Below are positions 1 to 64,000 of a stretch of 64,000 bases of DNA, one piece after another (the first letter of the stretch is position 1; each line of letters starts with the position of its first letter). This stretch comes from Chitinophaga pinensis (GTDB taxonomy: Bacteria; Bacteroidota; Bacteroidia; Chitinophagales; Chitinophagaceae): positions 5,642,001-5,706,000 of the forward strand of contig LR632930.1 of assembly GCA_902167325.1 (NCBI GenBank), read 5' to 3'. The position numbers and the translations under genes are program-made. A model generated the notes under the pieces. That model ran no database searches. It saw only the letters and a program-made list of their open reading frames with translations, and was not told the origin of the DNA.

Positions 1-791
1 TGCAGCAAAGCGCCGTAAAGCAATATGCAGTACAGCACAACATCCCTGTGCTGCAACCCGAAAAACTGAAGCATCCCGCGTTCCTCGACGAACTGCGCGC
101 CTATAAAGCCGACCTGCAGGTAGTAGTAGCTTTCCGCATGCTGCCCGTAGTAGTGTGGGATATGCCACCCCTCGGCACCATCAATGTACACGCCTCCCTC
201 CTGCCCCAGTACCGTGGTGCAGCCCCCATCAACTGGGCCATCATCAACGGGGAGCAACGCAGTGGTGTTACCACCTTCAAACTGCAGCACGAAATCGATA
301 CGGGTAATGTATTGTTCAGCAGTGAAGTCCCCATCCGGCCGGATGAAACCGCGGGAGAACTCCACGATGCACTTATGAAAGCCGGTGCAGCAACACTCCT
401 CCGTACCGTAGCAGCTTTAAAAGAAGGGAACCTCCATGGCCAGCCGCAACAGGAAATTGAAGCGGGCGAACTGAAGCATGCACCCAAGATCTTTAAAGAT
501 GATTGCCGCATCAACTGGGAGCAGCCGCTGGAAAAGGTATATAACCTCGTACGCGGGCTAAGTCCATACCCTGCCGCATTCACCATGCTGCAAAACAAAA
601 CACTGAAAATCTACAAAGCTGAAATGGAGCCTGCCACGCATCACCATGCACCGGGCAGCGTGCATTCCGATAAGAAAACATTCCTCAAATTCGCTGCAGA
701 CGGCGGCTACCTGAACGTGCTGGAGTTACAGCTGGAAGGGAAGAAGAAGATGGGGACAGAAGAATTTCTGCGGGGTTTCCGTTTCGAATAA
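1..791 (+). CDS. fmt: Methionyl-tRNA formyltransferase (5' end cut off)
   Basis: Transfers a formyl group from 10-formyl-tetrahydrofolate to initiator Met-tRNA. The reading frame is open from base 3 at the window edge, so roughly the first 50 residues lie outside. The visible part has the formyltransferase core signature (INVHASLLPQYRGAAPINWA, carrying the catalytic Asn and His), then EIDTGNV with the catalytic Asp. The C-terminal tRNA-binding domain begins near INWEQPLEKVYNLVRGLSPYPAAF. The gene ends in a strong hairpin terminator and converges on the LysM gene. The identification is secure; only the true start is unseen. Confidence 0.96.
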   Translation, partial: QQSAVKQYAVQHNIPVLQPEKLKHPAFLDELRAYKADLQVVVAFRMLPVVVWDMPPLGTINVHASLLPQYRGAAPINWAIINGEQRSGVTTFKLQHEIDTGNVLFSSEVPIRPDETAGELHDALMKAGAATLLRTVAALKEGNLHGQPQQEIEAGELKHAPKIFKDDCRINWEQPLEKVYNLVRGLSPYPAAFTMLQNKTLKIYKAEMEPATHHHAPGSVHSDKKTFLKFAADGGYLNVLELQLEGKKKMGTEEFLRGFRFE

Positions 792-807
792 CCGCAGTAC
801 TGAAACT

Positions 808-842
808 AAAAGGGGCGCCTGGATACCAGGCGCCCCTTTTTT
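808..842 (+). terminator. Bidirectional intrinsic terminator between fmt and LysM gene
   Basis: An 11-bp perfect stem (812-822 with 826-836, loop ATA) is flanked by AAAA on the left and a T-run on the right. It can therefore stop fmt transcripts on the plus strand and LysM-gene transcripts on the minus strand. Confidence 0.9.
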
Positions 843-857
843 ATGCAAAGGTTGCGA

Positions 858-1910
858 TTACTTCACGTCTTCATAACTCAGCTCGCAATAGAAGCGGCCT
901 TCGTTAGTACCGAGGGCATCCATAGCGGCATCACTCAGTTTGATGATGAGGTTGGCGTTGGCTTTGAGTTGCGGAATAGCGTCAAGAACTTTAGCGTAAA
1001 CAGACCTTCCGTTGAGGGGATTGGTCACTTTTACGATGGTGCCGCGGGGGGCAGCGTTGTGCAGGGCGTAATATTTGCCTGAACCTACCACCGCATTGCT
1101 TTTGAACCACGAACCGGGACCTTTCTCTTTCGTTACATCACGTCCGTTACCGGTTTGCTGGTTAAAGGCAGGTTCAAATCCGCCTTCCGGCACCTCAGGC
1201 GTACGGCCCAGGCTGGTAGGTGCTTTCTCCACAGGCCTTGTTTCTGGAGCTGCCGGCTGGCTGGGAGGCGTTACCGGTTTGGTTTCAGGAGCAGGAGCCT
1301 GCGATTTGGGCTTTGTTTCCGGAGCGGCCGTTTGGCTGGAGGAGACTACGGGTTTTGTTTCCTGTGGTGCAGGTTGCGGTTTGGTCTCTGCCGGTTTGGG
1401 AGCAGGAGCTGCCGTAACATCCGCAGGTGCGGGCACGGGGGCTGTGGGCAATACCACAGACTGGCCGCTGCCTTTCACATAGCCTACGATCAGAAAAGCA
1501 TCTTTCTGCACACCATCGCCGGTAAGGCGGTTCCAGTCCCGCACATTGTCCAGCGGCACTTTGCCGTAATTGACATGAATGCGGTAGAGGGTTTCCTTTT
1601 CTGCGACGCGGTGATATACCGGGCGCACGCCGGCGCCGGCACTTTTCGTTTGCACGAAGTTGTTCTTGTTGAGGGGAATGAGGACCGCTTTGCCAAGGCT
1701 CAGCCCTGTAGCCATATCCATCTTGTTCCTTGCCGCAATCTCCTTGGGGCTAAGGCCGTAAGCCCTTCCGAGGCTGTACCAGGTCTCTCCTTTCTTCACG
1801 GAATGTGTCAAATAGAGATCGGGCGAAGCGCCCTGTACCAATAGCGTATCCTGTGCGGCTACCCTTATTGTACCGGCCATCAACACACCCAACATTACTG
1901 ACTTTAACAT
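858..1910 (-). CDS. Secreted LysM protein with Pro-rich linker and RlpA-like C-terminal domain
   Basis: Start chosen at the ATG followed by a signal peptide (MLKSVMLGVLMAGTIRVAAQ); an in-frame extension to 1955 lacks signal character. The 350-residue product has a LysM repeat at about 35-80 (HSVKKGETWYSLGRAYGLS), a second LysM-like segment at about 100-145, and a long Pro/Ala/Glu/Thr linker at 155-240 with repeated APETKPV units. A C-terminal double-psi barrel-like segment follows at about 272-345 (GKYYALHNAAPRGTIVKVTNPLNGRSVYAKVLD). Such proteins bind peptidoglycan in the periplasm. Whether the barrel has lytic transglycosylase activity cannot be told from sequence. It lies 3' of the RsmF-like gene on the same strand with a 123-bp gap. 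Confidence 0.85.
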   Translation of the reverse strand: MLKSVMLGVLMAGTIRVAAQDTLLVQGASPDLYLTHSVKKGETWYSLGRAYGLSPKEIAARNKMDMATGLSLGKAVLIPLNKNNFVQTKSAGAGVRPVYHRVAEKETLYRIHVNYGKVPLDNVRDWNRLTGDGVQKDAFLIVGYVKGSGQSVVLPTAPVPAPADVTAAPAPKPAETKPQPAPQETKPVVSSSQTAAPETKPKSQAPAPETKPVTPPSQPAAPETRPVEKAPTSLGRTPEVPEGGFEPAFNQQTGNGRDVTKEKGPGSWFKSNAVVGSGKYYALHNAAPRGTIVKVTNPLNGRSVYAKVLDAIPQLKANANLIIKLSDAAMDALGTNEGRFYCELSYEDVK

Positions 1911-2033
1911 ATTTACTAATACTTTAAGGGAACGAATATAAAAGTTTCCATCCAATTTCTGCTGCCGGGCGTGGAAAGTAAATATCCACGCGGTTTATGC
2001 ACATTCTCAAGAACGCCGGAACTTCCGTCTGTA

Positions 2034-3416
2034 TTATGTTTCCGGCATGCCGGACTTCAATATGCGCATTTCTTTCGGGTAGTAGTTGTTGACACGGTTG
2101 GGGAGGATCTTGGCCCATCCCAGGTTCATGCCCCCGAAACGCATGAGCGCCCAGCCTTTTATGGCAGCATCCAGGCGCAGGTCTTCCTTGCGAAGATAGT
2201 GCAATGCATCTTCCAAAGTTAGTTCCGTTCCGGGAAGTTCAGGTGAAATCAATGTACTGAGCGCCAGCTGATGGTCAGGAATCAGTTCTTTGGCGGAAAG
2301 TTGTCCTGCTTTCACACCCGCCTTCCGGATATACAATTGCTGCAAAAGCGTCATTTCTTCCGCCACAGCGGGTGATAGTAACAATACTTCTCCGTCGTGC
2401 GACATCATGCGTACATCTGCTCCGGGCTTCAGCCATGGCAGCACGCGCTCCACATCTTTCTTTGCCAGCTCACTGAATTTACGCTTCCCTTTTTTGGGAG
2501 CAGCCGCATCACCTTCCTTCCGGAAACAGGCAATAAACAGGCCTTCGCCTTTCACTTTATCAGGGTAAAAGCGGTAGCCGGATGCTTTATGCGCAGGGGA
2601 TTCTGTAGGCACAATGTTCCAGCTTTCCTGTATCTGCAATGGTAAGGATACCAGGTTTTCATGTTCCATGAGCCAGTCGAGGATCTGCTCATCTTCTTCA
2701 CGGGCATAGGAGCAGGTGGAATAAATAAGGGTGCCCCCGGGTTTGAGGGCGGGCAATGCATCGGCCAAAATGCGCTGCTGGCGCTGGCTGCAGAGCATCA
2801 CATTGTCGTACGACCACTCCTGCACCGCATCAGGGTCACGGCGGAAGAGGCCCGAACCGGAACAGGGTGCATCTACCACCATTACATCAAAGAAGTTTTC
2901 AAGCCGCGAGAAATCGCGGGGATCATTGTTGGTGACCACCACATCCGCCGTTCCCCATCTGGAGAGATTATCTGCCAGCAGCGCGGCGCGGGAGCGGATC
3001 ACTTCGTTGGATACCAGGAGGCTCCCGGCAGGCAGTGCAGCCTGCAGCAGCGTGCTTTTACCACCGGGGGCAGCACAAAGATCTAAGGCTTTGAGTGGGG
3101 AGGAAGACGGTACTGTTTGCCGCAGGGCTTCTTCCAGGAACATCGAAGAGGCCTCCTGCACGTAGTAAGCGCCGGCATGAAACTGCGGATCGAAAGTGAA
3201 AGAAGGACGGGAAGAAAGATAGTAACCGCCTGTAGTCCAGGGGACACGCTCCGCATTGAGCTGCGGGAACACGGCCGTAATGTTTTGCGCTTTTTGCGGC
3301 TGAAGGCGAACGCTGGTAATCCTCTCCGGGGAATCGTGGACTGCGAGGAACGCAGCTTCGTTATACCCGGGAAGACCTGTCAATGTATCAATAAATGCCT
3401 TTGGTAATGCTGGCAC
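2034..3416 (-). CDS. RsmF/NOL1-NOP2-Sun family rRNA (cytosine-C5) methyltransferase
   Basis: Predicted SAM-dependent m5C RNA methyltransferase. SAM-binding motif LDLCAAPGGKS lies at about 111-121. The two family cysteines are in motif IV (DAPCSG, Cys185, general base) and motif VI (YSTCSY, Cys235, nucleophile). A C-terminal RsmF-type extension follows, typical of 16S rRNA enzymes. The start is GTG at 3416: an in-frame TAA lies two codons upstream and homologues begin with a similar LPxxFIxxL stretch. It lies 27 bp after pntB on the same strand with no terminator between, so it may be read from the pnt operon. The exact rRNA target is inferred. Confidence 0.9.
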   Translation of the reverse strand: MPALPKAFIDTLTGLPGYNEAAFLAVHDSPERITSVRLQPQKAQNITAVFPQLNAERVPWTTGGYYLSSRPSFTFDPQFHAGAYYVQEASSMFLEEALRQTVPSSSPLKALDLCAAPGGKSTLLQAALPAGSLLVSNEVIRSRAALLADNLSRWGTADVVVTNNDPRDFSRLENFFDVMVVDAPCSGSGLFRRDPDAVQEWSYDNVMLCSQRQQRILADALPALKPGGTLIYSTCSYAREEDEQILDWLMEHENLVSLPLQIQESWNIVPTESPAHKASGYRFYPDKVKGEGLFIACFRKEGDAAAPKKGKRKFSELAKKDVERVLPWLKPGADVRMMSHDGEVLLLSPAVAEEMTLLQQLYIRKAGVKAGQLSAKELIPDHQLALSTLISPELPGTELTLEDALHYLRKEDLRLDAAIKGWALMRFGGMNLGWAKILPNRVNNYYPKEMRILKSGMPET

Positions 3417-3443
3417 AGTTTAGTTTTCCGCAAATGTAAAGAT

Positions 3444-5012
3444 TTATAACGTTTTCACTTCCGCCACCAGCTGCTGCAGTACCGACTTTGCATCGCCGAA
3501 CAGCATGGAGGTTTTGGGTTGGAAGAACAGCGCATTCTCAATACCGGCGTATCCCGGCTTCATACTGCGCTTGTTCACGATCACCATTTTGGCCAGTTCC
3601 ACTTCGAGGATGGGCATTCCATATATAGGGCTGGCAGGGTCTGTTTTGGCAGCGGGGTTCACCACATCATTGGCGCCCAGCACCAGCACCACGTCTGTTG
3701 TGGACATGGCAGCATTGGCGGTTTCCATCTCTTCCAGCTTCTCGTATGGCACATCCGCTTCTGCAAGGAGAACGTTCATATGCCCCGGCATGCGTCCTGC
3801 CACAGGATGGATGGCGTAGTTTACTTCCACTCCTTTCTCTTCCAGTAGCTTTTCCAGTTCATGACATACGTGTTGTGCCTGTGCTACGGCGAGTCCATAA
3901 CCCGGTACAATCATCACTTTACTGGCATACCGCATCACCACAGCGGCGTCTGCAATATTGATCTCTTTGTAATTGCCTTCTACTTTCGCACCGCCTCCGG
4001 CAGCTGTGCTGCCGCCAAACGAACCAATGAGCACATTCTTCAGGGAGCGGTTCATGGCTTTGCACATGAGGATGGTGAGTATGGTACCCGCAGAACCAAC
4101 GAGGATACCGCCGGTGAGCATTACCGGGTTATCGTATAAGAAACCACCACAGGCCGCAGCCACACCGGTGAAGGAGTTGAGCAAAGAAATCACAACGGGC
4201 ATATCCGCGCCACCAATGGGCATCACGAACATCACGCCGTATACAACAGACAGTGCAAGGATGCCATAAAACAGGGTATTGATCAACCCGGTATCCCGCA
4301 TGTTCTGAAACTGGATATCGGGTAATGCGGCATTGGGTGGGTAGGAAGTCCACCCGCCGTTTCCGCTGTTGAATTGCTGATGCACATCGTATAGCAGCCA
4401 GGCCGAAGCAATGAGGATAGCGGCGAGTACCGCGAGGTTTACGATATGCTGGCCGTTGAAGGAAAAGTCTTTCACCTTACCATTCAGTTTCCCCCAGGCA
4501 ATCATGCTGCCCGCGAAAGAAACAGTACCAATGATGAGTCCCAGCAGAATGATGAGGTATGTGCCGGTGGGGTTGCCAAACGATTCTCCGATACTGATAT
4601 CGCCGGTGAGTGCCGCCTGTCCTACCGCATCTTTAATGAGTTTGGTGATACTGATGGTAGTGGTGCCATTCGCGAGGTGATCGAACTCCACGATGGAGAT
4701 GAGCATGGCACAGGCGCCGCCCATTCCGTTGAAGAGGCTCACCATTTCGGGCATGGCCGTCATTTTCACCTTTTTAGCGGCCAGTACACCCACCACAGTG
4801 CCGATGAACAGGCCTCCGAAGATCCAGCCGTAGTTATGCAACCGTGCGCCATCTTCTTCGTAGAGAAAGATGGTTCCGGCAATAGCGATAAACATCCCTC
4901 CTGCCGCAATGAGGTTACCTTTGCGGGCGGTAGCGGGGTTGCTGAGCATCTTGAGGCCCACGATAAACGTGATGGAGCCGATGAGGTAAGCGAGCGTCAA
5001 TAATCCGGGCAT
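3444..5012 (-). CDS. pntB: Proton-translocating NAD(P)+ transhydrogenase subunit beta
   Basis: Membrane subunit that couples hydride transfer between NADH and NADP+ to proton entry. Multiple transmembrane helices fill about residues 1-330, including the conserved IGGADMPVVISLLNSFTG stretch. The C-terminal NADP(H)-binding domain III carries VPGYGLAVAQAQ and GANDVVNPAA. At 522 residues it is about 60 longer than the E. coli protein. The extra length sits in loops near residues 108-150 (FDHLANGTTTISIT) and 205-240 (DVHQQFNSGNGGWTSYPPNA). It is the third gene of pntAA-pntAB-pntB, 6 bp after pntAB. Confidence 0.96.
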   Translation of the reverse strand: MPGLLTLAYLIGSITFIVGLKMLSNPATARKGNLIAAGGMFIAIAGTIFLYEEDGARLHNYGWIFGGLFIGTVVGVLAAKKVKMTAMPEMVSLFNGMGGACAMLISIVEFDHLANGTTTISITKLIKDAVGQAALTGDISIGESFGNPTGTYLIILLGLIIGTVSFAGSMIAWGKLNGKVKDFSFNGQHIVNLAVLAAILIASAWLLYDVHQQFNSGNGGWTSYPPNAALPDIQFQNMRDTGLINTLFYGILALSVVYGVMFVMPIGGADMPVVISLLNSFTGVAAACGGFLYDNPVMLTGGILVGSAGTILTILMCKAMNRSLKNVLIGSFGGSTAAGGGAKVEGNYKEINIADAAVVMRYASKVMIVPGYGLAVAQAQHVCHELEKLLEEKGVEVNYAIHPVAGRMPGHMNVLLAEADVPYEKLEEMETANAAMSTTDVVLVLGANDVVNPAAKTDPASPIYGMPILEVELAKMVIVNKRSMKPGYAGIENALFFQPKTSMLFGDAKSVLQQLVAEVKTL

Positions 5013-5018
5013 AATGGG

Positions 5019-5327
5019 CTATTTCTTCTTTTTAAACATTTCCAGCATACGGTCTGTCACCACAAAACCTCCCACCACATTCAGCGTACCTAATATTACG
5101 GCAAGGAACCCCAGCACCAGGGCCAGGTAGTTATCCGCTTCTGCCTTTCCCATCACAATGATGGCGCCGATGATCACCACGCCGTGAATGGCGTTGGCAC
5201 CGCTCATGAGGGGGGTATGCAGCACGGAAGGTACCCGCGAGATCACTTCTATCCCAAGGAAAATGGACAGTATCACGATGTATACCATCTCGATGTGGAG
5301 TTGCAGAAAATCCAGGATTGCGGTCAT
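5019..5327 (-). CDS. pntAB: NAD(P)+ transhydrogenase subunit alpha, membrane part (alpha-2)
   Basis: A 102-residue protein with three predicted membrane helices, equal to the C-terminal membrane part of E. coli PntA. The family signature SRVPSVLHTPLMSGANAIHGVVIIGAI is obvious. A split alpha subunit (soluble alpha-1 plus membrane alpha-2) is the arrangement known from Rhodospirillum and many Bacteroidota. It sits between pntAA (28-bp gap) and pntB (6-bp gap) and should assemble with both. Confidence 0.96.
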   Translation of the reverse strand: MTAILDFLQLHIEMVYIVILSIFLGIEVISRVPSVLHTPLMSGANAIHGVVIIGAIIVMGKAEADNYLALVLGFLAVILGTLNVVGGFVVTDRMLEMFKKKK

Positions 5328-5355
5328 ATTCTTTCGGTTGGAATGGGTTGAAATA

Positions 5356-6489
5356 TTATACGGTTGCGGGCTGCAGCTGCTTTACACGCTCGTTCACCAC
5401 CTGTCCTTCCCGGGTAATACATGCGCCCTGCACTATATCGTCAGCATAATCCGGTTGCCACTGCCCTTCCTTGCCGATCATCAGCTTCAGGAAGTTCAGC
5501 ATATTCTTCGCATAGAGTTTGCTGGCATCAGCCGGTGCAGTGCCGGCCAGGTCGGAGTTCCCGATGATGGTAACGCCTTTATGCAGCACGGTTTCCCCGT
5601 TCTTTGTGAGAGCGGTGTTACCACCCGTAGCAGCCGCGAGGTCAATGATAACGCTCCCTGTGCGCATGGCTTCCACGGCTGGCGCAGGCAGTAATATAGG
5701 TGCCGGCTTACCGGGGATCTGGGCGGTAGTGATTACAATATCCGCTTTAGCAGCGCTTTCCGCGATACGGGCCGCCTGCCGTTGTTTGAAATCTTCACTT
5801 TGCTCTACGGCATAGCCCCCTGCGGCAGAAGCATCGGCCGCACCTTCCACTTCCACAAACTTCGCCCCGAGGCTCATCACTTCTTCCTTCACTGCCGGCC
5901 GGGTGTCAAATACTTCCACTACGGCTCCCAGTCTGCGTGCGGTTGCAATAGCCTGTAATCCTGCCACGCCGGCGCCCAATATGAGCACTTTCGCCGGAGG
6001 GATGCTGCCTGCGGCGGTCATGAGCATGGGAAAGTAACGGCTATAAGTAAATGCGGCCAGTAAAACTGCTTTGTAACCTGCAATGTTGGCCTGTGAACTG
6101 AGCACGTCCATACTTTGGGCGCGCGTGGTGCGGGGGATGGAATCGAGACTGAATACGGTGAACTGCCGGGCGGCAAGTTGCTGCATGAGGCCTGGATGGT
6201 AAAGGGGTTGATAAACGCCGGCCCAGGTTTTACCTGCGGCGGCCTGCTCATAGTCTGCCGCTTCGGGTGGACGGATCGTGAGCAGTACATCCGCCCCCTG
6301 TAAAATATCCCTGCGGGATTTCAGGGCTGCACCGGCCTCCCGGTAACTATCGTCCGGATAAAATGCCGCAGCCCCGGCGCCTTCCTCCACCCATATTTCC
6401 ACCTGTTGCTGAACAAGTTGCTTCACGACTTCCGGAACGAGCGATACCCTGTTTTCTCCTGTTTTTTCTTTGAGAACGGCCAAGATCAT
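5356..6489 (-). CDS. pntAA: NAD(P)+ transhydrogenase subunit alpha, NAD-binding part (alpha-1)
   Basis: Soluble NAD(H)-binding domain I of the transhydrogenase. It has the alanine dehydrogenase/PntA N-terminal fold (KEKTGENRVSLVPEVVKQL) and a Rossmann glycine motif (LGAGVAGLQAIATARRLGAVVEVFDTR) near residues 170-196. The EGAADASAAGGYAVEQSEDF mobile-loop region and IIDLAAATGGN follow. Its length of 377 residues fits alpha-1. It is the first gene of the operon; ATG at 6489. Confidence 0.96.
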   Translation of the reverse strand: MILAVLKEKTGENRVSLVPEVVKQLVQQQVEIWVEEGAGAAAFYPDDSYREAGAALKSRRDILQGADVLLTIRPPEAADYEQAAAGKTWAGVYQPLYHPGLMQQLAARQFTVFSLDSIPRTTRAQSMDVLSSQANIAGYKAVLLAAFTYSRYFPMLMTAAGSIPPAKVLILGAGVAGLQAIATARRLGAVVEVFDTRPAVKEEVMSLGAKFVEVEGAADASAAGGYAVEQSEDFKQRQAARIAESAAKADIVITTAQIPGKPAPILLPAPAVEAMRTGSVIIDLAAATGGNTALTKNGETVLHKGVTIIGNSDLAGTAPADASKLYAKNMLNFLKLMIGKEGQWQPDYADDIVQGACITREGQVVNERVKQLQPATV

Positions 6490-6570
6490 CAGTGTTGGAA
6501 TTTAGCTGACGGAATTTAGTGAAAAAATCCGGTCCGGCCGAATTATTATCCCCCATCCTCCGGGAAAGCA

Positions 6571-6600
6571 TATAAAAAAGCCGGCGCATACACGCCGGCT
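6571..6600 (-). terminator. Intrinsic terminator after hemH
   Basis: An 8-bp GC-rich stem (6579-6586 with 6593-6600, 6-nt loop) is followed on the minus strand by TTTTTT. It lies 27 nt downstream of the hemH stop and separates hemH from the pnt operon. Confidence 0.88.
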
Positions 6601-6626
6601 TCTTCCTTTATTTTCTGAAGCAGTTT

Positions 6627-7670
6627 TTACACCGCTACAACTTCCATTTTTTCGCGGCACAGGATGCCCAAAGCCTTCACCCATTCAGGATGTGTGTTCA
6701 TACAGGGGATCATGGTGAAGCTGTCGCCCCCGCTGGAAATAAACGTATGCTTACCTTCCACCGCGATCTCTTCCAGTGTTTCAAGGCAGTCGGACACAAA
6801 TGCCGGACAGACCACCAGCAGCTTCTTCACGCCTTCTCCGGGAAGGGAGCGCAGGCGCTCATCGGTATATGGCCTGATCCATTCCTCACGGCCGAGGCGG
6901 CTCTGGAACGATACGCTCCATTTCTCCCTCGGGATGCCTAATTCCTTCGCAACCAGCTCAGCAGTTACAGTTACCTGGTGCCGGTAACATTGCTTATGTG
7001 CGCGGGAATCCACATGGCAGCAGTCGTTCACCTTCAGGCAATGATTGCCTGTGAGGTCACCTTTACGTATATGCCTCACCGGTACGCCGTGGTAGCTGAA
7101 GAGCAGATGATCGAAATCCTGCTCCACATATGGGCGCATACTTTCGGCAACGGCATGGATATAATCGGGATGCCGGTAGAACGGCTCGATCACTTTCAGT
7201 TCGAAGGGATAGCGTTTTTTGCGGTAGATCTCTTCTGCGTATACAGCGGCCGTTTCAAAGCTGCTCATGGCATAATGCGGATAAAGCGGCACGAGGATCA
7301 CCTGTTTAAGGCCGGGATGCTCTTTTACCAGTTTATCGAATGTTTCTGCCGGAGAAGGGTTGCCATACCGCATGGTGATCTCAACCGGCATTTCCAGATC
7401 ATGCTGCAGCGCTTTCCGGAGTTGTTTGGTGAGCACGATGAGCGGGGAGCCTTCTTCCCACCAGATACTTTTGTACGCCTCCGCACTCTTTTCCGCACGG
7501 CGCGGAACGATCACTCCCCCCACGAGCAACTTGCGCATGAGCCAGGGGTAATCGATCACCCGCTTGTCCATTAGAAATTCAAGGAGATACTTTTTAACAT
7601 CGGGTACGGCGGTAGAGTCCGGCGAACCGAGGTTCATGAGCACGATGGCGGTATCAGATATTGCGACCAT
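6627..7670 (-). CDS. hemH: Ferrochelatase
   Basis: Inserts Fe2+ into protoporphyrin IX, the last step of protoheme synthesis. The 347-residue length is normal for the family. N-terminal TAIVLMNLGSPDS, the catalytic-site His in FSYHGVPVRH (about His194) and the conserved CPAFVSDCLETLEEI with its acidic residues are all present. An upstream in-frame extension to 7796 carries no family similarity. The ATG at 7670 is preceded by AAAGAAG and by a TAnnTTTG box 26 nt upstream. It is divergent from hemACDEFBL, which supplies its substrate. Confidence 0.96.
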   Translation of the reverse strand: MVAISDTAIVLMNLGSPDSTAVPDVKKYLLEFLMDKRVIDYPWLMRKLLVGGVIVPRRAEKSAEAYKSIWWEEGSPLIVLTKQLRKALQHDLEMPVEITMRYGNPSPAETFDKLVKEHPGLKQVILVPLYPHYAMSSFETAAVYAEEIYRKKRYPFELKVIEPFYRHPDYIHAVAESMRPYVEQDFDHLLFSYHGVPVRHIRKGDLTGNHCLKVNDCCHVDSRAHKQCYRHQVTVTAELVAKELGIPREKWSVSFQSRLGREEWIRPYTDERLRSLPGEGVKKLLVVCPAFVSDCLETLEEIAVEGKHTFISSGGDSFTMIPCMNTHPEWVKALGILCREKMEVVAV

Positions 7671-7695
7671 AAATCTTCTTTCGTCAAAATTCCTG

Positions 7696-7703
7696 CAAAA
7701 GTA
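7696..7703 (-). promoter_or_regulatory. Candidate hemH promoter -7 element
   Basis: On the minus strand this reads TACTTTTG, an exact match to the Bacteroidota -7 consensus TAnnTTTG. It would start transcription about 20 nt before the hemH ATG. No clear TTTG -33 element is visible at the right distance, so confidence is moderate. Confidence 0.5.
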
Positions 7704-7949
7704 CATGCTTTTAAAGGTATCTTCCGCATGCTCTGTCATTAAATTGTTAGATTCATCGCTTACAACCGGCCACGGACAACGACTTTCACATGACACCCGT
7801 CATCCCCGCACGTCATGCGATTGTTACAATGCAGCAGGAGAAAGGGACACGGCCGACTGATCAAAATCATTTTTTGGCAAAGGCTTTCACCATAGGGAGA
7901 AATGACATACCGGTGACAGCCTCAGACGTGGTTTTGAAGCGTATGCAAG

Positions 7950-7957
7950 TATTTTTG
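7950..7957 (+). promoter_or_regulatory. Candidate hemA operon promoter -7 element
   Basis: TATTTTTG matches TAnnTTTG and lies 24 nt before the hemA ATG. The nearest upstream TTTTG is too close (about 14 nt) to be an ideal -33 element. The remainder of the 311-bp hemH-hemA gap (7671-7981) holds an in-frame N-terminal extension of hemA without family similarity and nothing else recognisable. Confidence 0.4.
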
Positions 7958-7981
7958 CACCCGGAAGCTTTTAAGAAAATC

Positions 7982-9235
7982 ATGCAGGTCAATCAGCCTA
8001 AAGACATATCACATTTTCATATCGTTGGGATCAACTATAAGAAAACTGACGCTGCGATCCGGGGACTATTCGCCATCAACCCAGACCAATATCAGCAACT
8101 TTTACAATCCGCACATGCCGCAGGCATGAACGATCTGTTCGTACTCTCTACGTGCAACCGCACCGAGATATACGGTTTCGCCGCGGATCCTGCCGATCTG
8201 ATGCGCCTGCTCTGCGATGCCGCCAACGGCAACCTGCAGGTGTTCAACAGCCTGGCATATGTAAAATCAGGCGAAGGCGCCGTACGCCACCTCTACCAGG
8301 TGGGCACCGGGCTGGACAGCCAGATCCTTGGTGATTACGAGATCATCGGCCAGATAAAAGGCGCAGCTAAGTTTGCGAAAGCAAACGGGTGTGTGGGCAC
8401 TTTTCTGGAAAGGCTCGTCAACAGCGTACTCCAGGTTTCCAAACTCATCAAGAACGAAACAGGACTCAGCTCAGGCACCGTATCGGTAGCATTTGCCGCC
8501 GTACGCCTCCTTGAAAGCAAGGTTTGCGACATACAACAAAAGAACATCGTGCTCCTCGGCGTCGGCAAAATAGGCCGCAACACCTGTAAGAACATGATGG
8601 AATACACAGGTGCGCGTAATATTACCCTCGTAAACCGTACCACCGCCGTAGCGGAAGATTTCGCCGGCAAACACGGATTGAAATATGCACCCTACGAGCA
8701 GCTGGATGAAACACTCCGTGCGGCAGACGTGATCCTGGTGGCTACCAATGCCCCCCAGCCCACCATCCTCCGCAAACATATGGAAGGCACAGGTCCCAAA
8801 CTGATCATTGACCTTTCCATCCCCTTCAACGTAGCTCCGGACGTGCGAGAGCTTGATCATGTGGAAGTAGTGAATGTGGACGACCTCAGCAAGATACAGG
8901 ACGAAACCCTCGCCCGCCGGCTGAACGAAGTGCCCAAAGCCATCTCCATCATCGAAGAGCACATGGAAGAGTTCCTCTACTGGTTTAAAATGCGCAAGCA
9001 TGCCGTAGTGCTCAAAGCGGTAAAGGAAAAACTCACCGAGATCCACGCCCGCGAAATAAAAGAGCAAAAGAACGGCGCACAATATAAACTGGAAGACATC
9101 GAGGAAGTATCTTCCCGCATCATTCAGAAAATGATCAATCTCATGGCCGGCAAAGTGCGCAAGGAATCCGAAAAGGGCGATCAATACATCGCCATGATCA
9201 GTGAGATTTTCGAGACCGGCAATAACCAGGAATAA
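7982..9235 (+). CDS. hemA: Glutamyl-tRNA reductase
   Basis: Reduces Glu-tRNA(Glu) to glutamate-1-semialdehyde, the committed step of C5-route tetrapyrrole synthesis. The 417-residue product has the catalytic cysteine in LSTCNRTEIYG (Cys58), the GLDSQILGDYEIIGQIKGA signature near 110-128, and the NADPH Rossmann motif LLGVGKIGRN at about 191-200. The C-terminal dimerisation helix region follows. The frame is open upstream to 7790, but family alignment starts at HFHIVGINYKKT, so the ATG at 7982 was chosen. It heads the hemACDEFBL operon; HemL uses its product. Confidence 0.96.
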   Translation: MQVNQPKDISHFHIVGINYKKTDAAIRGLFAINPDQYQQLLQSAHAAGMNDLFVLSTCNRTEIYGFAADPADLMRLLCDAANGNLQVFNSLAYVKSGEGAVRHLYQVGTGLDSQILGDYEIIGQIKGAAKFAKANGCVGTFLERLVNSVLQVSKLIKNETGLSSGTVSVAFAAVRLLESKVCDIQQKNIVLLGVGKIGRNTCKNMMEYTGARNITLVNRTTAVAEDFAGKHGLKYAPYEQLDETLRAADVILVATNAPQPTILRKHMEGTGPKLIIDLSIPFNVAPDVRELDHVEVVNVDDLSKIQDETLARRLNEVPKAISIIEEHMEEFLYWFKMRKHAVVLKAVKEKLTEIHAREIKEQKNGAQYKLEDIEEVSSRIIQKMINLMAGKVRKESEKGDQYIAMISEIFETGNNQE

Positions 9236-9241
9236 AACATA

Positions 9242-10165
9242 ATGGACAAGATGATCCGAATAGGTACACGGGATAGCCAGCTCGCCATGTGGCAGGCTAA
9301 TCTTGTGAAAGATTTATTGACGCAAAACGGCCACGAAGTAGCACTCGTCCCCATTAAAAGCGAAGGCGATATCGACCTCGTTACTCCCCTTTACGAGATC
9401 GGTGTCCAGGGGATTTTCACCAAAACCCTCGACGTAGCGCTCCTCGCCGGCAAAATAGATGTAGCCGTACATTCCTTCAAAGATGTACCAACGCAGCTGC
9501 CACAGGGACTGGTTAACGCAGCCATCCTTGAACGCGGTCCGGTAAAAGACCTGCTGGTTTACAAAGGAGATACTGCCTTCCTCCAAAACCCTGCTTCATC
9601 CGCCAACATCGCCACCAGCAGCATCCGCCGCAAAGCGCAATGGCTTCGCCGTTTTCCCAATCATCAACTCCATAACCTCCGTGGCAATGTTATTAAACGC
9701 CTGGAAAAACTGGAAGCCGAAAACTGGAATGCCGCCATTTTCGCAGCCGCAGGGCTGGAACGCATTAATCTCCGTCCCGCCAACTCCATAGAACTGGACT
9801 GGATGATTCCGGCTCCCGCACAGGGCGCTATCGTAGCCGCCTGCCGGGAAGATAATACGCCTGTACGCGAGGCACTCGCCCTCCTGAACCATACCGATAC
9901 CGCTATCTGCACCACTGAAGAAAGAGCGTTCCTGCGCACCCTCCTCGGCGGATGCACCACGCCTATCAGCGCCTACGCCTACATCAGCGACGGCGAAATG
10001 ATCTTCGAAGGCAGCCTCTGCAGCCTCGACGGCTCCCAATCGCTCCATACCACCCGCCGCACCGCCGTATCGGCTGCTGCAGGCACCGGGCAGGATGCCG
10101 CGCAGGAGATCCTTTCCAAAGGCGGCGATATTATTGTTCAAGCCATCAGAAATGCACAGCGATAA
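9242..10165 (+). CDS. hemC: Porphobilinogen deaminase (hydroxymethylbilane synthase)
   Basis: Joins four porphobilinogens into hydroxymethylbilane. RIGTRDSQLAMWQA at the N terminus, the VHSFKDVPT active-site loop and IATSSIRRKAQWL are typical. The dipyrromethane cofactor cysteine is in LLGGCTTPISAYA (Cys238). At 307 residues the length is normal. It starts 6 bp after hemA and its 3' end overlaps hemD by 14 bp, so the two are probably translationally coupled. Confidence 0.97.
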   Translation: MDKMIRIGTRDSQLAMWQANLVKDLLTQNGHEVALVPIKSEGDIDLVTPLYEIGVQGIFTKTLDVALLAGKIDVAVHSFKDVPTQLPQGLVNAAILERGPVKDLLVYKGDTAFLQNPASSANIATSSIRRKAQWLRRFPNHQLHNLRGNVIKRLEKLEAENWNAAIFAAAGLERINLRPANSIELDWMIPAPAQGAIVAACREDNTPVREALALLNHTDTAICTTEERAFLRTLLGGCTTPISAYAYISDGEMIFEGSLCSLDGSQSLHTTRRTAVSAAAGTGQDAAQEILSKGGDIIVQAIRNAQR

Positions 10166-10871
10166 GCACCGCATATTAAGCACGAAGGAGCTGCCTGATT
10201 CCCTCCGGCTGCTGGCCACCGCAAAGAACATCTTCCTGCGCGACCAGCCCTTTATCGACATCCTCCCCGTGCGCAACCCCGAACTGGAAGCACGCCTGAC
10301 AGCGATTGCACAGGGCGGTAAAGTGCTGGTGTTTACCAGTCCGAATACGGTAAAAGCCGTGGCGGCCCTTTGGGGTAAGCCGGCCGGCCAACAGGTATAC
10401 TGCCTCGGCGGCGCCACGCTGGAAGCCATCGAAAAAGCCATCCCCGGTACCGAAATACTCGGCACCGGTATCAGCTCCCTCGAACTGGCAAAGCGCATAG
10501 TGGCAGATGGTACCGTGAAAGAGATCGTGTTCCTTTGCGGTAATATCCGCAGGAACGATCTGCCGGAACATTTGCTCGCTAACAACATCGCCGTAGAAGA
10601 ACATATCGTATACGAAACGGTGGAAACACCTGCCCTGCTGGAAGAGCGATACGACGGGGTGCTGTTTTTCAGTCCCAGCAGCGTCCGCAGCTTCTTCCTC
10701 CACAACCGTCCGAACGGGCATACCGTGTACTTCGCCATTGGTGAAACTACCGGAGGTGCCGTAAAAGAAGCCACCGGCATTCTGCCGGTTATCAGCAAAG
10801 AGGCATCCGTGCCCGCGCTGGTACAAACTGCCATCGATTATTTTGACAACATCAACTATAGCAACGAATGA
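10152..10871 (+). CDS. hemD: Uroporphyrinogen-III synthase
   Basis: Closes and inverts hydroxymethylbilane to uroporphyrinogen III. HemD is weakly conserved in sequence, and the call rests on the two-lobe pattern and on context. Visible features are [16 protein letters not shown] near residue 57, [27 protein letters not shown] in the hinge region, and [12 protein letters not shown]. The ATG at 10152 overlaps hemC; a longer frame to 10095 lies inside hemC. The stop overlaps the hemE start (ATGA). Confidence 0.9.
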
Positions 10872-11896
10872 ACGGATTACAGAACGATCTGCTGCTGAAG
10901 GCCCTTTCGGGCAGCCCCGTATCCCGCCCCCCCGTGTGGATGATGCGCCAGGCCGGCCGCTTTTTACCGGATTACATCAAGCTCCGCGATAAATACTCTT
11001 TCTTCGAACGTTGCCAGACGCCCGAACTGGCCACGGAGATCACCGTAATGCCGGTAGACCAGGTGGGTGTAGACGCAGCCATCATCTTCTCCGACATCCT
11101 CGTGGTGCCTCAGGCCATGGGCATGGAAGTGCAGCTCATCGAAAAAGTGGGCCCCATACTCCCCCAGCCCATCAAATCAGCGGCAGATCTCAACCGTATT
11201 CATATCCCTGATGTGAACGACAGCCTGCATTATGTGATGGACGCCCTGCGCCTCACCAAACAGACCCTCGCCGGCCGCGTTCCCCTCATCGGCTTCGCCG
11301 GCGCCCCCTGGACGCTGCTTTGCTACATGGTACAGGGCAAAGGCTCCAAAACCTTCGACGAGGCCAAGGCTTTCTGCTATACCCAGCCTGAAACTGCCCA
11401 CGAACTGCTGAACCGCATCACCGAAACCACGATCGCTTACCTCAAAGCGCAGGTAGCCGCAGGTGCCGATGTGGTACAGATCTTCGACTCATGGGGCGGC
11501 CTCCTCAGTCCGGAAGACTTTGAAACATTCTCCCTCCAATACATCCGCCGCATCGTAGCCGCACTGCAGGGCACCGTACCGGTGATCGTATTCGCCAAAG
11601 GCGCCTGGTTCGCCCTTGAAGAAATGGCAGCCACCGGCGCGCAGGGCCTCGGCCTCGACTGGTGCATCAAACCCCACCTGGCACGCCAGATGGCTGGTCC
11701 GAACATTACCCTACAGGGCAACTTCGACCCCGCACAGCTCATGAAGCCCATCCCGGAAATTCAGAAATCCGTGAAAGCCATGATCGACGCATTTGGTCCG
11801 CAGCGATACATCGCCAACCTCGGCCACGGCATCCTGCCCAACATCCCGGTAGATCATGCCAAAGCATTCATAGAAGCCGTTAAGAACTATGCATAA
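10868..11896 (+). CDS. hemE: Uroporphyrinogen decarboxylase
   Basis: Decarboxylates the four acetate side chains of uroporphyrinogen III to give coproporphyrinogen III. The family hallmark [15 protein letters not shown] lies near residues 22-36 with its two Arg. [15 protein letters not shown] carries the essential Asp, and [15 protein letters not shown] and [14 protein letters not shown] follow. The 342-residue length is normal. The start overlaps the hemD stop by 4 bp and the stop overlaps hemF by 8 bp. Confidence 0.97.
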
Positions 11897-12803
11897 TATG
11901 TCCGTAAAAGACCGGTTCGTCCCTTTCATCCACCAGCTGCAAAACGAGATCTGCGCTGCACTGGAACAGGCGGATGGCAAAGCGAAGTTCCGGGAAGACA
12001 AATGGGACCGTCCCGAAGGCGGCGGGGGCATCACCCGCGTTATCTCCGGCGGTAACGTGTTCCAGAAAGGCGGCGTAAACACCTCTGTAGTAAGTGGTAA
12101 ACTGCCGCCCGTTATGGCGCAGCAGTTCAAAGTACCCGACAACAGCAGTTTCCTCGCAGCCGGCCTTTCCCTCGTTATCCATCCCGAGAACCCTTACGTG
12201 CCCACCGTACACGCCAACTGGCGGTATTTTGAGCTGTATGGCGACGACGGACAGATACAGGACAGCTGGTTTGGCGGCGGTGCCGACCTCACCCCGTATT
12301 ACATTACCGGGGAAGACGGCAATCATTTTCACCGTACCTTCAAGGATGCATGCGGCGCGTATTATGAACAATACAAGCGCCAGTGCGATGAGTATTTCGT
12401 GAACAAACACCGGAACAATGAAGCACGCGGCATCGGCGGCGTGTTTTATGACTACCTCCGCCCAACGGCGGAACGTACGGCAGAAGACCTGCTGCAGTTC
12501 CAGTTCTCCAACGGCAACGCTTTCCTGAAAGCCTATCTGCCCATCGTGGAATTGCGGAAAGAAACGCCGTATGGAGAAGAGCAGGTGAACTGGCAGGAAT
12601 ACCGCCGTGGCCGTTACGTGGAGTTCAATCTCATCCACGACCGCGGCACCTTGTTCGGCCTCAAAACCAACGGGCGCATTGAGTCCATCCTCATGAGCCT
12701 CCCCTCCCGCGCACGCTGGGAGTACGACTATCACCCCGCACCGGGTAGTCCGGAAGCGGAGTTGCTGGAGTACCTGAAGCCGCGCGAATGGGTAAAACCG
12801 TAA
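11889..12803 (+). CDS. hemF: Oxygen-dependent coproporphyrinogen-III oxidase
   Basis: Converts coproporphyrinogen III to protoporphyrinogen IX using O2. The sequence shows [52 protein letters not shown] and [12 protein letters not shown], the block order of HemF rather than radical-SAM HemN. Translation could begin at 11889 or at the second ATG at 11898, just after the hemE stop; they differ by three residues. Choice of the aerobic enzyme implies heme synthesis under oxygen; a HemN may exist elsewhere. Confidence 0.96.
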
Positions 12804-12829
12804 CAGACGAACTTTAAAATATTTCAGTG

Positions 12830-13801
12830 ATGATCAGAAGAAACAGAATATTACGCACCTCCCCCGCCATCCGTGCGATGGTAGCGGAAACCATTTTGAC
12901 CCCTGCAGATTTCATTGCTCCGCTCTTCATTGTTGAAGGCAAAGGCGTGAAAGAAGAGATCTCCTCCATGCCCGGTTACTTCCGTTATTCCCTCGATGGT
13001 ACCGTGCAGGAAGCAAAAGAACTCTGGAGCATGGGCATTAAAAGCGTGCTGCTGTTCATTAAATGTGCGGATGAGCTGAAAGACAACAAAGGCACCGAAG
13101 CCGTGAACCCCAACGGGCTTATGCAGCGGGCCATTAAAGCCGTGAAAGACGCCGTGCCGGGCATGGTGGTGATGACCGACGTTGCCCTGGACCCCTTTTC
13201 CAGCTATGGTCACGACGGGATCGTTGAGAACGAAGAGATCGTAAACGATGCAACCGTGGAAGTGCTGGCCCGTATGAGCCTCAGCCATGCCGAAGCCGGA
13301 GCCGACTTTGTAGCCCCCAGCGATATGATGGACGGCCGCATCCTCGCTATCCGCGACATCCTCGAAGAAAATAATTTTACCAAAACCGGCATTATGGCCT
13401 ACAGCGCCAAATATGCCAGCTGCTTCTACGGTCCTTTCCGTGATGCGCTGGACTCCGCTCCCGGTTTCGGTGATAAGAAAACCTACCAGATGGATTACGC
13501 CAACGCCCGCGAAGCCCTCCGTGAAACACTGATGGATGTGGACGAAGGCGCTGATATCGTAATGGTAAAACCCGCAATGGCTTACCTGGATATCATCCGT
13601 TTGATTAAAGACAGCGTAACCGTTCCCGTGAGTGCCTACCATGTTAGTGGCGAATATGCCATGATCAAGGCGGCCGCTAAAATGGGATGGATCAATGAAG
13701 AAAAGGCTATACTGGAAAGCCTCACCAGCATCAAACGTGCCGGGGCCGACCTCATTGCCACGTACTTCGCGAAAGATGCAGTACGCCTGTTAAATCACTA
13801 A
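12830..13801 (+). CDS. hemB: Porphobilinogen synthase (delta-aminolevulinate dehydratase), Mg-type metal site
   Basis: Condenses two 5-aminolevulinates into porphobilinogen. The two Schiff-base lysines are in MAYSAKYASCFYGPFR (Lys194) and VMVKPAMAYLDI (Lys247). The segment that holds three zinc-binding cysteines in zinc enzymes here reads TDVALDPFSSYGHDG. The cysteines are absent and Asp/Ser/Ala take their place, as in Mg-dependent ALADs. Start taken as ATG at 12830; a GTG lies one codon earlier. It is 26 bp after hemF. Confidence 0.96.
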   Translation: MIRRNRILRTSPAIRAMVAETILTPADFIAPLFIVEGKGVKEEISSMPGYFRYSLDGTVQEAKELWSMGIKSVLLFIKCADELKDNKGTEAVNPNGLMQRAIKAVKDAVPGMVVMTDVALDPFSSYGHDGIVENEEIVNDATVEVLARMSLSHAEAGADFVAPSDMMDGRILAIRDILEENNFTKTGIMAYSAKYASCFYGPFRDALDSAPGFGDKKTYQMDYANAREALRETLMDVDEGADIVMVKPAMAYLDIIRLIKDSVTVPVSAYHVSGEYAMIKAAAKMGWINEEKAILESLTSIKRAGADLIATYFAKDAVRLLNH

Positions 13802-13813
13802 AACCCTGCAACG

Positions 13814-15103
13814 ATGTTTACAAAGAGCCAGGCATTATTCGAAAAGGCCAATAAGGTGATCCCCGGCGGCGTGAACTCTCCCGTGCGCGCGTTCCGCAGC
13901 GTGGGTGGTACGCCCGTATTCATGCAGCACGCCAAAGGTGCGTACATGTATGATGTGGACGGTAACCGCTATGTGGATTACATCAACTCCTGGGGCCCCA
14001 TGATCCTCGGCCATGCATATGAGCCTGTGGTGAAAGCCATACAGGAATACGCCACCTACTCCACCTCTTTCGGTGCTCCTACAGAACTGGAGATCACCGT
14101 GGCAGAGCAGATCATCAGTATGGTGCCCAATATCGAAATGGTACGCATGGTGAACTCAGGTACCGAAGCCTGTATGAGCGCGTTGCGCCTCGCACGCGGG
14201 TTTACGGGCCGCAATAAAGTCATTAAGTTCGAAGGGAATTACCATGGCCATGCCGATCCGTTCCTCGTGAGCGCCGGCAGCGGTGTGGCTACCCTCGGCA
14301 TACAATCCGTTCCCGGCGTTACTGCATCTGTTGCGGAAGACACGCTCAGCGTGCCTTATAACAACCTGCCCGCTGTAGAACAACTGGTAGCCGAATATCC
14401 TGACCAGATCGCCGCCATCATCGTGGAGCCCGTTGCGGGCAACATGGGTTGCATCCTCCCTCAGGCCGGCTTCCTCGAAGGACTCCGCACCATCTGCGAT
14501 AAAAACGGCATCGTGTTTATCATGGATGAAGTGATGACCGGCTTCCGCCTCGCCAAAGGCGGTGCACAGGAGCTGTTCAATGTGAAAGCCGATATCGTAA
14601 CCTTCGGTAAGATCATCGGCGGCGGTATGCCAGTAGGTGCTTTCGCAGGAAGCCGGGAGATCATGGAACACATTGCCCCTGCGGGTAAGGTGTATCAGGC
14701 AGGTACGCTCAGCGGCAACCCCATCGCCATGATTGCGGGTTACACGCTGTTGAAAACCCTTGCTGACCATCCCAATATTTACACCCAGCTGGAAGAAAAA
14801 ACCAACACGCTGGTGAGCGGTCTCCGCGAAGCTTTTGGTGCTGCAGGTGTTGTATACCAGATCAACCAGATTGGGTCAATGATGAGCGTACACTTCGCGG
14901 AATATCCCATTGTTGACTTCTCTTCGGCCTCCGGCGCAAACAATGAGCTGTTCCGCCGCTTCTTCCATGCCATGCTGGAAAGAGGCGTATATCTGCCGCC
15001 TTCCGCTTTTGAAAGCTGGTTCATCTGTCACGCACTGGGGCAGGATGATATCGACTTCACTGTGGATGCCGCCAAAGCCTCCATGAAGGCCATTACAGCA
15101 TAA
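13814..15103 (+). CDS. hemL: Glutamate-1-semialdehyde 2,1-aminomutase
   Basis: PLP enzyme turning glutamate-1-semialdehyde into 5-aminolevulinate. It begins with the class-III pattern FEKANKVIPGGVNSPVRAF. The PLP lysine is in VTFGKIIGGGMPVGAF (Lys266), preceded by FIMDEVMTGFR. The 429-residue length is standard. It is the last gene of the operon, 12 bp after hemB. With hemA it provides the C5 entry, so the cluster encodes every step from Glu-tRNA to heme except protoporphyrinogen oxidation. Confidence 0.97.
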   Translation: MFTKSQALFEKANKVIPGGVNSPVRAFRSVGGTPVFMQHAKGAYMYDVDGNRYVDYINSWGPMILGHAYEPVVKAIQEYATYSTSFGAPTELEITVAEQIISMVPNIEMVRMVNSGTEACMSALRLARGFTGRNKVIKFEGNYHGHADPFLVSAGSGVATLGIQSVPGVTASVAEDTLSVPYNNLPAVEQLVAEYPDQIAAIIVEPVAGNMGCILPQAGFLEGLRTICDKNGIVFIMDEVMTGFRLAKGGAQELFNVKADIVTFGKIIGGGMPVGAFAGSREIMEHIAPAGKVYQAGTLSGNPIAMIAGYTLLKTLADHPNIYTQLEEKTNTLVSGLREAFGAAGVVYQINQIGSMMSVHFAEYPIVDFSSASGANNELFRRFFHAMLERGVYLPPSAFESWFICHALGQDDIDFTVDAAKASMKAITA

Positions 15104-15104
15104 C

Positions 15105-15134
15105 AAAAACGCCCGGAGCGTCATGCTTCGGGCG
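15105..15134 (-). terminator. Probable terminator for the esterase gene, minus strand
   Basis: A stem of up to 10 pairs (15110-15119 with 15125-15134) is followed on the minus strand by TTTTTG. It lies beyond the plus-strand terminator at 15181-15203, so the two convergent units have interleaved terminators. On the minus strand one pair is a C-A mismatch. Confidence 0.6.
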
Positions 15135-15180
15135 TGTATATACCTTGTTAACGATCAATCCGGTTATTGTGAGAGTGGAA

Positions 15181-15203
15181 GCTGCCTTCGGGCAGCTTTT
15201 TTT
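15181..15203 (+). terminator. Intrinsic terminator of the hem operon
   Basis: A GCTGCC/GGCAGC stem with a stable TTCG tetraloop (15181-15196) is followed by seven T. The T-run overlaps the stop codon of the convergent esterase gene. Confidence 0.88.
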
Positions 15204-15975
15204 ATTGCAGCTGATGCGAGAACATCCAGGGGAAAAGCTCGGGGTCTGCAAACACATTATCCCAGCTGTTGTGCCCCACACCGGGGTATTCCGTATACTT
15301 CACATCAGCCCCTTTCTCTTTCAGCACCTCGTAGAATATACGGCTGGAGGTAGGGGGCACCACCTTATCATCCGCCCCGTGGAAGATCCATACTGCCGTG
15401 TTTTTAGCATATCGTTTGGCCAGCTTTTCATTGCCCGCGCCACAAATGGGAAAGGCTGCCGCAAAACGAGTCGGGAAACGGGCCAGCATATCAAATGTAC
15501 CCATACCACCCATAGACATACCGCCTACGTATAAACGCTTCGTATCTATGCTGCCGGAAGCCATGAGACTGTCGATCAGCTGATATAATAAACGCGAGGG
15601 CGCTGTTGGTGGCAGGGAAGCCGGGAAAGTGAAGGAACGGTTGCCAGTACTGTCCTGGTCGACCATCATGGGCGCCCAGGTAGCGTTATCGGCACATTGC
15701 GGGAATATAACGAAAGCGGGAAACTGCTTGCGCAGTGTATCGTTCAGGAACATTTTGCTGCCGTGAATGAGTTGCTTTTCGTTATCACTCCCGCGCTCAC
15801 CGATGCCATGCATAAAGATGATGAGGGGATATGTTTTACCGGCGTTATACCCTGCTGGCGGGAGTATGCGGTAAGGGAGCGATTCGCCGCCGCGGCTGAA
15901 CCAGCGTGCTTCAAATTCCTGCGCACTGGTTAGTAAGGGACACATCACCAGTAAGGATAGTAAAAATTGTCTCAT
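15202..15975 (-). CDS. Secreted alpha/beta-hydrolase (carboxylesterase/phospholipase-like)
   Basis: A 257-residue exported serine hydrolase. The signal peptide is MRQFLLSLLVMCPLLTSAQ. The oxyanion region IIFMHGIGERGSDN is near residue 55, the nucleophile elbow GGMSMGG puts Ser at 154, HGADDKVVPP holds the Asp (about 203), and GVGHNSW the His (235). This resembles the prolyl-oligopeptidase-like and PHB-depolymerase-like esterases often annotated in Bacteroidota. Substrate is unknown. It is a monocistronic gene convergent with hemL. Confidence 0.88.
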   Translation of the reverse strand: MRQFLLSLLVMCPLLTSAQEFEARWFSRGGESLPYRILPPAGYNAGKTYPLIIFMHGIGERGSDNEKQLIHGSKMFLNDTLRKQFPAFVIFPQCADNATWAPMMVDQDSTGNRSFTFPASLPPTAPSRLLYQLIDSLMASGSIDTKRLYVGGMSMGGMGTFDMLARFPTRFAAAFPICGAGNEKLAKRYAKNTAVWIFHGADDKVVPPTSSRIFYEVLKEKGADVKYTEYPGVGHNSWDNVFADPELFPWMFSHQLQ

Positions 15976-16033
15976 ACCTCCAATTTAAGCAATTACCGGA
16001 CCTTTTTGGAACGTTAACAAATTCAGGGAGGTG

Positions 16034-16822
16034 CTACTTACGTTCCTTATGCTCCCAGTAATATCCTCTAACCTGATTAAAAACCAACAGGCTGTGGCTT
16101 TCCACTGTTTCGATACGGATCTCCCGGAAGCGGTTACGGTAACGTAATGCGAAGTAGACAGCCCCAAGCGTAGGTGATTTTACGTCTTCATATTCCAGCT
16201 TCACTTCCCTCCCGTTATTCAGCCTAAACCCTTTAAAGCCTCCTCGGTAATATTCCTGGCGTTCCAGCAGCTGCTCTCCTTTTTCATCGAACCGGTAATG
16301 GAATTCCCCACCATACATAGCCACCTCTGCCGGTTGGAGGGCTGGTAATAGCCAGATGGATATACTACGGTCGCCGTTGAGTCTTATGAATTTATTCATC
16401 CGCACATACGACCTGCCCAGCATAACACCCGCATTCCTGTATGCCTTCCTTATACCGCGGGATACGTTGCACATCATGGCAGTATCGGGCGGGGTAGTAA
16501 CACTTTCTATAGAATCCTGCCGGTTAATGCGGTAATGAATGGCCAGGTCATAAGCTGTGTCCTGAAACTTGCCGTAAGCACCATACCACATGCTGTCGCG
16601 GCCCTTATAAACGAACCACTCCTTCCCCGTGCGCTGCAGGAGGTCCATATCGGCATGTGTAACCGTATCGGAAAGGCGCCAGGCGGCGCTGTCGTATTCG
16701 ATGAGCCACTCAGCAGTTTTCACATGCGCCGAAAACTCAGCCACGGGAAACTTATAGTGCTTTTCAGGCCCGCTGAAATGAAGATGTACCAGCAGAAAAG
16801 CCAGGTATTTCCAGAATATCAT
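16034..16822 (-). CDS. Hypothetical exported protein
   Basis: A 262-residue product from the ATG at 16822, which precedes a hydrophobic export-type stretch (MIFWKYLAFLLVHLHFSG). A nine-residue longer start at 16849 is less convincing. The mature part is rich in Tyr, Arg and Trp and looks beta-rich (EWFVYKGRDSMWYGAYGKFQDTAYDL, GGEFHYRFDEKGEQLLERQEYYRGGFKG). No family was recognised. It is a single gene with the same orientation as the esterase, 58 bp upstream of it. Confidence 0.7.
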   Translation of the reverse strand: MIFWKYLAFLLVHLHFSGPEKHYKFPVAEFSAHVKTAEWLIEYDSAAWRLSDTVTHADMDLLQRTGKEWFVYKGRDSMWYGAYGKFQDTAYDLAIHYRINRQDSIESVTTPPDTAMMCNVSRGIRKAYRNAGVMLGRSYVRMNKFIRLNGDRSISIWLLPALQPAEVAMYGGEFHYRFDEKGEQLLERQEYYRGGFKGFRLNNGREVKLEYEDVKSPTLGAVYFALRYRNRFREIRIETVESHSLLVFNQVRGYYWEHKERK

Positions 16823-16995
16823 AGGATAGGGCGTTGAATCTCCATTCAAATATATATAAAATAATAATACATGGAGCTAATCAGACATTCCGGGAAGCAA
16901 AATCCACACTTTTCCGTAAACAGGGCATAACTGCCGGAGGAAACGGGGTGGCATAGTATTTTCATTTAATAACCTGAACCCAAATTGTGAAAAAT

Positions 16996-17589
16996 ATGAA
17001 ACACTGGATAGCTTATATACTGCCGTTTGCGCTGGGATTTGCTGCCTGTAACAATGCTGGCAGGCAGAACAGGAATGACACCACACTGCCCTCGGATACA
17101 GGCATTACCGAAAACATGGCTAAAGCCGTGAACCGCGAAGTGCTGCCCAAAGATTCCGTGCGAGACGATTCCAAAAACCTCGTGAAAGCGGCTGAAGACG
17201 GACTCTTCGAAGTACGACTTGTCACGGACGCACAATCCAAAGCCAGCAGCGCATCCGTAAAAAAACTGGCCAAACAAATGGAGCAATCGCATGAACAAAT
17301 CAATAAGGAACTGAAAGCACTCGCCGCACAGAAGTTCATCGTAACACCTACCGCTATCAGCGACGGTCAATCAAGAGATATCGGCAATATCATGGAAAAG
17401 AGCGGCAAAGATTTCGACAAAGCATTTTTGGACAAGCTCGAATCCGCACATAAAAACGCGATAGATTTATTCGAAAAGATGTCGGAAAAGGCGGAAGATC
17501 CGGATATCAAGGCATTTTTTACCAAACATTTACCCGAGCTGCGCATGCATCTCGAAATGGTGCAGAAAGAAAAAGACAAGTTGAAGTAA
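16996..17589 (+). CDS. DUF4142-type lipoprotein
   Basis: A 197-residue predicted lipoprotein with lipobox GFAAC at residues 17-21. The rest is helical, with the DUF4142 pattern: an LVKAAEDGLFEVRL start, long helices bearing the MEQSHEQINKELKALA motif, and DKAFLDKLESAHKNAIDLFEKMSEKAEDPDIKAFF. The ATG at 16996 is preferred over a GTG at 16987. The function of DUF4142 proteins is not established. A TPP riboswitch begins only 5 nt after its stop codon, so the gene transcript would run straight into the aptamer. Confidence 0.9.
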   Translation: MKHWIAYILPFALGFAACNNAGRQNRNDTTLPSDTGITENMAKAVNREVLPKDSVRDDSKNLVKAAEDGLFEVRLVTDAQSKASSASVKKLAKQMEQSHEQINKELKALAAQKFIVTPTAISDGQSRDIGNIMEKSGKDFDKAFLDKLESAHKNAIDLFEKMSEKAEDPDIKAFFTKHLPELRMHLEMVQKEKDKLK

Positions 17590-17593
17590 TTCC

Positions 17594-17685
17594 ATCTTTC
17601 CAATAAGGGTGGCCTAACTCAGAGCCTGAGATACATACCTTTAAACACCTGATCCGGGTAATGCCGGCGCAGGGAACGGAAAGAT
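17594..17685 (+). ncRNA. TPP (thiamine pyrophosphate) riboswitch aptamer, orphan
   Basis: It carries the conserved THI-box blocks: AAGGGTG, CTGAGA (17634-17639 within GCCTGAGATACATACC), CACCTGATC, and GGGTAATGCCGGCGCAGGGAA. P1 is a perfect 8-bp helix, 17594-17601 with 17678-17685. P4/P5 forms from CCTG...CAGG and CCGG...CCGG. An intrinsic terminator follows at 17694. A candidate antiterminator pairs 17648-17656 (CCTGATCCG, part of the ligand-binding core) with 17686-17694. No thiamine gene follows: the next gene on this strand starts at 18746, and the intervening gene points the other way. Confidence 0.95.
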
Positions 17686-17693
17686 CGGATCAG

Positions 17694-17725
17694 GGGGTTG
17701 AGCAATTGCTCAGCCCCTTTTTTTT
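17694..17725 (+). terminator. Terminator of the TPP riboswitch expression platform
   Basis: A ten-pair stem (17694-17703 with 17708-17717, one G-U, AATT loop) is followed by eight T. Its base overlaps the last bases of the candidate antiterminator strand (17686-17694), as expected for a transcriptional OFF switch. Confidence 0.93.
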
Positions 17726-17829
17726 ATTAATTTCCTTCCGGATGAATTGCTACTTTGTACGTGCGAATGGCACTTGCAGGATAAAAGATAATATGCTGTC
17801 TCCTCGTTTCTCTCTTCATATCCATCACT

Positions 17830-18309
17830 TTATTTTTTTGCAGCAGCTGCCTGCTGCAGTATTTGTTTCTTCAGAATAGGAACCTCCAATGCCATGCTCA
17901 AATGCGCCCACATCTGTTTCTTCGGATGCTTCGCCGGAAGCACAACCTGTAGGTTCCGCAATGCAGGATGACGTAACAAATACAAATGATCCGGACCGGT
18001 AAGCTCCGTTTCTTCCAATACAAGGATTTGTAAAGAAGGCATTAGTTCCAGCACCGGTTCTAGTGATGGCATGCTTCCCATCCCCTTCAGCCGCAGCACT
18101 TTTAACTTCGCAAAAGCTCCCAGTGATGCAAGTTGAAGCTTTGGGCTATTAGTTATCTCCAGTTCTTCCACTACCGAATTATCGATACCCGCTTCCTGAA
18201 ATGCCTGAACTGCATCATCCGTATCCGCAGATTGTAATGTCATTTTCGACATTCCGTTTTCCCGGATGCTGATCTTGTAAGTACTTGCATCGTTTTGCTG
18301 AAAACTCAT
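17830..18309 (-). CDS. Leucine-rich-repeat-like hypothetical protein
   Basis: A 159-residue protein without an export signal. The central part has leucine-rich repeat spacing (VVEELEITNSPKLQLASL, LKVLRLKGMGSMPSLEPV, LQILVLEETELTGPDHLYLL, LRNLQVVLPAKHP). The C terminus is QQAAAAKK. Its ATG overlaps the stop of a 48-codon upstream ORF (ATGA), which suggests coupled translation. Transcripts escaping the TPP-riboswitch terminator would run antisense into its 3' end. Function is unknown. Confidence 0.75.
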   Translation of the reverse strand: MSFQQNDASTYKISIRENGMSKMTLQSADTDDAVQAFQEAGIDNSVVEELEITNSPKLQLASLGAFAKLKVLRLKGMGSMPSLEPVLELMPSLQILVLEETELTGPDHLYLLRHPALRNLQVVLPAKHPKKQMWAHLSMALEVPILKKQILQQAAAAKK

Positions 18310-18452
18310 GCTGTTGTATTTGATAAGTTAATTTGAAATTCCAGATCCCATCGAGAAAGAGCATCCATCAAAACGGAGTTTATGCCACAGGCAACTATGG
18401 TAAAGAGGATCAATGCATAAGCGGTTACATACAAAGCGTATATTGGTTTCAT
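18306..18452 (-). CDS. Small membrane protein or lipoprotein coupled to the LRR-like gene
   Basis: A 48-codon ORF starting MKPIYALYVTAYALILFTIV, with one hydrophobic segment ending in IVACG. This fits a transmembrane helix or a lipobox (I-V-A-C). The tail is short and polar (about 27 residues). Its TGA overlaps the ATG of the next gene in an ATGA arrangement, which is strong evidence that it is translated. No family was recognised. Confidence 0.6.
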   Translation of the reverse strand: MKPIYALYVTAYALILFTIVACGINSVLMDALSRWDLEFQINLSNTTA

Positions 18453-18745
18453 CGGCAGGCCGGGTATAGGGAAAAATCAGGGTAATATACAAAAGTTTCG
18501 TTATAGGTGTGTAATGAATTGATTTGTATCAGTATGAACCGTACAATGGTACCTTAAGGTATCCCAACTTTCGAAAACATCTAAACTGCAAAGCGCTCAG
18601 GTTCGAAAATATCTATGCCTTAGTACGATTAGCCTTCGACGTTCCGAAATGCTTAATGCACTGATATTGAATATCTTCTAATGCCAATCACCCACACTTC
18701 CGGTGCGCTTTTTGTATATTAAGGGATAACAAAAAACTCAATATT
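18453..18745. other. Intergenic region with nothing recognisable
   Basis: About 290 bp between two divergent genes, so it should hold both promoters. No exact TAnnTTTG element was found on either strand. AACTTTTG on the minus strand near 18516 is one mismatch away. No RNA motif or repeat was seen. Confidence 0.5.
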
Positions 18746-19519
18746 ATGGCCATCTTAGAATCTCTCATCCCGTTTACCGGAAGGCTAGGCAACATCATTG
18801 CCTACAAGCGTAACGGTAAGCACTGTTTACGCACTGTTCCTGAAACCGTGCGGCAAACTGCTAACACACGCCGGGCTGCCAAAACGTTCGGCGCAGCCAG
18901 CCGCAAAGGCGCCCTTGTACGCAATGCCATCAGGCCGCACCTGGACATCTTCCCCGACCGTATGCTGGTAAACCGCCTCAACAGCTACATTTTAGATGCA
19001 GGCAGAAACAACCACGCAGGCCTGAAAGGATTCCGCTTCAATGGTTACACCGGGTTAAGCAAGTACTTCGGCCCGCCACCTGTATTCACGAAAGACGGCA
19101 GGCTCCATATTCCCCCGCAATGCTTTCAGCGATTTAAAAAAGCCGTCCGCATGGAGATCAAGGTGATCGCTTCCCGGATTGATTTCAGTACCCGTACCAT
19201 AACAGGTACAGACACTGCCGTGCTGAGCATTGATCTGAACGAACGCTTCCAGGACTTCGAAGGTGGGGATATGTGGGTAAACGTACCGGGCAAAGGCACG
19301 CTGGTAGTAGCGTTACAGGTAAAGCAGTTTTTCGAGGATTTTGACATCCGCGACAGGAAGTGCGAAGCAGCAGATATCATCGCCGTTGTAGAAGACCAGC
19401 CAAAGAAAGTGGTGACCACTCCTTCTAATCCCCATAAGCATCTCTCTTACCCGCCACGCACCATCGTTCACATGCCGGTTCCCACTCAACACGCGCAACT
19501 GATCACCCAGCGGGAATAG
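18746..19519 (+). CDS. Hypothetical protein with DUF6266-like N terminus
   Basis: A 257-residue protein. The N terminus (FTGRLGNIIAYKRNGKHCLRTVPETV, then RRAAKTFGAASRKGALVRNAIRP) resembles a group of Bacteroidota proteins that begin with a G-K-x-G-N-x-x-x-Y-x-x-x-G-x-x-x-x-R pattern (DUF6266-like). The remainder shows beta-type alternation (VLSIDLNERFQDFEGGDMWVNVPGKGTLVVALQV). No signal peptide. The family assignment is from memory of the motif and is tentative. Function is unknown. The array of 11-nt repeats lies 150 bp downstream. Confidence 0.75.
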   Translation: MAILESLIPFTGRLGNIIAYKRNGKHCLRTVPETVRQTANTRRAAKTFGAASRKGALVRNAIRPHLDIFPDRMLVNRLNSYILDAGRNNHAGLKGFRFNGYTGLSKYFGPPPVFTKDGRLHIPPQCFQRFKKAVRMEIKVIASRIDFSTRTITGTDTAVLSIDLNERFQDFEGGDMWVNVPGKGTLVVALQVKQFFEDFDIRDRKCEAADIIAVVEDQPKKVVTTPSNPHKHLSYPPRTIVHMPVPTQHAQLITQRE

Positions 19520-19571
19520 CTCATTGCCATAATAGAGAGATTTTGTTATAACTAATTAAATATCAGTAAAT

Positions 19572-19667
19572 ATGGAACCCAAACCTACCCGGCAGGCTAC
19601 TCCTCCGCCAGCCATTGCCATGGGCCATAAGAACCCAATCTCCCCTTCTCCTGCCCGTCATCAGTAA
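19572..19667 (+). CDS. Possible 31-residue proline-rich small protein
   Basis: An ATG at 19572 opens a 31-codon frame (MEPKPTRQATPPPAIAMGHK, then a short Ser/Pro-rich tail ending in RHQ) closed by TAA. It starts 52 nt after the preceding gene, in AT-rich sequence typical of Bacteroidota leaders, and its composition looks coding. No homologue is recognised. The 11-nt repeat array begins 4 nt after its stop. Confidence 0.35.
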   Translation: MEPKPTRQATPPPAIAMGHKNPISPSPARHQ

Positions 19668-19671
19668 AACC

Positions 19672-19836
19672 CCACCTCCGCATCGCATCCGCACCACCTC
19701 CGCATCAAGTCCACCTCATCTCCGAACTTAATTGCAGGTTCACCCGTAGTTGTCCCGCAGATGCTACGTAGATACTACCTTGTAATAAGCTTGTAATAAG
19801 GTAGTAATAAGCTTGTAACTGCATTGTACCCCTTGT
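19672..19836. repeat. Array A: degenerate tandem repeat with exact 11-nt period
   Basis: About fifteen consecutive 11-nt units keep phase. They begin CCACCTCCGCA, TCGCATCCGCA, CCACCTCCGCA (19672-19704). They continue as GTTCACCCGTA, GTTGTCCCGCA, GATGCTACGTA, GATACTACCTT (19738-19781) and end GTAATAAGCTT, GTAATAAGGTA, GTAATAAGCTT, GTAACTGCATT (19782-19825). TACTACCTT (19773-19781) and AAGGTAGTA can pair. The period is not a multiple of three, so it is not coding. It lies between two convergent genes. Confidence 0.8.
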
Positions 19837-19851
19837 CAATAAGTACAATTA

Positions 19852-20250
19852 TCAACCTGCCATCATAATACGGTTTAACTTGTATTTCCCATCCTTACCT
19901 ATACGGAAAGAGAACACGATCACTGATTCAGACATCACCTCCCCGTTTTCTATATGCTTCACTTCATATTTGATCCAGTCGTTAGTAGCCGTTTTCTTCC
20001 CTTTTTTAAACCAGTCCTCGAATGTGCGGGCCTTAAACAGGGCCTCGAATTTCTTTTTCAGCAGGTCGTAGTTGCGGATGTAACTATCGTCCTGCGGGGA
20101 ACCGATGCTGATCTCGAAAGGAAGGGCACAGGCGGTAACAAGGGAATCGGCCTGACGGGCTTTTACCCATTGAACAATCTGGTCGCGGCTCTGAGCCGAG
20201 GCGGAGAGCGTGAGGAAAAAGCAGGATATGGTGAAGAAGATGGCTTTCAT
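19852..20250 (-). CDS. Small secreted hypothetical protein
   Basis: A 132-residue product from the ATG at 20250, giving a clean signal peptide (MKAIFFTISCFFLTLSASAQ). A longer frame to 20292 would overlap the upstream gene and hide the signal. The mature part contains RNYDLLKKKFEALFKARTFEDWFKKGKK and a C-terminal strand pair (SVIVFSFRIGKDGKYKLNRIM). No family was recognised. It follows the membrane protein gene by 19 bp and is probably co-transcribed with it. Confidence 0.75.
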   Translation of the reverse strand: MKAIFFTISCFFLTLSASAQSRDQIVQWVKARQADSLVTACALPFEISIGSPQDDSYIRNYDLLKKKFEALFKARTFEDWFKKGKKTATNDWIKYEVKHIENGEVMSESVIVFSFRIGKDGKYKLNRIMMAG

Positions 20251-20269
20251 GGAGTGAATTTTCGTGAGA

Positions 20270-20683
20270 TTAACGCTCATCGGGGTATACAAAGTATTTT
20301 AGGCTGTCGGGGTAAGGGAGACGGAAGCCCTCGAAATCCTGCCGGTACAGGAGCAGCAGACTGTTTTCGGGATCTGTGGTATCTACAGCAATGGGCAATG
20401 GACGGCCCGGCACAATGGATTTCCATTCCTCCGGAACAAACAACCACCGCACTGCGGCATATGCTTTACCTTCAAAAGTGTAATGATAGGTTATCCGGTC
20501 GCGCTTCTTAACGCCCCGCTCGTCAATTTCCACGACGGTTCCGGAGGTGAGGGCATGGTTCTCTCTGAGACTTCGTTCAAGGATGTTTTCACGTACATTA
20601 ACGTAAATGAGGAAGCCTGCCAGTAAAACGAAGAAAATGGGAAGTCCCCACAGGAGACTTTTGGCGCCGGAACGTGTAGTCAT
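20270..20683 (-). CDS. Hypothetical single-span membrane protein
   Basis: A 137-residue protein with one N-terminal transmembrane segment (LLWGLPIFFVLLAGFLIYVNV, residues 10-30) and an outer soluble part. That part has a beta-barrel-like pattern (SGTVVEIDERGVKKRDRITYHYTFEGKAYAAVRW, then VPGRPLPIAVDTTDPENSLLL), similar in style to DUF3592-type proteins. Function is unknown. First gene of a two-gene unit. Confidence 0.75.
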   Translation of the reverse strand: MTTRSGAKSLLWGLPIFFVLLAGFLIYVNVRENILERSLRENHALTSGTVVEIDERGVKKRDRITYHYTFEGKAYAAVRWLFVPEEWKSIVPGRPLPIAVDTTDPENSLLLLYRQDFEGFRLPYPDSLKYFVYPDER

Positions 20684-20880
20684 AGAGGTTGGGGGTTGTG
20701 TAGTTCAATAAATCAGGGTCACAACATGGGCACGGGACACCCTCAAACATATCACAATCTCCCCATATTACAAACTTCCCTTCAACAAAACGCCCTACTT
20801 ATCAGTTATATTAGCAGCCATCTCCCAAATTTTAATGTAATTCTAATATGCGGGGGAGCCTCATTTTCTTATTTTACGCC

Positions 20881-21990
20881 ATGCCAAATAAAAATTTACT
20901 CTACCGCAAATGGAACATTTCGCTCCCCCTTTGGACGCTTATCTGCCCAATCATCGGAGCCTGTTTCCTCGCTATTGCGGGTGAAAATGTAGGCGGATGG
21001 TTTGCCGCTATACTGGGCATTTCGCTCATCAGCGTTGTGCTTTCCGCCGTACACCTTGCCGAAGTAGTAGCCCATAAAGTGGGCGAGCCATACGGTACCC
21101 TCATCCTCGCCCTCGCCATCACGGTCATAGAAGTATCCCTCATCGTTTCCATGATGCTCACCAACAAGGACGCCGGCTCGGCCACCCTCGCACGAGACAC
21201 CGTGTTTGCCGCTATCATGCTCATTAACACGGGCATCATCGGCATCTGCCTCCTATGGGGTGGCTACCTCTTCAAAGAACAGGCGTACATCAAACAGGGC
21301 GTTTCCGCCGCATTGATGACCCTCACTGCCATCTCCGTACTCACACTCGTACTGCCTAATTATACCACCACCACTCCCGGCCCTGTATATTCATCCAGCC
21401 AGCTCGTATTTGTAGCCATCATCTCGCTGGTGTTGTATGGCGGGTTCGTATCCGTACAAACCGTCCGCCACCGCGACTACTTCCTGCCTGAAGATGCGCC
21501 TGCAGATGAAAACCACCACGCAGCGCCCCCTTCCGGATTGACCACCTTCATCAGTCTCACCGTGCTGGTAATTTCTCTGGCCGTGGTAGTGCTGCTGTCG
21601 AAGAAGCTGTCTCCCACCATCGAGGGCATAGTGATGGACCTCGGCGCTCCCAAGAGCCTCGTAGGCGTTATCATCGCCGCAGTGATCCTTATGCCGGAAG
21701 GCCTCGCTGCCATCCGTGCTGCCCGTAAAAACAGGCTGCAAACCAGTTTGAACCTGGCATTGGGTTCCGCACTGGCATCTATCGGTCTTACCATCCCTGC
21801 CGTAGCCGTTGTGGCACACTTTGCCGGACTTCAGGTAACACTGGGGATCGATACCAAATCAACATTATTGCTATTGCTGTCGCTTTTCACCATCAGTATA
21901 TCGTTTAATGCAGGGCGCACCAACATCCAGCAGGGCATTGTGCTGCTGGTGATACTGGCTACCTATCTTTTTACAACGATTGTACCGTAG
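20881..21990 (+). CDS. chaA: Calcium/cation-proton antiporter, ChaA type
   Basis: Inner-membrane antiporter of the CaCA superfamily. About eleven hydrophobic helices flank the family acidic motifs: AEVVAHKVGEPYGTLILALAITVIEVSL in the first half and ILMPEGLAAIRAARKNRLQTSLNLALGSALASIGLTIPAV in the second. FTISISFNAGRTN near the end matches E. coli ChaA. The length is 369 residues from ATG 20881; an upstream ATG at 20848 adds 11 residues. Ion specificity (Ca2+, Na+ or K+) is inferred from the family. Confidence 0.92.
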   Translation: MPNKNLLYRKWNISLPLWTLICPIIGACFLAIAGENVGGWFAAILGISLISVVLSAVHLAEVVAHKVGEPYGTLILALAITVIEVSLIVSMMLTNKDAGSATLARDTVFAAIMLINTGIIGICLLWGGYLFKEQAYIKQGVSAALMTLTAISVLTLVLPNYTTTTPGPVYSSSQLVFVAIISLVLYGGFVSVQTVRHRDYFLPEDAPADENHHAAPPSGLTTFISLTVLVISLAVVVLLSKKLSPTIEGIVMDLGAPKSLVGVIIAAVILMPEGLAAIRAARKNRLQTSLNLALGSALASIGLTIPAVAVVAHFAGLQVTLGIDTKSTLLLLLSLFTISISFNAGRTNIQQGIVLLVILATYLFTTIVP

Positions 21991-22383
21991 CTACAGGAGA
22001 TTCCATTCCTCCGCCAGCTCGCGGGCGGCCTGGGCAGTGTCATCATAGATCTCACCCGGAGTGGGGTCTGTAGCGATACGTAGCAGCAGCGCCAGCAGGT
22101 TAGTGTCGCTTAGCGGGGCACGGGCTTTTTCGAGGAGATAAATACAATTGGTTTTCCAGATGTTATCGTCTGACCGGAACACCTCACAGAATTCTGCACC
22201 CAGCTCGTGGATGTAGGGCATGAGGTAATTGTAGATGGGATTGAAGTGGGGGGAGTTGATATCCTGCAGCCATTCCAGCAAAGCCATGGCATAAGGCCGG
22301 GCTTTTGACCACTCCGTTCGCCGGAGCAGCTTAATAGCTTCTTCGTCGCTTTTATGAGCAGGCACGAAAGGCGGATATTTCAT
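21991..22383 (-). CDS. DUF5071-like protein
   Basis: A 130-residue helical protein. The segment LRRTEWSKARPYAMALLEWLQDINSPHFNPIYNYLMPYI resembles DUF5071 proteins, which contain a similar LLxWLQDxNxP block. Function is unknown. Its stop codon abuts that of chaA with no base between them (TAG then CTA), so the two transcripts must overlap at their 3' ends. Confidence 0.75.
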   Translation of the reverse strand: MKYPPFVPAHKSDEEAIKLLRRTEWSKARPYAMALLEWLQDINSPHFNPIYNYLMPYIHELGAEFCEVFRSDDNIWKTNCIYLLEKARAPLSDTNLLALLLRIATDPTPGEIYDDTAQAARELAEEWNLL

Positions 22384-22405
22384 ACCGGAATTTACGCCGG
22401 TTTTC

Positions 22406-23203
22406 TCAGAATTTAATGGTAAAATGCTGTTTGATTTTGAAATCGGGGCTAACGAAGGCGATGCCGATAAAGAACAGATCGATGGTGGTGGTAACGGAAG
22501 GATGGGCCTTCACCGTTTCCCAGGCACGCTCCATCCCGGGGGTCCAGTGAACATCGTCGAAAATCACTACGCCGGATGCCGGCAGGTAGGGCAGGCATTC
22601 TTCGAAATACCGTACTGTAGGCTCTTCGCGGTGGTTACCGTCGATATACACAATATCGGGCTGCGGCATCTGCTGCAGTACCCCTGCCAGTTCGGTATCG
22701 AAGTTGCCGGTGTGCTGGCGGATGTTATCCAGTCCGAGGGAAGAAAAGTTCATTTTAGCCAGTGCGGCGATGTTGGGGCACCCTTCAATGGTATGCACCG
22801 TAGCGCCGGCTGATGCCATATAGGCGGTGGAGAGGCCCAGGGAGGTACCCAGCTCCAGCACATTACGGGCACCGAGGTGCTGCACGAGGCGGTAAAAGAG
22901 CTGCCCGAATTTTGGGGGCTTGGCCGCATGGCGTGCAATATCGCTGATGCGGCGGGAATTGGAAGCTCCGGTGAGCGATCCCGCACCGAGGTCAGTCACC
23001 TGCACCACATTTTTGCTCTGCAGCAATCTTGTACGCAGCAACTCGATCGGCTCATATGCCGGAAGGAAGCCTTTTTTGTTCAGCACTTCTTCTACCAGCG
23101 TAAAAACGAATGGCGAATGCACATCGTGCCGGTTGCCCGCCGTTAAATAATAACGGATAAATTTCTTTGCCAGTGCCGCCTGATGCCGTATGCTCAATGT
23201 CAA
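22406..23203 (-). CDS. Class I SAM-dependent methyltransferase (O-methyltransferase-like)
   Basis: A 265-residue cytoplasmic protein. The SAM-binding motif NVLELGTSLGLSTAYMA (near residue 114) is followed by the acidic VHTIEGCPN strand end and by DIVYIDGNHREEPTVRYFEECLPYLPASGVVIFDDVHWTPGMERAWE. The last part is the metal-site and active-site region of catechol-O-methyltransferase-like enzymes. The N terminus (ALAKKFIRYYLTAGNRHDVHSPFVFTLVEEVL) is characteristic of a Bacteroidota subgroup. Substrate is unknown. It is 22 bp upstream of the DUF5071-like gene on the same strand. Confidence 0.88.
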   Translation of the reverse strand: MTLSIRHQAALAKKFIRYYLTAGNRHDVHSPFVFTLVEEVLNKKGFLPAYEPIELLRTRLLQSKNVVQVTDLGAGSLTGASNSRRISDIARHAAKPPKFGQLFYRLVQHLGARNVLELGTSLGLSTAYMASAGATVHTIEGCPNIAALAKMNFSSLGLDNIRQHTGNFDTELAGVLQQMPQPDIVYIDGNHREEPTVRYFEECLPYLPASGVVIFDDVHWTPGMERAWETVKAHPSVTTTIDLFFIGIAFVSPDFKIKQHFTIKF

Positions 23204-23330
23204 TATGTTTTAACCCGAAACCGGGGGTAATTCAGCCGCCAAAGGTATAAAAAAGGGCTAATACGATGATCCGCTTTTATTGACTATGGGTTATGCAGTA
23301 AAAATTATCACTATCTTTACATGTTGGAAC

Positions 23331-23338
23331 TATTTTTG
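23331..23338 (+). promoter_or_regulatory. Candidate -7 promoter element
   Basis: TATTTTTG fits the TAnnTTTG consensus and lies 50 nt before the ATG of the next gene. A second near-match, TATCTTTA, is at 23312. No good -33 element was seen for either. Confidence 0.35.
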
Positions 23339-23388
23339 GCATTATATTTTCTTTAAGGTTTTCTTAACATAAAAAGGACATTACAAGC

Positions 23389-24624
23389 ATGCTCAAGCTA
23401 ATCAGATGGATGATGCCATTTGCGATGACAGGATTTGTGACGCTGACCGCATCTGCGCAAGACCCTACCCCCCCGCAGCCGGATCTCAAACCGCCGCAGG
23501 TAAAGGGCGCCGATACGACCATCAAGAAAATAATGGAAGATCTCCAGAAAGTGGCCGACAGCGACAAACAGAACGCGAAAGCCATCGAACAGCTTTCCCT
23601 GGGCAGGGAACTGGACAATATCACCAAGTACGACCTGATCAAGAACAACCTGATCCAGGCCGCAGAAACCTACTATCTCCTCAATAAGAAGATAATTGAC
23701 CTCAAATCCAGGACCACCACCTCCAACCTCGACGTATTCATTACCTCGCTGAACAACCCCGAAAGTAAAGAACTGGGCTTCTCCCTCAGCGACCGTGTCG
23801 TGGAACTGGTGGAAAAAATCATCCTGAAAGGCAAAAACGATAAGAACGAACGCAATACCAAACTGGTGGAATCTACCAAATCCATCATCAACAGCCCCAT
23901 CTTCAAATCCTTCACCTCCCTCACACCCCCGCTGGCCATCGCCAGCTCGGTGATGAACTTCCTCCACAGCGTGAGCCAGTCTAACAAGGCCATCAACCAC
24001 AAACTGTTGCAGGAATTCGAGAAGGAACTGAATAAATACGTGATCTACTACACCGCTCTTAACGATGCGAACCAGAAGTTCGAGTTCGGGCTGAACTTTA
24101 ATAAAGACCAGCTCTCTCTCCTGCAGGATAACATGTACGATCACCTGGCCTTCACTTCGCAGGTACTGAAAATGCCCCTGCCTGCCCGTGGCAACAAAAC
24201 CATCGCAGAATCACTGAACGATTACTTCATCGATTTCAGGAAAGATAAAGTGATCGATTTCTTCGCCAAGATGGAAACACAATACACCAAAGGCGGCAAG
24301 ATCAATTACGAAGGCCTCCTTCGCGATAATCCCAATCTGAAAGAAGCCAACAACCAGCTGGAAGATCTTGTACTCATGACCAAACGTTTCGAGAACCTGT
24401 ATAACGAATATTTCAGTTTGCTCGACTCCTATTACACCAAGGTGAACCACTCCCTCCGCCTCGCACAGGATAATGCCCTGGCCGACCGTGGTATCGTGGA
24501 AGCCAAGCAGAACGAGTTCCGCGGCCTGAAGAACGAAGCCGTACAGGAAATACAGGCCTCCATTAACATGCGCGAGCTGCTCCTCAACGTCGATAAAATC
24601 AAATACCGCTACCGGATATTCTAA
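23389..24624 (+). CDS. Secreted helical hypothetical protein
   Basis: A 411-residue protein with a signal peptide (MLKLIRWMMPFAMTGFVTLTASAQ) and a short Pro-rich linker (DPTPPQPDLKPPQV). A long, almost entirely helical, Lys/Asn/Glu-rich body follows with coiled-coil character (ADTTIKKIMEDLQKVADSDK, NLIQAAETYYLLNKKIIDL, FENLYNEYFSLLDSYYTKV). No enzyme motif or named domain was recognised. Monocistronic, with its own strong terminator. Confidence 0.85.
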   Translation: MLKLIRWMMPFAMTGFVTLTASAQDPTPPQPDLKPPQVKGADTTIKKIMEDLQKVADSDKQNAKAIEQLSLGRELDNITKYDLIKNNLIQAAETYYLLNKKIIDLKSRTTTSNLDVFITSLNNPESKELGFSLSDRVVELVEKIILKGKNDKNERNTKLVESTKSIINSPIFKSFTSLTPPLAIASSVMNFLHSVSQSNKAINHKLLQEFEKELNKYVIYYTALNDANQKFEFGLNFNKDQLSLLQDNMYDHLAFTSQVLKMPLPARGNKTIAESLNDYFIDFRKDKVIDFFAKMETQYTKGGKINYEGLLRDNPNLKEANNQLEDLVLMTKRFENLYNEYFSLLDSYYTKVNHSLRLAQDNALADRGIVEAKQNEFRGLKNEAVQEIQASINMRELLLNVDKIKYRYRIF

Positions 24625-24652
24625 TCTCCGGTATACGGCAAACACGATATGG

Positions 24653-24687
24653 ATTACGAACGGTCAAAAGCCGTTCGTAATTTTTTT
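24653..24687 (+). terminator. Intrinsic terminator before oxyR
   Basis: An 11-bp perfect stem (24653-24663 with 24671-24681, 7-nt loop) runs into a seven-T tract. Confidence 0.93.
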
Positions 24688-24704
24688 ATAGGGATACCCC
24701 TATA
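24687..24704. promoter_or_regulatory. Candidate OxyR operator dyad
   Basis: A perfect inverted repeat TATAGGG-ATAC-CCCTATA sits 33 bp before the oxyR start, directly after the preceding terminator. Its ATAG...CTAT half-sites recall the OxyR consensus (ATAG-n7-CTAT), though here the spacing is 8. LysR-type regulators usually bind such dyads upstream of their own gene. Binding is inferred. Confidence 0.45.
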
Positions 24705-24737
24705 CTCCCGTAACTTGCAATAGATTTTACCAATATC

Positions 24738-25688
24738 ATGACAACGGTTCAACTGGAATATGTAGTAGCGGTAGATACGCACCGGAGCTTTGTTACCGCC
24801 GCGGAGAAATGCTTTGTGACCCAGCCTACGCTGAGTATGCAGATCCAAAAACTGGAAGACGAACTGGGCATTAAGCTCTTCGACAGGAGCAAACTGCCCG
24901 TGGTGCCCACGGAAATTGGCTCTGCCGTTATTGCCCAGGCACGCATCATCATCAAGGAAAATGCGCGCATCCGGGAAATCATCGCCGACCGTAAAAAGGA
25001 AATTCAGGGCACCCTCAAAGTAGGCATCATCCCCACCCTCGCCCCATACCTCCTGCCCCGGGTACTTACTTCTTTCCTGAAGAAATTCCCCAAAGTAAAG
25101 CTCGAAGTATGGGAATACTCCACCGAACAGATCATTACCCTGCTGCGGCAGGAGCAGCTCGATTGCGGACTGCTCGCCACCCCGCTGCATAACCAGCACC
25201 TCGAAGAGCATCCCCTCTTTTATGAGAACTTCGTTGTATACGCCGCCAAAAGCAATAAACTGACAGAAAAAAAACTGGTAGATGCGGGTGAGCTGGATGC
25301 CAAAGACATCTGGGTGCTTAACGAAGGCCATTGCATGCGCAACCAGGTACTCAACATCTGTCATGATAAATTTGGCATGGGTGAATTCAAGAACCTCGAA
25401 TACAATACCGGCAGCGTGGAAACACTGAAACGCATGGTGGAACTGAACGAGGGGTATACCATCCTGCCCGAACTGAGCCTGCAGGATCTGTCTGCCAAAC
25501 AAATGAATATGGTCCGCTTCTTTAAGGCCCCCGAACCGGTTCGCGAGATCAGCCTCGTGACACACCGATACTTCATCAAACAGGCGCTGATAGAGGCTTT
25601 CCGTAAAGAGATTCTGGCCAGCGTACCCGATAAGATGAAAGTCCGTAAAACACGGAAGGTGATCGACATCCTGCTGGAAAAACCTTAA
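24738..25688 (+). CDS. oxyR: Hydrogen-peroxide-sensing LysR-type activator OxyR
   Basis: A 316-residue LysR-family regulator. The N-terminal winged helix-turn-helix (SFVTAAEKCFVTQPTLSMQIQKLEDELGIKLFDR, residues 17-50) is followed by a substrate-binding-like domain. The redox pair is exact: GHCMRNQVLNIC puts cysteines at 199 and 208, the same numbering and spacing as in E. coli OxyR, where they form the peroxide-triggered disulfide. No peroxidase or catalase gene is adjacent, so its targets apart from possible autoregulation lie elsewhere. Confidence 0.95.
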   Translation: MTTVQLEYVVAVDTHRSFVTAAEKCFVTQPTLSMQIQKLEDELGIKLFDRSKLPVVPTEIGSAVIAQARIIIKENARIREIIADRKKEIQGTLKVGIIPTLAPYLLPRVLTSFLKKFPKVKLEVWEYSTEQIITLLRQEQLDCGLLATPLHNQHLEEHPLFYENFVVYAAKSNKLTEKKLVDAGELDAKDIWVLNEGHCMRNQVLNICHDKFGMGEFKNLEYNTGSVETLKRMVELNEGYTILPELSLQDLSAKQMNMVRFFKAPEPVREISLVTHRYFIKQALIEAFRKEILASVPDKMKVRKTRKVIDILLEKP

Positions 25689-25747
25689 CTTGTGTTTGCC
25701 CGGACTGCCCTCCCGCCACGCAGCCCCGGCCTCCGATCCCCACGTTT

Positions 25748-26308
25748 ATGACGACACAGGAATTACAGCGCCGCATTGCGTTGTACGACGACGAAGCGGC
25801 TTACCGGGAACTTTTTAACAGGTTCTACAAACCTTTACTCCAATTTGCCACTGCTTTCACCAAATCAGCTGAAGCAGCGGAAGAAGCCGTGTCTGACGTG
25901 TTCATCAACATCTGGGAGCGCCGCCGCCAGCTGGATACCATCGATAACCTGAAAGTATACCTCTACGTTTCCACCCGCAACGCTTCTCTTAAATATCTCC
26001 TCAAACAACAGAAACAAGCCTCCATATCGCTCGACGATCTGGTGATGGAGCCTGAAAGTCCGGCCCCTGACCCCGAGCAGGCCCTCCTCACGGCAGAAAT
26101 GGCCGCCCAGGCACAGCAGGCCATCCAGCAACTGCCTCCCCGCTGCAAGCTGGTGTTCAAGCTCATCCGGGAAGACGGGCTGCGGTACAAAGAAGTGGCC
26201 CAGATCCTGAACATCTCCGTTAAAACGATCGACAACCAGCTGGCCATTGCCCTGCAAAAGATCGGAACGGCGCTGAAGATGAACTTAAAAAAGACGATAA
26301 AAGACTGA
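25748..26308 (+). CDS. ECF-type RNA polymerase sigma factor (FecI/SigW-like)
   Basis: A 186-residue sigma-70 family ECF factor. Region 2 spans about 20-90 (YRELFNRFYKPLLQFATAFTKSAEAAEEAVSDVFINIWERR). Region 4 spans about 120-175 (AIQQLPPRCKLVFKLIREDGLRYKEVAQILNISVKTIDNQLAIALQKI), with its helix-turn-helix. It is the first gene of the polysaccharide locus, immediately followed by a FecR-type anti-sigma gene and SusC with an STN domain. That is the standard Bacteroidota cell-surface signalling arrangement. Confidence 0.95.
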   Translation: MTTQELQRRIALYDDEAAYRELFNRFYKPLLQFATAFTKSAEAAEEAVSDVFINIWERRRQLDTIDNLKVYLYVSTRNASLKYLLKQQKQASISLDDLVMEPESPAPDPEQALLTAEMAAQAQQAIQQLPPRCKLVFKLIREDGLRYKEVAQILNISVKTIDNQLAIALQKIGTALKMNLKKTIKD

Positions 26309-26331
26309 TTACCCGCCTTATACGGATTCCT

Positions 26332-26365
26332 GAAATATTTTTTTGATTTCCCTTTAGTAGATTTT
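26332..26365 (+). promoter_or_regulatory. Candidate ECF-sigma promoter of the fecR-susC operon
   Basis: AAATATTTTTTTG followed by TTTAGTAG and TTTT sits in the 94-bp gap between the sigma and fecR genes. T-rich motifs of this layout recur before fecR genes in Bacteroidota and are taken as autoregulated ECF promoters. The match is from memory and unmeasured. Confidence 0.35.
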
Positions 26366-26402
26366 ACCGGAAACGGGATCTATATGCATAACCACCGACG
26401 TT

Positions 26403-27485
26403 ATGCAAACAGAAGACCGTATATGGGAATTGATAGCCCGGAAATTGTCTGGCGAAGCTTCGCAGGAAGAGCTGCGGGAGCTGGACAATCTTTTGCGCTC
26501 CCATCCGGAGCTGCACATCCCCGTGCAGGCCGTGAACGACCTCTGGCCCCGGAAAGCCCCTGTTAACGATGCTGCCACAGCAGCAGCGTGGGAGCGGCAC
26601 CGGGAGCGGATGCGGCAGGCGGGCATCCCCAACATGGAGCATGCAGCCGAAGAGCCATTCCAGTTAGAAGCAGTACGCCCCCGGCCCTGGAAGCGCTATG
26701 CCGCCTGGGCAGCCGCAGCGGGCATTGTACTCTTTTCCGTAACCTGGCTCATCCGTTCTAAACAGGGCAGTCCGGAAGCGGCAGCCCCCAGCGAAGTATT
26801 CGTTAAATATGGCAATAAAACCCGCGTACAGCTGCCAGACGGTACTACCGTATGGCTCAACGCGGGCAGTAAGCTCACTTACGGGCGCGATTTCGGCAGC
26901 GCCGGCAGAGAAGTGACACTGGCAGGCGAAGGATTCTTCGACGTGGCCAAAGACCCCGAGCGGCCTTTCACCATCCGCACCAGCCGTATGAACATCCGCG
27001 TGCTCGGCACCCGGTTCAACCTGCGTGCTTACCCCAATGATCAATCCTCAGAAGCTGCCCTCCTGCAGGGCAGTATAGAAGTATCCCTCAGCAGCAGGCC
27101 GGCAGAAAGGTTCCTGCTGAAGCCTAATGAGAAAATAGTGGTGCGCGACGAAGCTGCCACCCCGGCCACCGCCCAACAAAAAGAGCGCGAGCCTATTATG
27201 GCCATCCGCGCCCTGCAATATCAGGTGGCAGACAGTAGTCTGGCCGAAACCTCCTGGATGGATAATAAACTGGTGTTTACCGATGAGCCGTTCACCGCAG
27301 TGGCACTCAAAATGGAACGCTGGTACAATATCCCCATCCGGTTTAAAGATGCGGAAACGGCCCAATTGCGCTTCACCGGCTCGTTTGAGAAAGAGTCGGT
27401 TGAGCAGGCCCTCCGCGCACTGGCAATTACGGCGCCATTCCAGTACAGTATTGAAGCAACCGAAATTATTATTTCACGTGACTGA
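26403..27485 (+). CDS. FecR-family anti-sigma factor
   Basis: A 360-residue inner-membrane anti-sigma regulator. The cytoplasmic N-terminal domain (about 1-75; IWELIARKLSGEASQEELRELDNLL) is followed by a transmembrane helix near 98-117 (YAAWAAAAGIVLFSVTWLI). A periplasmic FecR domain spans about 130-235 (GNKTRVQLPDGTTVWLNAGSKLTYGRDF). A C-terminal DUF4974 domain (NKLVFTDEPFTAVALKMERWYNIPIRF to the end) probably contacts the STN domain of the SusC partner. It is expected to hold the adjacent sigma factor until the transporter signals substrate. Confidence 0.95.
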   Translation: MQTEDRIWELIARKLSGEASQEELRELDNLLRSHPELHIPVQAVNDLWPRKAPVNDAATAAAWERHRERMRQAGIPNMEHAAEEPFQLEAVRPRPWKRYAAWAAAAGIVLFSVTWLIRSKQGSPEAAAPSEVFVKYGNKTRVQLPDGTTVWLNAGSKLTYGRDFGSAGREVTLAGEGFFDVAKDPERPFTIRTSRMNIRVLGTRFNLRAYPNDQSSEAALLQGSIEVSLSSRPAERFLLKPNEKIVVRDEAATPATAQQKEREPIMAIRALQYQVADSSLAETSWMDNKLVFTDEPFTAVALKMERWYNIPIRFKDAETAQLRFTGSFEKESVEQALRALAITAPFQYSIEATEIIISRD

Positions 27486-27548
27486 TTAAAACCAAAAGCT
27501 AAACTCACCCGTATGCCAATTTCCAACACTACCTAGCAGAAAAGCAGA

Positions 27549-27633
27549 AGGGCGAGGCTCCGTTTGCACCGGAACCCCGCCCTGGATCGAACATGTTAAC
27601 GGCAGCTACCAGCCTGGTAAGCTGAGGGCTGCC
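27549..27633 (+). other. Structured leader between fecR and susC
   Basis: Two hairpins occupy the 179-nt gap. The first is 27549-27562 with 27570-27583, a 14-position stem with two A-C mismatches. The second is 27601-27606 with 27628-27633 around an inner TACCA/TGGTA hairpin. Neither is followed by a T-run, so they are not ordinary terminators. They may set the ratio of SusC to FecR expression by stabilising a processed 5' end. Confidence 0.5.
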
Positions 27634-27664
27634 CATTATCCAACCCGTTTCAATGTAAAAATAT

Positions 27665-30600
27665 ATGAAAAAGAGCAGGATTTTTCCCGGGCTCCCGGGA
27701 AAACATTTCCTATTAAAGCTTGCTGTTATGATGAAACTGACGGCTGCCATCCTGTTAACCGGCTTCCTCCACGTTTCCGCCGGGGTTTATTCGCAGGATA
27801 GGATCACACTTCATATGAAGTCCGCCGATCTGAGAAAAGTGCTGAACGCCATCGAACAGAAATCCGGTTACCGGTTCCTGTACCATGAAAATCTGCTGAA
27901 CGCAATGAAACGGGTCGATGTATCTGCCGAAAATGCCGATGTACTCTCCGTGATGGAACGTATGCTGCAGTTTTCCCCGCTGGCATTTGAACTCGTAAAC
28001 GAGCGCCTGATCGTGCTGAAAAGAAAGCCCACCGCCGAAGCCATGGCCCCCGTTACAGGCCGTGTGACCGGTTCAGACGGTGCGCCCATCCCCGGTGCCG
28101 CCATCCGTATCAAAGGCACTTCCTTAGGCACCATTACCGACGCTACCGGTATGTTTTCCATTAACGCCCCCAAAGGCTCGGTACTCCAGATCACTTTCAT
28201 TGGTTACACCCCGCAGGAAGTGACCGTGGGCGACCAGAACGTCATCAACATCACCCTTGCCGTGGCGCAGGAACAGCTGGAGCAGGTGGTCGTGATCGGC
28301 TATGGCACCGCCCAGAAGCGCGACCTCACCGGTTCCATCGTATCCATTAAAGGCAGCGAAGTGGCAGACAAGCCCTCCGCCAACCCCCTCAGCTCCCTCC
28401 AGGGCAAGGTACCAGGTCTCATCATCGTAAACAACGGCCGGATGAACGCTGAACCCGACATACGCATCCGTGGTACTAACACCATCAATGGCGTAAAACC
28501 CATCTTTGTGGTAGACGGGATCATCAACGACAATATCAACTTCCTCAACCCCGCCGATATCGAAACTTTCGACGTGCTGAAAGACCCCTCCTCCCTCGCC
28601 ATCTTCGGCGTACGCGGAGCCAACGGGGTTATCACCATCACCACCAAAAAGGCGAAAGCAGGCCAAACCGTCATCAACCTCAACTCCACCGTGGGTATCA
28701 AGAAGGTGGTGGACCGCATCAAAGTGGCAGATGCCGCGCAGTTCAAAACCATGTTCAACGAACAGCTGGCTAACCAGGGCAACCCCGCCTACGATTACTC
28801 CAACTGGCAGGGTAATACCAACTGGCAGGATGAGATCTTCCAGGACGGTATCCTCAACTACAACAACCTCAGCATCAGCAACGCCACGGAGAAGAACAAA
28901 CTCTACGTGGGCATGGGCTACACTACCGAACAAGGCCTTATCAAACACGAAAAGCTGCAGAAGATCACCATCAATATGAACGATGAGCTGCAGGTAACCA
29001 AAGCCCTGAAGTTCGGGGTAAGCTTCTCCGGCTACCGCGCGCAGCTGCCCGTTACCAAAGATGTGGGAGGTGCCATCACCGCAGCCCCCATCGCTCCGGT
29101 GTATAACGACGAATATGGCTTGTATCACACCATGCCCAGCTTCCAGCGCGCACAGGTGTTCAACCCCATGTACGATGTAGAACTGCGGAAGAATATTGCA
29201 CACAACATCGAGTACCGCGCATTGGGCAGCGTGTTCGCTGAACTGAAACTGTTCCGCGACCTCACGTTCCGTTCCTCTTTCTACGTGGATTACGGGTTCA
29301 ATAACAACCGGTCGTTCACCCCCACCATTACCTTCTACAATCCGGAACTCACTTCCCGCCGCGATTCTGTGGTGAAAACCGCTTCCATCAATCAGGAACA
29401 GAACATCTACACCAAAGTACAAAGCGATTACCTGCTTACTTATAAACGCTCCTTCGGGCATCACAACCTCACGGCGCTGGCTGGCTTCACTACTTACTAT
29501 AACTCTTACGAGAATACAAAGGCCAGCGTACAGCAGCAGAAAGGCCGCACCATCCCCCACAATCACCGCTACTGGTTCGCCAACAGCGATATGGGTGATG
29601 GAACGACACTCCGTGGCAGCGGCCAGGCATGGGATATGGCTACACTTTCCTACCTCTTCCGTGGCCTGTACAACTACAAAAACAAATACCTGCTGAATGC
29701 CTCTTACCGGCTGGACGGTTCCAACGCTTTCCAGGCACTGGGTAACCAATGGCAGCACTTTGCTGCGGCAGGCGTGGCCTGGGTGGCCAGCGAAGAGCCT
29801 TTCCTGAAAGATGCCTCGTGGGTGGAATACCTCAAGATCAAAGGCAGCTACGGCGTACTGGGTAACCAGAACGTGGGCGACCGCCGCTATCCCGCATGGC
29901 CCAGCCTTACCGGCGCCAACTCCGGCGTGTTCGGCGAAAACATCGTGGTAGCCCTGCAGCCTGAATACTTCGTTGCCAAAGATCTGCACTGGGAAACTGC
30001 CCGCTCATGGGAAGCCGGTTTCGAGATCACCACACTGGGCAACCGCCTCCGTGCAGAAGCCAACTATTACAACAAGCTCACGAAAGACATCCTCGTGATC
30101 CTCCCTTCCACCGGTGTATCCGGCGGCGTGGGTGAAATGAAGAACGCAGGCACCGTGTCTAACAAAGGGTTTGAACTGATGCTGAACTGGAACGATAAGA
30201 TCAGCAAAGACTGGAGCTACAGCATCGGCGGTAACCTCACCACCATCAAAAACAAAGTGGAAGCCCTCAACCGCAAAGGCTTCAACATCATCTCCGACCC
30301 CTCATGGACGCAGGAAGGCTACCCCATCGGGTACTTCTACGGCTATATCCACGATGGTATTTACCAGACGCAGGAAGAGATCATGAAATCGCCCGTGAGC
30401 GAACTGGGAGAAGTGAAAACCGGAGATATCAAATACCGTGACGTGAATAAAGACGGTAAGATCAATACCGACGACCGTACCATGATCGGCAACCCCACAC
30501 CCGATTTCACGTATGGCATTGCGGCTACCATCAGCTACAAACAACTCGATCTCGGTGTGGAAGGACAGGGCGTATATGGTAATGAGATATTCCGGAACTG

Positions 30601-30982
30601 GGGTAAGATCAGCACCTTCACCCAAACCAACTATCCCACTTACCGCCTCGACCGCTGGCATGGTGTGGGCACTTCCAACTGGGAGCCTATCCTCCATACC
30701 GGCCGTGGTAACAACACGCTCAATTCCACTTACAATATCGAAGACGGCAGTTACTTCCGCATCCGCAACCTCCAGCTGGGTTACAGCTTCACCAAAGCAC
30801 AGCTGCAGCGGCTGAACATGCAATCGCTGCGCGTGTTCGTAAACGCACAGAACGTGAAAACGTTCAAACGCAATTCCGGATACACGCCTGAGTTCGGAGG
30901 AACCTCCACATCGTTCGGGGTAGACAACGGATCTTATCCGCTGCCTGCCATCTATTCCTTCGGCGTCAACCTTAACTTTTAA
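27665..30982 (+). CDS. SusC/RagA-family TonB-dependent transporter with STN domain
   Basis: A 1105-residue outer-membrane oligosaccharide transporter. Long signal sequence; STN signalling domain at about 45-120 (ITLHMKSADLRKVLNAIEQKSGYRFLYHENLL); carboxypeptidase-regulatory-like domain at about 125-205 (VTGRVTGSDGAPIPGAAIRIKGTSLGTITDATG). The SusC signature EQVVVIGYGTAQKRDLTGSI, the plug domain and a large beta-barrel ending in SFGVNLNF follow. The STN domain marks it as a transducing receptor, matching the FecR/sigma pair upstream. It works with the SusD lipoprotein 11 bp downstream. Confidence 0.97.
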   Translation: MKKSRIFPGLPGKHFLLKLAVMMKLTAAILLTGFLHVSAGVYSQDRITLHMKSADLRKVLNAIEQKSGYRFLYHENLLNAMKRVDVSAENADVLSVMERMLQFSPLAFELVNERLIVLKRKPTAEAMAPVTGRVTGSDGAPIPGAAIRIKGTSLGTITDATGMFSINAPKGSVLQITFIGYTPQEVTVGDQNVINITLAVAQEQLEQVVVIGYGTAQKRDLTGSIVSIKGSEVADKPSANPLSSLQGKVPGLIIVNNGRMNAEPDIRIRGTNTINGVKPIFVVDGIINDNINFLNPADIETFDVLKDPSSLAIFGVRGANGVITITTKKAKAGQTVINLNSTVGIKKVVDRIKVADAAQFKTMFNEQLANQGNPAYDYSNWQGNTNWQDEIFQDGILNYNNLSISNATEKNKLYVGMGYTTEQGLIKHEKLQKITINMNDELQVTKALKFGVSFSGYRAQLPVTKDVGGAITAAPIAPVYNDEYGLYHTMPSFQRAQVFNPMYDVELRKNIAHNIEYRALGSVFAELKLFRDLTFRSSFYVDYGFNNNRSFTPTITFYNPELTSRRDSVVKTASINQEQNIYTKVQSDYLLTYKRSFGHHNLTALAGFTTYYNSYENTKASVQQQKGRTIPHNHRYWFANSDMGDGTTLRGSGQAWDMATLSYLFRGLYNYKNKYLLNASYRLDGSNAFQALGNQWQHFAAAGVAWVASEEPFLKDASWVEYLKIKGSYGVLGNQNVGDRRYPAWPSLTGANSGVFGENIVVALQPEYFVAKDLHWETARSWEAGFEITTLGNRLRAEANYYNKLTKDILVILPSTGVSGGVGEMKNAGTVSNKGFELMLNWNDKISKDWSYSIGGNLTTIKNKVEALNRKGFNIISDPSWTQEGYPIGYFYGYIHDGIYQTQEEIMKSPVSELGEVKTGDIKYRDVNKDGKINTDDRTMIGNPTPDFTYGIAATISYKQLDLGVEGQGVYGNEIFRNWGKISTFTQTNYPTYRLDRWHGVGTSNWEPILHTGRGNNTLNSTYNIEDGSYFRIRNLQLGYSFTKAQLQRLNMQSLRVFVNAQNVKTFKRNSGYTPEFGGTSTSFGVDNGSYPLPAIYSFGVNLNF

Positions 30983-30993
30983 ACTGCCGCAAC

Positions 30994-32487
30994 ATGAAAA
31001 AAATCATTCTTCCCATATTCATGCTCAGCATCGGTATAGCAGGCTGCAGCAAATTCCTTGAACGCAAACCATTAGGCCAGTATACGCAGGACGATCTGGG
31101 GCTTAGCGCCCTCGAAAGCCAGGTAATGGCCATCTACGCGGGGCTGCGCACCGAAGGCTGCTCCGGTGTAAAGTTCGGCGCCGTACACAGCATCCGGTCA
31201 GATGATGCCATGAAAGGCAGCATCGCCAGCGACGGCGTGCCTGCAGAACAGATGTTCGATGATTTCAATTACCTGAGAGACTTCTGGCTGCTGAACGATT
31301 ACTGGGGCGATCATTACAAGCTGGTAAAGCTCTGCAACGATGTGATCGGGGCGGTAGATAAGATATCCGATCCCAAACCGGCAGAGCGCGTGAACCGTGC
31401 AGAGGCCAAATTCATCCGTGCCTACGCTTACTTCAACCTTGTTCGCGCTTTCGGTGACATTCCCAAGATCGATTTCATGGTAACCAATACCGCGGAAGGC
31501 AACGTGCCCAAGAAGCCCGTAGCCGAGATCTACGCCCTCATTGATGCCGACCTTACAGAAGCCGGCACCGTGCTCCCCGCTGCATGGGAACCTACCTACA
31601 TCGGGCGTTCCACCAAGTGGGCCGCGAAAGCACTGCACGCCAAAACATGGATGACACGTGGCAACTGGGGTTCTGCACTGGGCGCCTGCCGGGAGATCAT
31701 CAACTCCAATACTTACAGATTATATGAGCCTTACTGGAAGGTATTCACCGAAGAAGGAGAAAACAACATAGAATCGATCTTCGAGATTCAGGCGCTGTAC
31801 AACGCCACGCAGGACTACGGCATCCAGTACGCCAACTACCAGGGCGTACGCGGCTCCGGCAGCTGGGATCTTGGCTGGGGATGGAACCTGCCTACAGAGA
31901 ACCTCTACAATGCTTTCGAAGCTGGCGACCCTCGCAGAGAATATACCTGCATGGCCAACAACGCCCCCGATCCTTACGGCATCAACGGTACCATTACTTC
32001 ACAGGCAGGGTTAACCGGCCAATGGTACAACCGTAAAGCATATACGCACCCCAACATCCGCAACAGCATGGGCGGCGGTGTTCCCCGCGCAGGGCGCTGG
32101 CTTAACATGCGCATTATCCGGTATGCCGATGTACTGCTCTGGGCAGCAGAAGCTGCCAACGAACTGGGCGGTGCCGCCAATACCACCGATGCATTGAACT
32201 GGCTGGAAATGATCCGTGCCCGTGCACGCCAGGGCGCTCCTGCAGGTACATTACCCAAAGTAGAAACCACGGTACAGACAGAACTGCGGGAGAAGATCCG
32301 GCACGAGAGAAGAGTGGAATTTGGTATGGAACACGAGCGCTTCTACGACCTGGTACGCTGGGGCATTGCAGAAGATGTATTTGCACAGCTGGGTAAAAAC
32401 TACCAGCCCCGCAACCGCTACCTGCCCATTCCCCAGCCGGAAATCGACAAGTCCGGCGGTGTGCTGAAGCAGAATCCTGATTATTGA
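30994..32487 (+). CDS. SusD/RagB-family nutrient-binding lipoprotein
   Basis: A 497-residue surface lipoprotein that caps SusC and captures oligosaccharide. Lipobox IAGCSKFLE near residue 18. The tetratricopeptide-like SusD N-terminal part includes NRAEAKFIRAYAYFNLVRAFGDIPKI. The C-terminal part includes MRIIRYADVLLWAAEAANELGG and IRHERRVEFGMEHERFYDLVRWG, both standard SusD blocks. It ends KSGGVLKQNPDY. Directly downstream of SusC. Confidence 0.97.
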   Translation: MKKIILPIFMLSIGIAGCSKFLERKPLGQYTQDDLGLSALESQVMAIYAGLRTEGCSGVKFGAVHSIRSDDAMKGSIASDGVPAEQMFDDFNYLRDFWLLNDYWGDHYKLVKLCNDVIGAVDKISDPKPAERVNRAEAKFIRAYAYFNLVRAFGDIPKIDFMVTNTAEGNVPKKPVAEIYALIDADLTEAGTVLPAAWEPTYIGRSTKWAAKALHAKTWMTRGNWGSALGACREIINSNTYRLYEPYWKVFTEEGENNIESIFEIQALYNATQDYGIQYANYQGVRGSGSWDLGWGWNLPTENLYNAFEAGDPRREYTCMANNAPDPYGINGTITSQAGLTGQWYNRKAYTHPNIRNSMGGGVPRAGRWLNMRIIRYADVLLWAAEAANELGGAANTTDALNWLEMIRARARQGAPAGTLPKVETTVQTELREKIRHERRVEFGMEHERFYDLVRWGIAEDVFAQLGKNYQPRNRYLPIPQPEIDKSGGVLKQNPDY

Positions 32488-32508
32488 TCCCATTAAACGA
32501 CCACCATC

Positions 32509-33333
32509 ATGTTTATCCATAAATTCCTCCTCACCATATGCATCGCCGCGGCAGGGCTTGCCTCCTGCCAGAAAATGGAAAGGCCGGCATTGGTTATCAT
32601 TCCGGACGATACGGCAAAGCTGAACGGTCCGCTCCAGCGCAACCTCTGGTTCGAGAACAGCGCTATCGACAGCATTTATTATGAAAAAGGCGTACCTACC
32701 AACGTCACTTATGCAGATGGCGTTCATGGCAAAGCCTACAAAGGCGCCTCCAATGCCATGATGGTATATGGCGCCGGTTCAAAGATCGGCTCCATGACGA
32801 GCTTCACCGTAGCCTTCTGGATCAATACCCAGAAGCATACCGGCGGTGCGCAGACCGTGTTCGTATTAGGCCGCTCCTCCGATTTCTGGGGCAACATGTT
32901 CGCCCTCATAGAAGGTAATGGTGATGCGGCAGACAACTCCATGCTGCTGAAGTTCAAGTTTGCAGACAACTGGGTGGAGTTCAATAACAACAACGGCGTT
33001 AACCGCCTGCCCGATATGTATGGCAAATGGCGACACCTCGCTTTCCGCTACGATGCCGCTACTTCCGTATTCAGTGCTTTCCTCGATGGCAATAAGATAG
33101 CCCTGCCCGCAGGGGTTGCCAACCGGGTGAAGAACAACCAGCCGCTGGGACCATTGGAGTTCAAAGACCCCATGAAGTTCGTGATCGGCGGCTTCCAGCA
33201 ACATGCCGGTGTGTTCAGCACTACGGTAGACGGCTGGATGCAGCGCTATTCCGGTATGCTCGACCAGTTTAAAGTATATACCGTTGCCATCCCTGATGCC
33301 GACGTTACATCATTATTCACCAACAAACGTTAG
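32509..33333 (+). CDS. LamG/concanavalin-A-like lectin lipoprotein
   Basis: A 274-residue lipoprotein with lipobox GLASCQK near residue 20. From about residue 70 on it has a LamG (laminin-G-like jelly-roll) pattern: GKAYKGASNAMMVYGAGSKIGSMTSFTVAFWINTQ, KWRHLAFRYDAATSVFSAFLDGNKIAL, GWMQRYSGMLDQFKVY. In PULs, proteins at this position (SusE/F or SGBP-like) help bind the glycan at the surface. That role is inferred from position, 21 bp after susD. Confidence 0.85.
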   Translation: MFIHKFLLTICIAAAGLASCQKMERPALVIIPDDTAKLNGPLQRNLWFENSAIDSIYYEKGVPTNVTYADGVHGKAYKGASNAMMVYGAGSKIGSMTSFTVAFWINTQKHTGGAQTVFVLGRSSDFWGNMFALIEGNGDAADNSMLLKFKFADNWVEFNNNNGVNRLPDMYGKWRHLAFRYDAATSVFSAFLDGNKIALPAGVANRVKNNQPLGPLEFKDPMKFVIGGFQQHAGVFSTTVDGWMQRYSGMLDQFKVYTVAIPDADVTSLFTNKR

Positions 33334-33342
33334 ACCGCAACC

Positions 33343-34686
33343 ATGCTTAAGCCCCTACTCTGGGCCTTCCTGTTAACGGGTAGCCTGTCGTCCTGCTCCG
33401 GCAAGGGCGACGGTGCTCCCGCACCAGGGAACGGACCCGTAAAGGACACGGCCGACAAATTCCCGCGTATCTCCCGCGAAGCCCTGCTCACCAAAGTGCA
33501 GCAGCAAACCTTCAAATACTTCTGGGACTTCGGGCATCCTGAAAGCGGTCTTTCCCGCGAGCGCAACACTTCCGGCGATATCGTTACCTCCGGCGGCTCC
33601 GGCTTCGGGGTGATGGCCATTATAGCAGGCGTTCACCGCCAGTTCATTACCCGCACCGAAGGCCTGGCCCGGCTGAAGAAGATGACAACATTTCTAAAAA
33701 CCAAAGCCGTTGCCTACCACGGCGCCTTCCCCCACTGGCTCAACGGCGCCAGCGGCGCCACCGTACCATTCAGCCCCAACGACAATGGTGCCGACCTCGT
33801 AGAAACTTCTTATCTCATTCAGGGCCTGCTCTGCGCCCGCCAGTACTTTAACGGTGCCGGAGCAGAAGAAGCCGCACTCCGGCAGGATGTCAACGATATC
33901 TGGCGCGCTGTGGAGTGGAACTTCTTCCGTAAAAACGGGGAACAGAAGCTCTACTGGCACTGGAGTGCAGATAAAGGCTGGGCCATGAACATGCCCATCG
34001 CAGGCTGGAACGAATGCCTCATCACCTACGTGCTGGCAGCAGCATCCCCCACCCACGCCATCCCCAGATCGGTATACGACGAAGGATGGGCGCGCAACGG
34101 CGCCATGCGCAGCAACAAGGTGTATTACAATCATACCCTCCCGCTGGGTCCTGATTACGGCGGCCCGCTCTTCTTCGCCCACTATTCCTTCCTCGGACTC
34201 GATCCTAATGGTCTGAAAGATGCTTATGGCGATTACTGGGAGCAGAACACCCGCCACGCCCTCATCAACTGGAACTATTGTAAGGCCGATCCGCAGGCGC
34301 GCGGGTACTCCGACAAAATATGGGGTCTCACCGCCAGCGATATCAAAGACGGGTACACCGCCAGCTCACCCACAAACGATGTTGGCGTGATCGCTCCCAC
34401 GGCTGCACTCGCATCTTTTCCGTACACGCCTGAACAATCGGGCATGGCTTTGGATTATTTCTATTACAAGCTGGGCGATAAGCTCTGGAAAGAATACGGG
34501 TTCATTGATGCCTTTGCACCCAAAACCGGCTGGTATGCCAATTCTTTCCTCGCCATCGACCAGGGCCCAATTATTGTGATGATAGAAAACCACCGCAGCA
34601 AATTGTTCTGGCAACTGTTCATGAGCTGTCCTGAGGTGCAGACGGGATTGACCAATTTAGGGTTTCAAAGCCCGCATATCCGGTAA
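33343..34686 (+). CDS. Glucoamylase-like lipoprotein, probable GH144 endo-beta-1,2-glucanase
   Basis: A 447-residue lipoprotein (lipobox LSSCSG). It has the glycoamylase-like (alpha/alpha)6 pattern: QQQTFKYFWDFGHPESGLSRERN, VTSGGSGFGVMAIIAGVHRQFITR, FPHWLNG, ETSYLIQGLLCARQYF, WGLTASDIKDGY, FIDAFAPKTGWYANSFLAIDQGPIIVMIENHRS. This family contains the GH144 endo-beta-1,2-glucanases characterised from Chitinophaga, so a beta-1,2-glucan substrate is likely but not proven. It lies between the LamG and GH43 genes of the PUL, with gaps of 9 and 2 bp. Confidence 0.85.
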   Translation: MLKPLLWAFLLTGSLSSCSGKGDGAPAPGNGPVKDTADKFPRISREALLTKVQQQTFKYFWDFGHPESGLSRERNTSGDIVTSGGSGFGVMAIIAGVHRQFITRTEGLARLKKMTTFLKTKAVAYHGAFPHWLNGASGATVPFSPNDNGADLVETSYLIQGLLCARQYFNGAGAEEAALRQDVNDIWRAVEWNFFRKNGEQKLYWHWSADKGWAMNMPIAGWNECLITYVLAAASPTHAIPRSVYDEGWARNGAMRSNKVYYNHTLPLGPDYGGPLFFAHYSFLGLDPNGLKDAYGDYWEQNTRHALINWNYCKADPQARGYSDKIWGLTASDIKDGYTASSPTNDVGVIAPTAALASFPYTPEQSGMALDYFYYKLGDKLWKEYGFIDAFAPKTGWYANSFLAIDQGPIIVMIENHRSKLFWQLFMSCPEVQTGLTNLGFQSPHIR

Positions 34687-34688
34687 TT

Positions 34689-36395
34689 ATGCGTAAAACG
34701 CTTATTGCTTTACTGATGCTCACAGGCGTGGAAGCATCCGCACAAAACACCTACTGCAACCCGATGAACCTCGATTACGGGTACACCCCCATCCCCAATT
34801 TCGCGGAATGGGGGAAGCACAGGGCCACGGCCGACCCGGTGATCGTTCCGTTCAAAGGAGACTACTATCTTTTCAGCACTAACCAGTGGGGCTACTGGCA
34901 TAGCCCCGATCTTTTACAGTGGACCTTCGTTTCCCGCAAATTCCTCAAGCCCTGGCATAAGGTGTACGACGAACTGTGTGCCCCTGCCGCATGGGCTATG
35001 GGCGATACGCTGTTCGTATTCGGCTCCACCTACACCGGCAACTTTCCCATCTGGATGAGTACCGATCCCAAAGGGAACGTATGGAAAGAAGCCCTCGACT
35101 CATTAGAGATCGGCGGATGGGACCCCGCTTTCTTTGTGGATGATGACGAAAAGCTGTACATGTACAACGGCAGCAGCAACCGTTACCCGCTCTATGGCGT
35201 GGAAATGGACCGCAAAACTTTCGCCCCGAAGGGTACGCGGAAGGAAATGTACCTGCTGGAAGACTGGCGCTACGGCTGGCAGCGCTTTGGTGAGTACAGC
35301 GATAACACCTTCCTCGATCCCTTCATCGAAGGTGCATGGATGACAAAGCACAACGGTAAATATTACCTGCAATACGGCGCTCCCGGTACGGAATTCTCCG
35401 GGTATGCCGATGGTGTGGTTGCAGGTGAAGGGCCATTAGGTCCCTTTACCCCGCAGCCCGATCCCGTTAGCTATAAACCCGGAGGCTTTGCACGCGGGGC
35501 TGGTCATGGCGCTACTTTTCAGGATAAAGCCGGGAAGTGGTGGCACATCTCCACCATCGCCATTTCCGTAAAGAACAATTTCGAACGGCGGCTGGGGCTG
35601 TGGCCCGCGGGCTTCGATAAAGAAGGGCTGATGTACTGCAACACCGCCTTCGGGGATTACCCCCATTATGCCGACCAGCGTTTTACCGGATGGATGCTGC
35701 TGAACTATCAGCAACCCGTTACCGTCTCCTCCACCCTTGGTGGGTTATTACCCAATTTTGCGGTGGATGAGGATATTAAAACCTACTGGAGTGCCACTAC
35801 CGGCAACCCCGGAGAATGGATACAGACCGACCTCGGCTCCCTATCCACTGTGGAAGCCATCCAGATCAACTATGCCGACCAGGACGCGGAGTTCCTCGGC
35901 AAACAAACAGATACTTACCATCAGTATAAGCTCCTGCACTCTATAGACGGCAGAAAGTGGCATATACTGGCCGATAAGAGCCGTAACCGTACCGATGTGC
36001 CACACGACTACATCCAGCTGGAAAAGGCCGTTAAAACGCGTTATATAAGGCTGGAGAATGTACACATGCCTACCGGCAGGTTTGCCATCAGCGGATTACG
36101 CGCCTTTGGCACCGGCCATGGGGCAAAACCCGATACTGTCACCACCTTCATGGTGCTGCGCACGGAAAAAGACAAGCGCAGCGCATGGACCAAATGGTCG
36201 CCTTCGGTAGATGCGTATGCTTACAACATCTACTTCGGCACCGCGCCGGACAAGCTGTACAACTGCATCATGGTACACAGTAAAAACGAGTATTATTTCA
36301 AGGGAATGGACCGCACGCTGCCTTATTATTTTCAAATCGAGGCTATCAACGCAAACGGCATATCGCCGCGCAGCCGGGTCATAAAATCAGAATGA
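34689..36395 (+). CDS. GH43-like glycosidase with discoidin and fibronectin-III-like domains
   Basis: A 568-residue exported enzyme (signal peptide MRKTLIALLMLTGVEASAQ). The five-bladed propeller of GH43 type spans about 25-330 (ATADPVIVPFKGDYYLFSTN with the base Asp; GGWDPAFFVDDDEKLYMYNG; DPFIEGAWMTKHNGKYYLQYG with the probable acid Glu). A discoidin/CBM32-like domain lies at about 340-475 (NFAVDEDIKTYWSATTGNPGEWIQTDLG) and a fibronectin-III-like domain at 480-568. It is the last PUL gene, 2 bp after the GH144-like gene. Substrate is not deducible from sequence alone. Confidence 0.88.
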   Translation: MRKTLIALLMLTGVEASAQNTYCNPMNLDYGYTPIPNFAEWGKHRATADPVIVPFKGDYYLFSTNQWGYWHSPDLLQWTFVSRKFLKPWHKVYDELCAPAAWAMGDTLFVFGSTYTGNFPIWMSTDPKGNVWKEALDSLEIGGWDPAFFVDDDEKLYMYNGSSNRYPLYGVEMDRKTFAPKGTRKEMYLLEDWRYGWQRFGEYSDNTFLDPFIEGAWMTKHNGKYYLQYGAPGTEFSGYADGVVAGEGPLGPFTPQPDPVSYKPGGFARGAGHGATFQDKAGKWWHISTIAISVKNNFERRLGLWPAGFDKEGLMYCNTAFGDYPHYADQRFTGWMLLNYQQPVTVSSTLGGLLPNFAVDEDIKTYWSATTGNPGEWIQTDLGSLSTVEAIQINYADQDAEFLGKQTDTYHQYKLLHSIDGRKWHILADKSRNRTDVPHDYIQLEKAVKTRYIRLENVHMPTGRFAISGLRAFGTGHGAKPDTVTTFMVLRTEKDKRSAWTKWSPSVDAYAYNIYFGTAPDKLYNCIMVHSKNEYYFKGMDRTLPYYFQIEAINANGISPRSRVIKSE

Positions 36396-36423
36396 GAGAA
36401 TTGTATCATCAGCCAAAAACGAA

Positions 36424-36455
36424 AAAAGGGTAAAGCAATGTTGCTTTACCCTTTT
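36424..36455. terminator. Bidirectional terminator, PUL/prc
   Basis: A long palindrome AAAAGGGTAAAGC...GCTTTACCCTTTT (36424-36455) separates the convergent GH43 and prc genes and gives U-tracts in both directions. Confidence 0.88.
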
Positions 36456-36472
36456 CAATTTATGGGATATAC

Positions 36473-38614
36473 TTATGGCTTAGGGCCGGGGGCCTTAGCG
36501 TCTGTATAGTTGTTCTTCAGTTTAGGGAACGATTGCTGCATGATGAGGTCGTTCATAACATTCACCGCTTCACTCAGGTAAGGGTCTTTGTTACGTGCTT
36601 TGAGCCAGTCTTTATTACGGGCCAGTTTCACGGTATCTGTACCTATCTTCTGCAGATCGGCCTGCAGGCTGGAGATGTTGAGCGGTTTCACTTTATCGTT
36701 CACAGAGTCGTAGCGTTTGAGTGCTGCGGCATTCTTCTTCTGATCGGCCCGGTAAGAGTTCAGATCCAGCGAATAGGTTTTCTGCTCATCCAGCTTTTTC
36801 AGGGTGGCGATGTTCTCATTGATCATGCGGAAGGCTTCGTTATTAGCGATACGTTCTGCAGATTTAGCTTTCAACGGGGCTACATCTACCGGCTCGCTCC
36901 ATGCGGCGTAATCCGCTTTGGGAACCACATCCCATTTGAGGGCGTCTTTATCTTTCTTTTCGCCTACTTCGTAATAGGGAGAAGGCAGCACCACGTCAGA
37001 CTCCACGCCTTTCAGCTGTGTGGAACCGCCGTTGGCACGGTAGAACTTCTGTACGGTGAGCTTGATAGCGCCGAGGCTTCCGCCTGCGTCACCTTTCACG
37101 AAGGCATCGAGGTCCAGCAGGCGCTGCACGGTACCCTTACCAAAGGAGCTGGGGCTGCCGATTACTACGGCGCGTTTATAATCCTGCATGGCTGCTGCCA
37201 TGATCTCGGAAGCGGAAGCACTGAATTCATTTACCATGATAGCGAGGGGACCATCGTATGCCACGCCTTTATCACGGTCGCGCTGTTGCTGTACTTCGCC
37301 GGAACGGGAACGTACCTGCACCATGGTGCCTTCCGGAACAAAGAGTCCTGCCATTTTGATCACATCAGGGAGGGAGCCGCCACCGTTAAAGCGGAGGTCG
37401 AGGATGATGCCATCTACTTTCTCTGCTTTCAGTTTACGGATCTCTTCGGCAACGTCGTCGTAGGAGAAAGCGCCCTGGCGGTCGTTAAAGTCGGCATAGA
37501 ACTCAGGGAGATAGATATAACCGATCTTATGCTGACCGTTGATAACGGCAGATTTTGCGAATACATCATCGAGCTTGATTTCATCCCGTACGATGGGGAT
37601 CACTTTCACGGTACCGTCCACGCTTTTTACGGTGAGTTTCACCACGCTGCCTTTGGAGCCGCGGATGTGGGTAACGGCTTCTTCAACGGGGAACCCGCCG
37701 ATGTCTACCGGTTCTTTATCACCTTCGCCTACTTTCAGGATCACATCATCGGCCTTCAGCTGGCCCTGTTTCCAGGATGGGCTGCCGGTTACGATGCTAA
37801 CGATCTTGATACGCCCTTCCTCTTCGCGGAGCTGTGCGCCAATACCATAGAAGCGGCCTGACATAGACTCCTGGAAAGAACGTTTTTCCAGCGGGGGCAT
37901 GTAATCGGTGTGGGGGTCCATCGTAGTAGTGATGGCATTCATGTAGAGGGAGAAACGATCGTCTTCCTTCGTACGGTTCTTCAGCCGGTCGAAGTAGCGG
38001 TCGTATATCTTCTTCACTTTCTCGCGGGCTTCCACCTCGAGCTGTGCATCGGTTTTATTGGATTTGTCTTTATCACGGATGGTGATAAGATCTGCATACT
38101 TTTCGAGAGTACGGTATTTGAGGGCCTTGCGCCATGCTTCCACACGGGCCGCATTATCTACAGGCCATTGTGCTGCATCGGGGTCAAGGTCTACCTTCTC
38201 AGGTTTGGTGAAATCGAAGGGCCTGGAAAGCACTTCGGGATAGATGGCAGCCACTTCGATGGTGCGCTTCTTGATCAGCTCCGTGCTTTTATTGAAGAAA
38301 TCCAGCGGTGCGCCTTCCAGCTCATCATCCACATGGTTCTCCAGTTTCTTCAGCTCGTCGATATCGCTTTTCAGGAAGAACTTCTTCTCACCGTCGAGGT
38401 TCTTGAGGTATTTCGTGAACACTTCACGGGAAAAAGCATCATCGATTTTCTTAGGCTGGTAATGGCCTTCTTTCAGGATCTGCCCCACCAGGGTCATGAT
38501 CGTCTGGTATCTTCCGGGCGGGTCGTCATTCGCGCCGATCTTTGCAAAGGCAAATATTCCTGCCGATATGCCGATGAGCAGTATCGGTACAACCGCTTTC
38601 ATTTTCAACTTCAT
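36473..38614 (-). CDS. prc: Carboxy-terminal processing protease (Prc/Tsp, S41A)
   Basis: A 713-residue periplasmic tail-specific protease. Start taken at the ATG at 38614 (MKLKMKAVVPILLIGISAGIFAFA signal/anchor). N-terminal tail-specific domain; PDZ region at about 250-340 (FYGIGAQLREEEGRIKIVSIVTGSPSWKQGQLKADDVIL). Peptidase S41 core with GIILDLRFNGGGSL and the catalytic serine in NEFSASASEIMAAAMQDYKRAVVIG, where a Lys follows at the expected distance. The C-terminal DUF3340-like extension is present. Probable role in envelope protein turnover. Confidence 0.94.
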   Translation of the reverse strand: MKLKMKAVVPILLIGISAGIFAFAKIGANDDPPGRYQTIMTLVGQILKEGHYQPKKIDDAFSREVFTKYLKNLDGEKKFFLKSDIDELKKLENHVDDELEGAPLDFFNKSTELIKKRTIEVAAIYPEVLSRPFDFTKPEKVDLDPDAAQWPVDNAARVEAWRKALKYRTLEKYADLITIRDKDKSNKTDAQLEVEAREKVKKIYDRYFDRLKNRTKEDDRFSLYMNAITTTMDPHTDYMPPLEKRSFQESMSGRFYGIGAQLREEEGRIKIVSIVTGSPSWKQGQLKADDVILKVGEGDKEPVDIGGFPVEEAVTHIRGSKGSVVKLTVKSVDGTVKVIPIVRDEIKLDDVFAKSAVINGQHKIGYIYLPEFYADFNDRQGAFSYDDVAEEIRKLKAEKVDGIILDLRFNGGGSLPDVIKMAGLFVPEGTMVQVRSRSGEVQQQRDRDKGVAYDGPLAIMVNEFSASASEIMAAAMQDYKRAVVIGSPSSFGKGTVQRLLDLDAFVKGDAGGSLGAIKLTVQKFYRANGGSTQLKGVESDVVLPSPYYEVGEKKDKDALKWDVVPKADYAAWSEPVDVAPLKAKSAERIANNEAFRMINENIATLKKLDEQKTYSLDLNSYRADQKKNAAALKRYDSVNDKVKPLNISSLQADLQKIGTDTVKLARNKDWLKARNKDPYLSEAVNVMNDLIMQQSFPKLKNNYTDAKAPGPKP

Positions 38615-38761
38615 AACCCTGTATCTATTACGGATATTTTCAAAATCAGATGGCACAAGGCCGCCTGTGGATTCTCTTACCAAATATAAGCCTAATTCTC
38701 AGTGTAATAAGGGCCTGTATTCGTTTTAACATATTCTTTCAGTCAAAAACCGTGCAATATA

Positions 38762-38814
38762 CCATTCCGGCTTACCGCTGGGCTGCCAGCTCCGCCATTG
38801 ATAAGCCGGAATGG
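38762..38814. repeat. Extended hairpin (13-bp outer stem with inner hairpin)
   Basis: CCATTCCGGCTTA (38762-38774) is perfectly repeated in inverse at 38802-38814. The enclosed 27 nt contain GCTGG-GCTG-CCAGC. There is no T-run on either side. It lies just downstream of the sugar dehydrogenase gene and upstream of prc, so it may be a processing or stabilising element, or a REP-like repeat. Confidence 0.6.
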
Positions 38815-38824
38815 CAGGTTCGTC

Positions 38825-40006
38825 CTATTTTACCAGCTTGTAAACTCCGCCTTTATTGGAAGTTCCGGCTATTGTCACGAGCAGATATACCTCCCCGGCC
38901 TCGTCCTGTCCGAAGCTTAACAGCTGCAGGTTACCGGCTGGTTTATTGGCAAACTGCAGATCCTGCCGGGTCCACTTCTGACCCTGCTGCGTAAGGGTCC
39001 AGGTTTTACCGTTGTAATCCCCGAAAATGTACTTCCCCGTGAGTGCCGGCAAGGCTTTGCCACGGTAAACGTATCCGCCGGCAATGCTGATGCCGTCGCT
39101 GTGATCGTATTCATGGATCGGCTCAATAAGTTTGGATTTATCCGCCCCTTCGGGAACATTGAATTCATGGTACCCTTCCATGATCCGCCAGCCGTAATTA
39201 CCGCCTTTGGTCACGATATCCACTTCTTCATACTTGTTCTGCCCCACATCTCCGGCAAACAGCCGGCCGGTCGTTTTGTCAAACGAAATACGCCAGGGAT
39301 TACGAAGGCCATATGCCCATATCTCTCCTCTGGCTCCTGCTGTTTTAACAAACGGATTATCAGCCGGGATTCTATACGGCGATCCGTCCACATCAATGCG
39401 GAGGATCTTCCCCAGCAGGTTCGTCAGATCCTGCCCGTTGCCGATGGTACCATGCCTGTCGCCACCGCCGCCGCCATCGCCCGAAGCAATGTACAGCATG
39501 CCATCGCGGCCGAAAATGATATCCCCGCCGTTATGGTTGCTTTCCGGCTGGTCAAATTCCAGTATTACCCGTTTGGTGGATGCACTGGCAATGTTGCCGG
39601 AAGATTTGGTTACCTGGTATTCCGCTACCACGGACTTGTGGTTCACTTTACCTTTTACCGGATTGGCAACCGGTGCGCTGAAATAGAGATAGAACTTCCC
39701 GTTGTGTTTGAACCGGGGATGAAAAGCCATGCCCAGCAGGCCCCTTTCATCGTAGGCGGGATTTACTTTCACCATATCGGCACTTACATCGATAAATGGT
39801 TCGGATAAGAGTTTGCCGTGCTGGATGATCCATACGCGGCCTTCTTTCTGGAGTACAAACTGGCGGTTAGATCCGTCTCCCGGAACAGCCATGCACACGG
39901 GCGACTGCACCTGATCGGTCACCAGTTGCAGCTTAACCTCCTGTGCGGAAGCGTTAAGGGCACAGATCGTCAGCACACCTGAAAAAAACGATGTTACTAG
40001 CTTCAT
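38825..40006 (-). CDS. PQQ-type soluble sugar dehydrogenase (glucose/sorbosone dehydrogenase family)
   Basis: A 393-residue exported six-bladed propeller enzyme. The start at 40006 gives the signal peptide MKLVTSFFSGVLTICALNASAQ. Family blocks: GDGSNRQFVLQKEGRVWII, DERGLLGMAFHPRFKHNGKFYLYFS, NHNGGDIIFGRDGMLYIASGDGGGGGDRHG (with the His expected to contact PQQ), YGLRNPWRISFDKTTGRLFAGDVGQNKYEEVDIVTKGGNYGWRIMEG. The substrate sugar and actual use of PQQ are inferred from the family. Monocistronic. Confidence 0.92.
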   Translation of the reverse strand: MKLVTSFFSGVLTICALNASAQEVKLQLVTDQVQSPVCMAVPGDGSNRQFVLQKEGRVWIIQHGKLLSEPFIDVSADMVKVNPAYDERGLLGMAFHPRFKHNGKFYLYFSAPVANPVKGKVNHKSVVAEYQVTKSSGNIASASTKRVILEFDQPESNHNGGDIIFGRDGMLYIASGDGGGGGDRHGTIGNGQDLTNLLGKILRIDVDGSPYRIPADNPFVKTAGARGEIWAYGLRNPWRISFDKTTGRLFAGDVGQNKYEEVDIVTKGGNYGWRIMEGYHEFNVPEGADKSKLIEPIHEYDHSDGISIAGGYVYRGKALPALTGKYIFGDYNGKTWTLTQQGQKWTRQDLQFANKPAGNLQLLSFGQDEAGEVYLLVTIAGTSNKGGVYKLVK

Positions 40007-40105
40007 ACTTTCATGGAATTTTAGACGGATAAAAATAATGCTTCCCGGCAATCGTTTGCTAAAATTCTGAAGGAAGGGAGGGAAAAGCTTTTAACCGGAA
40101 ACGCT

Positions 40106-40113
40106 TACCTTTG
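40106..40113 (+). promoter_or_regulatory. Candidate promoter -7 element for the MFS gene
   Basis: TACCTTTG is an exact TAnnTTTG match 26 nt before the proposed TTG start codon. The -33 element is not convincing. Confidence 0.5.
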
Positions 40114-40138
40114 GCACGGAATAAAAAAACCATATCGC

Positions 40139-41395
40139 TTGGATGATGCTGCCATACCCCGGAACGACCCTTACGCCTCGTTAAGGAACACAGAATTCAG
40201 GTATTTCCTGGTAATCCGTTTCGCGCTGATATTTGCGCTGGCCATGCAGTTCGCCATCATAGAATGGAAAGTGTACATGCTCACCCGCGATCCTCTGAAC
40301 CTGGGACTCATAGGGCTGGCAGAGTTCGTTCCCGCCTTTTGCCTGGCACTCTTCGCCGGAAATATCGTAGACAAGAAAGAGAAACGCGGCATGGTACTGA
40401 AATGCCTCGCAGGATACATCGTTATAGGCACAGGGCTATTCCTCCTAACCTGGGACGATATCATGCAGGGTGTTCCCAAATCGTGGGTGCTGATTTCCAT
40501 CTACTTCCTCGTATGCTGCGGCGGTGTGATCCGCGCCTTCGTAAGCCCCAGCAACTTCTCCCTCCTTGGCCTGCTGGTACCCCGCAGCCTTTACATCAAC
40601 GCCACCACATGGAGCACTTCCGCATGGCAGATAGGTGCCATCGCCGGGCCTGCATTGGGCGGACTCTGCATCGCCGCTTTCGGCGTACACTGGTCTATGC
40701 TCCTCGTACTGGGATGGATACTCGTAGCATTTTACTGCATCCTGCAGATCTCCCGGAAGCCGGTACATTATAAAGAGATGGGAGAAACGGTGAAGGAACG
40801 CCTCACCAAAGGTCTGAAGTTTGTATGGGATACGAAGGTACTCCTCAACGCCATGACGCTCGATATGTTCGCCGTGCTCTTTGGCGGCTCGGTAGCCATG
40901 ATCACCATTTACGCCAACGATATCCTGAAAGTAGGGCCTGAAGGCTTCGGTGCCCTCCGTGCCGCTCCCGCCATCGGCGCTTTCCTTACCGTGATGGTAC
41001 TGGCCCACAAGCCCATCGTGACCCGGGCAGGCATTAAACTGCTGGCAGCCGTATTCGGATTCGGGCTGTGCATCATCCTGTTCGGCGTGTCCAGGAACTT
41101 CATCTTATCTATGGCGGCCCTCTTCGGCAGCGGTATGCTGGACGGTATCAGCGTGATCATCCGCCAAACCATCCTGCAGCTCAAAACGCCCGATGATATG
41201 CGCGGACGGGTATCTTCCGTCAGCTCCATCTTCATCGGCTCCAGCAACGAACTGGGTTCGTTTGAAAGTGGTGTGGCAGCCAGGATCATGGGTCCGGCAG
41301 GCTCCGTTGTATTCGGCGGATGCATGACGCTGGGCATCGTGATCACCACCTACATCATCTCCCCCGCCATGCGGAAGCTGGACCTTAAAGCGTAA
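40139..41395 (+). CDS. MFS transporter (MFS_3/EntS-like), TTG start
   Basis: A 418-residue major facilitator with about 12 helices. The N-terminal half has YASLRNTEFRYFLVIRFALIFALAMQFAIIEWKVYMLT, and the loop DKKEKRGMVLKCL occupies the position of the family basic loop. LKTPDDMRGRVSSVSSIFIGSSNELGSFESG near the C terminus is typical of MFS_3 exporters. The only in-frame start that keeps helix 1 is TTG at 40139; the next ATG (residue 36) would delete it. A TAnnTTTG box is appropriately placed. Substrate unknown. Confidence 0.88.
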   Translation: MDDAAIPRNDPYASLRNTEFRYFLVIRFALIFALAMQFAIIEWKVYMLTRDPLNLGLIGLAEFVPAFCLALFAGNIVDKKEKRGMVLKCLAGYIVIGTGLFLLTWDDIMQGVPKSWVLISIYFLVCCGGVIRAFVSPSNFSLLGLLVPRSLYINATTWSTSAWQIGAIAGPALGGLCIAAFGVHWSMLLVLGWILVAFYCILQISRKPVHYKEMGETVKERLTKGLKFVWDTKVLLNAMTLDMFAVLFGGSVAMITIYANDILKVGPEGFGALRAAPAIGAFLTVMVLAHKPIVTRAGIKLLAAVFGFGLCIILFGVSRNFILSMAALFGSGMLDGISVIIRQTILQLKTPDDMRGRVSSVSSIFIGSSNELGSFESGVAARIMGPAGSVVFGGCMTLGIVITTYIISPAMRKLDLKA

Positions 41396-41402
41396 CCTTT
41401 CC

Positions 41403-41894
41403 TTATTTAACAATGGCTTTCAGCCGTTCCAGCACGTAGAATACGGCCGGGCAGATCGTGCTGTTCAGCAGCGTGGTATTGGGCCGCTTGAGGAATTCGT
41501 AACTGTCGGTATACGGGTAATTATGGCAATCGCCCGGGCGTACATCGTAAATACTGCAGTAATTATCCTCGCCCAGGAACGAGCAGGGGCTGCGCTTCAT
41601 CACATAATCCCCATCCTCATCCAGCCGGAGGTATGTTTCGATGAATATAGACTCGCGGAGGCCGAGGTGTTTGGAGATGCGCTTGATATCCGGGGTTTTG
41701 AACCGGGGACTGATAGACTTGCAGCAGCCTGCACAGGATAGGCAGTCGATCTGTGAAAAGGCTTCCTCGTGAAGTCCGGGCAGGTGCTTTTCCACACCTT
41801 TCCCTTTACGCGTTTGCATTTTCTGCAAAAACTGTTTATTCGGTTTCTGCTGTTCTTTTGCTCTTTTTTCCCAATCGGTGAGGCTGACTGACAT
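41403..41894 (-). CDS. YkgJ-family cysteine-cluster protein
   Basis: A 163-residue protein from the ATG at 41894. It has the CxxCxxCC-type cluster CLSCAGCCKSISPRF near residues 51-58 and further cysteines in RSPCSFLGEDNYCSIYDVRPGDCHNYPY, the UPF0153/YkgJ pattern thought to bind zinc or an iron-sulfur cluster. Biochemical function is unknown. It converges with the MFS gene with only 7 bp between stops. Confidence 0.9.
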   Translation of the reverse strand: MSVSLTDWEKRAKEQQKPNKQFLQKMQTRKGKGVEKHLPGLHEEAFSQIDCLSCAGCCKSISPRFKTPDIKRISKHLGLRESIFIETYLRLDEDGDYVMKRSPCSFLGEDNYCSIYDVRPGDCHNYPYTDSYEFLKRPNTTLLNSTICPAVFYVLERLKAIVK

Positions 41895-42006
41895 TGACGG
41901 TATTTGCCGCAAAAATAGGATAATCCTGCGGGATGAAAATTCTGTGACAAACAACCGTTCCAACAACCCGCTTATATCAGTCCTGTATCCCCTGTATACC
42001 GCCCGT

Positions 42007-42038
42007 TTTGGCCATTGTGGAAAAACATCATAGCTTTG
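42007..42038 (+). promoter_or_regulatory. gcvP promoter
   Basis: TTTG (42007-42010), a 20-nt spacer and TAGCTTTG (42031-42038) match the Bacteroidota -33/-7 consensus in sequence and spacing. The predicted transcription start, near 42045, leaves a leader of about 25 nt before the gcvP ATG. Confidence 0.75.
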
Positions 42039-42069
42039 CGCATTCTTTCAATTAATACCTGCTTACATC

Positions 42070-44952
42070 ATGAATTTATTGAATACATTCAAGCATGAAT
42101 TCATTGGTCGCCACATTGGACCAAATGATGCGGAAACCCGTGCAATGCTCGAAAAGATCGGAATCGGAACGTTGGATGAACTGACGGGCAAAACAGTGCC
42201 CGCATCGATCCGGATGCAGCATGAGCTGGCTATTCCCGAAGGGATGAGCGAGCATGCTTACCTGGGAATGCTGAAAGATATCTCGCTGAAAAACAAGGTA
42301 TTCAAGAATTACATTGGTCAGGGGTATTACGACACCATCACGCCCAGCGTGATCTTACGCAACATCTTCGAGAATCCGGGATGGTATACCCAGTACACTC
42401 CCTACCAGGCTGAGATCAGCCAGGGCCGTCTGGAAAGCCTCCTGAACTTCCAAACCATGGTAAGCGACCTTACCGGTCTTCCCATCGCCAACGCCTCCCT
42501 GCTCGACGAATCTACCGCTGCAGCAGAAGCCATGACGATGTTCTTCAACGCACTGAACAAGGATCATGAAAATATCAGCCGTGGTAAGTTTTTCGTAGAT
42601 GAGCGCGTAATGCCGCAAACGAAAGACGTGGTGCTCACCCGCGCCATGCCCCTGAACATCGAAGTGATATTCGGTAACTACGAAACCATCACCATCGACG
42701 AAACTTACTTCGGCGCCCTCGTACAATACCCCGGCGCAGAAGGTACCGTGGCAGACTACCGCACCTTCATCGATAACGTACACGCTACCGGCGCGTTCGT
42801 AGCCATGGCTACAGACCTGCTGGCCCTTACCCTCCTCACCCCTCCGGGCGAGCTGGGAGCCGACGCGGCTATGGGCAGCGCACAGCGTTTTGGCGTTCCC
42901 TTAGGTTTTGGTGGACCCCACGCAGCATTCTTCTCCACAAAAGAAGAGTTCAAGCGTTCCCTCCCCGGCCGTATCATCGGTGTAAGTGTGGATGCGCAGA
43001 ACCAGCGTGCTCTCCGTATGGCACTCCAGACCCGTGAGCAGCACATCAAACGTGAAAAAGCTACTTCCAATATCTGTACCGCCCAGGCCCTCCTGGCTAA
43101 CATGGCTGCCATGTACGCCGTGTTCCACGGGCCGGAAGGACTGAAGAACATCGCCCTGAAAGCATCCCTGATCGCTTCTGCCCTGAAAGCCAAACTGGCC
43201 GCAGCAGGAGTTCAGGCAGTGAACAGCGGTCACTTCGATACCATTACCCTTTCCGTAACAGACGCCGCCGCCCTGCATACAAAAGCTCAGGCAGCAGGTA
43301 TCAACTTCCGTAAAGTATCCGCCACGCAGCTGGGTATTTCTGTGGATGAAACTACTTCGGTAGATGATGCCAACGCTATCCTCGCTGTATTCGGCGCAGG
43401 TAAGCTCACGGAAGCAGAAGTGGAAAGCGCGGCCAGCGGCATCCCTGCCAGCCTGCAGCGTACCAGCTTCTTCCTCACGCACCCTGTATTCAACAGCCAC
43501 CACAGCGAAACAGAAATGATGCGCTATATCAAATGGCTGGAGAATAAAGACCTTTCGCTGAACACCTCCATGATCTCCCTCGGTTCCTGCACCATGAAAC
43601 TGAATGCTGCTACCGAAATGATCCCCCTGAGCTGGAGCCACTGGAGCAAAATGCACCCCTTTGCGCCCACCGATCAGGCAGGCGGCTACCTACAAATCGT
43701 TCAGGAACTGAGCGATTACCTCTGCAAGATCACCGCGTTCGACGCATGCTCCCTCCAGCCTAACTCCGGCGCACAGGGCGAATACGCCGGTCTCCTCGCC
43801 ATCCGCAACTACCACATCAGCCGTGGCGAAGCGCACCGCAACGTGATCCTCATCCCCATCTCCGCACACGGCACCAACCCCGCCTCCGCTGTAATGGCAG
43901 GCTATAAAGTGGTGATCGTGAAAGCACTGGAGAACGGTTACATCGATGTGGCCGACCTCAAAGCCAAAGCAGTACAATACAAAGACAACCTTGCCGGTGT
44001 TATGATCACCTACCCATCCACCTACGGTGTGTATGAGGAAAGTGTGAAGGAGATCTGCCAGATCATCCACGACAACGGCGGACAGGTATATATGGACGGC
44101 GCCAACATGAACGCGCAGGTGGGCCTCACCGCCCCCGGTCTCATCGGAGCCGACGTTTGCCACCTGAACCTGCATAAGACATTCGCTATCCCTCACGGTG
44201 GCGGTGGTCCCGGCATGGGGCCTATCTGCGTGGCCAAACACCTCGCACCGTTCCTGCCCGGTCACGTAGACCTGCAGGCTACCGGAAACGGCAGCAAACA
44301 GGCACATGCGGTATCTGCAGCTCCCTTCGGCAGTGCATCCATCCTGCTCATCTCTTACGCCTACATCCGCCTCCTGGGCCGTGCCGGTGTGAAGAAAGCA
44401 ACGGAATACGCAATCCTCAACGCCAACTACATGAAAGCACGCCTTGAAAATGCGTACGACATTCTGTATACCGGCGTGAGCGGTACCTGCGCCCACGAAT
44501 TCATCGTGGACCTGCGCCCCTTCAAAGGCACAGCAGGTATTGAAGCGGAAGATGTGGCCAAGCGTTTGATGGATTATGGCTTCCACGCACCTACCATGAG
44601 CTTCCCCGTTGCGGGCACTATCATGATCGAGCCTACGGAAAGCGAGGATAAAGCTGAGCTGGACCGCTTCTGCGACGCCCTCCTCTCCATCCGTGAAGAG
44701 ATCCGTGCCGTGGAAGAAGGTAAGGTGGACAAAGCCAACAACGTGCTGAAAAATGCGCCCCATACACAGGCAGTTATCACCGCCGATGAATGGACGCGCC
44801 CTTACGGCCGTCAGGCAGCAGCCTTCCCGCTGGAATACGTGAAAACCAGCAAGTTCTGGCCTTCCGTATCCCGTGTGAACAACACCTTCGGCGACCGTAA
44901 CCTCATCTGCACCTGCGAGCCTACCAGCTCCTACGCAGAAGCCGAAGCATAA
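42070..44952 (+). CDS. gcvP: Glycine dehydrogenase (decarboxylating), P protein of the glycine cleavage system
   Basis: A 960-residue PLP enzyme that decarboxylates glycine and passes the aminomethyl group to lipoyl-GcvH. Both halves of the single-chain form are present: the N-terminal half begins [21 protein letters not shown] and contains [13 protein letters not shown]. The C-terminal half has [20 protein letters not shown] and the PLP lysine in [21 protein letters not shown] (about Lys703). gcvT and gcvH are not in the window. Monocistronic, with its own promoter and terminator. Confidence 0.97.
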
Positions 44953-44981
44953 GCAGCAACGCTTTATTGAATCATACCAGG

Positions 44982-45025
44982 GGCGGCCCGGCAGTAAGCA
45001 ATTACTGACCGGGCCGCCTCTTTTT
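44982..45025 (+). terminator. Intrinsic terminator of gcvP
   Basis: A ten-pair GGCGGCCCGG/CCGGGCCGCC stem (44982-44991 with 45009-45018) continues through CAGTAA/TTACTG to a GCAA tetraloop with one bulged A, and is followed by CTTTTTA. Confidence 0.92.
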
Positions 45026-45046
45026 ATAGCGTCATGTAATTGTCAG

Positions 45047-45131
45047 ATGTCTTACCCATGTCCTACCCATGACTTACCCATGAGCTACCCATGTCTTACC
45101 CTAATAAAGGGGTAAGACATCCATAGGTCAT
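45047..45131. repeat. Array B: five tandem 11-mers plus inverted copy forming a hairpin
   Basis: The units are ATGTCTTACCC, ATGTCCTACCC, ATGACTTACCC, ATGAGCTACCC, ATGTCTTACCC (45047-45101, exact 11-nt steps). An 8-nt loop TAATAAAG follows, then the exact inverse GGGTAAGACAT (45110-45120) and a second inverted-type unit CCATAGGTCAT (45121-45131). The final direct unit and the inverse form an 11-bp perfect stem. The rest of the 367-bp gcvP-45320 gap contains the gcvP terminator and no recognisable gene. Confidence 0.9.
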
Positions 45132-45319
45132 CCCCTGCTTAACCATACATCAGATTACTATAAGCCTGACTGTAAGGAAGTTTGTAACCAGGAGCAACTG
45201 AACTTATAAATTTCAGCCGTTGGCGTATGGAATTCTTCCGTTCATGCATCTTTTAACTATTGTATTCGTTTATCTACGAATCTTTCGTAATTTGCTATCT
45301 CAGAAACCAATAACTCCCG

Positions 45320-48151
45320 ATGTACCGTAGAAATCTCTTCCTGACATTTGTCCTTTGTATGATTTGCTTCACTGCTGCTACCGCTCAGCAGCGCACGGAA
45401 ATGAAAGGCACCGTGGCGGATTCCGCCAGTAAAGAATTCCTGGAAATGGCCACCATTACCGCCCAGGACCCGAAAGACAGTAGCCTTATCACTTATACCC
45501 TTTCCGATAAGAAGGGTGCTTTCCGTTTAACGGGCCTCCCCGCTAACAAACCCATCCGCATCCTTATTTCCTATACCGGCTACCGCACCTTTATCAAAAC
45601 GCTGGGTACAGACCGGGATACCGACCTCGGGAACATCCCGCTTGCCATGGCCGCCCGCGAACTGGGTGTTGTGGAAATAGCGGGTAACCGCCCGCCGGTG
45701 AGTATCCGGAAAGACACGATCGAGTTTAATGCCGATGCGTTCAAGACCCGGCCCAACGCTGTGCTGGAAGAGCTGCTGAAAAAGCTGCCCGGGGTGGATA
45801 TTGATCCGGAAGGGAAGATTACGGTAAACGGAAAGCCCGTATCAAGGATATTGGTAGATGGCAGGGAGTTCTTCGGGAACGACCCTAAAATTGCCCTGAA
45901 GAACCTCCCTACGCACATCGTGGACAAGGTGCAGGTGGTAGACACCAAAACCAAACAGGAAGCCAAAATGGGCATCGAAAAGGACGGGGAAGACAGGACC
46001 ATCAACTTCACCCTGAAGCCCGATAAAAAGAGAGGCCTTTTTGGCAGGATCACCGGAGGGTATGGTACCGATGAAAGGTACGATGCCAGCGGCATGCTCA
46101 GCTTCTTCAACGGGCCGCGGCAGATCAGCGTCATCGCTTCTTCCAACAACCTGAACAGGATGGGCTTTACCATGAACGAAGTGATAGCAGCAAATCCCAT
46201 GCGGGGCGGCGGCATGTCCATATCCATGGGAGGCAGCGGAGGGATGGCCGTGAATGGTATCAGCTTCGGAGGCGGCGGTGATGGCATCCGAACCACATCC
46301 ATGGCTGGCCTGAACTATAACGATGAATGGGCTAAAGACCTGAAGTCGAACACCAGCTACCAATGGAATAACACCAACTCCAAATTCAACACAGTATCTG
46401 AAAACCGTTATAACGACGGCCGCAGTATCCTTGGCAACCGCGGCGGTTATGGCCGTAACCAGACGCATAGCCTGAACCTGAACCTCGAGTATGCGCTGGA
46501 CTCCGCAACCACCCTGGCCATCAATCCCCGTTTCAATAATACCCGCCAGAGTTCCAATACCAACAGTTTCGAAACTACTTTCCGGGATATCGATGATAAG
46601 GCGAACGAACGCAACGGCCGCAATATTTCGAGGGATGAACAGACCGGCTTCGGAGTGGATGTAAATGTGATGCGCATCCTGAATAAGAAAGGGAAAAGCA
46701 TCAGCGTACGTTTCAATGGTAATTTCGGTGAAAACTCCGGCAATGCATTCAACTATTCCGACCAGCAATTCTTCGTCAATAACCTGCTCGACTCTACCAG
46801 TGTACTCGATCAGCGAAGCATCACTTCCGGCAAAAGAGAAAGCTACGATGCCGGCATCACCTACGTGCATCCCATCAACGACCGCTGGAGAATCAACGCC
46901 GGGTACAGTTTCCGGTATGATATCAATAACTCGCGCCGCGAAACCTTCAACTTCGACGAGAACCTGAAAGGATATTCCGACATCGACAGCCTGTACTCCA
47001 ACAAGTTCAATAACAAGCAATCCTCCCATCAACCCACGCTTAACTTCCAGTTCAGCAACAAGAAAAAGAACTTCCACGCTACCATCGGCGGCGGTATGAT
47101 CTATAATACCCTCGAGAATATTTCGTTCTACGATAAGCGGGAGTTCAGACAGGAGCAAACTAACTTCAACCCAAACACCCGCTTCAGTTATACGCTGCCC
47201 AACAAAGCACAACTCTCGTTCTCCTATAACGGTAATACCCAACAGCCTTCTATAGATCAGATGCAGCCAGTGCCCGACAACAGCAACCCGCTGAGCATCC
47301 GCATCGGTAATCCCAATCTGAAAACGGCCTACTCGCAGATGTTCTCGATCAACTTCAACAGGTTTACCCCCAAGGGCTTCGGCATCTTCTCCAATATCGG
47401 CTTCCGCCCCACTACCAATCAGTTCTCCACCATCACCAAAGTGAATGCAAACGGTAGCCAGTCTACCCAAACCATTAACGTAAACGGCGCCTATAACATG
47501 AACGGCCACGTGAATGTTAGTATCAATAAGATGAAGAAGAATTACCAGTTCCGTGTGAATGGCGGTGGTTTTTTCAGCTATTCCAACAACGTCAACTTCT
47601 CGAATATCAACAACAAGCGGGGCGATACCGTGGTGTATAAAAACATCAGCAAAAACCTTAGCCTCAGTCCCAATTTCAATACTTCGTTTTCATGGAAAGA
47701 GCTGCTGGATGTAACGGTAGGCTACCGCCCGTCTTATAGCCAGGTTACTAACAACCGCACCAATGTAAAGACCACCAATTTCACCCAGCGGGTATCTGTT
47801 GGCGGTACACTGTACTGGCCTAAGAACTTCTTTGTGGAAAACGATTTCTCTTATAACTACAATGCCAACATCGCTCCCGGTTTCAAAAAGGGTATTGCCC
47901 TGTACCACGCTGCAGTGGGTTACGAATTCATGAAAAAGGCTGCTAACGTTAAGCTGTATGCTTACGACATCTTCCACCAGAACTCGAACATCCGCCGCAC
48001 CGTTTCTGAAATCGGTACGTTCGATACCCGGACAGATATGATAGATCAGTACTTCATGCTGTCGCTCACCTACAACTTCAATAAGTTCGGTGCTAAAAAC
48101 CCCAGCAATCGCCGCCGTGATGGCAACCGTATGATGGATTTCTTCTTCTAG
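45320..48151 (+). CDS. Outer-membrane beta-barrel protein with carboxypeptidase-like regulatory domain
   Basis: A 943-residue TonB-receptor-like outer-membrane protein. Signal peptide (MYRRNLFLTFVLCMICFTAATAQQ), then an N-terminal carboxypeptidase-regulatory-like domain (MKGTVADSASKEFLEMATI). A plug-like region (LEELLKKLPGVDIDPEGKITVNGKPVSRILVDGREFFGND) and a long barrel of the OMP_b-brl_3 type end the protein at RMMDFFF. Residues about 294-325 form a very Gly/Met-rich loop (GGGMSISMGGSGGMAV). No SusD partner follows, so it is not a SusC. Ligand unknown. Monocistronic. Confidence 0.9.
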   Translation: MYRRNLFLTFVLCMICFTAATAQQRTEMKGTVADSASKEFLEMATITAQDPKDSSLITYTLSDKKGAFRLTGLPANKPIRILISYTGYRTFIKTLGTDRDTDLGNIPLAMAARELGVVEIAGNRPPVSIRKDTIEFNADAFKTRPNAVLEELLKKLPGVDIDPEGKITVNGKPVSRILVDGREFFGNDPKIALKNLPTHIVDKVQVVDTKTKQEAKMGIEKDGEDRTINFTLKPDKKRGLFGRITGGYGTDERYDASGMLSFFNGPRQISVIASSNNLNRMGFTMNEVIAANPMRGGGMSISMGGSGGMAVNGISFGGGGDGIRTTSMAGLNYNDEWAKDLKSNTSYQWNNTNSKFNTVSENRYNDGRSILGNRGGYGRNQTHSLNLNLEYALDSATTLAINPRFNNTRQSSNTNSFETTFRDIDDKANERNGRNISRDEQTGFGVDVNVMRILNKKGKSISVRFNGNFGENSGNAFNYSDQQFFVNNLLDSTSVLDQRSITSGKRESYDAGITYVHPINDRWRINAGYSFRYDINNSRRETFNFDENLKGYSDIDSLYSNKFNNKQSSHQPTLNFQFSNKKKNFHATIGGGMIYNTLENISFYDKREFRQEQTNFNPNTRFSYTLPNKAQLSFSYNGNTQQPSIDQMQPVPDNSNPLSIRIGNPNLKTAYSQMFSINFNRFTPKGFGIFSNIGFRPTTNQFSTITKVNANGSQSTQTINVNGAYNMNGHVNVSINKMKKNYQFRVNGGGFFSYSNNVNFSNINNKRGDTVVYKNISKNLSLSPNFNTSFSWKELLDVTVGYRPSYSQVTNNRTNVKTTNFTQRVSVGGTLYWPKNFFVENDFSYNYNANIAPGFKKGIALYHAAVGYEFMKKAANVKLYAYDIFHQNSNIRRTVSEIGTFDTRTDMIDQYFMLSLTYNFNKFGAKNPSNRRRDGNRMMDFFF

Positions 48152-48171
48152 CCTTCCGCCCTTCTAACATA

Positions 48172-48200
48172 AAAAGGCCGCCTGTTATGGGCGGCCTTTT
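48172..48200. terminator. Bidirectional terminator
   Basis: AAAAGGCCGCC and GGCGGCCTTTT (48172-48182 with 48190-48200, 7-nt loop) separate the convergent barrel and beta-helix genes. Confidence 0.9.
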
Positions 48201-48225
48201 CTATTTACAGAAATGATGACAGTAA

Positions 48226-49752
48226 TTACTTCGATGTGCTGCGTGATTGTTTCAGCCGCAATGCCAGCTGCGCTTCAAAAAGACTGCGGGGCATCACTTC
48301 TTTACCGGGCTGCTCGTTGCGGCCTTCGTTTTTAAAACGAATGTCTTTGTCTGCACGGAAGCCAACAAAGATGGGCTGCGCGAAGGTATGGTTCTTCCGC
48401 TTCTGCAGATCCCAAAAATCATACGTAAAATCCCAGGTAGAGCGGTGGACGAAATTCCAGAACACCAGATCGCGCCCATGATGGGGAAAGCCCGGCTGCG
48501 GGCCTCCTATATTGCGGAATACACCGCCACGGATATCATCGAACAGGGTGGCATAGGGTTGGCCGGAATGACTGTCGATATTCTGATCCACTGCCATACG
48601 GCATTGTGTGACAACGGTGTTAACACCGGTATACCCTGTTCCCGGGCCGTGGTGCGATGAAGTAAATTCACACATCTTCACCAGCACCCCATATCCCGAG
48701 CGGGCATGCACCGTGCTGTGCCCGCCTTTACCGCCGAAGCTGTTATGGATGAGTGTGATGCGGTAGCCTGCGCGGATGAACACGCCTTCGTTCCAGTCAT
48801 TAAACGTGCAGGAACGCACCCATGAATCCTTCACATATTCCATGGCCACAGCGCACCATCCGGCATCGTGGATACTGTCTTTATGATGCACAAATTCTTC
48901 CGGATAGCTGTTCCAGTTACCGGTAAAACGGATGTGCTCGATGCCGCATTCTTCGAGGGCTTCGTAGCTTTCGAGTATGAAATCGTGGCCTTCCACCGGC
49001 TCGATGGGGATGTGCAGGGGATTGATGAAGCGGACGCGGTTACCTGTAACTTCAGCAATAGTATGAATCTCCTGGATGTTCATGCCACCGTTGTTACCGA
49101 AGAGGCGCGTCCAGTCTTTATGCAACTCCTGCGGGGCAAAGTACCTTCTGGTGAAGGCTTCACTTTTATGGCGGAGGGTTACATCCTGTCCGGCTTTGAG
49201 GGCCGAGGCATCGGCTACTGTAACCCAATGCCCGCCGCTTTCTGCGGTACCGGTGATAACGGCGAGGCGCTTAGTAGTCCGGTGCTCCGGTTCAAAGCGG
49301 AACTGGCGGGTGCCGATCCTCATTCTGGTGGCAAAGATCTCGGTTCCGCCTTCCCCGCTGCCGGCACCCTGCAGTACGATGCCAGACTTTTGGATGGTGA
49401 TCTTTTTGGACTGGTCTTCGTCCGGGCAAATGAGAAAGCGCCCTGCGGGGAAGCGTACCACGCCGCCGCCCGGGTTTGCTTCCGCAGCACGGATGGCAGC
49501 CTGAATGGCTGCATCGTCGTACCCTTCATCATTGGGTTTAGCGCCGTAGTCCGTTACGTTGAATTGCTTTTTAGTTGCCGGATCGGGCAGCTTCTTTTCT
49601 GAGAAATGATAGCCTGCATAAGAGAAATCGGGCAGGGTGGCGGTTTTACCTTTGCGGAATGCGGAAGCATACTCCTTCCAGAGTGGCGCTTCCTGCGCAA
49701 GGGCCGTCGTTCCCGCAAAAAGGCATGCGGCGATAGCGTAGCTAATTTTCAT
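48226..49752 (-). CDS. Secreted right-handed beta-helix protein (DUF4955/pectate-lyase-superfamily-like)
   Basis: A 508-residue exported protein (signal peptide MKISYAIAACLFAGTTALAQ). The segment FNVTDYGAKPNDEGYDDAAIQAAIRAAEANPGGGVVRFPAGRFLI is the start of a pectate-lyase-3-type beta-helix. Repeating strands follow (GIEHIRFTGNW, WVRSCTFNDWNEGVFIRAGYRITLIHNSF). The C-terminal FDDIRGGVFRNIGGPQPGFPHHGRDLVFWNF is typical of DUF4955-containing proteins. It probably acts on a polysaccharide; whether it is a lyase or a hydrolase is not determined. Confidence 0.82.
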   Translation of the reverse strand: MKISYAIAACLFAGTTALAQEAPLWKEYASAFRKGKTATLPDFSYAGYHFSEKKLPDPATKKQFNVTDYGAKPNDEGYDDAAIQAAIRAAEANPGGGVVRFPAGRFLICPDEDQSKKITIQKSGIVLQGAGSGEGGTEIFATRMRIGTRQFRFEPEHRTTKRLAVITGTAESGGHWVTVADASALKAGQDVTLRHKSEAFTRRYFAPQELHKDWTRLFGNNGGMNIQEIHTIAEVTGNRVRFINPLHIPIEPVEGHDFILESYEALEECGIEHIRFTGNWNSYPEEFVHHKDSIHDAGWCAVAMEYVKDSWVRSCTFNDWNEGVFIRAGYRITLIHNSFGGKGGHSTVHARSGYGVLVKMCEFTSSHHGPGTGYTGVNTVVTQCRMAVDQNIDSHSGQPYATLFDDIRGGVFRNIGGPQPGFPHHGRDLVFWNFVHRSTWDFTYDFWDLQKRKNHTFAQPIFVGFRADKDIRFKNEGRNEQPGKEVMPRSLFEAQLALRLKQSRSTSK

Positions 49753-49811
49753 CGTGGATAATTTCCGTAATACTACCGGTTTTTGCCGGCAGAAAATGAT
49801 AGTAATTTGAT

Positions 49812-50321
49812 CTACAGATATCTTTCTTTCACCACCTCGGTATGATGGATGGCATGGCCGAGGAGGATATAGGCGAGTGCGCGAACGCTTACTGTGTTGC
49901 CACTGGCTATTCCGGTGCGGGAAAGTTCCTCTTCGTTGAGGGTACGGAAGAATATATCGGATGAATTACGCACAAACTGGAATTCCTCCACCATATCGTT
50001 CCAATCGCGGTGCTCGGTACGTGCCACGTTGGCAAACTCGTTTTCATCGAAGCCGGGCAGCTCGTTACCGTCTTTCCGCGCGAAGTTAAGCGCGCGGTAG
50101 GCAAACACCCGCTCGGCATCAATCACGTGTTGCAATACCTGCTTAACGGTCCATTTATCGGGAGCATAAGCGAATGTTCTCCGCACAACAGGAACTTTTT
50201 TAAGGAATGCCAGCATAGCGGCAGTGTGTTTACGGAATGCGGGGATGAGATCTTCTTCGGGTACTTTGCTGATATACGTATCGTAATACCCGGCGTACTC
50301 GGTGGGTAAGGGTCTGGGCAT
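49812..50321 (-). CDS. DinB-family protein
   Basis: A 169-residue four-helix-bundle protein. The metal-site histidines of the DinB/YfiT fold are seen in KWTVKQVLQHVIDAERVFAYRAL and in AYILLGHAIHHTEVVKERYL (HxxxH at the C terminus). Start at the ATG at 50321 (MPRPLPTEYAGYYDTYI); the longer frame to 50396 runs into the divergent regulatory region. DinB proteins are often thiol-dependent metalloenzymes or of unknown function; none is assigned here. Confidence 0.9.
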   Translation of the reverse strand: MPRPLPTEYAGYYDTYISKVPEEDLIPAFRKHTAAMLAFLKKVPVVRRTFAYAPDKWTVKQVLQHVIDAERVFAYRALNFARKDGNELPGFDENEFANVARTEHRDWNDMVEEFQFVRNSSDIFFRTLNEEELSRTGIASGNTVSVRALAYILLGHAIHHTEVVKERYL

Positions 50322-50361
50322 AGATGCTAATTTAGCATGGAAGTTAAGGCAAAATACCGTC

Positions 50362-50376
50362 ATCTGCGGCAGATGA
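50362..50376. promoter_or_regulatory. Candidate operator palindrome between divergent genes
   Basis: CATCTGC-G-GCAGATG is a perfect 15-bp palindrome 30 bp before the CocE-type hydrolase start and 41 bp from the dinB-type start. It could bind a dimeric regulator; no regulator gene is adjacent. Confidence 0.3.
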
Positions 50377-50405
50377 ATTATATTTATCACGATCAATTAA
50401 AAGAC

Positions 50406-52295
50406 ATGTCTAAACCAATGTTGGCCCTCATAGGAGCCATGCTGGCGTTTTCCGCCGTTTTTGCCCAACAGGAGCCGGAACCCTCCTGGCTGCAGGAAAA
50501 TTACAACAAGCAGGAAGTACAGATCCCCATGCGCGATGGTACCAAACTGTTCACCGTGGTGTTCTCTCCCAAAAAAGCACCGGGGAAACATCCCATCCTG
50601 CTGGAGCGTTCTCCTTACAGCTGTGCGCCTTATGGCAGCGGCGCATTTCCTAAAATGCGCGCCAGCTTCGCCCATTACCTCCGCAAAGGATACATCATCG
50701 TAAAACAGGATGTACGCGGCCGGTGGATGAGCGAAGGCAAATTCGTGGATGTAAGGCCTTATAACCCCTCACCTGCAAAGAACGATACTGACGAATCTAC
50801 CGACACATACGATACCATCGACTGGCTGGTGAAAAACGTATCGGACAACAATGGTAACGTAGGCGTTTCCGGTATAAGCTACCCCGGTTTTTATTCTACC
50901 ATGGCATCCCTGAGCCATCACCCTGCATTGAAGGCCGTAAGTCCGCAGGCACCGGTAACAGACTGGTTCATTGGCGACGACTTCCATCATAACGGCGCTT
51001 TCATGCTCAAGGATGCGTTCGATTTCTACAGCGGGTTCGGCAAGCCGCGCCCCTATCCTACCACGGTGGGACCTACCGGTTACCCCTATACCAACATGGA
51101 TAACTACAATTTCTTCCTCGAAGCCGGTACGTTGCCGCAGATCGCCAAACTGATGGGCGACAGCATTGCTTTCTGGAAAGACCTTTATACCCATCCTAAC
51201 TACGACGCATGGTGGAAAGCACGGAACGTGCGCCCCCATCTGAAGCAGTTGCGCCCCGCCATGCTGGTGGTAGGCGGTACTTTTGATGCGGAAGACTGCT
51301 TTGGCGCATGGGCCACTTATCAGGCCATCGAAAAGCAGAACCCCGGTATCAGCAACCGTATTGTAATGGGTCCGTGGTATCACGGCCAGTGGTCTACCGA
51401 CGATGGCACTTACCTCGGCTACATTCAGTTCGGGGCCAATACGGCCGATTGGTACCAGGAGCATGTGGAACATCCCTTCTTCGATCAGCACCTGCTGGGC
51501 GCGGCAGAAAAGGAAATTGCCGAAGCTACCGTATTCTTCACCGGAGAAAACCAGTGGCGAACCTTCGACCGCTGGCCCGCTGCCGGTGTTCAGGAGAAAG
51601 CCATCTACCTGCAACCCGGCGGAAAGATGCAATTCAACAAGCCCGCTTCCGGCAAAGCCTACAGCCGTTATACCAGCGATCCTTCCAAACCGGTGCCATA
51701 CACGGCTGACGTACACCATACCCGTACCATCAGCTATATGACAGACGATCAGCGCTTTGCCGCCCGCAGGCCCGATGTACTGGTGTTCCAGACAGATACG
51801 CTGACGGAAGACCTGACCCTCGCCGGCCCGGTAATAGCCGACCTGCTGGTGAGCCTTACCACTACAGATGCTGACTTTGTGGTGAAAGTGATCGACGTAT
51901 TCCCCGATGGTTTCAGCTATGGGCAACCCGTTGCCCCCACTGCTCATTCCCGCTACCTGTCTGCCACCTACCCCATGGGAGGCTACCAGATGCTGGTGCG
52001 CGGGGAAGTAATGCGTGGTAAATACCGTGAAAACTTCGCACAGCCCATTCCGTTTGTGCCCGGTAAAGTAACGCCCGTGAAGTTCACCCTGCCCGATGTG
52101 GCCCACACCTTCAAAAAGGGCCACCGCCTGATGATCCAGATACAAAGCAGCTGGTTTCCGCTGGCAGACAGGAATCCGCAGATATTTACGGATATTTACA
52201 AAGCAAAACCGGAAGACTTCACCCCGTCAGACATCAGCATATGGCACAACAACACCCATGCTTCGCGTATATTGCTTCCCGTACTCAGCAAATAA
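50406..52295 (+). CDS. CocE/NonD-family exported hydrolase (X-Pro dipeptidyl-peptidase-like)
   Basis: A 629-residue alpha/beta-hydrolase with signal peptide (MSKPMLALIGAMLAFSAVFAQQ) from the ATG at 50406. It has IPMRDGTKLFTVVFSPK, DVRGRWMSEGKF, and the nucleophile elbow GVSGISYPGF (Ser158). VVGGTFDAEDCFG holds the acid residue and GPWYHGQW the His. A C-terminal jelly-roll domain of X-Pro dipeptidyl-peptidase type (DLTLAGPVIADLLVSLTTTDADFVVKVIDVFPDG) completes the family layout. The substrate may be a glutaryl-acylase-, ester- or dipeptide-type compound and is not predictable. Confidence 0.92.
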   Translation: MSKPMLALIGAMLAFSAVFAQQEPEPSWLQENYNKQEVQIPMRDGTKLFTVVFSPKKAPGKHPILLERSPYSCAPYGSGAFPKMRASFAHYLRKGYIIVKQDVRGRWMSEGKFVDVRPYNPSPAKNDTDESTDTYDTIDWLVKNVSDNNGNVGVSGISYPGFYSTMASLSHHPALKAVSPQAPVTDWFIGDDFHHNGAFMLKDAFDFYSGFGKPRPYPTTVGPTGYPYTNMDNYNFFLEAGTLPQIAKLMGDSIAFWKDLYTHPNYDAWWKARNVRPHLKQLRPAMLVVGGTFDAEDCFGAWATYQAIEKQNPGISNRIVMGPWYHGQWSTDDGTYLGYIQFGANTADWYQEHVEHPFFDQHLLGAAEKEIAEATVFFTGENQWRTFDRWPAAGVQEKAIYLQPGGKMQFNKPASGKAYSRYTSDPSKPVPYTADVHHTRTISYMTDDQRFAARRPDVLVFQTDTLTEDLTLAGPVIADLLVSLTTTDADFVVKVIDVFPDGFSYGQPVAPTAHSRYLSATYPMGGYQMLVRGEVMRGKYRENFAQPIPFVPGKVTPVKFTLPDVAHTFKKGHRLMIQIQSSWFPLADRNPQIFTDIYKAKPEDFTPSDISIWHNNTHASRILLPVLSK

Positions 52296-52324
52296 GTTAT
52301 CCACCACGTTTAAAATACACAACT

Positions 52325-53026
52325 ATGAAAACATTCCTCACAGCATTTCTATCCATCCTGCTTACGGCAGGATACGCACAATCCGGCTTAAACGGCGCAT
52401 GGGTGCATATTCCTGATGCACCCAGCGACACTACGGCCATCCTCCTCATTCAGGACGATTATTTCTCCGTCACCCACTTCACGCCTACCGCATTTGTCGG
52501 CACCTTTGGCGGTTCCACTAAAATCGGAGAAGGGAAAATGACAAGTACGTATGAGTTTTCGAGTAAGAACAAAGAGATGGTAGGTCAGCCGAATGATGTT
52601 ACCTATCAGCAGAACGGCGACCAGCTGGCTGTAACACTTCCCGGTGGAATAGTGCTTCACTGGAAAAGGGCACCCGGTTCAGGGAACGACCTTGCCGGCA
52701 CCTGGCGCATCACAGGACGTATGAACGAAGGGAAGTTCTCGGAGATGAAGCCCGGCCCTCGTAAAACATTGAAAGTACTCACAGGCGGCCGCTTCCAGTG
52801 GATCGCCATGAATACTGAAACGAAAGAATTCTTCGGTACCGGCGGCGGAACCTATACGTTCGAAAATGGTAAATACACCGAAAACATCGAGTTCTTTTCC
52901 CGCGATAATAACAGGGTAGGTAAAGCGGTTCAGTTTGATGCGAAGGTGGAAGAAGGGAAATGGCACCATAGTGGTAAAAGCACCGCCGGAGAACCCCTGA
53001 ACGAAATCTGGAGCCGGATAAAATAA
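52325..53026 (+). CDS. Secreted protein with two lipocalin-like repeats, function unknown
   Basis: A 233-residue product from the ATG at 52325, which gives the signal peptide MKTFLTAFLSILLTAGYAQ. Two related halves, each beginning with a G-x-W pattern (LNGAWVHIPDAPSDTTA and LAGTWRITGRMNEGKFSE) and continuing with beta-strand segments. In the second half these include FFGTGGGTYTFENGKYTENIEFFSRDNNRVGKAV. This suggests a duplicated lipocalin-like or META-like barrel. It starts 29 bp after the CocE-type gene, so probably co-transcribed. Confidence 0.8.
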   Translation: MKTFLTAFLSILLTAGYAQSGLNGAWVHIPDAPSDTTAILLIQDDYFSVTHFTPTAFVGTFGGSTKIGEGKMTSTYEFSSKNKEMVGQPNDVTYQQNGDQLAVTLPGGIVLHWKRAPGSGNDLAGTWRITGRMNEGKFSEMKPGPRKTLKVLTGGRFQWIAMNTETKEFFGTGGGTYTFENGKYTENIEFFSRDNNRVGKAVQFDAKVEEGKWHHSGKSTAGEPLNEIWSRIK

Positions 53027-53061
53027 TTGGTTATATTGCGCTACAAATTTTATGTATCTGT

Positions 53062-53775
53062 ATGATTTCCAGAAAAAGCCTGTTTATCTGTGTGCTGAGC
53101 TTACTGAGTGTGCAAGCCGCCTATAGCCAAAGAAAAAAGAAGAAAGGCCCGGAAGTTCCGCCGCCGCTGGCCTTGGTAACCACCCTCGACTCCGTTTCCT
53201 ACACCATCGGGAACGATATGGGCGAGATGCTGAAAAAGCAGGGGCTCGATTCCATCAACCTGCAGCTCTTCTTCAAGGCCATCGAAGACATCTATAAAGG
53301 GGACTCCGCCATGATTACCACTGAAAAGGGTATGGGCGTAGTAAGCACCTATCTGCAAAAGATAAAGCTCGAAAAAGCCGCTAAGAATAAAGCCGCAGGA
53401 GAACAGTTCCTCGCTGCCAACAAAACCAAAGAAGGTATCAACACTACCGCAAGCGGTTTGCAATACCAGGTGCTGACCAACGGCTCCGGTGCAAAGCCTA
53501 CCCTGCAGGATAAAGTGAAAGTACATTACCGCGGTGCGCTGATCGACGGTACTGTGTTCGACAGCTCTATCGATCGTGGCGAGCCTATCGTATTGCCACT
53601 CAGCGGTGTCATCAAAGGCTGGACGGAAGCCCTGCAGCTGATGACCGTTGGCTCCAAATGGAAACTCTTCATACCTTCCGACCTTGGCTACGGCGAGCGT
53701 CAGGCAGGTGCGAAGATCTCTCCCAACAGCGCACTCGTATTCGATGTGGAGCTGCTGGAAATCGTGAAAGAATAA
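53062..53775 (+). CDS. FKBP-type peptidyl-prolyl cis-trans isomerase, exported
   Basis: A 237-residue periplasmic or outer-membrane-associated prolyl isomerase of Mip/FkpA type. Signal peptide to about residue 22, basic linker, N-terminal FKBP_N dimerisation helices at about 45-125 (VSYTIGNDMGEMLKKQGLDSINLQLFFKAIEDIYKG). The FKBP catalytic domain spans about 130-236 (KVKVHYRGALIDGTVFDSSIDRGEPIVLPLSGVIKGWTEALQLM, then KLFIPSDLGYGE). Likely role in folding envelope proteins. Monocistronic, with a strong terminator. Confidence 0.95.
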   Translation: MISRKSLFICVLSLLSVQAAYSQRKKKKGPEVPPPLALVTTLDSVSYTIGNDMGEMLKKQGLDSINLQLFFKAIEDIYKGDSAMITTEKGMGVVSTYLQKIKLEKAAKNKAAGEQFLAANKTKEGINTTASGLQYQVLTNGSGAKPTLQDKVKVHYRGALIDGTVFDSSIDRGEPIVLPLSGVIKGWTEALQLMTVGSKWKLFIPSDLGYGERQAGAKISPNSALVFDVELLEIVKE

Positions 53776-53801
53776 TCTGTAAAAGGAAGTTTATAACCCG
53801 C

Positions 53802-53833
53802 AAGGCTGATCATTACATGGTCAGCCTTTTTTT
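53802..53833 (+). terminator. Intrinsic terminator of the FKBP gene
   Basis: GGCTGATCAT-TAC-ATGGTCAGCC (53804-53823 plus closing pairs) is followed by seven T. Confidence 0.92.
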
Positions 53834-53837
53834 ATGC

Positions 53838-53868
53838 AAAAAAATCCCGGATACCGCAGCATCCGGGA
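53838..53868 (-). terminator. Intrinsic terminator of the aromatic operon
   Basis: TCCCGGAT (53845-53852) pairs with ATCCGGGA (53861-53868). On the minus strand it is followed by seven T. It lies 26 nt after the aroC stop and ends the pheA-aroC operon. Confidence 0.92.
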
Positions 53869-53893
53869 CATTATAAGTATTTGGTGTATAGAC

Positions 53894-54889
53894 TCAGGAA
53901 AACACCCTTGGGCGGCGTTGCTCCAGCAATGCAAAGTCTGCCAGTACCATGGCGGTAACGGCTTCCAGCACTACAGGCACGCGCAGGGCTATGCACAGAT
54001 CGTGACGGCCTTTTACGGAAAAGGTTTCCACTTCACCGGTAGTGATGTTGAGCGTTTGCTGCTCTTTGGGGGTAGATGATGTAGGCTTCACCGCGATGCG
54101 GAACACCAGCTGGTTCCCGTTCGTGATACCTCCAACCACGCCACCTGCATGGTTAGTAGCGGTTTTGCCTTCCATATCGATGATGGGGTCGTTGTGTTCG
54201 AGTCCCTTCATTTTTGCAGCGGCAAACCCTGCTCCAAACTCAATACCTTTTACCGCGGGGATAGCGAATACCGCATGTGCCAGGTTCGATTCTATTGAGT
54301 CGAAGAATGGCTCTCCCCATCCGATGGGTAAACCATCTACCCTGCACTCCACGATACCGCCTACGGAATCCTTCGCTTTAATGGCTTCTTCCAGTCCCTG
54401 TTCAGGATCGGCGATGCCACCTACTTCGGTGATCTCTGCTTTAACGGAAATGCTTTCTCCCAGTATCTTTTTGGCGATTACGCCTGCCGCCACCAGGTTA
54501 AGGGTAAGGCGGCCGCTGAAATGCCCGCCGCCACGGTAATCTTCGAATCCGCCAAACTTCTTCGACGCTACAAAGTCTGCATGCCCGGGACGGGGAAATT
54601 CCCGCAGCTTGGCATAGTCTGCACTGCGGGTATTATTGTTTTCGAAAAGGATGGTTACCGGGGCGCCGGTGGTATGGTCGTTGAACACGCCGGACTTCAG
54701 GAACGGCAGGTCATCTTCCTTCCGTGGTGTGGTGCCCCGCGCGCCGCCTTTACGGCGCTCCAGGTCGGCCAGAAAGTCTTCCTGCCGCAGCGGAATACCC
54801 GCGGGAACGCCGTCGATATTGACGCCCACGCTTTCCCCATGCGACTCTCCGAATACATTCACCCTGAAAAATCTGCCGAAACTGTTCAT
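53894..54889 (-). CDS. aroC: Chorismate synthase
   Basis: Final shikimate-pathway enzyme; makes chorismate from EPSP using reduced FMN. FGRFFRVNVFGESHGESVGVNIDG at the N terminus holds the GESHG signature. RPGHADFVASKKFGGFEDYRGGGHFSGRLT, GVVGGITNGNQLVFRIAVKPTSS and RHDLCIALRVPVVLEAVTAMVLAD are the other family blocks. The length is 331 residues. Last gene of the aromatic operon, 5 bp after aroA. Confidence 0.97.
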   Translation of the reverse strand: MNSFGRFFRVNVFGESHGESVGVNIDGVPAGIPLRQEDFLADLERRKGGARGTTPRKEDDLPFLKSGVFNDHTTGAPVTILFENNNTRSADYAKLREFPRPGHADFVASKKFGGFEDYRGGGHFSGRLTLNLVAAGVIAKKILGESISVKAEITEVGGIADPEQGLEEAIKAKDSVGGIVECRVDGLPIGWGEPFFDSIESNLAHAVFAIPAVKGIEFGAGFAAAKMKGLEHNDPIIDMEGKTATNHAGGVVGGITNGNQLVFRIAVKPTSSTPKEQQTLNITTGEVETFSVKGRHDLCIALRVPVVLEAVTAMVLADFALLEQRRPRVFS

Positions 54890-54894
54890 GTTGT

Positions 54895-56172
54895 TTAGTG
54901 TTTTACGGTTTCCCCTTCAATAGCCACCGTAGCGCCGAGGAGCTGCAGGTGATCATAGAATTCGGGGTAAGATTTGTTGATGGCTTCCGCATCTTCCACG
55001 ATTACGGGTCCATCAGCTGTGAGGGCTGCAACGGCGCAGGCCATGGCAATACGGTGATCGTTGTGCGAACTTACGCGCGCTCCTTTGATACCAGTGCCGC
55101 CATGCACATGCATGATATCCCCATCGAGGTCGATACGGATACCCATTTTACCAAACTCCTGCTGAAGGGTAAGGCCACGGTCGCTTTCTTTGTGCGCCAG
55201 GCGGCTTACGCCTTTAATAACCGTGGTGCCTTTGCAGTTGGCTGCCAGGGCTACCAGCGGCGGAAAGAGGTCCGGGCAGTCGGTAGCATCGATCTCGAAA
55301 GGTTTCAGTCCGCCTTTGCCTACGATGATGGTGAACATACCGGGCAGAATTTCGGCCCCTGCTTTTTCGAGGGCTTCCATAATGGCCTTATCTGACTGGG
55401 CAGACTGTGTATTCAGGTGATGCACTTCCGCCTTGCCGGCCACGGCTGCGGCCACGAGGAGGAAAGCAGCGCCGCTCCAGTCACCTTCCACGGTGTATTC
55501 ACAGGCGCGGTAAGACTGTGCGCGTTCGAAATGGAACTTCTCGAAGTTCTCGTTGCGCACCTTCACCCCGAAATGCTCCATCAATTGCAGTGTGAGTGCA
55601 ATGTAGGGTTTGCTTTTCAGGTTATCGACCGTGATGGTTGCTTTCTCCGCCACGCTTCCGAAGGCCATGAGGAGTCCGGTGAGGAACTGGGAGGAAAGGG
55701 AACCGTCTATGGTAATGTCTTTAGCCTGAAGGGGACCTTTGATATCGAGGGGGAGTTTGCCGCCATTGCTTTTGACCTGTACGCCCAGCTGTGGGAGTAC
55801 GGCTTCAAAGAAATCCATGGGCCTTGTAATGAGGCTGCCATGGCCGCTGATGGTGATATTACGGTCGGCCAGCGCGGCAATAGGCGTAAACATCCGGATG
55901 CCGAGGCCTGATTCTCCGCAGTTGATCTCGTCGTAGAAAGGAGCCACTCCCTTGCTGGTGATGTGGATCTCTTCATCTACGCGCTTTACCATGGCACCGA
56001 GGTTTTCGGCTACTTCCAGTGCGGCGAGGCAGTCGTTGCTCAGGCCCGGGTTACGGATAACCGTTTTTCCATTGGCGAGAAGCGCCGCCGCCACCGCGCG
56101 CTGCATGGCGCTTTTGGATGGATTGGCGGTCACGTTGCCGCTGATGGTGCCGGGTTGTATCGTTGCTATCAT
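54895..56172 (-). CDS. aroA: 3-phosphoshikimate 1-carboxyvinyltransferase (EPSP synthase)
   Basis: Joins phosphoenolpyruvate to shikimate-3-phosphate. GNVTANPSKSAMQRAVAAALLANG carries the N-terminal lysine motif; CGESGLGIRMFTPIAAL, DGSLSSQFLTGLLMA and VSRLAHKESDRGLTLQQEFGKMG are the remaining blocks. SHNDHRIAMACAVAAL completes the set. At 425 residues the length is normal. It lies 2 bp after aroB and 5 bp before aroC. Confidence 0.96.
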   Translation of the reverse strand: MIATIQPGTISGNVTANPSKSAMQRAVAAALLANGKTVIRNPGLSNDCLAALEVAENLGAMVKRVDEEIHITSKGVAPFYDEINCGESGLGIRMFTPIAALADRNITISGHGSLITRPMDFFEAVLPQLGVQVKSNGGKLPLDIKGPLQAKDITIDGSLSSQFLTGLLMAFGSVAEKATITVDNLKSKPYIALTLQLMEHFGVKVRNENFEKFHFERAQSYRACEYTVEGDWSGAAFLLVAAAVAGKAEVHHLNTQSAQSDKAIMEALEKAGAEILPGMFTIIVGKGGLKPFEIDATDCPDLFPPLVALAANCKGTTVIKGVSRLAHKESDRGLTLQQEFGKMGIRIDLDGDIMHVHGGTGIKGARVSSHNDHRIAMACAVAALTADGPVIVEDAEAINKSYPEFYDHLQLLGATVAIEGETVKH

Positions 56173-56174
56173 GG

Positions 56175-57200
56175 CTATATTTCTTGTAAGATCTGTTTCA
56201 GCTCATCGAGCAGGATCGGTTTGGTGATGGCCTCACCGATCCTGTTCAGGAGCACGAAATGAATGTGGTCTTTTTCACGCTTTTTGTCCAGCCGGAAGAT
56301 GTTGAACACCGCTTCCTTGTCGGAACCCATGGTCACCGGCAGGCGGTAATCATTGATCAAACGGATGAGGCGGTTGGTTTGTTCGGGTGGCAGCTGGTTG
56401 TATTTTTCGGAGATCTTAGCGGCTGCTACCATCCCGATGGCCACTGCTTTACCGTGGGCGATGTTCTCAATTTTCTCAACGGCATGGCCGAGCGTATGCC
56501 CGAAGTTCAGCCAGCGGCGTACACCGCTCTCGAACTCGTCTTCCAATACGAATTTTGTTTTGATCTCTACAGACCGCTGAACGAGGTACTGCAGCACTTC
56601 CACATCCTGCGCCAGGGCTTTATCCTTATTGGCTTCGAGGTAAGTGAACAGGTTTTCGTCGTAGATGCATGCATATTTGATGATCTCCGCGAATCCGTTA
56701 CACCACTCCCCTTCAGGCATGGTAGAAGGCAGCGAATAGTCGAACAGGATGAACCGGGGCTGATTGATGGTGCCCAGCATGTTTTTATGCATGCCATGGC
56801 TCACACCGTTCTTCCCGCCGATAGAAGCATCTACCTGCGCAAGCAGCGTAGTGGGAACGAAAGCGAAGGGAATGCCGCGCATGTAAATGCTGGCGGCAAA
56901 GCCGGTAACATCTGTCAGCATACCGCCGCCAATGCCCACGAGCATTGTCTTACGGTCGGCCTCCAGTTCTATCAGCCCGTCGATGATCTGTTCCATCACC
57001 TCCATCGTCTTGTGATCTTCCCCGTCGGGCACCACCAGCTTCTTCCAGCCGGCGAAGAGATGCCCGTAATGTTGGTCCACATTTTCGTCTACCAGCAGCA
57101 CAGTCCTTGATTTGTCGGCATACTCCCCAAGATTGGCGAGGCTTCCGCCGAGGTAATAATCGCAGGATGACTGCTGAAAACGGTGAGTTTGTTGTATCAT
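56175..57200 (-). CDS. aroB: 3-dehydroquinate synthase
   Basis: NAD- and metal-dependent cyclisation of DAHP to 3-dehydroquinate. Conserved parts are LVDENVDQHYG, VVPDGEDHKTMEVMEQIIDGLIELEADRKTMLVGIGGGMLTDVTGFAAS, and PTTLLAQVDASIGGKNGVSHG. LNFGHTLGHAVEKIENIAHGKAVAIGM carries the metal-binding histidines. Length 341. It follows the DAHPS-CM gene by 22 bp. Confidence 0.97.
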   Translation of the reverse strand: MIQQTHRFQQSSCDYYLGGSLANLGEYADKSRTVLLVDENVDQHYGHLFAGWKKLVVPDGEDHKTMEVMEQIIDGLIELEADRKTMLVGIGGGMLTDVTGFAASIYMRGIPFAFVPTTLLAQVDASIGGKNGVSHGMHKNMLGTINQPRFILFDYSLPSTMPEGEWCNGFAEIIKYACIYDENLFTYLEANKDKALAQDVEVLQYLVQRSVEIKTKFVLEDEFESGVRRWLNFGHTLGHAVEKIENIAHGKAVAIGMVAAAKISEKYNQLPPEQTNRLIRLINDYRLPVTMGSDKEAVFNIFRLDKKREKDHIHFVLLNRIGEAITKPILLDELKQILQEI

Positions 57201-57222
57201 ATTCGTACCGGAAAATATTGGC

Positions 57223-58308
57223 TTAGTCGTTCATCACTTTGTTCTGACGGTTGATGGATTCCAGGTGAACAGCGTCGAAGTATTTTCCAATGAAATCTTT
57301 GCTGAGGCCCAGTTTCTCACCAGCACGGATACCACGGTCGAGGATCTCGTTCCAGCGGTTGGTTTGCAGGATAGTGATGTTGTTATCTTTTTTGTACTGA
57401 CCGATCTTCTCTGCGATCTTCATACGGTTGCCCAGCAGCAGCAGGATCTCATCGTCGATACCGTTGATCTGGTTACGCAGTTTTTCCAGTGCGGTGTTGA
57501 AATCTTTATGATCGGTACGCTCGTGCCTCCAGGTGATGTTGTCGAGCATTTCACCGAACTTCTCGGGAGTGATCTGCTGTTTGGCATCGCTCCATGCATT
57601 ATCGGGATCCACGTGCGTTTCGAGCATGAGACCATCGTAATCCAGATCGATGGCTTCCTGGGCTACTGCCTGCAGGATGTCGCGACGGCCGCTGATGTGG
57701 CTCGGGTCGCAGATCATTGGTAATTCAGGATGACGACGTTTCAGTTCGATCGCCAGGTGCCACATGGGGGCGTTGCGGTATTCGGTATTACCGTAGCTGG
57801 AGAAGCCGCGGTGAATGAGGCCAACTTTTTCGATACCGGCTTTCTGGATACGCTCCACCGCACCGATCCACAGTTCCAGGTCGGGGTTGATGGGGTTCTT
57901 GATGAGCACGGGTACTTTTACACCTTTCAGCGCGTCAGCGATTTCCTGAACGGAGAAAGGGTTTACGGTGGTGCGGGCGCCGATCCAGAGGATGTCTACA
58001 CCAAAGTGCAGCGCATCTTCCACCTGCTTGGCGGTAGCTACTTCCACGGTGATGGGCATGCCGGTGAGGTCACGCGCTTTCTGCAACCAGGGCAGGCCCT
58101 TGGTGCCAATTCCTTCAAAGGAGCCGGGCCTGGTGCGGGGTTTCCAGATACCGGCACGGAGTACATCTACCTTACCGGTTTTTGCCAGCGCGAGGGCGGT
58201 GGCCAGTACTTGTTCTTCCGTTTCTGCAGAGCAGGGACCGGAGATGATCAGCGGCTTCTTGTCCGAAGCCGGATCGGCGAATTTTGTTTTTGCTAAGATC
58301 TGTTCCAT
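57223..58308 (-). CDS. Bifunctional DAHP synthase (type I-beta)/chorismate mutase (AroQ)
   Basis: A 361-residue fusion. Residues about 1-260 form DAHP synthase, the entry step of the shikimate pathway (PLIISGPCSAETEEQVLATA, VDVLRAGIWKPRTRPGSFEGIGTKGLPWL, IWIGARTTVNPFSVQ-type block, PMICDPSHISGRRDIL, LDYDGLMLETHVDPDNAWSDAKQQITPE). Residues about 270-355 form an AroQ chorismate mutase (LEKLRNQINGIDDEILLLLGNRMKIAEKIGQYKKDNN). DAHPS with a C-terminal mutase is known from Porphyromonas and other Bacteroidota, where the mutase domain mediates prephenate feedback inhibition. It thus joins the first common step to the first Phe/Tyr branch step. Confidence 0.96.
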   Translation of the reverse strand: MEQILAKTKFADPASDKKPLIISGPCSAETEEQVLATALALAKTGKVDVLRAGIWKPRTRPGSFEGIGTKGLPWLQKARDLTGMPITVEVATAKQVEDALHFGVDILWIGARTTVNPFSVQEIADALKGVKVPVLIKNPINPDLELWIGAVERIQKAGIEKVGLIHRGFSSYGNTEYRNAPMWHLAIELKRRHPELPMICDPSHISGRRDILQAVAQEAIDLDYDGLMLETHVDPDNAWSDAKQQITPEKFGEMLDNITWRHERTDHKDFNTALEKLRNQINGIDDEILLLLGNRMKIAEKIGQYKKDNNITILQTNRWNEILDRGIRAGEKLGLSKDFIGKYFDAVHLESINRQNKVMND

Positions 58309-58345
58309 TTTGTTATCGTGATGTGTTAGTTATTGAAAAGGGTGA

Positions 58346-59188
58346 TTACTTCAGAATCTTTCTGATTTTATTGCTCTTCTGGATGAGCTTATAGAAGGTA
58401 TCGTAGTCTTCTGCCTGCAACAGCTGCTTCATCTGTTCCAGCTGGCGGATATGCTCGTCGAGCACATCCAGCACGTTGTTCCGGTTATGTTTGAAGATGG
58501 GTACCCACATGTCAGGCGAGCTTTTCGCGAGGCGTACGGTAGATTCGAAACCACCGCTGGCCAGTTCAAAGATCCTGCCCTGCTCCTTCTCCTTCTTCAG
58601 AACCGTTAATGCCAGTGCGAAAGAAGTGATGTGGGAGATGTGGGAAACGTAGGCCGTGTGCAGGTCATGCTCTTCACCGTTCATGTACACGATGCGCATG
58701 CTCAGCTTATCCACCATGGCTTCCACCATTTCCAGTGCATCTTCATCACTGTTCTTCACATCGCAAAGCACCATGGTTTTGCCGGAGAAGAGGTTCCTTA
58801 CCGCTGCTTCAGGGCCGGAATACTCGGTGCCGGCCATCGGGTGGGCGGCAACAAAGCGACCTCTGTTGGGATGACCGGCAACGAGTTGCAGTAATTTATG
58901 TTTGGTAGAACCCACGTCCATAATTACCTGTCCGGGCTTAGCTTTATCAAGGATGCTGACGATGGTTCCCAGCATAGCATCTACCGGGATGGCCATGATC
59001 ACCAGTTCGGAGCGCTCCATAGCGTCTTCAAGGGTGGAGCCTTCGTCGATGATGCCCAGTTCCTTCGCTTTTGCCAGGTTATCGGTGCTATGATCCACCC
59101 CGATGATCCAGTTGGCTACTCCCCGCTCTTTGAGGCTGAGGGCCAGTGAGCCACCGATGAGGCCTACGCCTACTACCGCTGCTATCAT
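58346..59188 (-). CDS. tyrA: Prephenate dehydrogenase
   Basis: NAD(P)-dependent oxidative decarboxylation of prephenate to 4-hydroxyphenylpyruvate on the Tyr branch. Rossmann motif IAAVVGVGLIGGSLALSLKERG at the N terminus, then IMDVGSTKHKLLQ and RFVAAHPMAGTEYSGPEAA (with the catalytic His). HDLHTAYVSHISHITSFALAL is the C-terminal dimerisation block. The 280-residue length fits a monofunctional enzyme without an ACT domain. The ATG overlaps the stop of the aminotransferase gene by 4 bp. Confidence 0.96.
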   Translation of the reverse strand: MIAAVVGVGLIGGSLALSLKERGVANWIIGVDHSTDNLAKAKELGIIDEGSTLEDAMERSELVIMAIPVDAMLGTIVSILDKAKPGQVIMDVGSTKHKLLQLVAGHPNRGRFVAAHPMAGTEYSGPEAAVRNLFSGKTMVLCDVKNSDEDALEMVEAMVDKLSMRIVYMNGEEHDLHTAYVSHISHITSFALALTVLKKEKEQGRIFELASGGFESTVRLAKSSPDMWVPIFKHNRNNVLDVLDEHIRQLEQMKQLLQAEDYDTFYKLIQKSNKIRKILK

Positions 59189-60369
59189 ACGTGGGCTTTT
59201 TTACGATCTACAATTTTTTCCCGCACCCGGCCGATGGCTTCGGCGAACACCTGTTCGTCGCGGCAGAGGCTCACACGGATGTAGCCTTTACCGTTTTCTC
59301 CGAAAATACCGCCGGGGGTGATAAAGACGTGCGCCTGCTGCAGTACTTCCTCGCTCACGGCAAAACCATCTGCATAGCCTGCAGGGATCTGCGCCCATAC
59401 GAACATACCCACCTGGTTACGGTCGTAGGTGCAGCCGATGAGGTCCAGCAGTTCAAATACTTTGTTTCGGCGGCCTGCGTAAATGGCGTTCAGTCCGTCG
59501 TACCAGTCTTTCCCCAGCTCCAGCGCGGCTACTGCAGCCATCTGTACTGGCTGGAACATGCCGGAGTCCATATTGGATTTGAAACGCAGCACATCGTTCA
59601 GGAATTCCGCTTTGCCGGCGAGCATTCCCACGCGCCATCCGGCCATATTACCGGATTTGCTGAGGCTGTTCAGTTCGAGGGCTACTTCCTTAGCGCCGGG
59701 CGTAGCCAGTAAGCTGGCGGGCCTGTCGTTCAGGATGAAGCTGTACGGGTTATCGTGACAGAGCAGGATGTTATGTTTGGTGGCGAAGGCCACGAGTTTT
59801 TCGAAAGTGTCTTCCTTAGCCTGTGAGCCGGTGGGCATGTGGGGATAGTTCACCCACATCAGTTTTACTTTGGAAAGGTCGCGCTGTTCCAGTTTGGCGA
59901 GGTCGGGCTGCCAGTCGTTGGCCGCTTCGAGGGTGTAGGTCACGGGCGTAGCACCGGAGAGCTGCACTGCGGAGCGGTAGGTAGGGTACCCGGGGTCCGG
60001 GATGAGGGCTTCGTCACCTTCCTCGAGGAACGTCATGCAGATGTGCATGATACCTTCTTTGGAGCCGATGAGGGGCAGCACTTCGGTATCCGGGTTGAGT
60101 GTAACACCGTAGAAGCGGTTGTACCAGTTGGCCATGGCCTGCCGCAGTGCGGGGATGCCTTTATAGCCCTGGTAAGCATGTGTATCAGGCCTGGCCGCAT
60201 GCGTGGTGAGTGCAGCGGTAACGGAGGGGTGCGGGGGAAGATCCGGACTGCCGATGCCGAGGTTAATCACGCGGGCGCCGGCTTTATTCATGTCGTCGAT
60301 CTCCCGGAGTTTCCGTGAAAAGTAGTATTCCTCGGTATGCTGCAATCGTTTGGCTACGGATGGTTGCAT
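59185..60369 (-). CDS. Class I/II PLP aminotransferase, probably aromatic
   Basis: A 394-residue fold-type-I aminotransferase. NLGIGSPDLPPHPSVTAALTTHA at the N terminus, DEALIPDPGYPTYRSAVQLSGA, the PLP lysine in LNSLSKSGNMAGWRVGMLAG, and YIRVSLCRDEQVFAEAI. The closest families are LL-diaminopimelate-aminotransferase-like and aspartate/aromatic aminotransferases. Lying between pheA and tyrA, it most likely transaminates phenylpyruvate and 4-hydroxyphenylpyruvate to Phe and Tyr. The specific substrate is inferred from context. Confidence 0.92.
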   Translation of the reverse strand: MQPSVAKRLQHTEEYYFSRKLREIDDMNKAGARVINLGIGSPDLPPHPSVTAALTTHAARPDTHAYQGYKGIPALRQAMANWYNRFYGVTLNPDTEVLPLIGSKEGIMHICMTFLEEGDEALIPDPGYPTYRSAVQLSGATPVTYTLEAANDWQPDLAKLEQRDLSKVKLMWVNYPHMPTGSQAKEDTFEKLVAFATKHNILLCHDNPYSFILNDRPASLLATPGAKEVALELNSLSKSGNMAGWRVGMLAGKAEFLNDVLRFKSNMDSGMFQPVQMAAVAALELGKDWYDGLNAIYAGRRNKVFELLDLIGCTYDRNQVGMFVWAQIPAGYADGFAVSEEVLQQAHVFITPGGIFGENGKGYIRVSLCRDEQVFAEAIGRVREKIVDRKKAHV

Positions 60370-60391
60370 TGGTGTTAGATTATTGTTGGTA

Positions 60392-61222
60392 TCAGGTATG
60401 CGTATTGCCTTTTTTGTAGATCCCCAGCACTGTCAGCTGCTCCGTGAGGGGCGCGATTTTCTCGAGCGCCTGGTGGAAGTGGTCGGGGGAATCAAATTCC
60501 ATGTCGGCATGAAAATAATAATGCCACTCTTTCGCCGGTATGGGGAAGCTCTGGATTTTACTCAGGTTGATGCCTTCTTCCGCGATCATGGTGAGCACGC
60601 GGGCGAGGCTTCCCCGCTCATTGGAAGTCTGGAAATATACGGAAGATTTATTAGCATCAGCCGGCGTCTTCACTCCATTCCGGGAAATAGCCAGAAAGCG
60701 GGTATAGTTGTTTTTAGCCGTGTGGATGTTGCGGCCGATAACGTCCAGCCCGAAGATGTCGGCCGCCAGCTGACCGGCGATGGCTGCGGTGGTCTTCAGC
60801 TTCTTTTGGCTCACATGTTTGGCGCTCAGTGCAGTGTCTTCCGTTTCCACCAGCTTGATGTGCGGGTATTTGGCGAGGAAGTCCATACACTGCAGGAGGG
60901 CCATGGGGTGTGAGTGTACTTCGCGGATATCGTCGATCGTTTGTCCGGGCAGTACCATAAGGTTCTGATTGATCTGCAGGTACAGTTCCCCGGTGATGTG
61001 CAGACCGGAGTTTTTGAGCAGGGAGTAGTTGGGCAGGATGCTGCCAGCGATAGAGTTTTCGATGGCCATCATGCCGGCGTCTACCTCGGCTTCCCCGTTC
61101 TTCACTTTACGGACGAGTTCCGAAAAGGAGGCACAGGACTCGATGGCGGTTTGTTTGCCGAAGTAGTTCTGGGCGGCTATCTGGTGGAAACACCCTTCAA
61201 ATCCCTGGATCGCGATGCGCAT
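60392..61222 (-). CDS. pheA: Prephenate dehydratase with ACT regulatory domain
   Basis: Converts prephenate to phenylpyruvate. The catalytic part (about 1-180) starts RIAIQGFEGCFHQIAAQNYFG and contains GMMAIENSIAGSILPNYSLL, VHSHPMALLQCMDFL and the TRFLAI motif with the active-site Thr. The ACT domain spans about 195-270 (RGSLARVLTMIAEEGINLSKIQSFP) and probably gives Phe feedback inhibition. There is no fused chorismate mutase; that activity sits on the DAHP synthase. First structural gene of the operon, behind a double attenuator. Confidence 0.96.
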   Translation of the reverse strand: MRIAIQGFEGCFHQIAAQNYFGKQTAIESCASFSELVRKVKNGEAEVDAGMMAIENSIAGSILPNYSLLKNSGLHITGELYLQINQNLMVLPGQTIDDIREVHSHPMALLQCMDFLAKYPHIKLVETEDTALSAKHVSQKKLKTTAAIAGQLAADIFGLDVIGRNIHTAKNNYTRFLAISRNGVKTPADANKSSVYFQTSNERGSLARVLTMIAEEGINLSKIQSFPIPAKEWHYYFHADMEFDSPDHFHQALEKIAPLTEQLTVLGIYKKGNTHT

Positions 61223-61247
61223 ATATGATGTTTAAAATTCTGTTAAG

Positions 61248-61282
61248 TAATAAAAAGGGCCCCGCTTGTGGCGGGACCCTTT
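61248..61282 (-). terminator. Attenuator terminator 2 of the aromatic operon
   Basis: On the minus strand AAAGGGUCCCGC (61282-61271) pairs with GCGGGGCCCUUU (61265-61254) around CACAA. That is 12 pairs, one being G-U on this strand only, followed by a U-tract (TTTTTATT to 61249). It lies 26 nt before the pheA ATG, so the operon is expressed only if it is bypassed. Confidence 0.93.
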
Positions 61283-61324
61283 CTTTCATTTGACCGGCGA
61301 ACCGTTGTCACAAGAGAGTCCCGC
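61271..61324 (-). promoter_or_regulatory. Candidate antiterminator 2
   Basis: GCGGGACUCU (61324-61315, codons 20-23 of leader peptide 2) can pair with AGGGUCCCGC (61280-61271), the 5' arm of terminator 2: ten continuous pairs with one G-U. The two folds exclude each other. The arm starts 10 nt after the last aromatic codon. It is thus free when a ribosome waits in the Phe/Tyr run, and covered when the ribosome reaches the stop. Confidence 0.8.
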
Positions 61325-61382
61325 TTTCTTTTGCGTAAAAGAAAAAGTAAAAATAGCAGGCATAAAATCGTTTCTGTGACAT
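61308..61382 (-). CDS. Leader peptide 2 (Phe/Tyr-rich, 24 codons)
   Basis: ATG at 61382, TGA at 61310-61308. The peptide begins MSQKR, continues FYACYFYFFFY, and ends AKESGTLL. Nine of 24 residues are Phe (5) or Tyr (4), clustered at residues 6-16, with no Trp. It lies between attenuator terminators 1 and 2 in the pheA leader. This is the expected form of a control codon run for sensing charged tRNA(Phe) and tRNA(Tyr). Confidence 0.88.
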   Translation of the reverse strand: MSQKRFYACYFYFFFYAKESGTLL

Positions 61383-61412
61383 ATCTGGTTTTTACCGGTT
61401 TGCATAAGTTCT

Positions 61413-61443
61413 AAAAAGAAAAGGCCCCCTTTTGCAGGAGGCC
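61413..61443 (-). terminator. Attenuator terminator 1 of the aromatic operon
   Basis: On the minus strand GGCCUCC (61443-61437) pairs with GGGGGCC (61429-61423) around UGCAAAA: seven pairs, one a G-U wobble. The U-rich tract TTTTCTTTTT follows (61422-61413). It lies 44 nt after the stop of leader peptide 1. Confidence 0.88.
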
Positions 61444-61489
61444 CGTTATATTTTTTCATCTGTTTGGATCAGCAAAAAACGAACCTCCT
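61436..61489 (-). promoter_or_regulatory. Candidate antiterminator 1
   Basis: AGGAGGUUCGUU (61489-61478), beginning inside the stop codon of leader 1, can pair with AACGGGCCUCCU (61447-61436). This gives twelve continuous pairs including two G-U, and the second strand contains the 5' arm of terminator 1. A ribosome at the stop codon would cover it and allow termination; one stalled on aromatic codons upstream would leave it free. Confidence 0.82.
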
Positions 61490-61547
61490 AATTCTGGTAC
61501 CAGAAAAAGTAAAAGCCGTAAAAGTATCCAAAAGTGTGCTGTTGCAT
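61488..61547 (-). CDS. Leader peptide 1 (Phe/Tyr/Trp-rich, 19 codons)
   Basis: ATG at 61547, TAG at 61490-61488. The peptide is MQQHTFGYFYGFYFFWYQN: five Phe, four Tyr and one Trp, ten aromatic residues of 19. It starts about 24 nt after the predicted transcription start and is followed by a mutually exclusive antiterminator/terminator pair. The composition matches the operon, which serves Phe, Tyr and (through chorismate) Trp synthesis. Confidence 0.92.
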   Translation of the reverse strand: MQQHTFGYFYGFYFFWYQN

Positions 61548-61577
61548 CAGATGTGTTATTTGCTTTGTTTGATATGA

Positions 61578-61608
61578 CAAAAGTAAAGCAGGATTTCATT
61601 TTATCAAA
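61578..61608 (-). promoter_or_regulatory. Promoter of the aromatic operon
   Basis: On the minus strand TTTG (61608-61605), a 19-nt spacer and TACTTTTG (61585-61578) match the Bacteroidota -33/-7 consensus exactly. The expected start is near 61571, giving a leader of about 350 nt before pheA. Confidence 0.8.
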
Positions 61609-61644
61609 CAGGTAAGTGGAAAAATAAATTTCCTCTAACCAAGC

Positions 61645-61848
61645 ATGCCATTCATTGCATTTTCTTCAATAAATCAGGAAAAAACCCCGTCAGTTGGACA
61701 GATAATGGCCGGATTAAATGCTATAGCAAATAATTTCGGAGGCTTGCCTCTGACTATTTCTACACACACGTCGCGCGTCAGTCTAAGGCTACATTCCCAT
61801 TTGCAGCAGGCTTATTCCGGAGTTGATGCTGATATAAGGCAGGTATAA
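61645..61848 (+). CDS. Doubtful 67-codon ORF upstream of repeat array C
   Basis: ATG to TAA, beginning MPFIAFSSINQEKTPSVG and divergent from the aromatic operon. No family, signal or clear promoter was recognised, and its stop codon lies inside the first units of repeat array C. It may be a small unknown protein or a chance frame; a low call. Confidence 0.25.
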   Translation: MPFIAFSSINQEKTPSVGQIMAGLNAIANNFGGLPLTISTHTSRVSLRLHSHLQQAYSGVDADIRQV

Positions 61849-61951
61849 CCCAGGTATAAATCATATATAAGCTACCTATAAGCTACCCTTTATAGGGGGT
61901 AGCTTATAGGTAAGTTATAGGTGGGTTAAAGGTAGCTTATAGGTAGCTTAT
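61833..61951. repeat. Array C: 11-nt-period repeats in both orientations around an 8-nt hairpin loop
   Basis: Left half: TATAA recurs at 61833, 61844, 61855, 61866 and 61877, exactly 11 nt apart, and the last units read ATAAGCTACCT, ATAAGCTACCC. Loop: TTTATAGG (61889-61896). Right half: GGGTAGCTTAT, AGGTAAGTTAT, AGGTGGGTTAA, AGGTAGCTTAT, AGGTAGCTTAT (61897-61951). The innermost 16 bp pair perfectly and 20 of 22 pair overall. The rest of the 61952-62135 gap shows only the lipoprotein terminator. Confidence 0.92.
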
Positions 61952-62073
61952 ATTAATTATAACCCTTAGCCAACAGTACTTCAACATACTGTCTAACAGC
62001 TGATTAGCCCGGGATACCAGGAAGTTTTGTCACAAAAAGGATGAGAGGGAGGTAAAAGTGCAGGGTAACGGGC

Positions 62074-62102
62074 AAAAAAAAGCCCCGGCATTACGCCGGG
62101 GC
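62074..62102 (-). terminator. Intrinsic terminator of the small lipoprotein gene
   Basis: GCCCCGGC (62082-62089) pairs with GCCGGGGC (62095-62102); the minus-strand transcript continues into eight U. Confidence 0.93.
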
Positions 62103-62135
62103 CGGATTGAATATCCTTTATGCTTGCCTAAAAAA

Positions 62136-62348
62136 TTAGTGCTTAGCAGCAGAATCCAGTTTGTTAGCAGTTGAGTCCAGCACTTTCAGGGTGGAGTCAG
62201 CAACTTGTTTCAGGGTATCTACTGCGTTAGTAGCGTCCTGTACCAGGCTGTCAGCTTTAGTAGAATCATTTTCAGTTGCAGTACCAGCGTTGTTGCAAGC
62301 AGCTACGAACAGACCCAGTGCGAGAGCGAGGAAACCAATTTTTTTCAT
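62136..62348 (-). CDS. Small helical lipoprotein
   Basis: A 70-residue precursor: MKKIGFLALALGLFVAACNN with lipobox FVAAC (Cys18). An Asp/Thr/Ser/Ala-rich heptad-like helix follows (SLVQDATNAVDTLKQVADSTLKVLDSTANKLDSAA), recalling the Lpp-type or entericidin-like small lipoproteins. No named family is certain. Own terminator; divergent from the sigma factor gene. Confidence 0.88.
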   Translation of the reverse strand: MKKIGFLALALGLFVAACNNAGTATENDSTKADSLVQDATNAVDTLKQVADSTLKVLDSTANKLDSAAKH

Positions 62349-62484
62349 TTTGATACGTTTTAAGGTTTATTTGAAATGAGATTTAACCTTTATACCCGGA
62401 TCAGAAGAAAGGTAACCCGCAAAATGAAAAAAAATTTATTTTGCCTACTTTGGGTTACTAAACCTGCCCAAACCGTATTAATCA

Positions 62485-63048
62485 GTGAATAATCTTTTGC
62501 ACATAGAAAAGGATCAGGAATTACTGCACAGATTAGCGGCCAATGACGATAAAGCTTTAGAATTCATCTATTTAGAGCATTATCCCATGGTTGCGAGGAT
62601 GATTATGCAGCACAATGGATCGGCAGACGATGCCAGAGACATTTTCCAGGAGGCGATGATTGTATTATATGAAAAGGCAAAAGAGGGGAATTTTGTACTC
62701 TCTTCCCGGTTAAAGACCTTCCTCTATTCCGTTTGCCGGAGGATGTGGCTGAAGAAGCTCCAGAGCGGGCCTGCCAGCACTCCCCTCCCGGAAGATGTAG
62801 AGGAATCTGCAGATGCAGCCGATGCGCTGGAAGCCCATCTCGAAAAAGATGCACAGTTCCGGCAGATGGAAGCCGCCATGGGGAAGATCGGGGAACCCTG
62901 CAAAACCATCCTGGAGGAATATTACATCCACCGGAAAAGTATGCAGGACATCGCGGAACAGTTTGGCTACACCAATGCTGAAAACGCCAAGAACCAGAAG
63001 TACAAATGCCTGATGCGTCTGAAGAAACTATTTTTTACCACCATATAA
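62485..63048 (+). CDS. ECF-type RNA polymerase sigma factor, GTG start
   Basis: A 187-residue sigma-70-like factor. Region 2 (ALEFIYLEHYPMVARMIMQHNGSADDARDIFQEAMIVLYEKA, SRLKTFLYSVCRRMW) is followed by region 4 (PCKTILEEYYIHRKSMQDIAEQFGYTNAENAKNQKYKCLMRLKKLF), the pattern of the small Bacteroidota sigma factors. Translation starts at GTG 62485. The next gene, 22 bp downstream, encodes an anti-sigma-like domain fused to a protease, presumably its partner. Confidence 0.92.
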   Translation: MNNLLHIEKDQELLHRLAANDDKALEFIYLEHYPMVARMIMQHNGSADDARDIFQEAMIVLYEKAKEGNFVLSSRLKTFLYSVCRRMWLKKLQSGPASTPLPEDVEESADAADALEAHLEKDAQFRQMEAAMGKIGEPCKTILEEYYIHRKSMQDIAEQFGYTNAENAKNQKYKCLMRLKKLFFTTI

Positions 63049-63070
63049 TAAAGCCAGCAGGAATACTGTG

Positions 63071-64000
63071 ATGAACGATTTACATAAAATACAGGAAATA
63101 GAACGCTACCTGGACGGTGAAATGACCGCTCCGGAAAAGGAAGCGTTTGAATCCCTCCTGCGCCGGGACCCCGCCCTTCAGCGGGAAGTTACCAGCCATG
63201 AGGCGTTCCTCTCCCAGCTGAGGGCACATGGCTCCCGGCAGGATCTCCGCTCCCGGATGAACGCCATCCACCCTAAAGCCATTACGCCGGCCCAAACGGT
63301 CCCCACTCCCGTGGTGCCGCTTACCAGCCGCCGCCGTACCTGGTACTCTGTAGCCGCCGCTGCCTCCATCGCCCTCATTACCTCCATGGCAACCATGGCC
63401 ATCATGCAGCGTTCCGCTAAAAACTCCTACACCGATAAGTATGAAGACGTACGCCGTGTGCTGAACAACATCCAGCGCTCGCAGAACGCCATCATCCGCG
63501 ATATCAATAGTAAAAATACCGGTCCGGCTAACCCCGGCACTTATGGCGGTACCTGCTTCGCCATCAGCCGCAACGGCTACATGGTCACCAATTACCATGT
63601 GATTGCCGGGGCCGACTCCATTTATCTTCAAAACAACAAAGGCGAGGCTTTTAAAGCCGTTAGCGTATTCGAAGACGTGTCCAGCGATCTGGCCGTACTC
63701 CGGGTGTCCGACAGCAACTTCCGCTCCGCCCCGCTCCCCTATACGCTCAAAATGCAGCCTTCCCGCCTCGGGCAGGAAGTATTCAGCATGGGCTACCCCC
63801 GAGACGAGATCGTTTTCGGGATGGGTTACATCAGCGCGCAAACCGGCTTCAACGGCGACACCCTGGCCTACCAGGTTTCCATCCCCGTTAAACCCGGCAA
63901 CAGCGGCGCTCCGCTCCTCGATATGAACGGTGAGCTTATCGGCATCATCACCGGCCGCCAGTCTACCTCCGAAGGCATCGCCTTCGCAGTGAAATCCGGC
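63071..64000 (+). CDS. Membrane-anchored trypsin-like (HtrA/S1C) protease with anti-sigma-like N terminus (3' end cut off)
   Basis: Open to the window end (310 codons seen). Residues 1-60 are the pattern of a cytoplasmic anti-sigma domain (IQEIERYLDGEMTAPEKEAFESLLRRDPALQREVTSHEAFLSQL). Residues 91-112 are a transmembrane helix (WYSVAAAASIALITSMATMAIM). A short helical linker leads to a trypsin-like domain from about 157 with the complete triad: His176 (TNYHVIAGA), Asp206 (SSDLAVLRV) and Ser278 (PGNSGAPLLD). Topology places the protease in the periplasm. With the adjacent sigma gene it may form a one-protein envelope-stress sensor. Any PDZ domain would lie beyond the edge. Confidence 0.9.
   Translation, partial: MNDLHKIQEIERYLDGEMTAPEKEAFESLLRRDPALQREVTSHEAFLSQLRAHGSRQDLRSRMNAIHPKAITPAQTVPTPVVPLTSRRRTWYSVAAAASIALITSMATMAIMQRSAKNSYTDKYEDVRRVLNNIQRSQNAIIRDINSKNTGPANPGTYGGTCFAISRNGYMVTNYHVIAGADSIYLQNNKGEAFKAVSVFEDVSSDLAVLRVSDSNFRSAPLPYTLKMQPSRLGQEVFSMGYPRDEIVFGMGYISAQTGFNGDTLAYQVSIPVKPGNSGAPLLDMNGELIGIITGRQSTSEGIAFAVKSG

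Follow-up and report, generated by a model that had tools for sequence, protein, structure and literature searches.

Attenuation is a textbook mechanism which is usually drawn as a single switch. The DNA analysed here, a 64,000-nucleotide stretch from Chitinophaga pinensis referred to as the window, raises the question of what an operon may gain from carrying two such switches in series. An earlier note on this DNA had described two peptide attenuators, one behind the other, between a single promoter and a seven-gene aromatic operon, and had read them as checkpoints with different inputs. If instead both respond to the same signal, as is argued below, the locus would carry a doubled switch built from translation and RNA folding alone, and the benefit of a second checkpoint for the same signal, in terms of leakage, steepness or noise, becomes a testable question.

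Organisation of the leader region and its operon

The observation itself is confirmed: a predicted promoter is followed by leader 1, terminator 1, leader 2, terminator 2 and a seven-gene operon assigned to Phe and Tyr, all on the minus strand (window coordinates are used throughout). The promoter (61578-61608) is composed of TTTG (61608-61605), a spacer of 19 nucleotides and TACTTTTG (61585-61578), and conforms to the TTTG/TAnnTTTG consensus which we take to be the Bacteroidota type. Leader peptide 1 is encoded by the ORF MQQHTFGYFYGFYFFWYQN (61488-61547), which starts with an ATG at 61547, ends in TAG and has a counterpart in all 78 assessable Chitinophaga loci. Its final aromatic codons are spanned by a short hairpin, TTTCTG-GTAC-CAGAAT (61491-61506), identified in an alignment of 77 rows, and its stop codon is overlapped by the 5' arm of antiterminator 1, TAGGAGGTTCGTT (61478-61490), whose partner lies at 61447-61435. 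Intrinsic terminator 1 (61413-61444) consists of GGGCCTCCT-GCAAA-AGGGGGCCT and a T-rich tail. The ORF of leader peptide 2, MSQKRFYACYFYFFFYAKESGTLL (61308-61382; ATG at 61382, stop TGA), has a counterpart in 77 of the 78 loci and itself contains, past the last Tyr codon, the 5' arm of antiterminator 2, GCGGGACTCT (61315-61324; partner 61280-61271). Intrinsic terminator 2 (61250-61283) is formed by GAAAGGGTCCCGC-CACAA-GCGGGGCCCTTTT followed by TAT.

The seven genes are assigned to one operon on the basis of their spacing, common strand and NCBIfam matches. They encode prephenate dehydratase (pheA, 60392-61222, ATG at 61222; PRK11899/PRK11898), a PLP aminotransferase resembling LL-diaminopimelate and aspartate aminotransferases (59185-60369; best match PRK09276), prephenate dehydrogenase (tyrA, 58346-59188; PRK08507), a DAHP synthase-chorismate mutase fusion (57223-58308; PRK08673 and TIGR01805), 3-dehydroquinate synthase (aroB, 56175-57200; TIGR01357), 3-phosphoshikimate 1-carboxyvinyltransferase (aroA, 54895-56172; TIGR01356) and chorismate synthase (aroC, 53894-54889; TIGR00033). 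The matches of tyrA, aroB, aroA and aroC are over the curated cut-offs; those of pheA, the aminotransferase and the DAHP synthase fall below them, so that the names of these three rest on best-family similarity and context. By its predicted gene content the operon is one for the production of Phe and Tyr. Over the best-matching segment, the PheA protein of the window shares 99% identity with its C. deserti counterpart.

Further features surround the promoter. Upstream of it, at 61832-61953, lies an imperfect inverted repeat with 57-nt arms that are 74% complementary, which contains direct repeats of the GGTAGCTTATA type at 11-nt spacing; two matches to MIR169 in this upstream region were discarded, as they score far below the gathering score and fall on the repeat-built hairpin. 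On the plus strand a sigma-factor-like gene (62485-63048; Pfam Sigma70_r2, E 1.2e-07) is followed by a trypsin-like protease gene (63068-64000; Pfam Trypsin_2, E 3.7e-24).

A chance origin of the two units is ruled out by shuffling and by a scan of the window, both carried out with a detector that calls an ATG ORF with at least six aromatic residues in 13, followed by a terminator. The real 458-nt region yields two such leader-plus-terminator units, a result that none of 2000 dinucleotide shuffles reproduces, and a single unit arises in 2 of the 2000. Three of the 848 segments into which both strands of the 64-kb window were divided contain any unit, and all three overlap this locus.

Both units are probably carried by one mRNA. 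All 78 Chitinophaga loci have a TAnnTTTG -7 element no more than 90 nt ahead of leader 1, 19 of them with the full TTTG-N18-22-TAnnTTTG arrangement, and the distance from the stop codon of leader 1 to the start of leader 2 is 83-130 nt. Between the two leader starts, a TTG-N17-23-TAnnTTTG promoter pair is matched in none of the 77 two-leader loci, and a bare TAnnTTTG occurs in six. A second promoter between the units is rejected on this ground, although a missing match to the consensus does not prove that no promoter exists. Tandem units are also found outside the genus, in a group of the same order (f18) and in a group of the same class that includes Hymenobacter (f29); none of the 14 f29 tandems has the -7 motif ahead of leader 1, and one of the 18 f18 tandems has it between the leaders.

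Conservation and RNA structure of the two units

All 79 Chitinophaga genomes searched contain pheA, and 78 of them are assessable, one contig ending 111 nt upstream of the gene. Two aromatic leader ORFs, each followed by a terminator, precede pheA in 77 of the 78, so the series of two peptide attenuators behind one promoter that the earlier note had proposed from a single locus extends across the genus. The exception (L085) is an assembly of 80% completeness in which leader 2 appears by eye to be frameshifted and pheA contains an in-frame stop. Eight rows had a third aromatic-rich ORF, which was left out because it overlapped, was longer or lay further upstream. The median leader 1 contains five Phe and four Tyr codons and the median leader 2 six and four, which speaks against distinct inputs that arise from a differing Phe:Tyr balance. 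Both kinds of codon are present in both leaders of every tandem, be it from Chitinophaga (77/77), f18 (18/18) or f29 (14/14). Within the Chitinophaga runs, Phe and Tyr interchange and the length varies, yet the residues are always aromatic, as is expected if the supply of tRNA and not the peptide sequence is what counts. The idea that leader 2 is a decayed copy is contradicted by the conservation of the leader, its terminator and its antiterminator. In 47 of the 79 Chitinophaga loci a palindromic hairpin like TAGTTGCTNNAGCAACTA is located in the gap between terminator 2 and pheA, up to 130 nt upstream of the gene; it is absent from the window and may be a third element with a role in regulation or stability.

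An antiterminator helix with at least four G-C pairs can be formed in both units of 76 of the 77 two-leader loci and in a single unit of the remaining one. Covariation was assessed in Chitinophaga alignments of 77 distinct rows for unit 1 and 75 for unit 2. In unit 1, standard pairs account for 98.0% of terminator cells and 91.3% of antiterminator cells, with 34 and 15 cells, respectively, changed on both sides of the pair; in unit 2 the proportions are 96.2% and 88.9%, with 8 and 9 such cells. The covariation score of all four helices is higher than in all 500 shuffles and all slid versions, although these scores ignore the relatedness of the rows. A stricter measure, the number of pairs changed on both sides, is matched or exceeded in 4 of the 500 shuffles in the case of terminator 1 and in 41 for antiterminator 1, and in unit 2 in 237 for the terminator and 260 for the antiterminator; by this measure covariation is clear for terminator 1 alone. 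For further pair types the corresponding numbers, terminator first, are 102 and 305 of 500 in unit 1 and 270 and 227 in unit 2. Covariation of antiterminator 1, terminator 2 and antiterminator 2 is modest. Antiterminator 1 has more cells changed on both sides when slid by +1 or +2 (23 and 26) than in its true register (15), and the score of antiterminator 2 is barely above that of its own -1 slide (0.066 versus 0.060). In the clade of the window antiterminator 1 lies, by eye, one base out of register relative to other species, with its partner shifted to match. Over 77 rows, 97.6% of cells in the hairpin that spans the final aromatic codons of leader 1 are paired; the changes seen there are one-sided and thus provide no covariation support. 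A possible role for this hairpin is that of a transcription-pause or '1:2' hairpin.

In both units the two alternative folds are of similar predicted stability, with median energies of -18.5 kcal/mol for the antiterminator duplex and -19.3 kcal/mol for the terminator in unit 1, and -20.4 and -19.9 kcal/mol in unit 2, where the duplex values omit the cost of closing the loop. Each arm prefers its own terminator over that of the other unit in 75 of 77 loci, which holds for both units, and the insulation of the two predicted switches from one another is evident from the sequence. The arm of unit 1 starts 6-11 nt after the last aromatic codon in all 77 loci and 6-8 nt after it in 68 of them, an offset at which a ribosome positioned on that codon would partly cover the arm and which therefore counts against the attenuator reading. 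In unit 2 the offset is 8-12 nt in 76 of 77 loci and 18 nt in one. A riboswitch or T-box was dropped as a candidate, since none of the 12 covariance-model matches with E up to 5 in the interval 60900-62000 belongs to either class.

Distribution of single and double units

The units were scored with a detector that calls an ATG leader with at least five aromatic residues in 13 and a recognised terminator no more than 480 nt from pheA. Each genome was counted once, and outside Chitinophaga the upstream regions cover part of the pheA matches (80 stretches and further loci favouring the best matches). Other genera of the same family have one unit at 83 of 89 loci from 65 genera, with none detected at the other six and two units at none of the 89. 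In f18 two units are present at 18 of 44 loci, one at 23 and none at three, and in f29 two units are present in 14 of 30, of which 11 fall in g190 (which has a further 10 loci with one unit) and three in g387; g386 has five loci with one unit and one with none. Among named records two units were scored in 30 and one unit in four Chitinophagaceae, which overlap with the 79 genomes, and one unit was scored in each of four Hymenobacter and four Rikenellaceae. Six loci scored as having one unit (L063, L256, L313, L336, L339 and L354) do contain a further aromatic ORF whose terminator escaped the detector, and in group f25 nine of 13 rows scored none, each of these nine having an aromatic ORF but no terminator that the detector accepts. 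In the 300 nt upstream of pheA in L063, a Bacteroidetes metagenome bin, the aromatic leaders read MYNSAYFFYFYFFANAKG and MAKAVFCFLAYFFYFYFF..., the second being the one without a recognised terminator.

The earlier note had held that homologous operons with only one leader and a second region lacking conservation, or a separate promoter between the units, would speak against its proposal. One-leader homologues do exist, as the other genera of the family show, but across Chitinophaga the second unit is retained and no promoter pair is matched between the units, so that the claim is narrowed and not refuted. A quick pheA tree of 155 rows requires a minimum of 18 switches between single and double units among the 131 scored rows, a number that is inflated by detection errors and obtained on a tree with many weak branches. 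The root of this tree was not inferred, and gain of the second unit is thus indistinguishable from its loss. Four named Hymenobacter rows are placed inside a clade of g190 and g387, with g386 elsewhere, and this clade joins L061 and L063, which are Chitinophagaceae-like or unassigned and lie near Chitinophagaceae (support 84). The placement of the g190/g387 clade may reflect transfer of the operon.

Within the same genome, trpE (L402) is preceded by one leader, MNNTYKLWWHAMDISAV, which has two adjacent Trp codons and is located, by eye, before a terminator-like hairpin; hisG (L404) likewise has one leader, MNITVHTHHHHTCQTGKQGML, with a run of His codons before a terminator. To judge from these two genes, the genome does not double its leaders as a rule. 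Runs of five Phe/Tyr codons match 88 times in the genome, compared with 117 times for a reversed control pattern, and the 70 loci that cover these 88 matches (the window's own and one other site excluded) contain no short ATG ORF with at least six aromatic residues in 13 and a terminator; a search for five-codon runs misses shorter ones, such as those of leader 1.

Mechanism, alternative readings and known systems

The leaders, terminators and alternative antiterminators, their conservation and the lack of a recognised second promoter can all be read from the DNA, and from them we infer translation of the leaders, ribosome stalling, readthrough and a multiplicative output. Each unit has the features of the classical trp/pheA type, namely a short ORF rich in codons for the product, an intrinsic terminator ahead of the genes and an antiterminator that excludes it. 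The locus is thus very probably composed of two classical ribosome-mediated transcription attenuators in series behind one promoter, both reporting on Phe and Tyr, whose readthrough multiplies. When charged tRNA-Phe and tRNA-Tyr are ample, a ribosome would complete leader 1 and mask the antiterminator arm, which overlaps the stop codon and would therefore be covered by a ribosome that finishes the leader, and terminator 1 would fold; with Phe and Tyr plentiful, most transcripts would stop at this site. When Phe or Tyr is short, a ribosome would stall in the aromatic run and the arm would be free to base-pair with the upstream half of terminator 1; no longer blocked by the terminator, RNA polymerase would read on. 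It would then face the same choice again at leader 2 and terminator 2, where the arm lies inside the ORF and beyond its last aromatic codon. Since the two leaders contain the same kinds of codon, both should stall on the same shortage of Phe or Tyr, and since both sites must be passed for expression, the output of the operon would be the product of two readthrough probabilities, with less leakage and a steeper response as the predicted consequences.

The alternative put forward in the earlier note is a logic gate in which a lack of any one of Phe, Tyr and Trp opens site 1 and only a lack of Phe or Tyr opens site 2. The codon content underlying it stands: leader 1 of the window has one TGG and leader 2 has none, a distribution shared by the genus, where 76 of the 77 Chitinophaga tandems have TGG in leader 1 (77 of 78 if L085 is included) and none of the 77 has it in leader 2, and the DAHP synthase, aroB, aroA and aroC of the operon feed Trp as well. 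The separate sensing of Trp by leader 1 is weakly supported. The lone Trp codon sits in the conserved leader 1 hairpin with its third base alone outside the stem, and in L082 it is replaced by TGT (Cys) with the stem retained. Beyond the genus Trp is present in leader 1 of 0 of 14 f29 and 4 of 18 f18 tandems and in leader 2 of 1 of 14 and 5 of 18, respectively. A ribosome stalled by shortage of Trp alone would open site 1 only for transcription to end at terminator 2, and trpE of the same genome has a leader of its own. A separate Trp input at leader 1 is therefore unlikely, as is the gate, and two like sensors that would multiply, both rich in Phe and Tyr codons, are better supported than a gate with different inputs.

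Alternatively, a single unit might do the regulating and the other be a relic or serve mainly to reduce basal expression, as may be suggested by the prevalence of single units in the rest of the family (83 of 89 loci, with none detected in six) and by the f29 members that retain only one. We consider this quite improbable for Chitinophaga, where the aromatic codons, terminators and possible antiterminators are kept in both units, a state of preservation that speaks against a relic, for which decay would be expected. In Chitinophaga, leader 1 ends in a near-invariant FWYQ-type sequence, which might instead point to an arrest peptide, whose sequence and not an uncharged tRNA stalls the ribosome; however, the runs conserve aromatic identity and not sequence, and this type of ending was not found among the f18 or f29 leaders listed, which leaves such a switch very improbable. 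By analogy with the Sinorhizobium trp leader peptide, for which action in trans is reported (PMC7298713), unit 1 could mainly yield a trans-acting short RNA or peptide. Terminated leader 1 RNAs should indeed be plentiful, and within Chitinophaga the leader has a strongly conserved end, but what is conserved corresponds to the parts of an attenuator and the peptides swap Phe and Tyr and vary among families, and a role of this kind is hardly likely.

Two Phe/Tyr-reporting attenuators in series thus remain the preferred reading for Chitinophaga, although one unit suffices in most relatives, a point against this reading in that it gives no reason for a second. Whether doubling is a recurrent solution of Bacteroidota aromatic operons, in which like sensors multiply readthrough into a pseudo-cooperative, low-leak switch that has been gained or lost repeatedly (in Chitinophaga, f18 and f29/Hymenobacter), is in our estimate evenly balanced. 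Relatives with one or two units provide natural controls, and within this genome trpE and hisG each have a single leader.

Each unit on its own resembles the classical pheA- or trp-type attenuator, with a leader ORF of product codons, an antiterminator that competes with a terminator and a biosynthetic operon downstream, and it is the presence of two complete units and of mixed Phe and Tyr runs that sets the locus apart. Against the Rfam family Phe_leader (RF01859) the two units reach 26.7 and 24.3 bits, under the gathering score of 55, so neither belongs to that family. Within Bacteroidota, leader-peptide attenuation has been inferred upstream of amino-acid operons in Flavobacterium psychrophilum, where a structured 5' element upstream of pheA is conserved in Flavobacteriaceae (PMC9723704), and Bacteroides thetaiotaomicron has short ORFs resembling leader peptides in long 5' UTRs, including several in the BT_4401 UTR (PMC7366714); the relevant passages of these two accounts describe no serial pair of amino-acid attenuators. 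Among the matches listed from the open-access literature, none describes two like amino-acid attenuators in front of a biosynthetic operon, and no open-access paper matched attenuation, leader peptides and Chitinophaga together.

Doubled leaders are known from other settings. The ermB gene is likewise preceded by two leader peptides, which are reported to act by translational attenuation in response to erythromycin (PMC8274638) and not by termination on amino-acid shortage. Tandem riboswitches and T-boxes are also repeated like sensors in series, and for riboswitches of the same ligand a pseudo-cooperative response is expected; these elements bind the ligand or tRNA directly, and their tandem arrangement is described as most notable in Bacillota (PMC12452182), whereas the predicted sensor in Chitinophaga is the translating ribosome.

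The closest known system is the Salmonella mgtCBR operon, and it qualifies the statement of the earlier note that it knew of no described tandem pair of peptide attenuators before one amino acid operon. Tandem leader-ORF attenuation is already known from the attenuators mgtM and mgtP, which were called a singular example in 2012 (PMC3641672); mgtCBR is, however, no amino-acid biosynthetic operon, and what appears to be new, within the open-access literature, is a like-sensing pair before such an operon. Both systems have two short ORFs in one mRNA leader, each part of an attenuator and followed by one operon, with translation established for mgtCBR and presumed here. In mgtCBR the signals differ, ATP for one attenuator and proline for the second, and act independently and additively, whereas the Chitinophaga leaders would by their codon content both read Phe and Tyr. 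According to the same account, the mgtCBR stem-loops are unlike intrinsic terminators and an involvement of Rho is suggested, whereas both Chitinophaga sites are intrinsic-terminator-like. The mgtCBR operon serves virulence and Mg2+ transport (PMC3641672), whereas the Chitinophaga operon is predicted to make the very amino acids that its two leaders would sense.
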